Of a stretch of DNA of 42,925 nt, positions 1 to 42,925 are shown in pieces; position 1 is the stretch's first letter; each line of letters opens with the position of its first letter. The translations under genes were made by a program, and so were the position numbers. Source of the stretch: Sulfurovum sp. (lineage in GTDB: Bacteria > Campylobacterota > Campylobacteria > Campylobacterales > Sulfurovaceae); NCBI GenBank assembly GCA_027019175.1, contig JALUXB010000054.1, positions 1 to 42,925 of the forward strand. Reading direction: 5' to 3'. The notes under the pieces were generated by a model, which searched no databases, was not told where the DNA came from, and saw only the letters and a list, made by a program, of their open reading frames with translations.

Positions 1-1326
1 GTCGTCCGCATCGATACCAAGATGGTATAGCAGCTCCTGCAGCAGTTCTCTGCCTGAACATTCGCTCATCTTCTTGTCGATGAAATCCCCCTTGTTGTCG
101 GGGAAGAGGGCATAGGCCCAGGCGACAGTCATATCTTCAGGCTGGTTTTTGAACTGTGGCTGGCGGTTGACAGTGACACTCATTAACCAGCTCGAGTCCT
201 TGACGGTGATGATGCCGCCCGTGGCAGTGCGGTGTGGCAGGAACTTGCGTTCAGCGAAATCTTCAAGCAGTGCGCGCAGTTTGCCGCCTTTTGCCGTGAT
301 GGTAAAGGACTCCCACTTGGTCTTGTCGATGTCACTGCAGAAGACTTCAGGTTTTCCAAACGCTTCATCTTTGACAGCGATCTTCTTCCACAGGTGCCAT
401 ACCGCCCCCTCGCTTCTGTCAAGCACAGGCGGTGTGTCCATGTTGCCAAGAGAGCTGTTTTCGGTCATAGAGCCGTTGGTAAAGAAAACGAGATCATCTC
501 TGCTTGTAGGGATGACCTCTGTTTTGCCGTCACTTTCAAGATGGATAGCCGTAACGGTTTTCTCTTCGTCCGTAATATCAATGTCAAGGTCGGTGACAAC
601 GGTGTTGAATACGAATTTTACCCCTTTGGACTCCAAATGTTTTTTCAGTGGAAGTACTAACGATTCGTACTGGTTATATTTGGTAAAGACAAGCCCGCGC
701 ATGGTGCTCATGCCCGGTACAAGGTGAATGAAGCGCTGCATATAGCGTTTCATCTCCACAACACTGTGCCATGTCTCAAAGGCGAACATGCTGCGCCAGT
801 AGAGCCACATGTCCGTTTCGAAAAAGGAGCCGTCGAAGTAGTCGTCCACCGTCTGTGTACCGAGATCCTCCTCTTTTGTCAGCAGTAGTTTTGTCAGTTC
901 ATGGGTATGTTTTTCATGTAGACCCAGATCGGTTCTGCGGTGCTTCTCGCCGCGGTTGTAGATGATACGTACCTTGGAGAAGTTGGGGTCTATTTCGTTG
1001 AGTTCTCTGAATTCGTCAAGTACCGTGCGTCCCTCCTCCTCGATGGAGGGGATCTGCCCGTAGAGATCCCAGAGGCACTCGTAGTGTGCCTCCATCTCCC
1101 TGCCGCCGCGTGCGACAAAGCCCTCTTCTGGACTGCCCGCACCGTCAAGCGCACCGCCTGCAACGCCGTCGTGTTCGAAAATGGTGATCTGTTCACCTTG
1201 CATGTAGCCGTCACGCATTAGGTACTCTGCCGCTGCCAGAGATGCGATGCCTGAGCCTATAAGAAAGGCGCGTTTGTTTTCAATGCCTTTGGGTTTTCTG
1301 GGGTGAATTCGTTGGTAGTTGTTCAT
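1..1326 (-). CDS. ohyA: Oleate hydratase, 3' end cut by the window edge
   Basis: Oleate hydratases (the myosin-cross-reactive antigen family) are FAD proteins that add water to the cis-9 double bond of unsaturated fatty acids to give 10-hydroxy fatty acids. The first 442 residues are visible. They carry an N-terminal dinucleotide-binding stretch (FLIGSGIASLAAAEYL, about residues 21-36), an acidic strand end (ITIFEHD), and the family blocks GGALDG, ARGGREMEAHYECLWDL and the IPS segment after it. The frame is open with no stop down to base 1; members are usually around 550-640 residues, so the C-terminus lies outside. The ATG is preceded by AGAGGAAG. The gene is divergent from the hydrolase-murF pair, with possible -10 sequences (TATACT/TACAAT) at 1365-1375 on this strand. 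In other bacteria the enzyme detoxifies host or environmental fatty acids. Family assignment is firm; the role here is inferred. Confidence 0.9.
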   Translation of the reverse strand, partial: MNNYQRIHPRKPKGIENKRAFLIGSGIASLAAAEYLMRDGYMQGEQITIFEHDGVAGGALDGAGSPEEGFVARGGREMEAHYECLWDLYGQIPSIEEEGRTVLDEFRELNEIDPNFSKVRIIYNRGEKHRRTDLGLHEKHTHELTKLLLTKEEDLGTQTVDDYFDGSFFETDMWLYWRSMFAFETWHSVVEMKRYMQRFIHLVPGMSTMRGLVFTKYNQYESLVLPLKKHLESKGVKFVFNTVVTDLDIDITDEEKTVTAIHLESDGKTEVIPTSRDDLVFFTNGSMTENSSLGNMDTPPVLDRSEGAVWHLWKKIAVKDEAFGKPEVFCSDIDKTKWESFTITAKGGKLRALLEDFAERKFLPHRTATGGIITVKDSSWLMSVTVNRQPQFKNQPEDMTVAWAYALFPDNKGDFIDKKMSECSGRELLQELLYHLGIDADD

Positions 1327-1470
1327 AGGAGCTTCCTCTTTAATAGATTTTGCGTATGTACTGAATTGTAGTATATCAGAAAAAGATCCTCTTTGGTTAA
1401 GGATACAAGAATGAAAGAGATTGGAAGTGCGCTTATGTTAAAATATTCCAATTCAATACAATGGTGAACG

Positions 1471-2199
1471 ATGGCATCCAAAGACGTAACCTATAACGGA
1501 CATACCTACACGCTCTCTTACGAACTTGTCAACCCTGCCCAGGAAGCGGTGCTGCTTGTGCTTCACGGATGGGGAAGCAACAAGGAGATCATGAAACAGG
1601 CATTTGGCAAAACACTGCCCCAATTCAGACATATTTACCTCGATATGCCCGGTTTTGGCAAAAGCAGCAACGATACGGTACTCCAGACAAAAGACTATGC
1701 CCAGATTGTACAGCTTTTTCTTGAGACACTTGGTGCAACACCCCAGGTAGTTATGGGGCACTCCTTTGGCGGCAAGGTGGCAACGCTGCTCAACCCGCCC
1801 TGCCTGGTGCTGCTTTCAAGTTCGGGCATTCTGGTGCCAAAACCCTTTGGTGTGCGTGCAAAAATAGCGCTTACAAAAATGCTAAGACCGCTTGGCTTCG
1901 GCAAGCTCTCCAGACTCTTTGCCTCCAAAGATGTTGAGGGGATGAGCCACGAGATGTACGAGACATTCAAAAACGTGGTGAACGAGGCGTTTGAGCATAA
2001 CTTTTCCAAGGTCACGGGAAAAGCGCTGCTCTTCTGGGGCAAAGCAGATACTGCTACACCGCTTTGGACTGCGGAGAAGATCAATACACTCATTCCGGGC
2101 AGCAAACTTTACCCGTTGGAAGGAGATCATTTCTTCTTTCTCAACCATGCGCCGTTTATCGCACAGACCATTTCAGACCAATGTAAGGATACCTACTGA
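1471..2199 (+). CDS. Alpha/beta hydrolase upstream of murF
   Basis: This is a 242-residue cytoplasmic alpha/beta-hydrolase-fold protein. The oxyanion segment LHGWGS (about residues 28-33), the nucleophile elbow GHSFGG with Ser near residue 97, a late acidic strand (FWGKADTATP) and a C-terminal GDHFFF histidine give a complete Ser-Asp-His triad. No signal peptide is present. Its TGA overlaps the murF ATG by one base (TGATG), so the two are probably translationally coupled. As I recall, Campylobacter has a hydrolase of this type beside murF as well, which suggests an old association with peptidoglycan precursor synthesis. The substrate is unknown: an esterase or peptidase activity is possible, but nothing in the sequence decides it. 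The ATG at 1471 starts just ahead of the fold. An ATG at 1461 is out of frame. Confidence 0.85.
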   Translation: MASKDVTYNGHTYTLSYELVNPAQEAVLLVLHGWGSNKEIMKQAFGKTLPQFRHIYLDMPGFGKSSNDTVLQTKDYAQIVQLFLETLGATPQVVMGHSFGGKVATLLNPPCLVLLSSSGILVPKPFGVRAKIALTKMLRPLGFGKLSRLFASKDVEGMSHEMYETFKNVVNEAFEHNFSKVTGKALLFWGKADTATPLWTAEKINTLIPGSKLYPLEGDHFFFLNHAPFIAQTISDQCKDTY

Positions 2200-3656
2200 T
2201 GCAACTGCTTAACCTCGCTTTCTATTTTGTTTTTCTTGTCGCCATGGGCTACTACGCCATTACCAACCTGCAGTGGTACAGCTATAAACTCGAGCGTGTG
2301 GCGTTTCACCACACCAAGCCCTGGTGGCATTTTGTCTACTTTCTGATCCCCTACGGTATCTATATGCTGGTTGACTATGTCAGTGACTATGCTTTTGTTG
2401 TAGTCATCGTCTATCTGGGAATGCTCTATGCATGGTACCGCGGGCTTGACAAGCCGTTGGTGTGGACAGGACGGGTCAAGCGTTTTTATGCGGCATTGCT
2501 GCTCTTTGGTCTGCTCTTTGCGCTGGCGTGGGGGCATCACGGTGTGCTCATTCCCATTTTCCTTGCCTATGGAGTCTCTGTATTCATAGAGAAGATGCTC
2601 TTCAACGGCTTTAAGCGCAAAGCACAGGCAAAGATCGAAGGGATGGAGAACCTTACCGTTGTAGGCATCACGGCAAGCTACGGCAAGACCAGCATCAAGA
2701 ACTTTGTGGCACATCTGCTCTCCAGCCGTTACAACACGTACGCCACTCCCCGGTCGGTCAATACGCTTGGCGGCGTAATGAAAGACATCAATGACGAACT
2801 TTCGGAAGATACGGAAGTATATGTCGTCGAGATGGGTGCCAGAGGGGAGGGGGATATTGCCGAGATCACTACCTTTGTCAATCCGCATTATGTGGTGGTA
2901 GGCAAGATCGGCCCGGCACACATCGAGTACTTCAAAACGATGGAGAATATCCGCAACACCAAGATGGAAATTATGCAGACCAAGCGTCTGAAAGAGGCGT
3001 GGATACATGAAAGTGCGATGGTCAAACCCGAAAATGAAAAGGTGCATATTTACGGTACGGGTGAAGTAGCACAGGAGTACCCCGAGCTGCCGATGCCGGA
3101 ATTTATCATCAGTGATGTCGAAGCGACACTGGAGGGAACAAGTTTTACCCTCAACGGCACCCGCTATACGGCAAATATTTTGGGAGCCTTCAATGCAATG
3201 AACCTCGCAGCAGCTGTGCTTGTAGCAAAGGCAATGGGGCTGAGTGAGGAAGAGATCCAAAAGGGACTTTCAAGCCTCAAGCCGGTAGACCACCGACTGC
3301 AGCGTATCGATGCCGGCGGCAAGGTAATTTTGGATGACAGCTTCAACGGCAACATTGACGGGATGATGGCAAGCTTTGATCTCTCGGCAACTTACCCTGG
3401 CAGAAAAGTTGTTATCACTCCGGGATTGGTTGAGGTGGACGACGCTCTGAATGAACAGGTTGCCAAACGTGTCAATGAAGTTTTTGATGTCGTTGTGGTG
3501 ACAGGTGATTTAAACTATGCGATCTTCAAAGCACACGTTGATGCAGATAAGCTTGTGAAGCTCGCTTCCAAAGCAGAGATGGAGCAGATGCTGGTGGAGC
3601 AGACGATGCCGGGGGATTTGATCCTTTTCGCCAACGACGCCCCCTCTTTCGTGTAA
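2199..3656 (+). CDS. murF: MurF, UDP-MurNAc-tripeptide--D-Ala-D-Ala ligase with N-terminal membrane domain
   Basis: MurF joins D-Ala-D-Ala to UDP-MurNAc-tripeptide, the last cytoplasmic step of peptidoglycan precursor synthesis. The protein has 485 residues. Residues 1 to about 140 are hydrophobic, with four or five membrane segments, unlike soluble gammaproteobacterial MurF but typical of Campylobacterota. The ATP loop GITASYGKTS is at residues 156-165. EMGARGEGDI, GPAHIEYF and the ADP-ribose-binding block DDSFNGNIDGM follow in the Mur-ligase order. It starts inside the stop codon of the preceding hydrolase. The stop codon lies in the left arm of a 12-bp inverted repeat at 3645-3771, which may act in transcript 3'-end formation. 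MurF is favoured over other Mur ligases because of the membrane domain and the neighbour. Confidence 0.92.
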   Translation: MQLLNLAFYFVFLVAMGYYAITNLQWYSYKLERVAFHHTKPWWHFVYFLIPYGIYMLVDYVSDYAFVVVIVYLGMLYAWYRGLDKPLVWTGRVKRFYAALLLFGLLFALAWGHHGVLIPIFLAYGVSVFIEKMLFNGFKRKAQAKIEGMENLTVVGITASYGKTSIKNFVAHLLSSRYNTYATPRSVNTLGGVMKDINDELSEDTEVYVVEMGARGEGDIAEITTFVNPHYVVVGKIGPAHIEYFKTMENIRNTKMEIMQTKRLKEAWIHESAMVKPENEKVHIYGTGEVAQEYPELPMPEFIISDVEATLEGTSFTLNGTRYTANILGAFNAMNLAAAVLVAKAMGLSEEEIQKGLSSLKPVDHRLQRIDAGGKVILDDSFNGNIDGMMASFDLSATYPGRKVVITPGLVEVDDALNEQVAKRVNEVFDVVVVTGDLNYAIFKAHVDADKLVKLASKAEMEQMLVEQTMPGDLILFANDAPSFV

Positions 3657-3771
3657 TTTTACTGCATCTTCGGCCCAACGGCTTCGTTCCGTTCGGTCAC
3701 TTACTACAGAGTAAGCTCCCTCTCTCCACTCACGCCGTTAGACCAAACCTACAGCAAACTTACACGAAAGA
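3645..3771. repeat. Long-range inverted repeat spanning the murF stop codon
   Basis: TCTTTCGTGTAA (3645-3656) is exactly complementary to TTACACGAAAGA (3760-3771). The loop contains further nested complementary pairs: AACGG/CCGTT around 3678-3692, CTTAC/GTAAG around 3700-3715, and AACGGC with GCCGTT near 3735. The element could fold into a branched hairpin at the murF mRNA end. No long T-run follows, so a simple intrinsic terminator is not supported. Confidence 0.6.
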
Positions 3772-3969
3772 ACATATTTAAAGTTCTTTTGCTTGGGTTA
3801 CTAATTGCTCACTGCTCATTACTAACTAAACAATGTTCCTGCGCAACAACCCTCAAATCTACAAGCAACTCGAACAAAATTCAATTTCTAGCACCCTCAA
3901 TACTTCGGTTACTCATTATTTGTCCCACTCACGACGATCACTCAAACCTAACGCAAACTTACACGAAAT
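3690..3969. repeat. Degenerate direct repeat pair in gene-free region 3657-4067
   Basis: The region has no convincing gene. CAAACCT(A)..GCAAACTTACACGAAA occurs at 3744-3769 and again at 3943-3968. The similarity extends upstream through CCACTCACG and TTCGGT(C/T)ACT, so about 65-80 bases from 3690 and from about 3903 are related copies roughly 200 bp apart. The second copy lacks the partner arm that the first copy has at the murF stop. This looks like two decayed copies of a small non-coding dispersed element. Confidence 0.5.
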
Positions 3970-4008
3970 AGAAGTTTAAGCTTCATTTTAATCAACCTAT
4001 ACAAAATG

Positions 4009-4064
4009 CTCTTAACTCTTAACTCTTAACTCTTAACTCTTAACTCTTAACTCTTAACTCTTAA
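4009..4064. repeat. Eight perfect tandem copies of the heptamer CTCTTAA
   Basis: Counting base by base gives eight uninterrupted CTCTTAA units (56 bp), starting right after an AAAATG sequence and ending four bases before the stop codon of the converging META-domain gene. It is a simple-sequence repeat of period 7 prone to slippage. It lies outside coding sequence, so copy-number change would affect only the 3' region of the gene at 4068-4490. Confidence 0.95.
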
Positions 4065-4067
4065 CCC

Positions 4068-4490
4068 TCATTCTCCCATTCTCTTAAAAAACAGCTCATG
4101 TGACTTGCTTTTCAATACTATGCCGTCAACGCCGTGACGAGAAGCTTTTTCTACGGTGAAACCTTCGTCGATGGCCTGGTGCAGGCGTTGGCTGACGAAG
4201 CTGAAGAGGTTGCCGCGGCATGCCATGCGGGTGGTGCGAAGGCGGCTGGTGTAGGTGCCGTCGGCTTTTTTGATCAGTTTGCCATTGATACGGTTACATG
4301 CATCGAAGCCGTCAATGATCATTTTGGAGGGTTCGAAATCGAGAATTGCCCGGGCTTTGCGCACTTCATAGCCGTCAAGCTCACGCAGATGCCAGTCGCC
4401 CTGTAGTTCGTTCAGATCTGCAGGGGTAGCATAAGTGCTTTGAATCAAGAGTGTCAGTGATGCCATGGTGTAAAAAATGCTGCGTTTCAT
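4068..4490 (-). CDS. Secreted META/HslJ-like domain protein
   Basis: This 140-residue protein has an N-terminal signal peptide (basic start, hydrophobic core LTLLIQST, likely cleavage after YAT-A) followed by one META domain. The family signature is readable: a W-x-L strand (GDWHLREL), a central ACNRINGKL-type Cys-Asn-Arg motif (DACNRINGK) and TTRMAC about 30 residues later. META/HslJ proteins are small periplasmic or outer-membrane-linked proteins connected with stress, novobiocin resistance or motility; the biochemical function is not settled. The ATG has GGAGA seven bases upstream. The stop sits four bases from the 56-bp heptamer tract. It is divergent from the gene at 4565. No lipobox cysteine is seen, so a soluble periplasmic form is likely. 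Confidence 0.8.
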   Translation of the reverse strand: MKRSIFYTMASLTLLIQSTYATPADLNELQGDWHLRELDGYEVRKARAILDFEPSKMIIDGFDACNRINGKLIKKADGTYTSRLRTTRMACRGNLFSFVSQRLHQAIDEGFTVEKASRHGVDGIVLKSKSHELFFKRMGE

Positions 4491-4520
4491 AAGGTTTTCT
4501 CCATTTTGAGGTAGAGTGTG

Positions 4521-4526
4521 TATAAT
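4521..4526 (+). promoter_or_regulatory. Probable -10 element for the gene at 4565
   Basis: A perfect TATAAT lies 38 bases upstream of the ATG at 4565, giving a short leader with a clear GGAG site at 4556-4559. No good -35 is seen, which is common for sigma70 promoters in Campylobacterota. Confidence 0.55.
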
Positions 4527-4564
4527 GGGTAAAACTATACAGAATGACAGTTAACGGAGCGTAT

Positions 4565-5359
4565 ATGAAGACGATAACGGGGATATTTTTTGTTTCGGTA
4601 TGGCTTATGGGGGCGTCGTTGAACATTTCGCAGCAACAGGCAGCCTATATTGCGAAGAAGATATGGCAAAACGAGGGTGCGGGTCAAGACAAGTATCTTG
4701 TATGGTGGAACAAGGGAGAGGATTTTGCTTCCGTAGGTATTGGACATTTCATTTGGTTTCCGAAGGGGCATACGGAACGCTTCAGAGAAGTTTTCCCCAT
4801 GGTAGTGGACTACATGCAGCAGGAGGGTGTGGCAATGCCCTCATGGCTGACCCCTCAGACAGACTTGCCCTGGCAGACGAAAGAGATATTTTTTAAGGCT
4901 AAAAAAGCCAAAACCAAGCGTTATAGAGAACTTTTTTCATTTCTGAAACGAACGATGCCTCAACAGGCAGCGTTTATGGCACAGCGTACAGCCAATGCTC
5001 TTCCGCAGATGCTTGAGAAGATTGACGATCCGAAAAAAGCGGATGTCATCAAACATCGGTTCGAGCATATGCTCTACAAAAAAGACGGCAGTATTGATGA
5101 GAGGGGACTCTACATTCTCATTGACTATACCAATTTCAAAGGAGAAGGTACCCTTGAGAGTGAACGCTACAAAGGGCAGGGATGGGGACTGCTGCAGGTG
5201 CTTGAACACTTCAATGAACACAACCCGAACAAATATAAAGCATTTTCCAATGCCGCCAAAGCGATGCTTGAGAGGCGTATCAGAAACTCGCCACCTGCAA
5301 GAGGTGAGAAACGCTGGCGAAGAGGGTGGTTCAAGCGGTTGGATACTTATTGGAAATAA
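4565..5359 (+). CDS. Conserved exported protein of unknown function, lysozyme-like motif
   Basis: The chosen ATG follows GGAG at a six-base spacing; an in-frame ATG at 4544 has no ribosome site and would spoil the signal peptide. The 264-residue product begins with a signal peptide (KTITGIFFVSVWLMGASLN). After it comes KKIWQNEGAG...WWNKGEDFASVGIGHFIWFP, which recalls the Glu plus GIGH arrangement of phage-type lysozymes, and then DYTNFKGEG and GQGWGLLQVLE blocks near residues 190-225. I recognise these blocks as belonging to a conserved family of bacterial periplasmic proteins without an assigned function. A peptidoglycan-acting role fits the GIGH motif but is inference. The C-terminus is strongly basic (ERRIRNSPP...KRWRRGWFKR). 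Confidence 0.75.
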   Translation: MKTITGIFFVSVWLMGASLNISQQQAAYIAKKIWQNEGAGQDKYLVWWNKGEDFASVGIGHFIWFPKGHTERFREVFPMVVDYMQQEGVAMPSWLTPQTDLPWQTKEIFFKAKKAKTKRYRELFSFLKRTMPQQAAFMAQRTANALPQMLEKIDDPKKADVIKHRFEHMLYKKDGSIDERGLYILIDYTNFKGEGTLESERYKGQGWGLLQVLEHFNEHNPNKYKAFSNAAKAMLERRIRNSPPARGEKRWRRGWFKRLDTYWK

Positions 5360-5490
5360 TATCCGTTTTCAATAATATTTTTACTCTCCAAATAGAAAAG
5401 AAGAAACATTTTTCTGTTAAAATCAGCTCATTTTTATAACATAACGATAAAATTTATCTATTATTTCCCTCTATTAAAGGTATCTAAAAC

Positions 5491-5510
5491 GTATTTTTAG
5501 AGAAAAATAC
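5491..5510. other. AT-rich hairpin upstream of the GTPase gene
   Basis: GTATTTTT (5491-5498) and AAAAATAC (5503-5510) form a perfect 8-bp stem with an AGAG loop, 28 bases before the GTPase ATG. The stretch 5360-5538 is AT-rich and holds no gene. The hairpin may be part of the leader or promoter; there is no direct evidence for function. Confidence 0.4.
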
Positions 5511-5538
5511 AGTATTTTAACAAGGCTTAGTACAACAT

Positions 5539-6015
5539 ATGATACGAAAAAAAATTCTATTGCTCGGCGATTTCAATGTTGGAAAGACAAGCCTTATCAG
5601 GCGTTATATTGACAATACGTTTGATGACAAATATTTAACAACCATCGGGGTAAAAATATCAAAAAAGTGTTTGCCTGTCGGTTCACTTGAGTGTGAATTG
5701 ATTATTTGGGATGTGGAGGGTGCGACACCCCAGAAACGGATACCGGAACAGTACCTGGTCGGTGCAAGCGGTGCTATTATCGTTGCGGATTGTAATAGAG
5801 AAGAGACGATGGCGAACCTTGAAGGACACATTGAGCGTTTCAAAGCGGTGAATCCTGACGGAAAATATGTTGTCGCCTACAATAAATCAGATCTGCTGAC
5901 ACCACAGCAGCTGGAGCATTTTCATATGATACCGGAAGGGGTTTTGACATCTGCAAAAAAAGGTGAGCATGTAAATCAGCTCTTTGGTACCCTTGCAAAG
6001 GAGATACTGTTATGA
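5539..6015 (+). CDS. Rab/Ras-like small GTPase
   Basis: This 158-residue soluble protein is a complete small G domain of the Rab type. G1 is GDFNVGKTS at residues 10-18, G2 is Thr35 within TTIGVK, G3 is WDVEG at 57-61, G4 is NKSD at 115-118 and G5 is TSAK at 137-140. The residue after the G3 glycine, where Ras and Rab have the catalytic Gln, is Ala62, so intrinsic GTP hydrolysis should be slow or depend on a partner. There is no C-terminal prenylation cysteine and no obvious membrane anchor. The TGA overlaps the ATG of the diguanylate cyclase at 6012 (ATGA), so the two are made together. Bacterial Rab-like GTPases with a GDF-x-VGKTS loop are known, but their roles are largely open. The ribosome site is weak (AAGG, 12 bases upstream). 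Confidence 0.93.
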   Translation: MIRKKILLLGDFNVGKTSLIRRYIDNTFDDKYLTTIGVKISKKCLPVGSLECELIIWDVEGATPQKRIPEQYLVGASGAIIVADCNREETMANLEGHIERFKAVNPDGKYVVAYNKSDLLTPQQLEHFHMIPEGVLTSAKKGEHVNQLFGTLAKEILL

Positions 6016-7190
6016 AAAATATTCAGATCATTCTCAATGCCATTCTTTCACAGGATGTGTTTGAATACATCCTGATCGACAAGGCATATCAGATAACAGA
6101 CTTATCTGAAAATGTTACCAGATATTTTGGCGAAACGGTTCATCGGGGGGATGATATCCGGGACTATTTACCGGAAATTGTAGGATATGAAGACCGGATC
6201 GAAACGGTATTGGAAGATGAAAAAAGCCGGTATGTGCTTGAAACCGTGTATAAAAACGACTACTACATTGACATCCATCTGGAACACTACAGTAAAGACA
6301 AAGTACTGATACTGCTTCACAATACCACTGAGATTACGTTGTCGAAACTGGAGCTCTTGCAGTACAGCAATGAAAATCAGCTGCTTTTCAATACCATCAA
6401 AAAGATTCTTGACAGTCAAAACAACCTTCTTGTTGTAACCAGCAACAATAAGATTGAATATGCCAACAAGAAATTTCTTGAATATTTCAGTTTGAAAAGT
6501 CTGGATGAACTGAAAGAGAGAAACGAAAACAACTTTTCGATCACTTCTCTTCCTGTCAGCAGTTTTGATGCACTTTACGAATATGCAAAAGAGGAAGAGA
6601 AAGAGTTGACAATAGGCGAAGACACGTTCCTTGTCAAGGCGACTCTCTTGGAAAAAACCTATAAACTGTTTACATTTTCCAAAATAACGAAACTGTGCGA
6701 TATCAATCGTGTGCTTGAAGAGAAGATCAACCGTGATCCTTTGACCGGACTTTACCGAAAATCCTTCTTTGATGAAAAACTGGCAGAAGCACTGGAGTAT
6801 GACCAGTCTGTAACACTGGTCATTGCTGATATTGACAATTTTAAAACGATCAATGACCGTTACGGGCATCTTGTCGGGGACAGAGCATTGAGAGAATTCG
6901 CCGATTTGGTCAGCAGTCAGCTGCGGGACAATGATCTGTTCGCCAGGTGGGGAGGAGAAGAGTTCCTCATACTTTTCAATTGCAGCAAGCAGGAAAAAAT
7001 TGTAGAAAAAATCGAAAGCATAAGAGAGATGGTAGACACACATGTTTTTGACGGTGTCGGACACCTTACTGTCAGTTTTGGTGTTGCAACATCCAAAGAA
7101 AACGATACGGTATATTCCTTACTGGAGAGGGCAGATAAAGCGCTTTATCTTGCCAAGAAAAAGGGTAAGAATATGGTTATTGTGGGTTAA
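6012..7190 (+). CDS. PAS-PAS-GGDEF diguanylate cyclase coupled to the GTPase
   Basis: The 392-residue cytoplasmic protein has no membrane segment. Residues 1-110 form a PAS-like sensor domain (FEYILIDKAYQI start, HNTTEIT end), residues about 130-230 a second PAS-like unit (NNKIEYANKKFLEYF), and residues about 240-392 a GGDEF domain. The active-site loop is GGEEF at 314-318 and an RxxD inhibitory site (RDND) stands at 305-308 with the usual five-residue spacing, so c-di-GMP synthesis with product feedback is expected. DIDNFKTINDRYGH carries the metal-binding Asp. Its start overlaps the GTPase stop. Since no membrane sensor is present, the likely input is the GTPase, binding the first PAS-like domain; this is inference from coupling. 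The TRAP gene follows 23 bases later. Confidence 0.93.
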   Translation: MKNIQIILNAILSQDVFEYILIDKAYQITDLSENVTRYFGETVHRGDDIRDYLPEIVGYEDRIETVLEDEKSRYVLETVYKNDYYIDIHLEHYSKDKVLILLHNTTEITLSKLELLQYSNENQLLFNTIKKILDSQNNLLVVTSNNKIEYANKKFLEYFSLKSLDELKERNENNFSITSLPVSSFDALYEYAKEEEKELTIGEDTFLVKATLLEKTYKLFTFSKITKLCDINRVLEEKINRDPLTGLYRKSFFDEKLAEALEYDQSVTLVIADIDNFKTINDRYGHLVGDRALREFADLVSSQLRDNDLFARWGGEEFLILFNCSKQEKIVEKIESIREMVDTHVFDGVGHLTVSFGVATSKENDTVYSLLERADKALYLAKKKGKNMVIVG

Positions 7191-7213
7191 TTTATACTTT
7201 TTCAGGATTTTAA

Positions 7214-9085
7214 ATGCATATTTCATATTACCTTGACCGTATCAGTAAATATGCCGGGCTTTTTGCTGCTGTACTGGTTGTTGCCCTTTCACTTCTGGTA
7301 GCCTATGATGCCATGATGCGCTACCTTTTTTCTGCAGGCTCGATCGCTTTGCAGGAGATGGAGTGGCACTTGTACGATATGGTCTTTCTATTGGGGCTCA
7401 GTTATGCACTCAAACACGGCAAGCACGTACGGGTCGATATTTTCTTCGAGCGTTATTCTCATGATACGAAAACGATTGTCCAGATACTTTCCATGCTGCT
7501 GTTGTTGTTGCCGTTTGCCATACTTTTCACTGCCGATGCCTATGATATGGCGCTTCAGAGCTACCTTCAGCATGAAGTTTCTCCTGATCCCGGTGGACTC
7601 GGTGCGCGCTGGTTCATCAAGGGCATATTGGTACTCTCGTTTATACTGCTGATACTGCAGGGGGTGAGTGAAATACTCAAGGCATACCATCAGCTTGAAA
7701 ACAAAAGAGTGCTTTGGCGTGTGCTGGGTGTTGTTGCTCTGTTTGGCGGGCTGATCTATGTGGCATGGTACCACCGTATGGCATTTTGGGTCGATCCTGT
7801 CTTTTTGATGTTCGCACTGGCACTCTTTTTGCTCTTAAGCGGTTTTCAGGTGGCATTTGTCTTTGGCGGTGTTGCGCTCTTTTTTGCACTTATTTCCGAT
7901 GAGGTAGGGTTGCATGTACTGGAGATGCTGCCGTACCGCACCTACGGTATTATGGGCAATGTGACACTGATGGCGGTACCGTTGTTCATTTTTATGGGGT
8001 TGATTCTCGAAAAGTCGAAGATGGCGGAAGAGTTGCTGCATTCCATGGGAAAACTCTTTGGATCAGTACGTGGAGGGCTTGCCGTTTCTGTGGTGCTGGT
8101 AGGTGCCATTTTGGCTGCAAGTACAGGGATTGTGGGGGCATCGGTGGTGATGATGAGCCTTATTGCCCTGCCGCTGATGCTCAAGCAGGGATACTCTCCG
8201 GCACTCTCAAGCGGTGCCATTGCGGCAAGTGGTACGCTGGGGCAGCTGATCCCCCCTTCCATCGTACTTATTGTACTTGGAGATCAGATGCACCTGAGTG
8301 TTGGTGATCTTTTCAAAGCGGCAATCGTGCCCGGATTGCTGCTTATTGTTTTGTACATTGTGTACATTCTCGGGTTTGCGTGGCTTAAAAGAGATGCTGC
8401 TCCGGCCATTGTTTCTGACGAGCCTTATGCAGTAGTAGCAAAGAGTGCGCTCAAAGCCATCATTCCGCCGCTGCTGCTCATCGGTGCGGTACTGGGTTCC
8501 ATCTTCGCCGGTATCGCGTCTCCTACAGAATCAGCAGCCATCGGTGTGCTTGGCGGTATGGCACTGGCAGCCTACAACAGAGTCATGAACTTCGAACTGC
8601 TGCGCTATGCGGCGGTGGAAACCGTTAAACTTACAGCGATGATCTTTATGATACTCATTGGGGCGACGGCTTTTTCACTGGTGTTTAACGAACTTGGCGG
8701 CGGAGATATGGCGCTGCACTTCTTTACCGGAGAGATCGGTGACAAGTGGATGTTTATTCTGATCGCCATGGCAGTGATCTTTCTTTTGGGCTTCTTCATC
8801 GACTTCATCGAGATTGCCTTTGTGGTCGTGCCTATTCTTGTACCTATTGTAGCCAGTTTCGGCATCGACCCGGTCTGGTTTGCCATACTTATCGCCATGA
8901 ACCTGCAGGCAAGCTTTCTTACGCCGCCCTTTGGTTTCGCACTTTTTTACCTCAAGGGTGCTGCGGGGGACAAAGTAACTACAGGTGCTATTTACAAAGG
9001 GGTCATTCCGTTTATTGCACTGCAGCTTGTAGCTCTCTTGATTATTGTACTCTTTCCGGGACTGATCTATCTGTTTGGGAAGTAG
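7214..9085 (+). CDS. TRAP transporter, fused small and large permease subunits (DctQM)
   Basis: TRAP transporters import carboxylates and related solutes using a periplasmic binding protein and an ion gradient. This 623-residue protein fuses both membrane parts: residues 1 to about 170 match DctQ (four helices, YDAMMRYLF, GLSYALKHGKHVRVDIF, and ARWFIKGI), and residues about 180-623 match the 12-helix DctM (FIFMGLILEKS, ASTGIVGASVVMMSLIALPLML, GTLGQLIPPSIVLIVL, GIASPTESAAIGVLG, FLTPPFGFALFYLKG). The usual binding protein gene (dctP) is absent on both sides, so it must be elsewhere or be shared. AGGA precedes the ATG. The 23-bp gap from the diguanylate cyclase suggests co-transcription. A terminator follows at 9124. 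The substrate cannot be read from the sequence. Confidence 0.93.
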   Translation: MHISYYLDRISKYAGLFAAVLVVALSLLVAYDAMMRYLFSAGSIALQEMEWHLYDMVFLLGLSYALKHGKHVRVDIFFERYSHDTKTIVQILSMLLLLLPFAILFTADAYDMALQSYLQHEVSPDPGGLGARWFIKGILVLSFILLILQGVSEILKAYHQLENKRVLWRVLGVVALFGGLIYVAWYHRMAFWVDPVFLMFALALFLLLSGFQVAFVFGGVALFFALISDEVGLHVLEMLPYRTYGIMGNVTLMAVPLFIFMGLILEKSKMAEELLHSMGKLFGSVRGGLAVSVVLVGAILAASTGIVGASVVMMSLIALPLMLKQGYSPALSSGAIAASGTLGQLIPPSIVLIVLGDQMHLSVGDLFKAAIVPGLLLIVLYIVYILGFAWLKRDAAPAIVSDEPYAVVAKSALKAIIPPLLLIGAVLGSIFAGIASPTESAAIGVLGGMALAAYNRVMNFELLRYAAVETVKLTAMIFMILIGATAFSLVFNELGGGDMALHFFTGEIGDKWMFILIAMAVIFLLGFFIDFIEIAFVVVPILVPIVASFGIDPVWFAILIAMNLQASFLTPPFGFALFYLKGAAGDKVTTGAIYKGVIPFIALQLVALLIIVLFPGLIYLFGK

Positions 9086-9123
9086 GCGTATGCCTCAGAT
9101 ATGAAAAAAGGCGGGGCTAAACG

Positions 9124-9145
9124 ACGGTGCAAGGCACCGTTTTTT
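9124..9145 (+). terminator. Rho-independent terminator after the TRAP gene
   Basis: ACGGTGC (9124-9130), loop AAG, GCACCGT (9134-9140), followed by a run of six T. It ends the + strand GTPase-cyclase-TRAP transcript 39 bases after the stop. The other strand lacks a matching T-run, so the converging surface-protein gene is less clearly terminated here. Confidence 0.85.
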
Positions 9146-9156
9146 CATTTGTATGG

Positions 9157-11289
9157 CTATTTTTCATACGGGAAGGTTAAATAGTTACTGCCTGTCTGTC
9201 CGCTTTTCAGAAGAATCCAAAAGCCGACCATTGGATCGATGCGGTCTGTAAATCCCGGTGTGTCCGGGGTAATGGCAACATAATTCGTGTTGCTGGTACC
9301 GGTATGTTCATAGGTATATACTGTTGGTTTTATATAGGGGGCATTGGGGCTGTTGCTGTCGGTACTCATGGGATTATAGCTGCCGCTGCTGCCACCGTGG
9401 GAAAAGTAGATGTCGGAGAGCTGCATTTTTTTGGGGAAAGGATTTCCCATCATGATCTTTTTACTGTTTGCACTGTCAGAATCCGGCAATCGGGTCAGGT
9501 TGAGATCATCAAACACACTGCTCGATATGCCAAGATTGGAGGCAGGCTGTACTGCGGTGTAGTTCAGTCCGCTAAGGGTAGTATCGATAGTCAGGTTTGC
9601 ATCCTGGGCACTGATGATCCAGTAGCCTTTCCCCGGCTGTACCGGATCTGTACTGTCAAGCATTCTTTTTTGCGTGTTGGTACCGATATAGTCATCAGCA
9701 CCGGTTTGCTCATACATTACCCAGTCGGCATTGTCACCATAGGTACCGAGTGCATTGCCCATAAGAGCCTCTATACCGTTGCTGCCTGTATCACAGGGAA
9801 TACTGATAAGTGTCCAGTGCATGGCACTCAGATGGCGTTCTACCTCCTCACAGGGGGCAGGGCAGTGTTTTCCTGCATCGCGAATATCCCAGTTGTAGGT
9901 ATCGATAATGTTTTGTCTCGCAGTTTCTCCGTCACAGTAGGTACTGTTGCCGGCATCAAACCGTTCATCGCTGCTCAGTGAAAGGTTTTGCCATGCTTTG
10001 AGCAAAGCGTCATAATTGTAAGTCGAGAGTTTTGCACCCGTAAGAAAGTTGACAAAGTTTGTAACATTGCTGACATCCCAGTATTCGAGATTACGGTCAA
10101 AAGCAACGGCATCTTGAAACATGCTCGCCATCGTGGTTACACTGGAAACATCCCAGTTGGTCACGTCAGGGTTGGCATGTGTCGCACCGTTAAACATACT
10201 GAGCATGGAGGTAACCTGACTGACATCCCAGTTGGTCACATCAGGGTTGGCACTGACAGCACCGCGGAACATGGCTCGCATTGTTGTTACATTGGACGTA
10301 TCCCATCCGCTCGTATTTGGTGTCGCGGCTGATGCATTTTTAAACATGGCCCGCATCGTCGTGGCACTCGAAGTATTCCATCCTCCTGTATCAGGGGTGG
10401 CAAGAGGTGCATCCTGGAACATATAGGCGAAGCTGGTGACACTGGACGTATTCCAAATATTGCCGTTGGTTGTTGTTACCGGTGTAGCACTGCTTGCACC
10501 ATAGAACATCCCATACATTGTAGTGACGTTAGCTGTGTCCCATCCGCTTACATCGGGGTTTGCATTGACCGCATCGCGGAACATATTGTTCATCTTTGTA
10601 ACATTGGCTGTATCCCATCCGCTTACATCGGGGTTTGCCTGTGTTGCGCCCCAGAACATGGCATCCATCCGTGTGACATTGGCTGTGTTCCATCCGCTTA
10701 CATCCGGGTTGGCACTGGCTGCATTGCGAAACATATAGGAGAGGTTGGTAATGTTGGATATGTCCCACCCGGCTGTTTTGATATCGCCATTGGCACATCC
10801 CTGAAACATCGCCCTCAGGTTGCTTACCTCAGAAAGATCAGGTGTATCAGTCGGTGTAGAGGTTAAGTTGACTGCTCCCCGGTATGCAGAAGCCATACTT
10901 GACCACACTTCAGTTCCCCATTGGTTGATTTCAATGAGTTTTTCTGCATCGGTTTGGGTGGTACTGTTAACATAAAAACGGATACGGCGAAAACCTTTAC
11001 GGTCTGCATTGTTGTTGTCTTTGACACGGATGGTATAGGTGCCTGCACTGCTGTAGACACAGGTATAGTCGCTGTTCCCGGTAATCCCTGTAGCTTCGTC
11101 TATGCCGTCATTGTTGCAGTCTACATTGTACCCGTTACCGCTTGTCCGGGTAATGGGGATGGTAAATTCATTATTGTTGGATACCCCGGGATTGTCTGTT
11201 TTGACGGTGATCACATAGTCATCTGCGGGAGCGGCGAACAGCACCGTGGTACCACAAACTATGAAAAAGTATGCAATTTTTTGTTTCAT
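9157..11289 (-). CDS. BspA-like (DUF285) repeat surface protein
   Basis: This 710-residue exported protein starts with a signal peptide (KIAYFFIVCGTTVLFAAPA). Residues about 25-110 form a beta-rich N-terminal domain with an EF-hand-like stretch (DCNNDGIDE). From about 145 to 430 there are ten or eleven repeats of 26 residues on the pattern NPDVSGWDTANVTxMxxMF, the BspA/DUF285 type found in adhesins and surface proteins. The remaining 260 residues hold a Cys-bearing region and a beta-rich domain (WTLISIP, GKGYWIIS, VGFWILLKSG) of a type often found at the C-terminus of secreted epsilonproteobacterial proteins. No sortase motif or autotransporter barrel is evident. GGGAG stands seven bases before the ATG. 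Repeat units differ clearly in DNA, so they are old. A role in adhesion or surface contact is inferred from the family. Confidence 0.88.
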   Translation of the reverse strand: MKQKIAYFFIVCGTTVLFAAPADDYVITVKTDNPGVSNNNEFTIPITRTSGNGYNVDCNNDGIDEATGITGNSDYTCVYSSAGTYTIRVKDNNNADRKGFRRIRFYVNSTTQTDAEKLIEINQWGTEVWSSMASAYRGAVNLTSTPTDTPDLSEVSNLRAMFQGCANGDIKTAGWDISNITNLSYMFRNAASANPDVSGWNTANVTRMDAMFWGATQANPDVSGWDTANVTKMNNMFRDAVNANPDVSGWDTANVTTMYGMFYGASSATPVTTTNGNIWNTSSVTSFAYMFQDAPLATPDTGGWNTSSATTMRAMFKNASAATPNTSGWDTSNVTTMRAMFRGAVSANPDVTNWDVSQVTSMLSMFNGATHANPDVTNWDVSSVTTMASMFQDAVAFDRNLEYWDVSNVTNFVNFLTGAKLSTYNYDALLKAWQNLSLSSDERFDAGNSTYCDGETARQNIIDTYNWDIRDAGKHCPAPCEEVERHLSAMHWTLISIPCDTGSNGIEALMGNALGTYGDNADWVMYEQTGADDYIGTNTQKRMLDSTDPVQPGKGYWIISAQDANLTIDTTLSGLNYTAVQPASNLGISSSVFDDLNLTRLPDSDSANSKKIMMGNPFPKKMQLSDIYFSHGGSSGSYNPMSTDSNSPNAPYIKPTVYTYEHTGTSNTNYVAITPDTPGFTDRIDPMVGFWILLKSGQTGSNYLTFPYEK

Positions 11290-11425
11290 GATGCGCTCCC
11301 TGCTTTCTTTCTTTATAGTGTTACAGTTGCTTTAACGTGCTGCACAATGTTGCCTCATTAGTTATAGTATAGCATAAGTCCGTAAGTTATACCTACAGTG
11401 CAAGTTTTTTATTTTAAGATTTTGG

Positions 11426-11431
11426 TACAAT
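11426..11431 (+). promoter_or_regulatory. Probable -10 element for the moxR operon
   Basis: TACAAT preceded by TTGG, 29 bases upstream of the ATG at 11461, fits a sigma70 -10 element. The region 11290-11460 between the divergent surface-protein and moxR genes contains no gene. Confidence 0.5.
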
Positions 11432-11460
11432 ATTTGCATGATTCAAAAAGGGGTGAACAG

Positions 11461-12474
11461 ATGACGGCAAGAGAAGGCATTTTACAGCTGCAGCGGCAAA
11501 TGAATGAAGCTGTTATCGGGCAGGAGCATGTGGTAGAGCGTTTTATTATCGGGCTTCTGGCTGACGGCAATTTACTGGTTGAAGGACTGCCCGGGCTTGC
11601 AAAAACCCGCATGGTACGTTCGATGGCGGATAATATTGAAGCGAAGTTTTCCCGTATTCAGTTTACTCCGGATCTTTCCCCTGCCGATATTTTGGGCGAA
11701 GAACGGGTTTTTGAAGAGGATGGAAAGCGTGTAGCAGCATTCCATAAAGGCCCCATATTTGGAAATATTATTTTGGCCGATGAAATCAACCGTGCCCCTG
11801 CAAAGGTACAGTCCGCCATGCTTGAAGCGATGGAGGAGAAACAGGTGACAGTTGCGGGACGTACCGTCAAACTGCCTGAACTTTTTATTGTCCTTGCTAC
11901 ACAAAATCCTATTGAACAGCAGGGTACCTACCCCCTTTCGGAAGCACAGAAAGACCGTTTTTTAATGCATGTCGAGATAGGTTATGTCGATATGGAGTCA
12001 GAGTTCAAGATGCTGAAACTGCTTCAGGAAGAGCGCTATCTTCCCAAGCATATTGAAAAACGTCTGCCCCAGGCACTGATCTTTGAAGCCCAGAAGGAGG
12101 TTGCAAAAGTGACGATTGACGATGCGCTGGGGCATTATCTTGTTGAATTGGTTTTTGCTACACGTTATCCTGTGCGTTACAGTAAGCAGCTTGGTGTCAT
12201 GATCGATGTCGGGGTAAGCCCGCGAGGATCCATCGCTTTGCAGAAGTGTGCGCAGGCGTATGCATGGCTCAAAGGAAGAGACCAGGTACAGATCGATGAT
12301 ATTCAGGAGATGATTCACGATGTTTTCCGCCACCGTCTGATTATCAGTGAACATGCCGAACTAAACGAACGGACGGTTGATGATGTTGTTGATATTATTT
12401 TGGAGCAGGTGCCTCTTCCCAAAGGGTATGAACCGGATGAGCGGGAAAAAATGATCAATAGAGCGAGGGCGTAA
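11461..12474 (+). CDS. MoxR family AAA+ ATPase
   Basis: MoxR ATPases are chaperone-like AAA+ proteins that usually work with von Willebrand factor A proteins to assemble or activate other complexes. The 337-residue protein has Walker A GLPGLAKT at residues 42-49, Walker B with Asp107-Glu108 in LADEINRAP, sensor 1 in LATQNPIEQQGTYPLSEAQKDRF, and the GVSPRGSIAL sensor 2 region. The ATG at 11461 is preceded by AGGGG at proper spacing; a longer GTG reading from 11398 adds an unrelated 21-residue tail and overlaps the promoter. Its TAA overlaps the ATG of the next gene by one base. No VWA or DUF58 gene follows, which is unusual; the partners in the operon are an RHH protein, a fructosamine-kinase-like protein and a thioredoxin. 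Confidence 0.93.
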   Translation: MTAREGILQLQRQMNEAVIGQEHVVERFIIGLLADGNLLVEGLPGLAKTRMVRSMADNIEAKFSRIQFTPDLSPADILGEERVFEEDGKRVAAFHKGPIFGNIILADEINRAPAKVQSAMLEAMEEKQVTVAGRTVKLPELFIVLATQNPIEQQGTYPLSEAQKDRFLMHVEIGYVDMESEFKMLKLLQEERYLPKHIEKRLPQALIFEAQKEVAKVTIDDALGHYLVELVFATRYPVRYSKQLGVMIDVGVSPRGSIALQKCAQAYAWLKGRDQVQIDDIQEMIHDVFRHRLIISEHAELNERTVDDVVDIILEQVPLPKGYEPDEREKMINRARA

Positions 12475-12692
12475 TGGAAAATTTTACCATTGAACTTAAA
12501 CCTGATACAGTTGATAATTTGCAAGCTTTTTCCGAACTGCTGAACAAAGATATCAATACAATACTCGAAGAAGCGCTCCAGCGCTATTTTGAAGAAGAGC
12601 AGCAGAAACTGATAGAAAAGGGTATTGAAGAAGATGCCTCTATGACCAATCTGGACTATGATGAGTTTTGGGACGGGTTGGATATTGTGTAA
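12474..12692 (+). CDS. Small ribbon-helix-helix-like protein
   Basis: This 72-residue acidic protein begins with a short beta strand (FTIELKPDT) followed by two helices (VDNLQAFSELLN, then INTILEEALQRYFEEEQQKL), the arrangement of MetJ/Arc-type ribbon-helix-helix domains. It ends in a conserved-looking tail (DYDEFWDG) resembling antitoxin C-termini that bind a partner. No toxin gene is adjacent, so it is either an orphan antitoxin-like protein or a regulator of its own operon. It is joined to its neighbours by one-base overlaps at both ends (TAATG at 12472-12476 and at 12690-12694), so it is surely expressed with MoxR and the kinase. The family call rests on pattern only. Confidence 0.7.
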   Translation: MENFTIELKPDTVDNLQAFSELLNKDINTILEEALQRYFEEEQQKLIEKGIEEDASMTNLDYDEFWDGLDIV

Positions 12693-13543
12693 TGGTTGAT
12701 ACGGCCTGCTTATCACATATTTTAAATGAAAAAATACTGAATACCTCCCTCCTTATGCAGGGACAGATAGGCCCGATTTACAGGCTTGAAACTGAAAAAG
12801 AGCGTTATCTGCTGAAAACCGCAGCACCTTCTGACAGGCTTGAAACTGAAGCAAAGATGCTTTCAGATATTAAAAAATATGGCATTAGAGTACCACAGGT
12901 TATCGATGTTTCTGAAACGCATCTTCTGATGGAGTATATCGAAGAAGAGAATGTATGTGTGTCCATGCAGGAGACAATGGCGGCGGAAACCCTTTTAAAA
13001 CTGCATGCTGTAGGCAATGATGCACACATATACGGGTACTGGTACGATACGACTATCGGCGCCTTTGAGCAGAAAAATGAGCAGACGCAATACCACTGGG
13101 CACTTTTTTTTGCCCAGATGCGGATAATACCTATGGCCAAACACTGTTATGATCAGGGGCTTCTGCCAAAGCGGCAGTTGGAACGCATAGAGATGCTTTG
13201 CAGTAAACTCTATACGCGTATCGACATGCGCAAGATCGTCCCTTCCTTGATACACGGAGACTTGTGGCGTGGAAACATACTATTTAATATTAACGGTGCT
13301 GTTCTGATTGACCCGGCACTCTATTTTGCCGACAGGGAGGTAGAGCTTGCGTTCATCGTGATGTTCAATACCTTTGGGAAAAAGTTTTGGGAATACTATA
13401 CGCAGGAGCATCCTTTAAGCGATGATTTTTATGAGACCAAGGTACCGCTCTATCAGCTTTACTATTATTTGGTGCATATGGCAATTTATGGTGAAAGCTA
13501 TCTTGCGGGAACCATCAACTGTCTTGACAAACTGAAGGCATAA
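12692..13543 (+). CDS. Fructosamine kinase family protein
   Basis: Fructosamine kinases phosphorylate sugar adducts on amines so that they fall off, a repair of protein glycation; bacterial members prefer ribulosamines or erythrulosamines. The 283-residue protein shows the fold in order: a glycine-rich start (GQIGPIYRLETEKERYLLKT), Glu-rich EYIEE hinge, the catalytic loop HGDLWRGN at residues 188-195, and the metal Asp in LIDPALYFADREVELAF. Length matches the family (about 285-300). The ATG at 12692 overlaps the preceding TAA. A further upstream ATG at 12668 lies inside the previous gene and has no ribosome site. The cytoplasmic location and the thioredoxin behind it hint at a damage-repair operon. 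Confidence 0.88.
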   Translation: MVDTACLSHILNEKILNTSLLMQGQIGPIYRLETEKERYLLKTAAPSDRLETEAKMLSDIKKYGIRVPQVIDVSETHLLMEYIEEENVCVSMQETMAAETLLKLHAVGNDAHIYGYWYDTTIGAFEQKNEQTQYHWALFFAQMRIIPMAKHCYDQGLLPKRQLERIEMLCSKLYTRIDMRKIVPSLIHGDLWRGNILFNINGAVLIDPALYFADREVELAFIVMFNTFGKKFWEYYTQEHPLSDDFYETKVPLYQLYYYLVHMAIYGESYLAGTINCLDKLKA

Positions 13544-13545
13544 GT

Positions 13546-14055
13546 GTGGATACCAACAAAATATGGGACAGGGTAAAAAAGATTGTGAAGGAGGCAGGGC
13601 TTCTTCTGCTGCTTATATTCATATTCTCAAATATTATAGGCTGGCTGAGGGCTCCCAAGCTTGAAAGCAATACGTTGATGCTCACAAAAGCAACATTGAT
13701 TGACGGCAGTGCGTGGCGGTATGAAGAGGGTAAACCGCTGGTGTTGCACTTCTGGGGAATGTGGTGTCCGGTATGCCGTACGGAAGCGGCGAATGTCGAT
13801 GCTGTTTCCAAAGCATACAATGTCGTGACGGTAGCTGTCAACTCCGGTGATGATGCCACAGTGGCACATTACCTCAAAAAACACAACTTAAATTTCAAAG
13901 TCATCAACGATCCGCATGGGAAGTTGGCAAAACGATTCAAGGTAACGGTTTTTCCGACAACATTTCTTTTCAATGCGAACGGCAGCCTCAAATTTACTGA
14001 AGTGGGCTATACGACGACAGCCGGCTTGCTTGCACGGTTGAAACTTGCTCATTAG
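13546..14055 (+). CDS. Membrane-anchored thioredoxin-like protein (TlpA/ScsD type)
   Basis: The 169-residue protein has one N-terminal membrane helix (GLLLLLIFIFSNIIGWL, about residues 18-34) and a periplasmic thioredoxin domain. The redox pair is Cys74 and Cys77 in GMWCPVCR, and the cis-proline loop is FPTTFLF. The WCPVC motif and length resemble ScsD-like proteins of copper or redox stress. The start is GTG, two bases after the stop of the kinase gene; no ATG fits. It is the last gene of the moxR operon and faces the periplasm while the other members are cytoplasmic. It may reduce or oxidise envelope disulfides; the partner is not identifiable here. Confidence 0.87.
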   Translation: MDTNKIWDRVKKIVKEAGLLLLLIFIFSNIIGWLRAPKLESNTLMLTKATLIDGSAWRYEEGKPLVLHFWGMWCPVCRTEAANVDAVSKAYNVVTVAVNSGDDATVAHYLKKHNLNFKVINDPHGKLAKRFKVTVFPTTFLFNANGSLKFTEVGYTTTAGLLARLKLAH

Positions 14056-14170
14056 TTTAACAAAATTTATTGTATTTGGACAGATTTTTGTTACAATACT
14101 TTTAACGGATATTTTGTCGGCTATGCATTGGCAGCGCTGACAACATTCTGTAACATAACAAGGAGAAGAA

Positions 14171-15250
14171 ATGAAGCATGGAAGACAGACATTGCTGCAC
14201 AAGGGGATGATGGGACTCTCCATTATCTGTGCGTCACTGGTACTGGTGGGAACGACACCGGCACAGGCCAAAGGACCGGTAACGATACCGGCAGTGAAGG
14301 TGGAGACAAAGCGGGGTGTGCTCACTGAAGCACGCATCAACGCGGTGCTTAAAGAGGCATATGAGAAGTTCAAAAATGATCAGAATGGCAAGAATGCCGA
14401 CTATATCAAGGCGCTTGCCGAGGTCGATTCAAAGATCTTCGGTATTACGCTTGTCACACCCGAGGGTAAAGTGTACGAAATAGGCGATACCAAAGCGGAA
14501 GTCTCCATCCAGTCTATCTCCAAAGTATTTACTGCTGCGAAGGTGATCCAGGAAAAGGGGGAGAAGTTCATGCAGGAGAAGATCGGCGTCAATGCGACAG
14601 GATTGCCGTTTAACTCCATTATTGCTATTGAACTCCATGGAGGAAGTGCATCCAACCCGTTTGTCAATGCCGGTGCGATTCAGTCCACTTCCTGGGTGAA
14701 AGCAAAAGACTCCAAAGAGCGCTGGGAAAAGATCAAGCAGAATATGGATGCTTTTGCGGGAAAGAAACTGGGCTTTAACGAGAAAGTATACCACTCCGAG
14801 GTCAACGACAACAAGCGTAATCAGGCGATTGCTAAATTGCTTGATGCCTATGGCAGAATGGGCTCCGATCCGCTTGAAGCGACAACGGTCTACACCAGGC
14901 AGTGTTCGGTCAACATCACTTCACACGACCTTGGCGTAATGGGTGCGACATTTGCCAACCATGGTGTCAACCCCATAACAGGCAAAAGAGTGATCGACAG
15001 CAAATATGTGCCAAAGATTCTTGCCATTATGGCAACGGCAGGACTTTACGACAATGCGGGCGACTGGCTCTACCTTACCGGAACACCTGCAAAGTCCGGT
15101 GTTGGAGGAGGTATCCTTGCGATCGTTCCCGGTAAACTTGGCATTGGTGTGGTATCACCACCGCTTGACAAGTACGGCAACTCCGTAAGGGGGCAGAAGG
15201 CTGCGGCTTACATCATTGACAAACTGGGTCTCAACCCGCTGGCGCAGTAG
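14171..15250 (+). CDS. glsA: Exported glutaminase (GlsA family)
   Basis: Glutaminase hydrolyses glutamine to glutamate and ammonia using a serine of the beta-lactamase-like fold. The 359-residue protein has the catalytic Ser115-x-x-Lys118 (SISK), NPFVNAGAI, NDNKRNQAIAKLL, YTRQCSV and the SGVGGGI segment. Unlike the standard cytoplasmic 310-residue enzyme, it carries an N-terminal extension that is a typical signal peptide (positively charged start, hydrophobic core, PAQA-K cleavage site near residue 34). It should act in the periplasm. AAGGAG lies six bases before the ATG. The outer-membrane porin starts 14 bases after the stop, so the two very probably form one operon for obtaining glutamate or ammonium from external glutamine. 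Confidence 0.93.
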   Translation: MKHGRQTLLHKGMMGLSIICASLVLVGTTPAQAKGPVTIPAVKVETKRGVLTEARINAVLKEAYEKFKNDQNGKNADYIKALAEVDSKIFGITLVTPEGKVYEIGDTKAEVSIQSISKVFTAAKVIQEKGEKFMQEKIGVNATGLPFNSIIAIELHGGSASNPFVNAGAIQSTSWVKAKDSKERWEKIKQNMDAFAGKKLGFNEKVYHSEVNDNKRNQAIAKLLDAYGRMGSDPLEATTVYTRQCSVNITSHDLGVMGATFANHGVNPITGKRVIDSKYVPKILAIMATAGLYDNAGDWLYLTGTPAKSGVGGGILAIVPGKLGIGVVSPPLDKYGNSVRGQKAAAYIIDKLGLNPLAQ

Positions 15251-15263
15251 GGGGGAAGAAAAG

Positions 15264-16709
15264 ATGCAATTTATGTACTCCAAAGTGGCTGCAGCAGTGC
15301 TCCTTTCCGTCTCGGTTGGAACATCATCACTCATGGCTTCACAAAAACTGGTAGGTTCAGAATCGAATGTAACGGATGATGATCATGCCTATGAGACAGT
15401 TACCCATGAAGATACACACTCTGGAGGTCTGCAGTTTGGTAACGGCTGGAAAGTCTCCGGTGATATCCGTGCGGGGTATCTGAATTACGATTACAGCAAT
15501 GCACCATCCCGCTTTGATGCCAACGGTAAAATTGTGCCTGTCAATCCAAATGTAAATAAAGGGCATGCCAACTCGCGTGGTGTCTACCTCATGCCAAAAG
15601 TTTCGATAACATCCCCAGATTACAACGGTTTCAGTTTTAAAGTTACGGGGGCGGGTGCTACAGACTTTGGTTTGAATGACCCGCTTTATGAACAGAGAAA
15701 CTTTGTGTTTGACGCTGTAGAACGTAAATCGTTCGCTATTTTGCAGGAAGCCTATGTGGCGTACAAGAGCCAAGATGGTGCACATACTTTTGTTGCCGGG
15801 GCGAAAGAGGTGGTCACACCGATGATCGATGCGGATGACTGGTATATGCTTGCCAACAGTTTTCAGGGTGCATACTATGTGAACAAGAGTTTCGAGCATA
15901 TCAAATTTGCCGGTGGGTACTTCTCTAAAATGGCCGGTGTGTGGGACAGCGGTGCCAACGGTACCCAGTGGCATACGATGAGCGATGCCAGTTTTGTTGA
16001 CAGTGGATACAAGCAAAAAGCCGGAGATGAAGGTGTTTGGACCGGTGTGTTCCAGTATGATGACGGCACGCACAATTTCCAGGTATGGGACTACTATATG
16101 CAAGACTACTACAACACTTTCTTTGCACAGTACGACTATACCGGTAAGGTGGAGAGCTTCAGCTACGATATGGGTGCGCAGTTTATCGATTTTCAAGGAG
16201 TTGGAGGTTTGAAAGACTACTATCACGATGTACTGGGTGGTCGTGCCATCGACTACAGCATCTACTCCGTACGTCTAAACGCCAAGCACGAGACCGGCTT
16301 TGACATTGCTCTTGGCGCATCCTTTTACACTGACGGTGACGGTACAGGCGATACGCTTGGTGCATGGGGTGGCTATCCATATTTCGCCAATGGGATGATC
16401 TTCCACTTCTTCGAAGCGGGAAGCCTGCGCAACGCCAACTCCTACAAAGCGCAGCTTGGATACGACTTTGGCAAACAGGGGATTGACGGTCTGTGGATTG
16501 GCGGAAGATACACCTATTTTGACCTTGATCCTCAGTACTCGAAATCATCGTTAAATGGTGCGGGACAGGAGTACCAAAAACAGTATGGTCTGCGTGTCAG
16601 CTATAACCATCCAAGCGGCTTTTACTTCACAGGTACCTATGAGTTTGTCAACATCGATCAGCAACCTGATATTTCTGCACTCAGGCTTATCGGCGGATAT
16701 AAGTTCTGA
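15264..16709 (+). CDS. OprD-family outer membrane porin
   Basis: This 481-residue protein has a signal peptide (VAAAVLLSVSVGTSSLMAS) and alternating aromatic strands typical of an 18-stranded OprD-type barrel, and it ends in the outer-membrane signature GGYKF with terminal Phe. OprD-type porins pass specific small anions, amino acids or peptides. The ATG at 15264 has GGGGGAAG just upstream; an in-frame ATG at 15216 would overlap the glutaminase gene by 35 bases and is rejected. Being paired with an exported glutaminase, it may admit glutamine or glutamate. The role is inferred from the neighbour. Confidence 0.88.
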   Translation: MQFMYSKVAAAVLLSVSVGTSSLMASQKLVGSESNVTDDDHAYETVTHEDTHSGGLQFGNGWKVSGDIRAGYLNYDYSNAPSRFDANGKIVPVNPNVNKGHANSRGVYLMPKVSITSPDYNGFSFKVTGAGATDFGLNDPLYEQRNFVFDAVERKSFAILQEAYVAYKSQDGAHTFVAGAKEVVTPMIDADDWYMLANSFQGAYYVNKSFEHIKFAGGYFSKMAGVWDSGANGTQWHTMSDASFVDSGYKQKAGDEGVWTGVFQYDDGTHNFQVWDYYMQDYYNTFFAQYDYTGKVESFSYDMGAQFIDFQGVGGLKDYYHDVLGGRAIDYSIYSVRLNAKHETGFDIALGASFYTDGDGTGDTLGAWGGYPYFANGMIFHFFEAGSLRNANSYKAQLGYDFGKQGIDGLWIGGRYTYFDLDPQYSKSSLNGAGQEYQKQYGLRVSYNHPSGFYFTGTYEFVNIDQQPDISALRLIGGYKF

Positions 16710-16849
16710 ATGATATATTTGATCCAAAAAGGAATTGAAAGGAGATGCAAAACGAAAATTTCCTGGTTCAGTGTTTGACGTATGCATTATGCGCTTTAAA
16801 AAAAGAAGAGTAAAATACGTCCACAATAATCTTTTACAAAGGAAATTTT

Positions 16850-17194
16850 ATGGAAAACATTCCAAATTGTCCAAAGTGCGGCAGTGAGTACACCTATGAA
16901 GACGGCGATCTCTACATCTGTCCGGAGTGTGCATATGAATGGAGCAAAAGTGAAGCTGAAGAGGCGGAATCAGGATTAGTTGTCAAAGATGCCAACGGCA
17001 ATATTCTCCAAGACGGTGATACTGTTACTGTTATCAAAGACCTCAAGGTTAAAGGAAGCAGCGGCGGCATAAAGGTCGGTACCAAGATCAAAGGAATCCG
17101 TCTGGTCGAGGGTAGTGACGGTCACAATATTGATTGTAAAGTACCCGGTGTGGGGGCGATCAAGCTCAAGCAGGAGTTTGTCAAAAAGGCATAG
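16850..17194 (+). CDS. yjdM: PhnA/YjdM family zinc-ribbon protein
   Basis: This 114-residue protein has an N-terminal zinc ribbon with Cys7, Cys10, Cys24 and Cys27 (CPKC ... CPEC) and the C-terminal PhnA domain ([51 protein letters not shown]-like core). The family was named after alkylphosphonate use, but no phosphonate genes stand nearby, and the role of YjdM is not established. It is a single gene with its own promoter (TAAAAT before 16820) and an AAAGGAAA ribosome site. The stop codon forms the loop of a terminator hairpin. Confidence 0.93.
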
Positions 17195-17202
17195 GCCTTT
17201 TT
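17183..17202. terminator. Bidirectional terminator with the yjdM stop codon in its loop
   Basis: AAAAAGGC (17183-17190) and GCCTTTTT (17195-17202) make a perfect 8-bp stem with loop ATAG, which contains the TAG stop. A-run and T-run on the two sides allow it to serve yjdM and the converging lipoprotein/recO transcript. Confidence 0.75.
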
Positions 17203-17206
17203 GTCT

Positions 17207-17383
17207 TTAGTTTTTATATGTGTCGAGCATGGTTTCCTGCTGTGTCTTGAGTGCCTGCTGTTGCTGATAGACAGCTTTGTCATGTTCGGTAACAGGCGGT
17301 GTGTCAGAGGACTGGAAACTAAACTCCGAACATCCGTTAAAAAGCAGTGCGGCAATTGTTGCTGCAAAAAGTGTTTTTATCAT
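17207..17383 (-). CDS. Small lipoprotein
   Basis: This 58-residue product has a type II signal peptide: basic start (MIKT), hydrophobic stretch and lipobox LFNGC at the likely acylated cysteine, then a polar, Gln-rich tail (YQQQQALKTQQ). The ATG at 17383 follows AAGGA with good spacing; a longer form from 17398 would bury that site. It lies about 60 bases behind recO on the same strand and may be read from the same transcript. Function unknown. Confidence 0.7.
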   Translation of the reverse strand: MIKTLFAATIAALLFNGCSEFSFQSSDTPPVTEHDKAVYQQQQALKTQQETMLDTYKN

Positions 17384-17399
17384 ACTGAAATCCTTCATC

Positions 17400-17422
17400 G
17401 GTTATGTGCGCAAAGCATAACC
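17400..17422. other. Hairpin between recO and the lipoprotein gene
   Basis: GGTTATG (17400-17406) and CATAACC (17416-17422) form a perfect 7-bp stem with a 9-base loop. No T-run follows on either strand, so it is not a classical terminator; an mRNA-processing or attenuating structure is possible. Confidence 0.35.
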
Positions 17423-17442
17423 AATCTTCCCTGAAATCCACG

Positions 17443-18060
17443 CTAAAACCCTTTCATTACCGTATCGAAGAGAATGTCTACCTCATAGTCTTCCAGAAAG
17501 ACTGTTTTTTTGCTTTTGAAAAAGTCAAGTATTTTTTTGGTCGGCAGGGCAGCGGCGTAGATGCAGTGTGGATGTGCCGGTTTGAACGATTGCATCAGGG
17601 CTATCTCCTCTTCTATACGGTTTTCGCAAATATAGCAGTGCTCTTCGGGGTAGAGCCGACCTTCAAAATCGAGCATTTTGATGTAGCTCTCGCAGACAAT
17701 ACGCTTCGGGTTTTGACGGTGCCACCGTTTTGCAGCATCGAGCAGCAGGTCAAAGTAGAAAGTGTCTATCTCATCGGCATCCTGAAGGTGGGGTTCGAAC
17801 TTTTGTATGAAGTTCTGCCAAAGCATCAGCCGGTTTCGTTCGAACATCCACGGAAAGCCGAGATGCGAAAGCGAGCGCAGCCTCGGAAGAAACCTGCCGT
17901 CTTCTCCCTCTACCTCAAAATCGATGAGGTTCCCCAGCTGCAAAATGGAGTGCCGCGCACCGTAAAAACGGTAATAGGTTCTGATATGACTGCGTGTCAA
18001 AACAAGGGCAATGGAGTCTTCGTTCTTGGCTTTTCGCACACGTAAAATGAACCCTTTGAT
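17443..18060 (-). CDS. recO: RecO, DNA repair protein (epsilon type), apparent ATC start
   Basis: RecO loads RecA onto SSB-coated single-stranded DNA with RecR. The protein matches the short epsilonproteobacterial form of about 205 residues: an N-terminal OB-like strand set, FYGARHSILQLGNLIDFEVE, RLRSLSHLGFPWMFERNRLMLWQ, and a C-terminal region with CYICENRIEEE. The first standard start is GTG at 18039 (198 residues), but it has no ribosome site and removes the first strand. Reading seven codons further upstream gives I-K-G-F-I-L-R, matching the M-x-G-F/Y-I-L opening of relatives, with the start position occupied by ATC at 18058-18060 and AGGAG exactly seven bases before it. I give coordinates from the ATC. 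The family is well supported; the start is an inference. Confidence 0.87.
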   Translation of the reverse strand: MKGFILRVRKAKNEDSIALVLTRSHIRTYYRFYGARHSILQLGNLIDFEVEGEDGRFLPRLRSLSHLGFPWMFERNRLMLWQNFIQKFEPHLQDADEIDTFYFDLLLDAAKRWHRQNPKRIVCESYIKMLDFEGRLYPEEHCYICENRIEEEIALMQSFKPAHPHCIYAAALPTKKILDFFKSKKTVFLEDYEVDILFDTVMKGF

Positions 18061-18186
18061 GCAGATGCTCCTGTTTGATTTTATCTTGAAACGATTATAG
18101 TGCGTTTTGGGTTAAAAAGAGTCGCTCTTCCGGGCTGAGGGGCACTTCTTGCTATGTGGTTAAAGGAGTTCTAACGTATATTTAAG

Positions 18187-18192
18187 TATAAT
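18187..18192 (+). promoter_or_regulatory. Probable -10 element of the gltB operon
   Basis: TATAAT with an upstream TTTAAG stretch lies about 60 bases before the gltB ATG. The leader that follows contains GACGC/GCGTT complementary arms and a TTTTTT run at about 18206-18230, a weak terminator-like structure that might attenuate transcription. Confidence 0.5.
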
Positions 18193-18251
18193 CATCCCCA
18201 TTTCAGACGCTTATACAAGGGCGTTTTTTCATTTTAATTCAAGGTTGGACT

Positions 18252-21200
18252 ATGAGAGATCTCTATACTTCATTTAAAGACAATTGTGGATTTGGGCTGC
18301 TGTGCTCTATCGACAATACACCGTCACATCAAAACCTCGAGGATGCGGTTACTGCGCTCTCGCGCATGATGCACCGCGGCGCAATCGCTGCTGACGGAAA
18401 GACAGGGGACGGCTCCGGACTGCTGCTCTCCATGCCCAAAAGTTTCTTTGAAAAGAAGGCTTCCGAAGCGGGTGTCGATCTTCCTGAACAGTATGGTGTG
18501 GCAATGGTTTTCTCCCGCAATGAAAATGACTTTGCCATTATTGAAAAAGTGTGTCACAACAATGACCTTGAAGTGGTCTATACCCGTACTGTTCCTGTCG
18601 ATACCAATGCGCTTGGTGAGCAGGCACTCTCTACCCTTCCAACCATCAAACAGGTTTTTGTCGCACCACAGGGTGTCGTTGCTTCCGAACGTTTCGACGC
18701 GCTGCTTTACCTTTCGCGTAAAGAGATCGAGCATGAACTCAAACATGACAGAGACTTTTACATTCCTTCCTTCTCATCCAAAGTGGTCTCCTACAAGGGA
18801 CTGGTTATGCCGACGCATATCAAAGAGTTCTATCAGGATCTTGCAGATGAAGACTTTAAAATCTCTTTCTGTCTTTTCCACCAGCGCTTCTCTACTAACA
18901 CACTGCCTGAGTGGAGACTGGCTCAGCCGTTCAGAATGATCGCACACAACGGTGAGATCAACTCCGTGACTGCCAACCGGTTTAATGTGAAGGCCAAAAT
19001 GGCTGCTGTCAAATCCACTGTCTTTACCGATGAAGAGATGAAACGTCTGACCGATGTCATCCAGGACGGTATGAGCGACTCGGCAAGTCTCGACAACTTT
19101 ATGGAGTTCCTGCGTGTGAACGGTGTTGACTTCTTCAAAGCGGCACGTTCGCTCATTCCTGCACCATGGCATAATGCATCGCAGATGGATGGTGATCTTC
19201 GTGCCTTCTACGAGTATGCAAGTACCTGCTTTGAACCATGGGACGGGCCTGCCGCGGTAAGTATGACCGACGGACGTTACATCGGTTGTGTCCTTGACAG
19301 AAACGGGTTGAGACCTTCAAAATATATTGTTACTACCGATAACCGTCTGTTGATCTCATCGGAGTATGGTGTACTTCAAATTCCAGAAGAGCAGATTGTA
19401 GAGCGCGGCCGCCTGCAGTCGGGTGAAATGATGGGGGTTGACCTCAAGTACGGTAAAGTGCTGAAATCCAAAGATATTGATGACTACATCAAATCGATGC
19501 ACCCTTACAACAAATGGCTGGGTGAAAATATGAGCTACCTGCAGGAGTATGTTCCCAATACCAAAGTAGACAAAGTTTCCACAGACCATAAAGAGATGGA
19601 AGCTAAGCAGCGTTATTTCAACTTTACACTCGAAGTGATGCGTGAAGTGATCAAACCGATGGTGCTTGAAGGGAAGGAGACTACCGGTGCAATGGGTGAT
19701 GATACGCCGATTGCTGCATTCTCCACCCATCAGCGCAACTTTACCGATTTCTTTAAACAGAAGTTTGCACAGGTGACAAACCCTCCGATTGACCCGATCC
19801 GTGAAAAGACTGTTACCAGCCTCAATACCGGGTTTGGTGAAATACGAAATGTACTTTCAGATGATGCAGAACACGCGAAGCGTCTCAAAACTGTACTTCC
19901 GGTAATGTCGGCAGAGAAATTTGCCATTTTGCAGGAGTTCGGAACAGAAGGGAACGAAAAATATGACCCTGCATACAAAGTTGCAAGTTACGACACTACT
20001 TATACGCATGACCTCAAAAAGAGTCTTGATGCGCTTGTAGAGAAGATTGTTGCCGATGTCCGTGACAATGGCATTAGAACAGTCATTCTTGATGACAGGA
20101 ACCTTTCTGTTGAAACAAAAGTCATGCCAATGGTTATGGTCATCGGACGGTTGAGCCAGGTGCTTCTTGATGCAAAGCTGAGACACCTTGTCAGCATTGT
20201 GGCTGCAACAGGTGAAGTATTCGATCCGCATTCTGCAGCCTGTATGATCGGCTACGGTGCGGCAGCAATCTATCCATATTTGCTTTACTATACAGTCGAG
20301 CAGCTGATGAAAGACGAGACTGACGATATGGCAATGACACTCAGACGTGTCAGACGTGCCATGGGTGCAGGACTGCTCAAAATTATGTCAAAAATGGGAA
20401 TTTCAACAATCTCTTCCTACCGAAACTCTAAGCTTTTTGATGTCATCGGTTTGAGTGATGAGATTGTGAGCGAGTGTTTCAATGGTTCAGTGGGACTGCT
20501 CAAAGGACTGGGGTATGAAGATATTGACCAGCGCCTCAATACCTACCATGACCGTGCCTATACTGATGAGTTTGAAGGAAAGAAGAATGCGCTTTACAAA
20601 GGCGGATTCTACAAGTACAAAAGAGGTGAAGAGTATCACGACTTCTCAAGACCGGTCATTTCGGCTATTCAAAAAGCGGCAGAGACAGGCAGCAAAGAGG
20701 ATTACAAAAAGCTCTCAGATATGATCGACAAGCGTGACAAGAAGTTCATCCGTGACTTCTATGAACTGAACTCTTCAAGGGAACCTATCAGCATCGATGA
20801 GGTGGAGCCGGTTGAGGAAATCTTTAAACGCTTCTCTTCTGCGGCAATGTCTATGGGGTCCATCTCCCAGGAGGCACACGAGGTTCTTGCCGAAGCGCTC
20901 AACACACTTGGCGGAAAATCCAACTCCGGTGAGGGAGGGGAAGATCCTGCACGTTACGGCACCATCAAGAACTCCAAGATCAAACAGATTGCATCGGGAC
21001 GTTTTGGGGTAACTCCGGAGTATCTGCGTTCGGCTGAAGAGATCCAGATCAAAGTGGCACAGGGTGCCAAGCCTGGGGAGGGCGGACAGCTTCCCGGAAG
21101 CAAAGTATCTCCGCTCATCGCTTCGTTGCGTTATACCAAACCGGGTGTAACACTCATTTCGCCGCCGCCGCATCATGACATCTATTCCATCGAGGATCTT

Positions 21201-22670
21201 GCACAGCTGATCTTCGATATGAAACAGGTCAACCCCAATGCCAAAGTAGCGGTCAAACTGGTCTCGACTGCGGGTGTCGGTACCATCGCTGCGGGTGTTG
21301 CCAAAGCCTATGCGGACAAGATCATCATCTCCGGCGGTGACGGCGGTACGGGTGCGGCGCCTATCGGTTCGATTCGTTTTGCGGGTAACCCGTGGGAGCT
21401 TGGACTGGTAGAGGCACACAATGCGCTTAAAGCAAACAACCTGCGTCAGCTTGTTACAGTAGAGACCGATGGTGGTCTTAAAACGGCACTCGATGTTGTC
21501 AAGGCGGCGATCTTCGGTGCAGAACAGTATGCATTCGGTACCGGTGCACTGGTTATCGTGGGTTGTATGATGCTGCGTGTCTGCCACCTGAATACCTGTG
21601 GTGTCGGTGTTGCGACACAAGATCCGCATCTGCGTGCACGGTTCAAAGGAAATGTACAGAAGGTGATCAACTACTTTACGCTGCTGGCGGAAGAAGTACG
21701 TGAAATTCTGGCACAGCTTGGATACAAGAGTCTTGAAGAGATCGTTGGCAAGACTGAATTGATGAAGGTGATTGATGATGAATTTGCCAAGAAATTCGAT
21801 TTTGAACAGCTCTTGCAAAAAGTTGACGGTATCGACACCTGTCAGGTACCGTTCAATGAACCGTTTGACAAGAACGAGTATGAAAAAGAGATTGTCAAAG
21901 AGCTGATGCCGACCATTGAAGATCCAAGTAAACCGGTTGTACTCGAGAAAGAGATCAGTAACCTCAACAGAAGTTTCGGTACACGTATTTCCGGTGAAAT
22001 CGCAGCGCGTCACGGGAACAAGGGACTGCCTGATGACACTATTACTATCAACCTGACCGGCGTGGCAGGACAGTCTCTTGGTGCCTTCCTTGCCAAAGGA
22101 ATCAGTATCAATCTTTACGGTGCAGGAAACGACTATATCGGTAAAGGTATGAACGGCGGGCGTATCGTAATTACATCAAGTAAATCCGGTCCTCACTTTG
22201 CACTGGGCGGAAACACCTGTCTTTACGGTGCAACCGGCGGTACTCTCTATGTCAGCGGAATGGTCGGTGAGCGTTTTGCAGTACGTAACTCGGGAGCTAC
22301 CGCGGTAGTTGAGGGAACAGGAGATCATCCTTGTGAATATATGACAGGCGGTACGGTTGTTATTTTGGGCAATACCGGTGTGAATTTCGGTGCAGGTATG
22401 ACCGGCGGTAAAGCTTTCGTTTATGACGAAGAGAATACATTCTATGAAAAACTCAACCCTGAACTGGTCGAAGCGATCCGTATCGATACAGATGAGTGGG
22501 ACTTTGAGATGTTTGAACTGAAACGACTGCTCAAAGACTATGTTGCCAAAACAGGCAGCAAAAAAGCGCAGGAGATTCTTGAGAATGCCAGAGTTGCCGT
22601 ACGTAAATTCTGGATGGTCGTACCGCGTGGCGCAAGGCCAACCCTCGAGATGAACAAAAAAGGCGAGTAA
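18252..22670 (+). CDS. gltB: Glutamate synthase large subunit
   Basis: GltB makes glutamate from glutamine and 2-oxoglutarate and is the central ammonium-assimilation enzyme. The protein has 1472 residues, a normal length. Residues 1-11 are a short propeptide and Cys12 (CGFGLL) is the glutaminase nucleophile. The FMN synthase domain covers about 840-1200 with GEGGEDPARYG, PGEGGQLPGSKV, GGDGGTGAAP and the 3Fe-4S cysteines Cys1105, Cys1111 and Cys1116 (C-x5-C-x4-C). The C-terminal beta-helix has repeated G-x-x-x-G-x-x-x-G units (MNGGRIVI, TGGTLYVSG, TGGTVVILGNTG). No gltD small subunit is in the window; an inositol-monophosphatase-like gene and accD follow. A 7-bp hairpin stands after the stop. 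Confidence 0.97.
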   Translation: MRDLYTSFKDNCGFGLLCSIDNTPSHQNLEDAVTALSRMMHRGAIAADGKTGDGSGLLLSMPKSFFEKKASEAGVDLPEQYGVAMVFSRNENDFAIIEKVCHNNDLEVVYTRTVPVDTNALGEQALSTLPTIKQVFVAPQGVVASERFDALLYLSRKEIEHELKHDRDFYIPSFSSKVVSYKGLVMPTHIKEFYQDLADEDFKISFCLFHQRFSTNTLPEWRLAQPFRMIAHNGEINSVTANRFNVKAKMAAVKSTVFTDEEMKRLTDVIQDGMSDSASLDNFMEFLRVNGVDFFKAARSLIPAPWHNASQMDGDLRAFYEYASTCFEPWDGPAAVSMTDGRYIGCVLDRNGLRPSKYIVTTDNRLLISSEYGVLQIPEEQIVERGRLQSGEMMGVDLKYGKVLKSKDIDDYIKSMHPYNKWLGENMSYLQEYVPNTKVDKVSTDHKEMEAKQRYFNFTLEVMREVIKPMVLEGKETTGAMGDDTPIAAFSTHQRNFTDFFKQKFAQVTNPPIDPIREKTVTSLNTGFGEIRNVLSDDAEHAKRLKTVLPVMSAEKFAILQEFGTEGNEKYDPAYKVASYDTTYTHDLKKSLDALVEKIVADVRDNGIRTVILDDRNLSVETKVMPMVMVIGRLSQVLLDAKLRHLVSIVAATGEVFDPHSAACMIGYGAAAIYPYLLYYTVEQLMKDETDDMAMTLRRVRRAMGAGLLKIMSKMGISTISSYRNSKLFDVIGLSDEIVSECFNGSVGLLKGLGYEDIDQRLNTYHDRAYTDEFEGKKNALYKGGFYKYKRGEEYHDFSRPVISAIQKAAETGSKEDYKKLSDMIDKRDKKFIRDFYELNSSREPISIDEVEPVEEIFKRFSSAAMSMGSISQEAHEVLAEALNTLGGKSNSGEGGEDPARYGTIKNSKIKQIASGRFGVTPEYLRSAEEIQIKVAQGAKPGEGGQLPGSKVSPLIASLRYTKPGVTLISPPPHHDIYSIEDLAQLIFDMKQVNPNAKVAVKLVSTAGVGTIAAGVAKAYADKIIISGGDGGTGAAPIGSIRFAGNPWELGLVEAHNALKANNLRQLVTVETDGGLKTALDVVKAAIFGAEQYAFGTGALVIVGCMMLRVCHLNTCGVGVATQDPHLRARFKGNVQKVINYFTLLAEEVREILAQLGYKSLEEIVGKTELMKVIDDEFAKKFDFEQLLQKVDGIDTCQVPFNEPFDKNEYEKEIVKELMPTIEDPSKPVVLEKEISNLNRSFGTRISGEIAARHGNKGLPDDTITINLTGVAGQSLGAFLAKGISINLYGAGNDYIGKGMNGGRIVITSSKSGPHFALGGNTCLYGATGGTLYVSGMVGERFAVRNSGATAVVEGTGDHPCEYMTGGTVVILGNTGVNFGAGMTGGKAFVYDEENTFYEKLNPELVEAIRIDTDEWDFEMFELKRLLKDYVAKTGSKKAQEILENARVAVRKFWMVVPRGARPTLEMNKKGE

Positions 22671-22679
22671 ATCGCGTAG

Positions 22680-22697
22680 GGTGCGTAATCACGCACC
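22680..22697. repeat. REP-like palindrome GGTGCGT-AATC-ACGCACC
   Basis: A perfect 7-bp stem with a four-base loop lies ten bases after gltB. It is not followed by a T-run. The TAGGGTGCGT start resembles dispersed palindromes found in many genomes and the first bases of the element at 37322. Confidence 0.55.
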
Positions 22698-22732
22698 ACT
22701 AATGGTCACATAATGAAAAAAGAGAGACTCAG

Positions 22733-23479
22733 TTGAACAGTTTTGTCAAAGCTTGTATCTGTGCCAACGAAGAGATCAGCAAGGCAATTGAAACGGGTTT
22801 TGATGCATCGTGGTTTGAAAAGACTGAAGTGGGTGCAGGCGGTGATGTGAGTTCGCGTCTTGACCTTTTTGCCGAATCGGTTTTTGTGAAGCATCTTTCC
22901 TCTTTCGGTTTCATTGAGTCTGAAGAATCAGGTATCATTGGAAAAGGGGAGGCTCACATTATCATTGATCCTATTGATGGCTCCTCCAACGCGCTTTCCT
23001 CTTTTCCCTACTATGGTACTTCTGTTGCCCGTGTCAATACCAATGGCGTACTTGATGCAGCGATTGTCTGCAACCTTGCCAATGGAGATATCTTTATTAA
23101 AACGCCCGGCAAACCCCTTCTGACGGGAAAACTTTTTGCTTCACAATGGCACAAACCACAAAATGTTCCCAATGCCGAGATTGGACTTTTTGAAAAAGCC
23201 TATGCCAACCCGAACCTTGTTGCGCAGCTTGATGCATCAGGACTGAAGTTTCGTGCACCAGGTGCCATTGCGCTTTCGCTTGCCTATGCACACAATGTGA
23301 AGTTTGTTCTTTTTGCCGGAGCGTTTCGCATTTATGACTTTGCCGCGGGTCTGGCACTTTGTGAGGGGCTCGAAGTGGTCGTTGAGCAAGATTATGTTAT
23401 AGTATCAAAAGAAAAAAGTGTGGTGGAGACGATTGAAGATATTATCGTCAAAGCCAGGCAGATGGAAGAGGACGTGTAA
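22733..23479 (+). CDS. Inositol monophosphatase family phosphatase
   Basis: This 248-residue protein belongs to the lithium-sensitive phosphatase fold. The metal-binding core DPIDGSS is at residues 79-85, an ESEES acidic motif stands about 16 residues earlier, and the second metal Asp is in FRIYDFAAGLAL near residue 203. Possible substrates are inositol phosphates, sugar bisphosphates or PAP; the sequence alone does not choose. The start is TTG at 22733 with a modest AGAGAG site; no ATG is in frame nearby. Its TAA overlaps the accD ATG. It is shorter than E. coli SuhB (267). Confidence 0.85.
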   Translation: MNSFVKACICANEEISKAIETGFDASWFEKTEVGAGGDVSSRLDLFAESVFVKHLSSFGFIESEESGIIGKGEAHIIIDPIDGSSNALSSFPYYGTSVARVNTNGVLDAAIVCNLANGDIFIKTPGKPLLTGKLFASQWHKPQNVPNAEIGLFEKAYANPNLVAQLDASGLKFRAPGAIALSLAYAHNVKFVLFAGAFRIYDFAAGLALCEGLEVVVEQDYVIVSKEKSVVETIEDIIVKARQMEEDV

Positions 23480-24327
23480 TGGAATTTGGAACGATGTTCA
23501 GTAACCTATTTGGAAAAGAAAAAGCGAAAGAAGAACAGCAAAATCAGTGGATCAAGTGTCCGAAGTGTACTTCCCTGATGTACTACAAAGAGGTGGAAGC
23601 CAAGCAGAATGTCTGTCCCAAGTGTAACCATCACTTCCGTATCAGTGCGGAGAAGCGCATTGCTTCGATTGCCGATGAGGGGAGTTTTGAGGAACATGAT
23701 GCATCGCTTGCACCGGTTGATCCTTTGAAGTTTACCGACAAAAAGTCTTATAAGAAGCGTCTGGAAGAAGCCAAGGCGAAAACAGGTAAAACCTCTTCGG
23801 TTGTCAGTGGTAGCTGTACGATCGAAGGTATCCCTGCAGAACTGGTAGTATTTGACTTTGCCTTCATGGGTGGAAGCCTGGGGTCGGTAGAAGGTGAAAA
23901 AATTGTCCGTGCAGTCAACAGGGCTATTGAAAAAGAGTGCGGTGTTATCATTGTTTCTGCTTCCGGTGGAGCAAGAATGCAGGAGAGTACCTATGCATTG
24001 CTTCAAATGAGCAAAACCTCTGCGGCACTCAAGCGTCTCAGTGAGAAAGGGCTTCCGTATATTTCTGTGCTGACCGATCCAACGATGGGCGGGGTTTCCG
24101 CATCGTTTGCGATGCTTGGAGACATCATCATGGCAGAGCCGGGTGCACTCATCGGGTTTGCAGGACAGCGTGTTATCAAGCAGACGGTTGGGGTTGACCT
24201 TCCGGAAGGCTTCCAGCGTTCTGAATTCCTGCTCGAGCATGGTTTGATCGATATGATCGTTAACCGTAATGATATGCATCAAACCCTTGCAGATATGCTG
24301 AAGCTAATGGATAAAAAGGCGAGTTAG
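23479..24327 (+). CDS. accD: Acetyl-CoA carboxylase carboxyltransferase beta subunit
   Basis: AccD with AccA transfers the carboxyl group from biotin to acetyl-CoA, giving malonyl-CoA for fatty acid synthesis. The 282-residue protein has the N-terminal zinc ribbon with Cys27, Cys30, Cys46 and Cys49, followed by the crotonase-like carboxyltransferase core (SGSCTIEGIPAELVVFDF, GEKIVRAVNRAIE, SASGGARMQESTYALLQM, LTDPTMGGVSASFAMLGD, IGFAGQRVI). The ATG overlaps the TAA of the phosphatase gene by one base. The stop overlaps the stop of the converging cupin gene by three bases. Length and all motifs are normal. Confidence 0.97.
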   Translation: MEFGTMFSNLFGKEKAKEEQQNQWIKCPKCTSLMYYKEVEAKQNVCPKCNHHFRISAEKRIASIADEGSFEEHDASLAPVDPLKFTDKKSYKKRLEEAKAKTGKTSSVVSGSCTIEGIPAELVVFDFAFMGGSLGSVEGEKIVRAVNRAIEKECGVIIVSASGGARMQESTYALLQMSKTSAALKRLSEKGLPYISVLTDPTMGGVSASFAMLGDIIMAEPGALIGFAGQRVIKQTVGVDLPEGFQRSEFLLEHGLIDMIVNRNDMHQTLADMLKLMDKKAS

Positions 24328-24665
24328 AGTTTCAGTACGCCTTTGACTCTGTCGACACTGTCACCTTTGTGAAGGCTGAGGCGCACGACTGACTCTTCGA
24401 GCGCCTTCAGCTCATGCACCACATTACCCTCCAAAGCGATGACATCTCCCTCATTGAGTATGACGACTTTCTCTCCTACACCAAAATGTATATTTCCTTT
24501 GAGTGTCATGACCGTAATGGGAAACCTGGTTTTGTGCGCTTTCATAACCTGCCCTTTTTTGAATGCAATACGTATCTCTTTGCCGAAACTGCTCTCAAGC
24601 ATAGGGGTAATGACGACACTTTCATCGCTGAAGTTCAGGTCTTTGTAGAATGAAGCAGTTTGCAT
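24324..24665 (-). CDS. Small cupin-domain protein
   Basis: This 113-residue protein is a single cupin barrel: the region FKKGQVMKAHKTRFPITVMTLKGN corresponds to cupin motif 1 with a His, and GEKVVILNEGDVIALEGNVVHELKALEES to motif 2 with Pro/Gly turns and a His. Metal binding is possible, but one of the usual histidines of motif 1 (HxH) is replaced by HKT. The ATG at 24665 follows AAGGGAA; a start at 24683 would include the ribosome site. Its TAA (24324-24326) overlaps the accD TAG. A -10 TATAAT lies upstream on this strand near 24690. Function unknown. Confidence 0.78.
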   Translation of the reverse strand: MQTASFYKDLNFSDESVVITPMLESSFGKEIRIAFKKGQVMKAHKTRFPITVMTLKGNIHFGVGEKVVILNEGDVIALEGNVVHELKALEESVVRLSLHKGDSVDRVKGVLKL

Positions 24666-24772
24666 AATATTCCCTTTTTTCACCCATTATAGCTTTTTAT
24701 GTCTGAGGCGTCAAAAGCGGGTTCTTGTGCTCTTTTGGGTATGATTTTCTTAGATGAATAAAAAGGATACTG

Positions 24773-25387
24773 ATGCATACTGTAGATTTTGACGGAAAAA
24801 CTGTCATTCCTTCCAAAATCGTCTGTATTGGGCGTAACTATGTCGAGCATATTTACGAACTTAGCAATGAAATTCCTTCGCAGATGGTTGTTTTCAATAA
24901 ACCAAACTCAGCTGTCAGTGATACACTCTGCTACTTTAATGAAACAACCCGCTTTGAGGGGGAGATATGTTTTCTTATTGAAGCAGGATCCATTTCCGGA
25001 GTGGGTTTCGGGCTGGATCTGACACATGCCGATATACAGAACGAATTGAAACGCAAGGGATTGCCCTGGGAGCGGGCCAAAGCGTTTGACGGCTCTGCTG
25101 TGTTGAGCAGTTTTGTACCTTTCGACGGAAAGCTTGAAGCACTTGCAATGAAACTCTACCGTAACGGTACACTGGTGCAGTATGCTGACTATACGCTGAT
25201 GATGTACAAGCCAAATGTGATGATTGAAGAAATCAAAGGCTTTATGACACTTGAAGATGGTGATATTATTATGAGCGGTACGCCAAAAGGGGTTGGTAAC
25301 TACCGTGAGGGAGATCATTTTACCGGTGAGATATGGGAGGGAGACCAACTTATTGTACATGCTGAGTGGACGGCAACGCACCGTTAA
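24773..25387 (+). CDS. Fumarylacetoacetate hydrolase family protein
   Basis: This 204-residue single-domain protein is of the FAHD1/YcgM type, whose members act as acylpyruvate hydrolases, oxaloacetate decarboxylases or isomerases. Visible features are the opening SKIVCIGRNYVEH, FNKPNSAVSD, the metal-binding Glu pair in RFEGEICFLIE, the DLTHADIQNE segment, WERAKAFDGSA, and the closing MSGTPKGVGNYREGD. No aromatic degradation genes are nearby, so a housekeeping role like that of FAHD1 is more likely than homoprotocatechuate breakdown. AAAAGGA precedes the ATG. It stands alone, with its own TATGAT -10 element about 30 bases upstream. Confidence 0.9.
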   Translation: MHTVDFDGKTVIPSKIVCIGRNYVEHIYELSNEIPSQMVVFNKPNSAVSDTLCYFNETTRFEGEICFLIEAGSISGVGFGLDLTHADIQNELKRKGLPWERAKAFDGSAVLSSFVPFDGKLEALAMKLYRNGTLVQYADYTLMMYKPNVMIEEIKGFMTLEDGDIIMSGTPKGVGNYREGDHFTGEIWEGDQLIVHAEWTATHR

Positions 25388-25431
25388 TGTTTCTGCGTTA
25401 GAATGCCCAAAACCATCTTAAAGGATAGATT

Positions 25432-25833
25432 ATGAAAAAGATACTGATAGGTGCCATGCTGTTAAGTGTTGCACTCTTTGCCGAAGTAAAGCGTATCGAT
25501 GCGGATGAACTTGTGAAATTGCAGGCTAAAGGCGTACCGGTCATTGATATCCGTACTCCAATGGAGTGGAAACAGACAGGTATCATCAAGGGTGCGCACA
25601 AAATGATGTTCTTCACCCCTAACGGACAGCCGGATCTTGCCGACTGGTTCTATAATCTCGGGCACATTGTCAAAGACAAAAAACAGCCCTTTATCATTTA
25701 CTGTGCCCATGCCAGCCGTACCAAAGTACTTGCCCAAGGGCTTGACCAGATGGGCTTCAAGAAAATTTACGAACTCAAAGGCGGTATAGAAAACGGATGG
25801 ATAAAAGCGGGTAAAAAAACGGTAAAAGAGTGA
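25432..25833 (+). CDS. Periplasmic single-domain rhodanese
   Basis: Rhodaneses carry sulfane sulfur on a cysteine persulfide. The 133-residue protein has a signal peptide (MKKILIGAMLLSVALFA-E) and one rhodanese domain: VIDIRTPMEWKQTGIIKGAH is the conserved first motif, and Cys91 in IYCAHASRTK is the active-site cysteine, followed by LKGGIENGW. It should act in the periplasm, which fits sulfur-compound metabolism or thiol handling. AAAGGA lies before the ATG. It stands 44 bases after the FAH gene and could share its transcript. Confidence 0.92.
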   Translation: MKKILIGAMLLSVALFAEVKRIDADELVKLQAKGVPVIDIRTPMEWKQTGIIKGAHKMMFFTPNGQPDLADWFYNLGHIVKDKKQPFIIYCAHASRTKVLAQGLDQMGFKKIYELKGGIENGWIKAGKKTVKE

Positions 25834-25873
25834 TCTTCTATACTTGATATGCAGACATTTCCGGGGTGATCAA

Positions 25874-26302
25874 CTAAGATCCTCCATCTGCATCGAGAGC
25901 AACAAACCAGCCAAATACCCCTTCCATAACAGTTATATCATTCTCTTCACCTTTCACAGTTACATATACGTTGATGGAGGCTCTTCTCCGTGTCTCAAGC
26001 CGGTGCAAAAATGTTTCTGCCTCAGTTTTGTCTATCTGTGTTGTTGCGTATAACGCGGTTTTTGCAGGAGATTTGTAACGTATCTCACTGCTGCGAAGCA
26101 GGGCGGTGACGTTGCCTGCGAGTTTGGGAAAATCTCTTGTCAGTGCCATACCCGATGCTGTTTCAGCCAGTGTGTAGATCACCCCGGCATGGAAGGTACC
26201 GATGTGGTTTTGCAGTACTGTGTCAGGGGGCAGCCATAGTCTATCGTCCTGTTGTAGTATGCCCAGATGCTTGACAAACGGTATCTGTACAATCTCCATC
26301 AT
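25874..26302 (-). CDS. Hotdog-fold thioesterase-like protein (DUF4442/PaaI type)
   Basis: This 142-residue cytoplasmic protein shows hotdog features: QNHIGTFHAGVIYTLAETASGMAL forms the central helix with the HxG-type active-site segment, then SSEIRYKSPAKTALYATTQI and INVYVTVKGEENDITVMEGVFGWFVA strands. Such proteins hydrolyse acyl-CoA thioesters or sit unused as acyl carriers. It is the second gene of a two-gene operon: its ATG overlaps the TGA of the CMD-like gene (ATGATG at 26299-26304). Substrate unknown. Confidence 0.82.
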   Translation of the reverse strand: MMEIVQIPFVKHLGILQQDDRLWLPPDTVLQNHIGTFHAGVIYTLAETASGMALTRDFPKLAGNVTALLRSSEIRYKSPAKTALYATTQIDKTEAETFLHRLETRRRASINVYVTVKGEENDITVMEGVFGWFVALDADGGS

Positions 26303-26817
26303 GCCGCCTTGTCAATATAGGCTTTGAGGATACGTGCAAACTTGAACAAAAACGCCGCATGGTCAATAGCATCGAAGATATCGGCATCGCTCCAGCCGAT
26401 ACGATGCAGGGAGGCTATGGTTTCGGCTGTAAATCTATCAGGTTCAAAAACGGCTGTGAGCGCCGCATCAAAAAGCGCTTGGTGTTTTTTATCAAACGGT
26501 ATGTTTTTGTCTGTACCTTCTACCGCATGCAAATCTTCCGGTGTATAGCCTGTAGAGAGCAGAAGCTGCTGGTTGAAGCGCATGCAGTAGTCAAACCCAT
26601 TGTCCGTGGCTATGGCATAACGCAAAAAGGCAAAAAAGTCTTTCTCGATGTTTGAATGTGCAGTGAGGTAATTGATCTCCTCAAGAAACATCTTGAAGCG
26701 CGTGGGGTTGATGGATGCAAATAGTTCCCAGTGCGGCGGGACATGACCAAGCTTGGCGCGGACACCTCTTAAAAGTACCTGCATTTCTCTGTTTGGCTCA
26801 GGTGTGATGATGAACAT
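26299..26817 (-). CDS. AhpD/carboxymuconolactone decarboxylase-like protein
   Basis: This 172-residue all-helical protein resembles the AhpD/CMD superfamily: an N-terminal helix region (GHVPPHWELFASINPTRFKMFLEEINYL), KDFFAFLRYAIATDNGFDYCMRFNQQLL at the usual active-site helix, and a second helical repeat (IGWSDADIFDAIDHAAFLFKFARILKAY). The classical Cys-x-x-Cys pair is reduced to one cysteine (DYCMRFN), so peroxidatic disulfide chemistry of the AhpD kind is unlikely unless another thiol takes part. The gene starts just inside two TTAGAC-N6-GTCTAA palindromes and is probably repressed by the TetR protein encoded at 26911. AAAGGAA precedes the ATG. Confidence 0.78.
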   Translation of the reverse strand: MFIITPEPNREMQVLLRGVRAKLGHVPPHWELFASINPTRFKMFLEEINYLTAHSNIEKDFFAFLRYAIATDNGFDYCMRFNQQLLLSTGYTPEDLHAVEGTDKNIPFDKKHQALFDAALTAVFEPDRFTAETIASLHRIGWSDADIFDAIDHAAFLFKFARILKAYIDKAA

Positions 26818-26836
26818 ACCGGTTCCTTTCGCTTTG

Positions 26837-26900
26837 ATTAGACTAATTGGTCTAATGGTAGTATAGAGAAAATCTGCTTAGATTAGACTAAACAGTCTAA
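26837..26900 (-). promoter_or_regulatory. Operon promoter with two TetR-type palindromes
   Basis: TTAGAC-TAATTG-GTCTAA (26838-26855) and TTAGAC-TAAACA-GTCTAA (26883-26900) are two copies of one palindrome, 45 bp centre to centre. Between them, on the minus strand, lies a -10 hexamer TATACT (26860-26865). Binding would cover the core promoter from both sides. The TAGAC/GTCTA half-sites resemble NemR-type TetR operators as I recall them. Confidence 0.75.
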
Positions 26901-26910
26901 CCTTGTTGGT

Positions 26911-27495
26911 TTACTTGGTGTAGACTTCGAGATCTTCTAAAATAAAGCGGCTCTGTTCAAGAAACAAACGGGGAGAGGAGAGTGAGGGCGGCATAGAGAG
27001 TATGCCCCATGTGGCACTGAGCATAAAACGCGCAAAGCTTTCGGCATCAAGTTTGTTTGTAAACTCCCCATCGTCGATGCCGCTTTGCAGCAGCGTAGTA
27101 AGTGCTTGATGGAGCTGCTTTGCTCTGCTGCCCAGCAGCGCATCAAACTCACTGTCAATCGCCGAGAGTTCGACCATGAGGCGATAGAGCGGACACCCGT
27201 AAGCAACAAGCGGCTTGTTTTTGCTCATGGCTGCATAGGTGTTACGCAGTCGCTGCATCACCGTTTCGCCATCTTCACGTTCAAATATAAAAAAAGTATC
27301 CATCTTTGGAAAGAGTCGCTCTTGCACCATTGCCAACACCAGCTCTTTTTTCCCTTTGAAGTGATGATACATAGACCCTTTGGGTATACCCGCTTTTTTG
27401 AGGATGGTATCGACCGAAGTAGCTGTATAGCCGTGGATATAGACTTCATCGAAGGTGATGTCGAGGAGTTTTTCTCGGGTGGGTTGTTTTTTCAT
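26911..27495 (-). CDS. TetR family regulator of the CMD/thioesterase operon
   Basis: The 194-residue protein has the N-terminal TetR helix-turn-helix (residues about 7-52: REKLLDITFDEVYIHGYTATSVDTILKKAGIPKGSMYHHFKGKKEL) and a C-terminal ligand domain of the AcrR/YcdC kind, with a cysteine in VAYGCPLYRL that could sense electrophiles, as the NemR cysteine does. Downstream on the same strand lie the palindromes and the operon it probably controls. The -10 TATAAT (27502-27507) ends six bases before the ATG and no Shine-Dalgarno site is present, so the mRNA is probably leaderless. No copy of the palindrome is seen before the tetR gene itself, so it may not repress itself. Confidence 0.9.
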   Translation of the reverse strand: MKKQPTREKLLDITFDEVYIHGYTATSVDTILKKAGIPKGSMYHHFKGKKELVLAMVQERLFPKMDTFFIFEREDGETVMQRLRNTYAAMSKNKPLVAYGCPLYRLMVELSAIDSEFDALLGSRAKQLHQALTTLLQSGIDDGEFTNKLDAESFARFMLSATWGILSMPPSLSSPRLFLEQSRFILEDLEVYTK

Positions 27496-27501
27496 AAAGG
27501 T

Positions 27502-27507
27502 ATTATA
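27502..27507 (-). promoter_or_regulatory. -10 element of the leaderless tetR gene
   Basis: TATAAT on the minus strand is separated from the ATG by six bases, so transcription should begin at or beside the A of the start codon. Confidence 0.6.
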
Positions 27508-27654
27508 CTATTTTTTTTAACTGCCTTCATGCAGCCACCTGCAAGTATATATTTTCAATTTTATTTATATGATAGGTGGTAATATTAAAGTAATACTTAT
27601 GATATAAAATGAATATCGCCGGCAAACTTACGTAACTTTTAAAGGAGATTCAAA

Positions 27655-28932
27655 ATGAAATTGTACATAAAAGGTATTGCAATACTCTTGGTATTGCTGG
27701 GGATAACAGGATGTCAAGATGATAATTATGACAATAAAAAATCTGGCATTATCAATGCAAAAACTCTTTCCTCTTATATTCAGAACTGGAAAGTCAACAG
27801 ACCCAAGGGGCTAACTGGGCGACTGGTGATCTTTCAAGCAGGAGCTACTTCCAATGGTAAATTTCTTAAACATGATGATAAAGATGTTTTTGTCTATCAG
27901 ATTCCTGCAGGGGGTGCTTGTGATCCATCTTATATGCGCCATGATGGTATCAGTAATATCCCGGGGGCACTTCTTGATGGTGCACATGTGGACGGTATGA
28001 TCAATATGTTCGGTATTGACCCCCAAAAAGACTATGTGGTTTTTGCTGTAGGTGAAGGATCAACAACAATGCGTGAAGTAGTTCGCTCTTGGTGGGTATT
28101 AAAGTATTGGGGATGGCCTAAAGAGAGATTAGCATTTCTTAGCGGTTCTGTAACCTATGACTACTTGCATTCAGATTTGCTTGTTGATGCACCAACTCCT
28201 CCTCTCAAGCCTGAAGAATATACCCATTATTCTATGAAATCATTGAATAATTTACAAGTTGAAATACAAACCTATATCTCGGATATGATGAAAATTGCAT
28301 CTTTAGATGACCAATCAGGTTATTTTATTGCTGATGCAAGAGGTACAGAAGAATATACAGGTGAAAAAGCTTCACGTTTTAGCGACGAAATGAAGTGTGG
28401 TCCAAACAAAAATGAAGTATGCCTTATGCCGCTTCAAGGACATATTAGAGGTGCTGTAGACTTTCCTTATACAGATATTCTTATTATGGATGACCAGAAA
28501 GAAGATATTAACGGTGATGGGATTATTGATGAAAAAGATGCTTCCTATAAATTTAAATCACCAGCTGACCTAGAGATGCTTTATTATGAAAAAGGATACA
28601 AAAAAGGTGATAAAATTATTACATACTGTAGAACAGGACGTAAAGCAACACTGATTGGTATTACGGCGAGTGCTGTATTGGATTATCCAGTGAGTATGTA
28701 TGACGGATCATGGGTACAGTGGGGTGAAATGGCAGCAGGCCGTTTGGATAGTGATGGCAAAGAGATTCTTCCTGAAGGAAGCCACCTGAATCTTGATGAT
28801 CCCAAATATACTGTAGTTACAAAGCGTATCGATCCAGAATATACGCAACCAAGCGATATCTACGATATCAATCTTAGTGCAACAGTATCTGATAGGATCA
28901 TTAAAGAAGACCAGACTTATATAGCACAATAA
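27655..28932 (+). CDS. Double-rhodanese lipoprotein
   Basis: This 425-residue protein has a lipoprotein signal (LVLLGITGC, Cys20). Two rhodanese domains follow: the first (about 40-180; YVVFAVGEGSTTMREVVRSWWVLKYWGW) has no cysteine in the active loop and is probably structural; the second (about 215-365) has the active Cys325 in TYCRTGRKAT. Within the second there is an insertion with a calcium-binding-like loop (DINGDGIIDEKD). The arrangement parallels SseA-type thiosulfate or mercaptopyruvate sulfurtransferases, but it is anchored in the envelope and enlarged. AAAGGAG lies before the ATG. It is divergent from tetR. The base composition is lower in GC than that of the genes to the left. A role in sulfane-sulfur transfer in the periplasm is inferred. 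Confidence 0.9.
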   Translation: MKLYIKGIAILLVLLGITGCQDDNYDNKKSGIINAKTLSSYIQNWKVNRPKGLTGRLVIFQAGATSNGKFLKHDDKDVFVYQIPAGGACDPSYMRHDGISNIPGALLDGAHVDGMINMFGIDPQKDYVVFAVGEGSTTMREVVRSWWVLKYWGWPKERLAFLSGSVTYDYLHSDLLVDAPTPPLKPEEYTHYSMKSLNNLQVEIQTYISDMMKIASLDDQSGYFIADARGTEEYTGEKASRFSDEMKCGPNKNEVCLMPLQGHIRGAVDFPYTDILIMDDQKEDINGDGIIDEKDASYKFKSPADLEMLYYEKGYKKGDKIITYCRTGRKATLIGITASAVLDYPVSMYDGSWVQWGEMAAGRLDSDGKEILPEGSHLNLDDPKYTVVTKRIDPEYTQPSDIYDINLSATVSDRIIKEDQTYIAQ

Positions 28933-28936
28933 GCTG

Positions 28937-28960
28937 CTACAAGGGGTTTTCCTCTTGTAG
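28937..28960 (+). terminator. Terminator-like hairpin after the rhodanese lipoprotein
   Basis: CTACAAGGGG (28937-28946), loop TTTT, CCTCTTGTAG (28951-28960): ten pairs with one G-U, followed only by TTTC. It lies four bases after the stop. The rest of 28961-29156 is AT-rich and has no gene that I can support. Confidence 0.65.
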
Positions 28961-29156
28961 TTTCATCATAGTGATCTGGCTACAATATTTGGTACAAAGA
29001 AATTCTACTAAATATGCTGTCAAAGTTATCTATTCATCTTTTTTATTACATACTTCTATGATTTTTGTTTTGAATGATGCTCTAAACTTTTAGTCCTGCA
29101 TATTAAGATTCTTTAGGTAGAATTAATTTATTTACAATCCATAAAAAGATGTCTAT

Positions 29157-30098
29157 TTGAAAATCATATCTATTTTACTCTTTTTTCTAACATACACTTA
29201 TTCTGCCTCCATAGTAGACACAAAGCAATATAATGGTGAAACTTACTACATAGTAAAATCTCAAGCTAAGGTTATGAAAAGGCATGCTTCCAAGGAGTAT
29301 GAAGAGGGGAAAGATTTAGTTTTTGATAATTTAAATGGAGAGGTAGCACTATCTGATGTATCACAAACAGCATTAAAAAATTACAATATAGGTGATAAAG
29401 TCACTATCTACTTTGCAGTAAAAAGCAACAACAAGAGTAAACAATTTTATAGAGTTTTTTTCAATAAAACTGATGTAAAATTAAATAGTCAATATACTTC
29501 GAATACTATAAAAAAATCATCAAGTTTTAATAAAAACAAAATTTCTACAGAACCGATATATTCATTTCTTACTAAAACTCCTATATTTGAGCTTATTTAT
29601 AAAAACAATGAATATAAATATGTAAATAATACCTCTAATCTAAAAGTATATTTAGCCATTGCCTTTGCTCTATTTATTACTTATATGTTTTTAAAATCTT
29701 TTAACATTATTGGTGTTGCAATTGGTCTACTTATGCTTGGATCTTTCTATCTATACTTTTTAATGACAAATTCTGAAACATTTACATTTGATCTGAATAC
29801 AGAAGAATTTTATAAAGGTAAAACCATACAAGAAGCACGAACAATCAATGCATATACTAGTTTTAAAAATATATACGCCTTTCAAATTTTAAAAAGTCAT
29901 GATTTTATTCAAACTGATTTAAAAAAACCCAAAGAGTATTTTGATGTATATAGTTTAAATATTGTACTAAATGATGGAAACAGAATTAATATTATGGCTC
30001 ATGAAGATTATAAACAAATATTACAAGATGCACATACACTTTCTACAGCTTTAGGTAAACCCGTGTTTGATCAAACGGATATAAAAAGAGTAAAATAG
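29157..30098 (+). CDS. AT-rich orphan membrane protein of unknown function
   Basis: This 313-residue protein has an N-terminal signal-like helix (KIISILLFFLTYTYSAS), a beta-rich segment to residue 115 (YNGETYYIVKSQAKV, GDKVTIYFAVKSN), two membrane helices at about residues 160-205 (YLAIAFALFITYMFL, GVAIGLLMLGSFYLYFLM), and a soluble C-terminus ending in a basic tail. The start is TTG at 29157 with a weak site. I do not recognise the family. The DNA is far more AT-rich than the flanks: bases 29461-29520 contain 11 G/C, against 28 in bases 24961-25020. That suggests recent transfer. The protein ends 45 bases before the converging STAS-like gene. Confidence 0.7.
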   Translation: MKIISILLFFLTYTYSASIVDTKQYNGETYYIVKSQAKVMKRHASKEYEEGKDLVFDNLNGEVALSDVSQTALKNYNIGDKVTIYFAVKSNNKSKQFYRVFFNKTDVKLNSQYTSNTIKKSSSFNKNKISTEPIYSFLTKTPIFELIYKNNEYKYVNNTSNLKVYLAIAFALFITYMFLKSFNIIGVAIGLLMLGSFYLYFLMTNSETFTFDLNTEEFYKGKTIQEARTINAYTSFKNIYAFQILKSHDFIQTDLKKPKEYFDVYSLNIVLNDGNRINIMAHEDYKQILQDAHTLSTALGKPVFDQTDIKRVK

Positions 30099-30143
30099 TT
30101 TTTATACTCTTTGTGAAATATATTCTTCATCAAAAAACCTTTT

Positions 30144-30512
30144 TTATGTAGTATAGTGAGCATTAGCCTTTACCAACTTCACTTCAAAAAACCGACTCAA
30201 AGCTGCCTCTTGCTCCTTTATCTCTTTCATCAAAGGACTATCCTCAGCAATGATAAAAATAACCTTTTTGATACTGCTGTTGATCATACTCGGTACAAAC
30301 TCCTCCAAAAGCCACTTGGTATCTGCTTCATCACTTTCAAAGCCGTGGGTTGTATCGGTTATCCATGTACTGATTTGATATTTCTTTATCTCTTGTGCGG
30401 CAAATTTTAACGGGTCACGGTAGTCATCACCTTTGCAAAACTGTTTCCATTTGCAGAGGATGGCATTTTTCTCTTTTAGGTGTTGGAGTTGGCAGTATGG
30501 GGTTTCATACAT
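30144..30512 (-). CDS. STAS/SpoIIAA-like small protein
   Basis: The 122-residue protein has an alternating beta/alpha pattern: TWITDTTHGFESDEADTKWLLEEFVPSMINSS followed by IKKVIFIIAEDSPLMKEIKEQEAALSRFFEVKLVK. This recalls small SpoIIAA/STAS-like proteins common in Bacteroidota, but I cannot name a family exactly. It is the third gene of an operon with a TetR regulator and a membrane protein; it overlaps the membrane-protein gene by eight bases. No signal peptide. Function unknown. Confidence 0.7.
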   Translation of the reverse strand: MYETPYCQLQHLKEKNAILCKWKQFCKGDDYRDPLKFAAQEIKKYQISTWITDTTHGFESDEADTKWLLEEFVPSMINSSIKKVIFIIAEDSPLMKEIKEQEAALSRFFEVKLVKANAHYTT

Positions 30513-31005
30513 ATGTTACTCTTTTGGTTTTTAAAAGTTGTACAATCTTCCACAAAACAACAGGAAGCGCAAGCCATTTCAGGGTTGAGAGTACGGAGTG
30601 AATGAAAAAAAGTGTAGAGGAGAAGTGTTCCGTATCCTGCAAGAACCATAACTCCAGGCTATTTTCCACCCAGTCAAACAGACCGGCAAAAAGAGCGATA
30701 GCGACAAACCGTTTTACATCTACATGTTTCTCTTTTCCAAGCCACAAAAGCAGGGATGTAAAAAAGAGCACATAGCTCAATGCATAGATGTAATCCGTAA
30801 ATATCCACTCTCTAAATGCTTCAATATCCCACGTAGAGACGATCTCTTTTGCGGCAGCTTTGTCAAAAGAAAGTTGCAGGGCAATGACACTTAAACCGTC
30901 TTTACCGTCTATCATAGGATTTACAATTCCCATCACAACAAATGCCATGAAAGCAGTAAGTATTGCCAAAAGTATGACACTCTTTTTATTGGCTAAAAAT
31001 GTCAT
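30505..31005 (-). CDS. Four-helix membrane protein of unknown function
   Basis: The 166-residue protein has a membrane helix at about residues 9-29, a periplasmic or external loop of about 45 residues, then helices at about 73-90 (YIYALSYVLFFTSLLLWL), 99-113 (FVAIALFAGLFDWVEN) and 140-158. The DWVENSLELWFLQ segment after the third helix is a polar, probably functional patch. The ATG overlaps the TGA of the TetR gene (ATGA), which points to control by that regulator. I do not recognise the family. Confidence 0.75.
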   Translation of the reverse strand: MTFLANKKSVILLAILTAFMAFVVMGIVNPMIDGKDGLSVIALQLSFDKAAAKEIVSTWDIEAFREWIFTDYIYALSYVLFFTSLLLWLGKEKHVDVKRFVAIALFAGLFDWVENSLELWFLQDTEHFSSTLFFIHSVLSTLKWLALPVVLWKIVQLLKTKRVTYV

Positions 31006-31616
31006 CTCACTTCCTTCAAAATAAAATCCAAATGCTCAAAATAGCGCTCTTTCAAATTGCTGAACTCCGGGCACTTTATCAAAAGTGGTGTTGCAAAACA
31101 GGTATTAAAAAGTGCCGTATAGATAAAATCCTGTTTCTTTGGTGTAAGGTTGAGTTTTGAGAGTAAAGGTTTGACGATATTGGGGAATCCGCCCACTTCA
31201 TAGGGGACATCTTGTCCAAAACGCAGTATGCGTTCAGCCCTGCTTATGGGTATATCTTTTTTGGACATCCCGTACAGTGCCATAGAAGCGACTATCTCCA
31301 TAAAAAGATTGGGGTTTTTTTCTATCGTTTTAGCCGTCTCTTCAAAAATACGATAAATAGCCTCCAAAGGTTCAAGTCCTTCTATATGCATCTGCATCTC
31401 CAGACTCCAAAGCTCTATAAAATAAATCAGCACCTCTTTTTTGCTTCCAAAGTAGTTGAAAAAGGTCATCTCCGATATCTCAAGCTCTTTTGCTACCTCT
31501 TTGACTGATATATCTGCCAAGGTTTTTGTTTTGAGATTTTCATCAAAAGTGTCGAGAATTTTGAGTTTGAGTGTGGCTTGTTTTTTCTCTCTTAGTGAGA
31601 GAGTGTTGATTGGCAT
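31002..31616 (-). CDS. TetR family regulator
   Basis: This 204-residue protein has an N-terminal TetR DNA-binding domain (residues about 10-58: KILDTFDENLKTKTLADISVKEVAKELEISEMTFFNYFGSKKEV) and a helical ligand domain without clear family features. It is the first gene of a three-gene operon with the membrane protein and the STAS-like protein. AGGA precedes the ATG at about eight bases. The region upstream carries inverted repeats that may be its operator, so autoregulation is plausible. Confidence 0.9.
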   Translation of the reverse strand: MPINTLSLREKKQATLKLKILDTFDENLKTKTLADISVKEVAKELEISEMTFFNYFGSKKEVLIYFIELWSLEMQMHIEGLEPLEAIYRIFEETAKTIEKNPNLFMEIVASMALYGMSKKDIPISRAERILRFGQDVPYEVGGFPNIVKPLLSKLNLTPKKQDFIYTALFNTCFATPLLIKCPEFSNLKERYFEHLDFILKEVR

Positions 31617-31625
31617 GATAGTGTC

Positions 31626-31661
31626 CTAAAATTTAGATATATAAAATATTTTAGTATACTA
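31626..31661 (-). promoter_or_regulatory. Candidate operator/promoter of the TetR operon
   Basis: CTAAAAT (31626-31632) and ATTTTAG (31648-31654) are inverted, and TAGTATACTA (31652-31661) is a perfect 10-bp palindrome. The whole stretch is AT-rich and lies 10-45 bases upstream of the ATG at 31616, where a promoter and operator would be expected. Confidence 0.45.
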
Positions 31662-31756
31662 TAATAATTTTACTTAACCTATCTCGCCCTCCAAATATTT
31701 TACACATTTTCCAGACAACTTCACATGATCATTCGATAGATGCATACCAGAAAATC

Positions 31757-34012
31757 TCAATTTTTATTCCCGTAAAACAGACTCAACAGTGCCGGTAACA
31801 GCAAAAGATCAAGCAAAAGTGCAATATTGAGTGCTATGACCGTTACAATGGCAAAATTGACATTGGGGATAAAACTGCTTACGCCAAATACCGTAAAAGT
31901 CAGTGAGAGAATGAGTGTGGTAAGGATCATGGCATTTCCGCTGTGGCTGATGACGTAGTCGATGCTCTTGTCAAAAGGTTTTTCTTTGATAGCATCAAAA
32001 AATTTGCTGAAAAAATGTATGGTATCATCGACGGCAATACCAAGAATAACCGCTGCTGAAATAGCAACGCCTATATCGATAGGGATATTTAAATAGCCCA
32101 TGACCCCGGCAACCAGAAGCAACGGTGCGACATTTGGCAGCACAAACAGCAAGAGCATCTTTAGGTTTCGGTAGATTAAAAACATCGCCGCCATCACAAT
32201 GAGCAGGGTGGAGGCGATGGAGACAATCAGTGTGTCTGTTACACTGCTTTGCATATAGGCAAAGATGGCAGTCTGTCCCTGTACGTCGGCTGCATAAGGT
32301 GCATGTGCGTGCCACCACTCTTTGATCCATGCTATCATTTCCAGATCTTTGGAAGTGTCCTGTATATTGGTGTTGAGTGTCAGTCTAAGATAGCGTTCAT
32401 TGGTATCGACCTGATCGTTTATCTCCATACCCTGCGGCAGGCTCATAGAGTAGAGCAGCAGGTATTGTGCCACAAGATTTTTCTCATCAGGCAGCGGGGT
32501 AGGGGCATTGGGGTTTAAAACCTTTTGCATCCTCATAATAATATCTTTGAGGGATATACTGAATCGCACTGTAGGATACCGTGTTTTTAATGCCTTTTCA
32601 AAAGCGATGATCTGTGTAAGAAATATCGGATCTTTGATGCCTTCTTTTTTGGAGGAATCGATGATTACCTCATACACCATCGGTCCTGTGATATGCTTTT
32701 CGATGAAATCACTTCCGCTACGTACCACGGTGTTTGGCGAAAAGTATTTGATGCTGTTGCTGTCAACCTTGGTATGGCTCAGTCCATACCCGGCAATGAG
32801 AAAGAGCCCTGTAAAAAAGAGAATGATCTTTTTATCATGCCTTTTGATGAAAGTACCATAGCCTTTTATATGGGAGAGATCCAAAAAATGTACCGGTTTG
32901 ACGGACTGTTCTTCTTTGCGTGTCAGCAAGATTGCCGGTGCCAGTGTAACACTCAGTACAAAGGCAATGAGTGCACCGCTGGTGATGGCAAGTCCGAGGG
33001 TGGCAATGGGTTCTATGGCGCTTAGCCCCAGTGTGGCAAAGCCTGTTGCGGTGGTAAAAGAGGTCATGGCGATAGGAAGAAAGTTCTTTTGCAGTGCTAC
33101 CGTAACCGCTTCTTTGTTTTTAAGTCCCTGTTTTCTGTAATAGACCCATGCCAAAAAAAGGTGCATGGCATCGGCAATGGCAATTGCCGAAATAAAAGAG
33201 GGTATGTTAACGGTAAAGTTGTTGAGCTTATAGCCCAAAAGCATCTGTATACTCAAAACAATCAAAAATGTAAACACAATCACTGCGGATGGTACAATAA
33301 CCCCCATCACATCTCTAAAAAGCAGCCACAGCATGAGTACGACAATGATGACCGCCAAAGGCATCAGCAAGAACGCATCATGCTGGGAGACTGTTACAAG
33401 CGAGGCGGTAATAGCAGGAACACCGGAGAGGTAGAAGTGGTAACCTGTCTCTTTTTGGGTCTGCTTTAGGATCTGTTGAAGTTCTTTCATCACGGCTATA
33501 TTGACTGCCTCTTTGCTTCCCTGACGGGAAGAGAGTTTCACGGCAATAAGTGTGGTTTTCCCATCTTTGCTGATGAGGTGATTGACAATCAGCGAATCCT
33601 TTAGTGCCAACGCTTTTTTTTCCGGCAGTGCAACCGTATCTTCGATGAAATCCTCTACGATAATATCATCCTCTTCACTGCGTATATATTGGTAGTTTGT
33701 GAGTGAATCTACCTTTTGAACACCTTTGATCTTTTTAAATTCACGTGTTAGTTTCAATATGGTCTGAATCGGCTTTGGTCTAAAGATACCCTCTTTGTCT
33801 TCAAAGGAGACGACAAAGGTGTCGTCTCCTCCAAAGGTGTCTCTAAAGGCATCGTAAGAGGTAATGATCTTGGAGTCGGCATCGAACCAGATGCGGTAAC
33901 TTCCCTCATAGGCGATATTTTTCAGTGAATAGGAGAGCAGAAGTGTTACAAGGGTAACTGCCCATATCAGCCTGTATTTGTTTCTGTCTAAAAAATTGAT
34001 ATAGCTTTGCAT
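31757..34012 (-). CDS. RND/MMPL-type export permease
   Basis: This 751-residue inner-membrane protein has the RND layout: one helix near the N-terminus (residues about 13-30), a periplasmic domain of about 170 residues, helices 2-6 (FLLMPLAVIIVVLMLWLLF onward), a second half starting with a helix near 395, a second periplasmic domain and helices 8-12 to the end. It is of the MMPL/patched type (SSD-like; ISAIAIADAMHLFLAW, and ILGIAVDDTIHFFSKF with charged residues in helix 4/10). It is shorter than AcrB, as is usual for this group, which moves lipids or hopanoids rather than drugs. AGGAG precedes its ATG, eight bases after the beta-barrel gene. It is the last gene of the operon that begins at 35939. 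Confidence 0.9.
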   Translation of the reverse strand: MQSYINFLDRNKYRLIWAVTLVTLLLSYSLKNIAYEGSYRIWFDADSKIITSYDAFRDTFGGDDTFVVSFEDKEGIFRPKPIQTILKLTREFKKIKGVQKVDSLTNYQYIRSEEDDIIVEDFIEDTVALPEKKALALKDSLIVNHLISKDGKTTLIAVKLSSRQGSKEAVNIAVMKELQQILKQTQKETGYHFYLSGVPAITASLVTVSQHDAFLLMPLAVIIVVLMLWLLFRDVMGVIVPSAVIVFTFLIVLSIQMLLGYKLNNFTVNIPSFISAIAIADAMHLFLAWVYYRKQGLKNKEAVTVALQKNFLPIAMTSFTTATGFATLGLSAIEPIATLGLAITSGALIAFVLSVTLAPAILLTRKEEQSVKPVHFLDLSHIKGYGTFIKRHDKKIILFFTGLFLIAGYGLSHTKVDSNSIKYFSPNTVVRSGSDFIEKHITGPMVYEVIIDSSKKEGIKDPIFLTQIIAFEKALKTRYPTVRFSISLKDIIMRMQKVLNPNAPTPLPDEKNLVAQYLLLYSMSLPQGMEINDQVDTNERYLRLTLNTNIQDTSKDLEMIAWIKEWWHAHAPYAADVQGQTAIFAYMQSSVTDTLIVSIASTLLIVMAAMFLIYRNLKMLLLFVLPNVAPLLLVAGVMGYLNIPIDIGVAISAAVILGIAVDDTIHFFSKFFDAIKEKPFDKSIDYVISHSGNAMILTTLILSLTFTVFGVSSFIPNVNFAIVTVIALNIALLLDLLLLPALLSLFYGNKN

Positions 34013-34020
34013 AGAGTCTC

Positions 34021-35193
34021 CTAAAATGTATAACGTATTCCGAACTGTATCCGGGTATGATCTTTAAATGTAGACAAGAGTGTATGGTTTGACGGCAGTA
34101 TATGCAGCCACTGCGCATGCAGTACAAAACGATCAAGCAGTCTTGTTTTAGCTTCGATTTTAAAGACTTTTTCACGGTTGCCGATATCATAAAGCATGCC
34201 TGCTCTGACTTCACTGCTTTGGGTATCGTTGAAATTGAGTTTTGCCGCCAGAAAGAGGTCATCATTGTAGATTTCCGATATATCTACATTTTTAACCTTT
34301 GTACTCTCCTTGTATACGTAGCGGTAGTATTCGGCATAAAGGGTAACATCTGTGTCGGCTATGTCATAGAGACTCTTTTCTGCCCCTATACCAAACTGCC
34401 AATAGTCGCTCATCGGAGCATAATCGATAACATGTGTGTAGCTTGCTTCTGCTTTAAAGAGCATATCGTCATAGACAATGTGGGACAAAAAGAGTGCTTT
34501 GTTCACCCTGTAGGCATATTGCGCCAGTTCCTGTCCGTAGGCTACAGGTATAAAGTTGCGTTTGTTGTCATACCCGTGCCACACAATAAGACGGCTCTCG
34601 CTCTCCACAACCTTCTCACTGCTCACGGTATAGCTGACATACACTGTAGGTGTGTATCGCTCTTCCTGAAGTTTGAGAGAAGTGCTGTACGGTAGAGGCA
34701 GTGGATAGTAGGGGGTATGTGCATCTGAAAGCGCAAGGTTTTCTTCGTAGAACTTTATCCCCGCTTCAAGCACATCGTCTCCAAAATAGCGGCTGAGTGC
34801 AGCCGACCAGCTTCCAAGTTTGGCACTTTTGTCAAAGGGGTCGAGAAGATAGTTTTTTGGGTTGAAGACATCTGTAATATTGTACCCTTCCAGTTCACCC
34901 CAGTAGACAATCCGTTTTCCTATTTCAAACCGGTACTCTCCCATACTTTTTGATGCATAAAGTTCATTTAGGTAAAGGTATCTTCTCTCTTTATAACGAT
35001 CACTGTAAAGGTAAATAAGACTCATTTTTCCATCGAAAAAACTGCTATGTTGGCTAAGTTCAATATCACCGCTTACCTCTGTTTGATCTCCTGAGTGTGA
35101 ATAGCCTGTATGTGTTACATCCACCGTGCTTTTTAACTCAACTGCCCCAAGGTGCGAAAGAGCAAGCAGTATCGACAAGACAGCCCGGTTCAT
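34021..35193 (-). CDS. Outer-membrane beta-barrel protein (DUF1302-like)
   Basis: This 390-residue protein has a signal peptide (AVLSILLALSHLGA-VE) and regular amphipathic strands with aromatic belts, and it ends in IRYTF with terminal Phe, the outer-membrane assembly signal. The block IGKRIVYWGELEGYNITDVFNPKNYLL resembles the W-G-x-x-x-x-x-x-x-D-x-x-N-P motif of DUF1302-type barrels that accompany RND lipid exporters. The ATG overlaps the TGA of the LolA-like gene. It is probably the outer-membrane part of the export path made by its neighbours. Confidence 0.82.
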   Translation of the reverse strand: MNRAVLSILLALSHLGAVELKSTVDVTHTGYSHSGDQTEVSGDIELSQHSSFFDGKMSLIYLYSDRYKERRYLYLNELYASKSMGEYRFEIGKRIVYWGELEGYNITDVFNPKNYLLDPFDKSAKLGSWSAALSRYFGDDVLEAGIKFYEENLALSDAHTPYYPLPLPYSTSLKLQEERYTPTVYVSYTVSSEKVVESESRLIVWHGYDNKRNFIPVAYGQELAQYAYRVNKALFLSHIVYDDMLFKAEASYTHVIDYAPMSDYWQFGIGAEKSLYDIADTDVTLYAEYYRYVYKESTKVKNVDISEIYNDDLFLAAKLNFNDTQSSEVRAGMLYDIGNREKVFKIEAKTRLLDRFVLHAQWLHILPSNHTLLSTFKDHTRIQFGIRYTF

Positions 35194-35939
35194 TGTAAAA
35201 TTCTTTTTGAAAAGTCACTGTCTGACAAGTGAGCATGTATCGTGTCTTTGTTCCAAATAAGCAATGTGCTTTTGCCGTTTTGTACATTGCTCATCTTCAT
35301 TTTGACAATGCGGTCGATACCGTCTATCTTTCTATATTTCAAAAAGGTTGCCTTTTTGAGCAATCTTCCGTTTTTGTCATAATATTCGCCAAATTGTGCA
35401 AGATAGGTTTTGGGGTCGATATAGACAACCTGTTTTGAATACCCACTGTGCTTGTCTTTGGGAATGCGTACAATTTTCAGGTAGCTTTTCCCGTGGATAG
35501 TGACTTTTTTGGCTTCTCCTTGATAGCGGTAGTTTTGGTAGTTTTGTGAGGCAATGTCTTCATAGCTGAATTCACTTGCCATAAAAGAGCCCGATTTGTT
35601 CCTCGAACTGATGCGCTTTACCCGTTTGAGTGCCGGCAAATAGAGCCACTGTTTGTCATCTTTGCCGATCTGCTCATAACTTAAAAGTTTTGTATCTTTA
35701 ATATCCATCGGGTAGAGAAAGACAATGAGCGACTTGTCGCCATGACTGCCTTCAAGTTTTAAAATACGCATTTTGCGCGTGTTTGTGGCGCCTTGTGCAT
35801 TTTTAAGTATCATGGTTGTCTCGGAAATACTGCTTTGGTACCCCGATACTTTTTCAAATGAACGTTTGGCAACCTCTTGTGCACTTTGTGCCATGAGTAG
35901 TGTCCCCATGAGCATTAGAACTATCCCTGTTCGTTTCAT
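35190..35939 (-). CDS. LolA-like outer-membrane lipoprotein-sorting family protein
   Basis: This 249-residue exported protein has a signal peptide (RTGIVLMLMGTLLMAQSA) and the fold of the LolA-like family that often accompanies MMPL permeases: WLYLPALKRVKRISSRNKSGSFMASEFSYEDI and KVTIHGKSYLKIVRIPKDKH are characteristic, as is VVYIDPKTYLAQFGEYYDKNGRLLKKATFLKY. The concave barrel of such proteins carries lipids across the periplasm. The ATG at 35939 follows AAGGAG; an earlier ATG at 35978 would lie in the operator and is rejected. It is the first gene of the export operon, divergent from a TetR gene. Confidence 0.88.
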   Translation of the reverse strand: MKRTGIVLMLMGTLLMAQSAQEVAKRSFEKVSGYQSSISETTMILKNAQGATNTRKMRILKLEGSHGDKSLIVFLYPMDIKDTKLLSYEQIGKDDKQWLYLPALKRVKRISSRNKSGSFMASEFSYEDIASQNYQNYRYQGEAKKVTIHGKSYLKIVRIPKDKHSGYSKQVVYIDPKTYLAQFGEYYDKNGRLLKKATFLKYRKIDGIDRIVKMKMSNVQNGKSTLLIWNKDTIHAHLSDSDFSKRILQ

Positions 35940-35962
35940 TTTAGACTCCTTATCGGTAGATG

Positions 35963-36006
35963 TGAACAATGTTAACATACGCTTTCTTAAATGTAAACAT
36001 TGTTCA
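35963..36006. promoter_or_regulatory. Paired palindromic operator between the export operon and tetR
   Basis: TGAACAATGTTAACA (35963-35977) and TGTAAACATTGTTCA (35992-36006) are inverted copies with one mismatch in 15. Each also contains its own small palindrome AACA-N-TGTT. The pair lies in the 92-base gap between the divergent start codons, as expected for a TetR regulator controlling both its own gene and the export operon. Confidence 0.78.
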
Positions 36007-36019
36007 TATAAAAATATGC

Positions 36020-36025
36020 TATGAT
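36020..36025 (+). promoter_or_regulatory. -10 element of the second leaderless tetR gene
   Basis: TATGAT stands six bases before the ATG at 36032 and no Shine-Dalgarno site exists between them, the same geometry as at 27495. Confidence 0.5.
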
Positions 36026-36031
36026 TTTGCT

Positions 36032-36682
36032 ATGAAAAAAGATGAATACCACCATGGAAACCTCAAAGAAGAGTCGCTCAAGATCGCCTTTGATTTTATT
36101 CGTAAGCATGATGTTGAGGAACTCACGCTAAAAGTGCTTTCCGATGCCACTGGTACCTCACGTTCTGCGATTTACCGGCATTTCAAATCCAAAGATGCAC
36201 TCATAGAAACAATGATCGTTGCGGGGTTTGAAGATTTTGATGCCGTACTTTCGCCGCTGTTGCTTGAGCAAAGCAGACCACTTGTCGAGCGGTTTTACGA
36301 CAGTGGAAAAGCCTACATCGACTATGCCAGAGCCAATCCCAGTCTCTACCGGTTACTGTTTGGTAAAAAATATGCCCATATCCGGGAAGAGATTATGACG
36401 CTTGGGGATGAGTGTAGCGGTTTTGGTGCCTTGAAAAAAACCATTGAGGAGGGGCAGCAGAGCGGTCTGCTTAAAAAAGCAGACAGTTTCACCCAGGCAG
36501 TTGTCGTCTGGTCATCCCTGCATGGATTGGCATCCATTACCATAGACGGCTTTATGGATGTAGAGTCGCATTATGAAACTTACTATGATGCGATGTTTGA
36601 AAGCATGCTTGCAGGACTGGTCAGCAAGAAGATCAAAGCATTGTCTGTCTTGCCGTTTACAGAGGGGTTGATGGGGGGTTAA
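36032..36682 (+). CDS. TetR family regulator of the export operon
   Basis: This 216-residue protein has a TetR DNA-binding domain at residues about 8-55 (HHGNLKEESLKIAFDFIRKH, ATGTSRSAIYRHFKSKDALIE) and a C-terminal domain of the TetR_C_33/WHG kind (PSLYRLLFGKKYAH, WSSLHGLASITIDGFM). The ATG at 36032 is chosen because the HHGNLKE start is typical; a longer reading from 35969 runs through the operator. It is divergent from the LolA-like/beta-barrel/RND operon, which it most likely represses. The ligand may be a lipid or amphiphile, which is inferred. Confidence 0.9.
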   Translation: MKKDEYHHGNLKEESLKIAFDFIRKHDVEELTLKVLSDATGTSRSAIYRHFKSKDALIETMIVAGFEDFDAVLSPLLLEQSRPLVERFYDSGKAYIDYARANPSLYRLLFGKKYAHIREEIMTLGDECSGFGALKKTIEEGQQSGLLKKADSFTQAVVVWSSLHGLASITIDGFMDVESHYETYYDAMFESMLAGLVSKKIKALSVLPFTEGLMGG

Positions 36683-36693
36683 GGAGTAAAGGC

Positions 36694-37311
36694 TCAAGAC
36701 TTTTTAAGAATTTTTACCACTTTTTGTTTGCGCATTATTCTCACAGTTTCTATATCTATAGGCGTTCCCCGTTTCAGCAGATTCTCCACAATCATCTCAA
36801 ACCGTTCATCACTCAAATGCTGACCAAACTTGAACTTGCAACTGATATGCTGTATCGCTATTTTCACAACGGCGGTTGTTTTGATGGGTGTGTCGTAGGC
36901 GTTGTCGCTAAAAGGTTTGTAGCCGCCCTTGGGTTGGAGCTTTTGCATCAGGGCTTCAAAGACCTTCGCTTTTTCATCACGTCCTTCTACTACTGACGCT
37001 GCACCGTTGATGCTGACCGATTTAAAAAACTGTGTGGCAGGGCATGCTAACCCATCGGTACTTGAAAAGTCAGAGTCGATCAGCGCGTAGTTTTCTACAA
37101 CCGAAAAAGAGACGGTGGGGTTTTGTGCAAGCATCTTCATCTTTTTGTTTTTGCGTGCACCGTGAAAGTAAAGCGCATCGCCAATGCGTACGAAGTTGAC
37201 CGGCACGGCGTAGGGTGTATCGCCGATGCTCAGTGCCAAGGTGCCGTGTTCGGCATTGTCCAAAACGTCGTAGATGATAGCCTTTTCCGTAATTTCAAAA
37301 TGTGGGTTCAT
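36694..37311 (-). CDS. Pyridoxamine 5'-phosphate oxidase-like flavoprotein (NimA type)
   Basis: This 205-residue protein is a split-barrel flavin-binding protein: GTLALSIGDTPYAVPVNFVRIGDALYFHGARKNKKMKMLAQNPTVSFSVV-type strands give the FMN-binding core, with the conserved GA-x-x-NKK-x-x-M block. An ATQFFKSVSINGAASVVE strand pair follows. NimA-like members reduce nitro compounds or bind haem. AGGAG precedes the ATG. It converges on the tetR gene, 11 bases away, and is separated from the nitroreductase behind it by a MITE-like element. Confidence 0.85.
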   Translation of the reverse strand: MNPHFEITEKAIIYDVLDNAEHGTLALSIGDTPYAVPVNFVRIGDALYFHGARKNKKMKMLAQNPTVSFSVVENYALIDSDFSSTDGLACPATQFFKSVSINGAASVVEGRDEKAKVFEALMQKLQPKGGYKPFSDNAYDTPIKTTAVVKIAIQHISCKFKFGQHLSDERFEMIVENLLKRGTPIDIETVRIMRKQKVVKILKKS

Positions 37312-37321
37312 ACATGCTCCT

Positions 37322-37395
37322 GTAGGGTGTTGTCCCCTGACAACACGCTGATATAATAAAAAACGATTTGGTGTCGTAAGGGGACAACACCCTAC
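37322..37395. repeat. MITE-like element with 17-bp perfect terminal inverted repeats
   Basis: GTAGGGTGTTGTCCCCT (37322-37338) is exactly inverted at 37379-37395. The left end can also fold by itself: GTGTTGTC (37327-37334) pairs with GACAACAC (37339-37346). A TATAAT lies in the middle. The 74-bp element has no coding capacity, as expected for a miniature mobile element or an mRNA hairpin module. Confidence 0.8.
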
Positions 37396-37428
37396 GATTT
37401 TTGTGCTATTAGATATATAAAAAACAGA

Positions 37429-38061
37429 TCAGTCGATAAACGCCACCACCTCTTCAAAGGGCAGCCGTATCTGCTCGCATTGCGGGTTGACCCGGTAGCC
37501 GAATGCTGCCATGACGGCAACCTGATACTGTGTGGTATCGATCTCAAGCAGGGCTTCTACCTTCTCCTTTTCAAACCCTTCGATGGGGCATGAGTCTATC
37601 TTTTCATACGCAGCAGCGGTCATCATGTTCGCAAGGGCGATATAGGTCTGTCTTGCCGTCCAGCAGTAGGTCTTCTCGTCAGTCGAGAACGTGTCGGCAA
37701 GAAAGTTTCCGTAGAGGTCAATGTATGCATCAATCTTTTCAGGCGGCAGCGGGCGTCTGGCAAACCGTTTTTGCGGAATCCCGCTTTGGGGTCGGACACT
37801 CTCAATGGCTGCCAATATGATAACCAGATGTGAACAGGTGGTGATCTGCGGCTGATTCCAGCACAGCGGTCTGAGTTTTTCTTTGAGCGCATCGTTGCTT
37901 ACGACCAGAAACTTCCACGGCTCCATTCCAAAAGAAGATGGGGAGGTACGTCCCGCTTCGAGGATGTAGTGCATGGTCTCATCAGGTATGGTTTTGGTAT
38001 CATCAAACAGTTTGCAGGCGTGTCGAAACTGCATCGCTTCTGTAAATTTATTTTTAAGCAT
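37429..38061 (-). CDS. Nitroreductase family NAD(P)H-dependent flavoenzyme
   Basis: This 210-residue protein is of the NfsB/YdgI type: the opening RHACKLFDD, the FMN-binding segment EAGRTSPSSFGMEPWKFLVVSND, and the C-terminal ALANMMTAAAYEKIDSCPIEGFE and QYQVAVMAAFGYRVN blocks are all present. It reduces nitroaromatics, quinones or enones with NAD(P)H. The ATG at 38061 follows AAGGAG; a longer form from 38100 has no site. Length is normal for the family (about 200-220). Confidence 0.92.
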   Translation of the reverse strand: MLKNKFTEAMQFRHACKLFDDTKTIPDETMHYILEAGRTSPSSFGMEPWKFLVVSNDALKEKLRPLCWNQPQITTCSHLVIILAAIESVRPQSGIPQKRFARRPLPPEKIDAYIDLYGNFLADTFSTDEKTYCWTARQTYIALANMMTAAAYEKIDSCPIEGFEKEKVEALLEIDTTQYQVAVMAAFGYRVNPQCEQIRLPFEEVVAFID

Positions 38062-38151
38062 TGGAGCTCCTTTTGTGCTGTCTGTGAAAGGATAACCCAA
38101 AAGAGGTTAAAGCATTTCAATATTAGATTTGATATTATATGCTATTGATTC

Positions 38152-38244
38152 ATGGACCAAACAATAAAATACGATTGGCGGGATTCCCTGAAAGAGCGGA
38201 ACACCCGATTTGATTTTGAATTAAACATGAAAGGCAGATCATAA
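38152..38244 (+). CDS. 30-residue small ORF coupled to the methyltransferase-like gene
   Basis: ATG at 38152, TAA at 38242-38244; the TAA overlaps the ATG of the next gene (TAATG). The peptide is hydrophilic and highly charged (start MDQTIKYDWRDSLKER). A -10-like TATGCT at 38138-38143 lies eight bases upstream, so the message may have almost no leader. It may encode a small protein or a leader peptide that couples translation. No homologue is known to me. Confidence 0.45.
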   Translation: MDQTIKYDWRDSLKERNTRFDFELNMKGRS

Positions 38245-38924
38245 TGACACTTGAAAACATCATCCCCTGGGGACGCAGCAAGAAAGAGTATATGGAGATG
38301 TTCAATCTTACCAAGGAGGATGTGACAAGCAAGCGCATTCTCGGCTGCGGTGATGGCCCGAGCAGTTTCAATACCGAAGTGGACTATGACGATGGGCAGG
38401 TGGTTTCCATCGATCCGCTCTATGCCTACACAAAAAAAGAGATCATGCAGCGTATCGATGAGGTGGCTGAGGATGTGATGGTGCAGGTGAAGGCCAATGC
38501 TGACAGCTTTGTCTGGAAGAACATCCCTGATGTGGAGTCGCTGGAGCATATGCGTATCGAAGCGATGATGGAGTTTCTGATGGATTACGAGGATGGTTTG
38601 GAGGAGGGACGCTATATCGCTGCGGAGCTTCCGAACCTCCCTTTTGAAGACAGCAGTTTCAATCTGGCGCTCAGTTCGCACCTGCTCTTTCTCTACAGTG
38701 ACCATCTTGATGAAGCCTTTCACAAGGCGGCTATTGAGGAGATGCTGAGGGTGGCAGATGAGGTACGCATCTTTCCGCTTTTGACACTGGAGAACGAACT
38801 TTCGCCCCATGTTGAACCTGTGAAGCGTCACCTTGCGTCCAAAGGATATACCGTTACGATTGAAAAGAGTGGATATGAGTTCCAAAAGGGTGGTGATGAA
38901 ATGATGCGTATTGTCCGAAACTGA
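38244..38924 (+). CDS. SAM-dependent methyltransferase-like protein
   Basis: This 226-residue protein shows a Rossmann-type methyltransferase start: RILGCGDGPSSFNTEV is motif I, VVSIDPLYAYTKKEI the acidic strand-2 end, and LPFEDSSFNLALSSHLLFLYS motif IV/post-IV. A 70-residue acidic helical insert lies between strands 2 and 4. The C-terminus (VADEVRIFPLLTLENELS) also fits the fold. The substrate is unknown. It begins inside the stop of the small ORF and is followed ten bases later by the first of two small orphan genes. Confidence 0.75.
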   Translation: MTLENIIPWGRSKKEYMEMFNLTKEDVTSKRILGCGDGPSSFNTEVDYDDGQVVSIDPLYAYTKKEIMQRIDEVAEDVMVQVKANADSFVWKNIPDVESLEHMRIEAMMEFLMDYEDGLEEGRYIAAELPNLPFEDSSFNLALSSHLLFLYSDHLDEAFHKAAIEEMLRVADEVRIFPLLTLENELSPHVEPVKRHLASKGYTVTIEKSGYEFQKGGDEMMRIVRN

Positions 38925-38934
38925 GGAAGTGATG

Positions 38935-39129
38935 ATGCAACTGCCGGAACCATACACTGAAAATGGATTGATACCCGATGAGCTTTCCGATTTCAAGCAT
39001 GTAAAAGCGATACTGGAAAATCCCGGTTTTTCCATGAAAGTTGCCAGATACATCGGCAAGCCGATTGCGTTTGCCATAGACAAGATAGACTCCGAGAGCA
39101 TCCGCCGTGCAACCTCTGAAGGGGCGTAA
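38935..39129 (+). CDS. Small conserved-looking protein, possibly a truncated EcsC-type N-terminus
   Basis: ATG at 38935 (or 38932) behind AGGAAG. The 64-residue protein is mainly helical: LPEPYTENGLIPDELSDF, KHVKAILENPGFSMKVARYI, GKPIAFAIDKIDSES. The segment IGKPIAFAIDKI followed by I-R-R-A-T recalls the N-terminus of EcsC-family proteins, which continue for another 150 residues or more; here a TAA comes at once. It may be a shortened derivative or an independent small protein. The next gene starts one base after the stop. Confidence 0.5.
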   Translation: MQLPEPYTENGLIPDELSDFKHVKAILENPGFSMKVARYIGKPIAFAIDKIDSESIRRATSEGA

Positions 39130-39130
39130 G

Positions 39131-39463
39131 ATGTTTAGAAAAATGAAAGATGCAACACTCACCAAAAGTGTGAAAGCGGCATTGAACAGGTATATGAAGG
39201 AGTATGGAAAGATGCTGAAACTGGAACTTGACTCAAAAAGCAAGAAAGTGATGATGGAAGTGATGCTTGAGGGGGAGAAAGAGCCGCTCAGGGTGGAGGT
39301 AGAGCGCTATGAACTGACCGAAGCAGGTGGAAAACACTACCTCAAAGCCTACGGCATCCATACGTCACGTGCCTGGATCAACACAGTTGCCGCGACCTAT
39401 TTGGAGGGGAAAGCGTTTGAAGTACCTGAGCAGTATGTCTCGGTATTGAAGCTTATTGTATAA
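39131..39463 (+). CDS. Orphan 110-residue protein
   Basis: ATG at 39131 with AAGGGG seven bases upstream, one base after the preceding stop. The product is mixed alpha/beta: a basic helix (KMKDATLTKSVKAALNRYMKEYGKM), then strands with alternating charge (LKLELDSKSKKVMMEVMLEGEKEPLRVEVERYEL) and a C-terminal region (GIHTSRAWINTVAATYLEG). Such alternating strands could form a small ligand-binding barrel or a sandwich. I do not recognise the family. Confidence 0.7.
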   Translation: MFRKMKDATLTKSVKAALNRYMKEYGKMLKLELDSKSKKVMMEVMLEGEKEPLRVEVERYELTEAGGKHYLKAYGIHTSRAWINTVAATYLEGKAFEVPEQYVSVLKLIV

Positions 39464-39530
39464 TATTTTACTATGATATGAGAGTATTTTTTGTAAAAAA
39501 ACGTTTTTTTGGGTAGAATTATCCCAACAA

Positions 39531-39543
39531 GGTACGAAGTACC
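39531..39543. other. GGTAC-GAA-GTACC hairpin next to the histidine kinase ribosome site
   Basis: A perfect 5-bp stem with a three-base loop ends one base before AAGGAGGGG, the ribosome site of the gene at 39561. A -10-like TAGAAT stands at 39514-39519. The hairpin would place the ribosome site at the foot of a stem and could influence initiation or mRNA stability. Confidence 0.35.
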
Positions 39544-39560
39544 AAGGAGGGGAAATCCAT

Positions 39561-41009
39561 ATGTTCAAAAAAATAATTGTTCTGTCTTTTTTGGCACTGC
39601 TTGTTGCAGCTGCCGGTCACACTTACTTTTCACTGACCTGGCTTGAATCAGGCGTACTGGGAGTTGCTGTTTTTTTACTTTCGGCACCCTTTGCGGCACT
39701 TCTGGGAAAAAAGAAGCAGCCTGTCTCTGTTGATGTATCGCAAAAGCTTTCGACGGAAGAGAGTGAGGCCTACCGTCTGCTTGAGAAAAAGTTTAAAGCA
39801 GCATCAGAGAAAGCTGAAAAACTTGAACATGACAAAAAAATGACAGAACTTTTTCTGGCAAGCATGTCGCATGAAATACGTACGCCGCTAAACGGTATCA
39901 TTGGGCTGACAGAGGTACTTGACGGTACGGAGCTCAATGCAGAACAGAAGGAGTTTGTATCACTTATCCGTGACAGTTCGGACAACCTGCGTGTCATCGT
40001 AAACGATATTCTGGAAATCTCCAAACTCAACTCCGGGAAGATGGAGCTTGAGTGCATTCCTTTCGATGTGGTCAGAAAAATACACGCTTCTGTCGAGCTT
40101 TTCAGACCTCGTTTTGACGAGAAGCATATTGTGCAGACCCTTACCATCGATCCTCAGATTCCAAGCGAGGTTAAGGGTGACCCCACCCGTCTCTCCCAAG
40201 TCATCACCAACCTTGTCAGCAACGCCATCAAATTTACAGAACCCGGCGGAAGCATCGATGTAAGTGCGAAGTTCGTTGAGAACAAAGAGGGCAGGATCGT
40301 TCTGAGGATTGCAGTGAAGGATTCGGGTATCGGACTGAGTAAAGAACAGCAGACAAAGATCTTCGATGCCTATGCCCAGGCGAGTGCCAGTACGACTCGA
40401 AAAGCGGGTGGTACCGGGCTTGGGTTGACGATTTCGCAGAAGATCGTCGGCTCTATGGGAGGAGAGCTTGCCGTAGAGAGCGAAGAGGGCAAGGGGGCGA
40501 CATTCTACTTTACAGTTGCCCTCAAAGAGTCTGAGAAGCCAGTAGCACCTGAAATACCGGCAGAAGATCATGTTTCCGTCGAGCCAGAGGTTGTGGAGGC
40601 AGAAACTGTTGAGGAGGCCGAAGGAGAAGCAAAGCCGCTTGAGATTCTGGTCGCCGAAGACAACCCCATCAACCAGAAACTTATCCGTATCGTACTGGAG
40701 AAGTTCGGTCTCAATGTCTCTCTTGCCAACAATGGAGAAGAGGCGCTTGAAGCACGCAAGGCCAACTGCTACGATATGATCTTTATGGATGTGCAGATGC
40801 CGGTAATGGGCGGTGTGGAGGCGACACACAAGATTCTGGAGTATGAAAAAGAGAACGATCTTGCCCATGTGCCCATCATTGCACTGACTGCCAACGCCCT
40901 TGCCGGTGACCGCGAAAAGTATATGGACGAGGGGATGGATGACTACGCCACCAAACCGCTCGATGTCAAGGTCATTGAAAATCTCGTGGAGAAGTACTGC
41001 AGGCAGTAG
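39561..41009 (+). CDS. Hybrid sensor histidine kinase with receiver domain
   Basis: This 482-residue protein has two N-terminal membrane helices (about residues 4-22 and 32-50) with almost no periplasmic loop, a coiled linker, a dimerisation domain with His104 in MSHEIRTPLNGI, a catalytic domain (NLVSNAIKFTEPG, DSGIGLS, GGTGLGLTISQKIV), an acidic linker rich in Glu and Val at about 325-358, and a receiver domain with Asp410 in FMDVQMPVMGG and Lys in ATKPLD. No extracellular sensor is present, so it may sense the membrane or receive phosphate from partners through the attached receiver. Phosphorelay to a separate HPt protein is expected; none is in the window. AGGAGG ends ten bases before the ATG. 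Confidence 0.95.
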   Translation: MFKKIIVLSFLALLVAAAGHTYFSLTWLESGVLGVAVFLLSAPFAALLGKKKQPVSVDVSQKLSTEESEAYRLLEKKFKAASEKAEKLEHDKKMTELFLASMSHEIRTPLNGIIGLTEVLDGTELNAEQKEFVSLIRDSSDNLRVIVNDILEISKLNSGKMELECIPFDVVRKIHASVELFRPRFDEKHIVQTLTIDPQIPSEVKGDPTRLSQVITNLVSNAIKFTEPGGSIDVSAKFVENKEGRIVLRIAVKDSGIGLSKEQQTKIFDAYAQASASTTRKAGGTGLGLTISQKIVGSMGGELAVESEEGKGATFYFTVALKESEKPVAPEIPAEDHVSVEPEVVEAETVEEAEGEAKPLEILVAEDNPINQKLIRIVLEKFGLNVSLANNGEEALEARKANCYDMIFMDVQMPVMGGVEATHKILEYEKENDLAHVPIIALTANALAGDREKYMDEGMDDYATKPLDVKVIENLVEKYCRQ

Positions 41010-41043
41010 CACTACGCCTCATCTTTTTCATATACTTGCATTT

Positions 41044-41085
41044 ATTGTCATAAAGTTTGACAATAATTAAAAAATAATGTACAAT
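41044..41085 (+). promoter_or_regulatory. Strong sigma70 promoter with overlapping palindrome
   Basis: TTGACA (41057-41062), 17-base spacer, TACAAT (41080-41085): a near-consensus promoter, notable in a phylum with poor -35 elements. ATTGTCA (41044-41050) and TGACAAT (41058-41064) are inverted with a seven-base spacer and cover the -35, so the site may be an operator as well. Confidence 0.8.
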
Positions 41086-41114
41086 TTTTAAAAATAATTT
41101 AAAAAGGAGATACC

Positions 41115-41474
41115 TTGACACGCTGTCCAATCTGTGAAGAGAGCCTTCACATTGCTGCACTCTCCTGCCCTGCCTGTAAGATGGAGTATGGCAGAAAATT
41201 CTATTTTCCCCGTTTGGCAAGGCTTACGGCAGAAGAGAGGAAATTGGCCGAGGCATTGATACTTCATGGCGGAAGCCTCAAAGAGATGGCGGCTGCACTT
41301 GACATAAGCTACCCCACACTCAAAAAACGTCTCTCTGAACTTTCAGCATCGCTGGAGACAAAGCAGAAAGAGGATGAAGTCTCTATTGAACAGATATTTT
41401 CCGAGATAGAGGCGGGAAAGATCAATGCCAAAGAGGGCATTAGAATGATACGGGAGATTAACGGTGAACTATGA
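41115..41474 (+). CDS. DUF2089 family zinc-ribbon/helix-turn-helix protein
   Basis: This 119-residue protein has an N-terminal zinc ribbon with Cys4, Cys7, Cys18 and Cys21, and a helix-turn-helix part (residues about 55-85: GGSLKEMAAALDISYPTLKKRLSEL) that is the DUF2089 signature (x-S-Y-P-T-x-x-x-R-L). The C-terminus (SIEQIFSEIEAGKINAKEGIRMI) resembles short SHOCT-like tails. It is the first gene of the LemA operon and likely its regulator. The start is TTG, supported by AAGGAG seven bases upstream. The palindrome at the promoter may be its binding site. The gene overlaps the next by 11 bases. Confidence 0.88.
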   Translation: MTRCPICEESLHIAALSCPACKMEYGRKFYFPRLARLTAEERKLAEALILHGGSLKEMAAALDISYPTLKKRLSELSASLETKQKEDEVSIEQIFSEIEAGKINAKEGIRMIREINGEL

Positions 41475-42117
41475 AACACGTATTGCTGCACTGAAAGCAA
41501 AGGGAATACTTGGTGATAAAGAGGCGGAGCAGTTGAAAAACTCGGTGCAAAATCGTGTTGCATCTTTGCCAAAGCAACGTACTTTTTCTCTGGAGATTGC
41601 CGGAGTGGTGCTGATTGGGATGATACTGCTCTATATAGGCATCCAGGTTGGTACAACTGGGGCTGCAGGCGGTGTGGAAGATGTGGCGCAAACATTGAAT
41701 AACACACGTGCGGGGGTTGGTGCAGGCAGTACATTCAGCTTCTTGCTTTTTGCGGCGGGGGTAGGCGGTTTTCTTCTTTTTTATCTGCTTGTTCACCGCT
41801 ACTACAACCGTATTTGGAAGCATCAGGAGCAGATGCAGGCACTCGGAGAGATGATTTCCGACCTTGAAGTACGAAAAAAGAGGCTTGCGGACGCAGTTGA
41901 AAAGATATTGGCCGAGGGAAGTAGCCGGGAAAATACCCAGCTCATTCTTGGACGGACAGATAAAACCGAGGCGATGTACATACTCGAGGAGACGGAAGCA
42001 TCGCTTGGCGAATTACAGGAACAATACGCGGCGCTTAAAGCAGTCTGCCGTTATGAAAGGGAAAAATTCCCTTATACTTTGGCTGCACTGGCAGGTTCAC
42101 TGCCTGCGTGCGAATAG
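41464..42117 (+). CDS. Two-helix membrane protein with C-terminal coiled coil
   Basis: This 217-residue protein begins at GTG 41464 inside the DUF2089 gene. It has membrane helices at about residues 43-63 (LEIAGVVLIGMILLYIGIQVG) and 91-112 (FSFLLFAAGVGGFLLFYLLV) with a Gly/Ala-rich loop between, and a long charged coiled coil from 115 to 205 (MQALGEMISDLEVRKKRLADAVEKI). I do not recognise the family. It lies between a DUF2089 protein and LemA, so it probably belongs with LemA in an envelope complex. Confidence 0.78.
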   Translation: MNYETRIAALKAKGILGDKEAEQLKNSVQNRVASLPKQRTFSLEIAGVVLIGMILLYIGIQVGTTGAAGGVEDVAQTLNNTRAGVGAGSTFSFLLFAAGVGGFLLFYLLVHRYYNRIWKHQEQMQALGEMISDLEVRKKRLADAVEKILAEGSSRENTQLILGRTDKTEAMYILEETEASLGELQEQYAALKAVCRYEREKFPYTLAALAGSLPACE

Positions 42118-42126
42118 GAGGATAAA

Positions 42127-42726
42127 ATGGAAACAAAAAAAAGTATCACAGGGTATCTGCTGCTCTTTTTGGGCGCACTCTTTTTGGTGATTGTCGGATG
42201 GTTTGCGTTGAGTTACAACAGTGTCGTAACGAAAGAAGAACAGGTGAAGACGGCATGGTCGCAAGTCGAAAGCAATATACAACGCAAAGTGGATCTGCTG
42301 CCAAATCTTGTCAAGGTAGTCAAACGCTATGCGGCACATGAAAAAGAGGTCTATACCCAGATTGCGGCACTGAGAGCCAAGGCAGGCAAGATGCTTGAAC
42401 AGCCTCAACGTGACGGGACAAAGGTAGCAAAAATGGCAGCACTGCAAAAGCAGTTGGATGCCGCTACCGCAAAACTTTTTGCTGTAGCCGAAAACTATCC
42501 GGAGCTTCGTTCATCTGAACAGTTTTTGCAGCTGCAGTCGCAGATAGAAGGAGCGGAGAACCGCATCAATATTACGCGTATGCAGTTCAATGAGGCAGTG
42601 GGTGACTACAATGCCTATCTGCGCCACATTCCTGCCAATATCGTTGCGGCACTGGGCGGGTTTAAGCCCAAAGCCTACTTTAAAGCGGATGCCAAAGCAC
42701 ATCAACCATTCAAACTGGAGATATAA
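42127..42726 (+). CDS. lemA: LemA family protein
   Basis: LemA proteins are single-helix membrane proteins with a periplasmic or cytoplasmic helical bundle, often next to TPM-domain or Htpx-like genes. The 199-residue protein has an N-terminal helix (residues 10-29) and the family block YNSVVTKEEQVKTAWSQVESNIQRKVDLLPNLVKVVKRYAAHE, ending with ENRINITRMQFNEAVGDYNAYLRHIP. AGGAGG before the ATG overlaps the preceding stop. Its TAA overlaps the ATG of the next gene. All residues typical of the family are in place; the molecular function of LemA is unresolved. Confidence 0.95.
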   Translation: METKKSITGYLLLFLGALFLVIVGWFALSYNSVVTKEEQVKTAWSQVESNIQRKVDLLPNLVKVVKRYAAHEKEVYTQIAALRAKAGKMLEQPQRDGTKVAKMAALQKQLDAATAKLFAVAENYPELRSSEQFLQLQSQIEGAENRINITRMQFNEAVGDYNAYLRHIPANIVAALGGFKPKAYFKADAKAHQPFKLEI

Positions 42727-42925
42727 TGAAACGGTTTTATCTATGTACTGTATTGATTACGACAGTGCTGTTCACAACGGGCTGTGAGAAGAAGGAACAG
42801 ACGTTACAGGAAAAAGCTGCAACACAGAAAAATGTCATTATTGACGATGCTTATGTACTGCTCGACAAGCCAAAGCTGATGAAGATGTACCGGGAGTACA
42901 ACGAGGGGCTGCTGAAAGATTACGA
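42726..42925 (+). CDS. Lipoprotein behind lemA, cut by the window edge
   Basis: Starting at the ATG that overlaps the lemA stop, 66 codons are visible. A lipoprotein signal (FYLCTVLITTVLFTTGC, acylated Cys about residue 19) is followed by a charged stretch and then IIDDAYVLLDKPKLMKMYREYNEGLL. In many genomes a TPM-domain protein follows lemA, but the visible part does not look like one. The family cannot be decided from this piece. Confidence 0.7.
   Translation, partial: MKRFYLCTVLITTVLFTTGCEKKEQTLQEKAATQKNVIIDDAYVLLDKPKLMKMYREYNEGLLKDY

Follow-up and report, generated by a model that had tools for sequence, protein, structure and literature searches.

The Group 1 Rup small GTPases, defined by Wuichet and Sogaard-Andersen (2014; PMC4316618), lack the glutamine of the G3 motif. 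In that survey, three kinds of gene neighbor theirs: those for a coiled-coil protein, for an OmpA protein, and for an output protein that is either a diguanylate cyclase/phosphodiesterase or a kinase. The N-terminal domain of the output protein bears an invariant glutamine, and a signaling complex with a trans-acting glutamine was proposed without experiment (PMC4316618). This prediction was made independently of the present analysis, from gene neighborhoods. A search for experiments on Rup GTPases or on GTPase-gated diguanylate cyclases, within a literature coverage that leaves out most subscription papers and preprints, returned the 2014 survey only.

The window analyzed here, a stretch of 42,925 nucleotides from Sulfurovum sp. 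(contig JALUXB010000054.1), carries a GTPase gene followed by a diguanylate cyclase gene, and the pair is assigned to the Group 1 Rup small-GTPase systems. The features of the pair are as follows:

5539..6015, plus strand: Rup Group 1-type small GTPase with a Ras/Rab fold, 158 aa (open reading frame, Pfam, comparison with solved chains)
5566..5589, plus strand: G1/P-loop, GDFNVGKT (G10, G15, K16, T17, and S18 invariant)
5710..5724, plus strand: G3, DVEG, then Ala at the position of the Ras/Rab catalytic Gln (alignment)
5881..5892, plus strand: G4, NKSD (alignment)
5950..5958, plus strand: G5, SAK (alignment)
5997..6003, plus strand: Shine-Dalgarno-like AAAGGAG of the cyclase, 8 nt upstream of its ATG and within the GTPase gene (sequence)
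6012..6015, plus strand: ATGA stop-start overlap (open reading frame coordinates)
6012..7190, plus strand: soluble diguanylate cyclase composed of N-domain, PAS, and GGDEF, 392 aa (open reading frame, Pfam, conserved motifs)
6012..6386, plus strand: N-terminal PAS-like putative receiver/docking domain, residues 1-125 (family comparison)
6360..6371, plus strand: conserved motif Q117-x-x-N120, where the linking helix begins (alignment; PMC4316618)
6396..6686, right border approximate, plus strand: second PAS domain (residues 129-168 match Pfam PAS_8)
6714..7181, plus strand: GGDEF domain, with the I-site RDND at 6924-6935 and GGEEF at 6951-6965 (Pfam, motifs)

The GTPase matches the Pfam Ras family at 2e-23, and the solved chains nearest to it are Sec4/Rab1. 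A homologue model compared with Rab chains gives a Z of about 23, the fold thus being shown on a cyanobacterial homologue. The original prediction of a complete eukaryote-type GTPase holds for the Ras/Rab fold and for the motifs G1 (GDFNVGKT), G3 (DVEG), G4 (NKSD), and G5 (SAK), all of which are intact, but not for two other hallmarks: the catalytic glutamine of G3 is replaced by alanine (WDVEGA), and the C-terminus, which ends in LAKEILL, has no prenylation cysteine. Throughout the family, the position after DxxG is mostly occupied by H, S, A, or G. Glutamine is found there in a minority of the GTPases, and its absence is therefore not universal in the clade.

The cyclase matches GGDEF in Pfam at 1e-39. 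As predicted, it contains no membrane-like segment and has both an intact GGEEF (residues 314-318) and an intact RxxD (RDND, residues 305-308). Together with D273, D275, N281, and D282, these motifs conserve the metal, substrate, and I-site residues, such that the protein has, as judged from its sequence, the motifs of an active diguanylate cyclase. A search of the source genome for a PilZ receptor found none.

The four-base ATGA overlap of the two reading frames was confirmed. Such overlaps are common in bacterial operons. To call the expression of the pair translationally fused goes too far; since the cyclase ATG is preceded by its own good Shine-Dalgarno sequence, translational coupling of the two genes is likely but not obligatory. 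A promoter scan gave a result at chance level.

The N-terminal domain of the cyclase had been predicted to be PAS-like; its first 125 residues are here called the N-domain. Pfam does not bear this out for residues 1-125 of the window protein alone, to which no PAS family matches, the PAS domain that Pfam does recognize being the second one, from residue 129. At the level of the family, however, the predicted order of strands and helices is PAS-like, PAS_9 matches weakly in 7 of 56 members (best 0.0076), and there is a weak match to PDB 3a0v (E 0.82), so that the fold is probably PAS-like. Q117, conserved in 95% of 154 pairs, lies in the linking helix, 11 residues past the conserved T106 of the last strand of the N-domain, and N120 is conserved as well. 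Q117 is probably the invariant glutamine described in PMC4316618, and a signaling role for it in the linking helix is plausible.

Conservation of the pair beyond close relatives, which the original prediction had put forward as a check, is found across phyla: 154 distinct pairs of a GTPase and a downstream N-domain protein occur in Campylobacterota and Cyanobacteria, most with gaps below 80 nt. Within the family of the window (175 genomes), 39 genomes have the GTPase and 41 the N-domain, and every one of the 39 has both. Close relatives of the GTPase are encoded in Sulfurovum, other Campylobacterota, many cyanobacteria, and rhizobial plasmids. Relatives are also carried by Nostoc and Mesorhizobium, two genera named in PMC4316618. 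Related GTPases are present in 234 of 391 sampled genomes of one cyanobacterial order and are rare in Campylobacterota, where a search of 298 complete genomes gave matches in 9, in one case only to long proteins that match weakly.

The pairing of GTPase and N-domain is strong but not universal. Among cyanobacterial GTPases with enough downstream sequence, at least 25 have no adjacent N-domain output, and the GTPase can therefore be encoded away from its output. At two campylobacterotal loci (L055 and L253), the gene after the GTPase has an N-terminus that is not recognized by the N-domain profile; the L055 gene is a GGDEF cyclase. The Mesorhizobium plasmid pWSM1497 carries an operon (L272:1252-6569) encoding a hypothetical protein, an OmpA protein, a Rab family GTPase, and an adenylate/guanylate cyclase, whose N-terminus likewise escapes the N-domain profile.

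The enzyme behind the N-domain varies. Scanning of 100 outputs gave 38 with GGDEF, 34 with a histidine-kinase ATPase, 12 with a class III nucleotide cyclase, and 5 with SpoIIE, the rest at least in part ending at the edge of the sampled locus. Outputs of at least these four catalytic classes thus share the N-domain, whereas the original prediction had considered GGDEF alone. A GTPase tree of 89 pairs, their labels checked, implies 15 or more switches of output class; for this count, the class III cyclase label, provisional for a cluster of 15 outputs, was restricted to Pfam-verified loci. In the Campylobacterota clade of the window, the partnership with diguanylate cyclases is stable: all 21 GTPases, which form one supported set, are paired with GGDEF. 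Because the N-domain persists through these exchanges of enzyme, it is most simply interpreted as a receiver for the GTPase, an adaptor that would read the switch rather than the catalytic domain.

At five cyanobacterial loci (L116, L087, L127, L130, and L171), the gene after the GTPase encodes an N-domain joined to a SpoIIE-type phosphatase. The GTPases of all five have the G3 catalytic glutamine, and they form one supported set on the tree.

Structure prediction of the GTPase with the N-domain was carried out with AlphaFold2 on a single-chain tandem, for which a homologue with both genes in the same frame was used and the intergenic stop was read as Gly, so that the domains are tethered. The tandem of the cyanobacterial locus L160 (143 aligned rows) reached a pTM of 0.79 and a mean pLDDT of 85.9, with the linker below 50; these figures are those of the best of five models, the other four being lower (pLDDT 78-81 vs 86). 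In a control of the same design, the same GTPase joined to the upstream OmpA domain gave a pTM of 0.61 and a pLDDT of 88.0, and two independently placed domains of such size are estimated by the author to give a pTM of about 0.5. This one test with its one control supports a defined placement of the GTPase and N-domain in the cyanobacterial homologue. The support concerns the relative placement of the two domains in that homologue and not the window proteins themselves, and the interface is not located. A structure search with the tandem model returned matches filled by Rab chains. Mean-field coupling over 153 paired sequences was set aside as evidence, as the effective number of sequences is about 97 and the top pairs are probably driven by ancestry.

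A G-protein-gated diguanylate cyclase, with the GTPase docking on the PAS-like N-domain, is the best explanation of these observations and is held with moderate confidence. In one nucleotide state, most likely GTP, the GTPase would dock on the N-domain, and the signal would pass through the linking helix with Q117 and N120 to the second PAS domain and then to the GGDEF dimer, altering c-di-GMP synthesis, which the RxxD inhibitory site would limit. Because the GTPase of the window lacks the G3 catalytic glutamine, its GTP hydrolysis would probably be slow unless assisted, and the ON state would therefore be long-lived, persisting until terminated by a regulator. This role would probably fall to the transmembrane OmpA-family protein encoded upstream of the GTPase in related operons, the periplasmic OmpA domain of which should report the cell wall's state or position. 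The G-protein switch for c-di-GMP that was originally predicted accordingly finds backing in the conserved pairing and in the placement seen in the homologue tandem. The idea is not new (PMC4316618), and docking and activation are proposed steps.

The roles of the two proteins could also be reversed, though this is unlikely. The cyclase would then stand upstream, its N-domain being a GAP (or GEF) that supplies Q117, and the GTPase would be the main output and act through a separate effector. A GTPase devoid of the G3 glutamine next to a partner with a conserved one (Q117, 95%) is what such a scheme predicts, as proposed in PMC4316618. Yet the partner glutamine is kept in 17 of the 17 aligned pairs in which the GTPase has the G3 glutamine, and there is no trade-off between the two, contrary to what would be expected if one glutamine simply substituted for the other. 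This result argues only mildly against a trans-acting glutamine, since two changes on the tree may already account for the G3 glutamine and the test is weak. The cyanobacterial locus L131 has histidine both in place of the partner glutamine and at G3 of the GTPase, and the partner glutamine is thus not indispensable. The many catalytic outputs behind one N-domain likewise argue that the enzymes are the outputs.

Mutual regulation, to which a similarly low probability is given, would combine both directions: the GTP-bound GTPase would activate the cyclase while the N-domain speeds hydrolysis, resulting in a self-limiting pulse of c-di-GMP. The combination of a conserved glutamine in the effector domain and a missing one in the switch suits this arrangement, in which the effector would itself have GAP activity, whereas the two glutamine positions do not trade off.

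Mere co-transcription, with the GTPase acting on localization or another process and the cyclase sensing a ligand via its PAS domains, would accord with the commonness of ATGA overlaps, the ribosome-binding site of the cyclase, and the GTPases without an adjacent output, but it is very improbable given that the two genes remain neighbors in different phyla with a varying catalytic domain and only the N-domain constant, that co-occurrence is 39 of 39, and that the L160 docking model lies well above its control.

Neither the OmpA and coiled-coil partner genes nor a second system in the same genome figured in the original prediction; both were found here. In relatives (L033, L034, L046, L047, and L050), the gene order is coiled-coil protein, OmpA protein, GTPase, and diguanylate cyclase. 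The OmpA protein encoded upstream combines a conserved N-terminal region (179 distinct copies), one likely membrane segment, and a C-terminal OmpA domain; by the usual topology, its N-terminal part would be cytoplasmic and its C-terminal part periplasmic. Within the cytoplasmic part, the final 140 residues match Fuz_longin_1 weakly in 4 of 42 members (best 0.0064) and also weakly match the TRAPP subunit Bet5 in the PDB (E 0.26). With hhalign, they match Robl_LC7 at an E of 0.0009 and a probability of 23%, as compared with 0.2-1.2% for unrelated control profiles. Roadblock and longin domains are the usual regulators of small GTPases. The convergent matches hint at a weak roadblock/longin resemblance, by which the cytoplasmic part may be regarded as a candidate GEF/GAP. 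In the source genome, no match to Robl_LC7 was found.

The source genome has one OmpA input protein and two GTPase-output pairs, and the pair of the window is the one without an input of its own. The second system, on contig 32 (L045:2766-6958), comprises a coiled-coil protein, the OmpA protein with one membrane segment, a second GTPase that is 46% identical to that of the window, and a histidine kinase that bears the same N-domain. Of 14 genomes examined, 12 encode exactly one OmpA input protein, among them all five that have two GTPase genes; the other 2, in which no copy was found, are 65% and 75% complete. In one relative (G009), all six genes form a single cluster (L049), while in another (G024), the diguanylate cyclase pair is accompanied by coiled-coil and OmpA genes of its own (L046). 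Because the sole OmpA copy of the source genome sits with the second GTPase and the histidine kinase, one input probably feeds two branches. The pair of the window may have lost its private input and come to share the remaining OmpA protein, which would place c-di-GMP and a phosphorelay under one envelope protein.

The place of the coiled-coil and OmpA genes of the relatives is occupied in the window by a gene (4544-5359), directly upstream of the pair, for a 271-residue protein with no Pfam match at the cut-off; a 271-residue gene lies at the same place in L030. Downstream, 7214-9085 encodes a 623-residue protein that looks by its sequence like a fused TRAP-type transporter, and a gene of the same length directly follows the pair in L029, L030, and L046. 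On the minus strand, 9157-11289 encodes a 710-residue protein with many DVSGWDTANVT-type repeats, which by eye resembles BspA-like surface proteins.

A wider scheme is advanced tentatively and may well prove incorrect. The N-domain would be a general G-protein receiver through which one family of bacterial Rab-like GTPases drives exchangeable enzymes of the four classes, a transmembrane peptidoglycan-binding protein would serve as the GEF/GAP, and in the source genome one receptor would direct both c-di-GMP and a phosphorelay via two paralogous GTPases. If true, this would be a bacterial G-protein-coupled second-messenger pathway, analogous to the chain of hormone receptor, G protein, and cyclase, built from Rab-like parts. 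Such parts are close to the proposed source of the eukaryotic Ras/Rab proteins (PMC4316618). The Rup GTPases would in turn acquire an effector domain and a candidate regulator, and a simple assay would become available for them.

Compared with the described Group 1 Rup systems, the pair of the window shares a single-domain Ras-superfamily GTPase, a G3 DxxG without glutamine, the NKxD motif, and an output N-domain with a conserved glutamine, and the four-gene neighborhood recurs in the five relatives noted above and in the second locus of the source genome. It differs in that the locus consists of GTPase and output only, without adjoining OmpA or coiled-coil genes, and in that the output has GGDEF alone, whereas diguanylate cyclase/phosphodiesterase fusions or kinases are described in the main text of PMC4316618. 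That main text likewise mentions neither class III cyclase or SpoIIE outputs nor the roadblock/longin resemblance. New here are the four kinds of enzyme on one putative docking domain, their repeated swaps, and a controlled structural hint, as well as a candidate roadblock/longin regulator and the layout of one input and two outputs, the last as a prediction.

The MglA/MglB/RomR polarity system likewise combines a bacterial Ras-like switch, a regulator of the roadblock type, and two-component links. However, MglA has TVPGQ or GTPGQ at G3 (PMC4316618) and MglB is soluble, whereas the GTPase of the window has DxEG without glutamine and its candidate regulator, an OmpA protein, is transmembrane. 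In the actinobacterial conservons (CvnA-D), a small GTPase is similarly encoded with a signaling kinase and partner proteins. There, the GTPase belongs to MglA Group 2 and is accompanied by an MglB homologue (PMC4316618), while here the output enzyme bears the putative docking domain. The likeness to eukaryotic Rab/Ras proteins lies in the fold, and the likeness to G-protein-activated adenylyl cyclase lies in the proposal that a G protein gates a cyclase. In contrast, the GTPase of the window has neither the catalytic glutamine nor a prenylation cysteine, its putative effector domain is PAS-like, and c-di-GMP is made.
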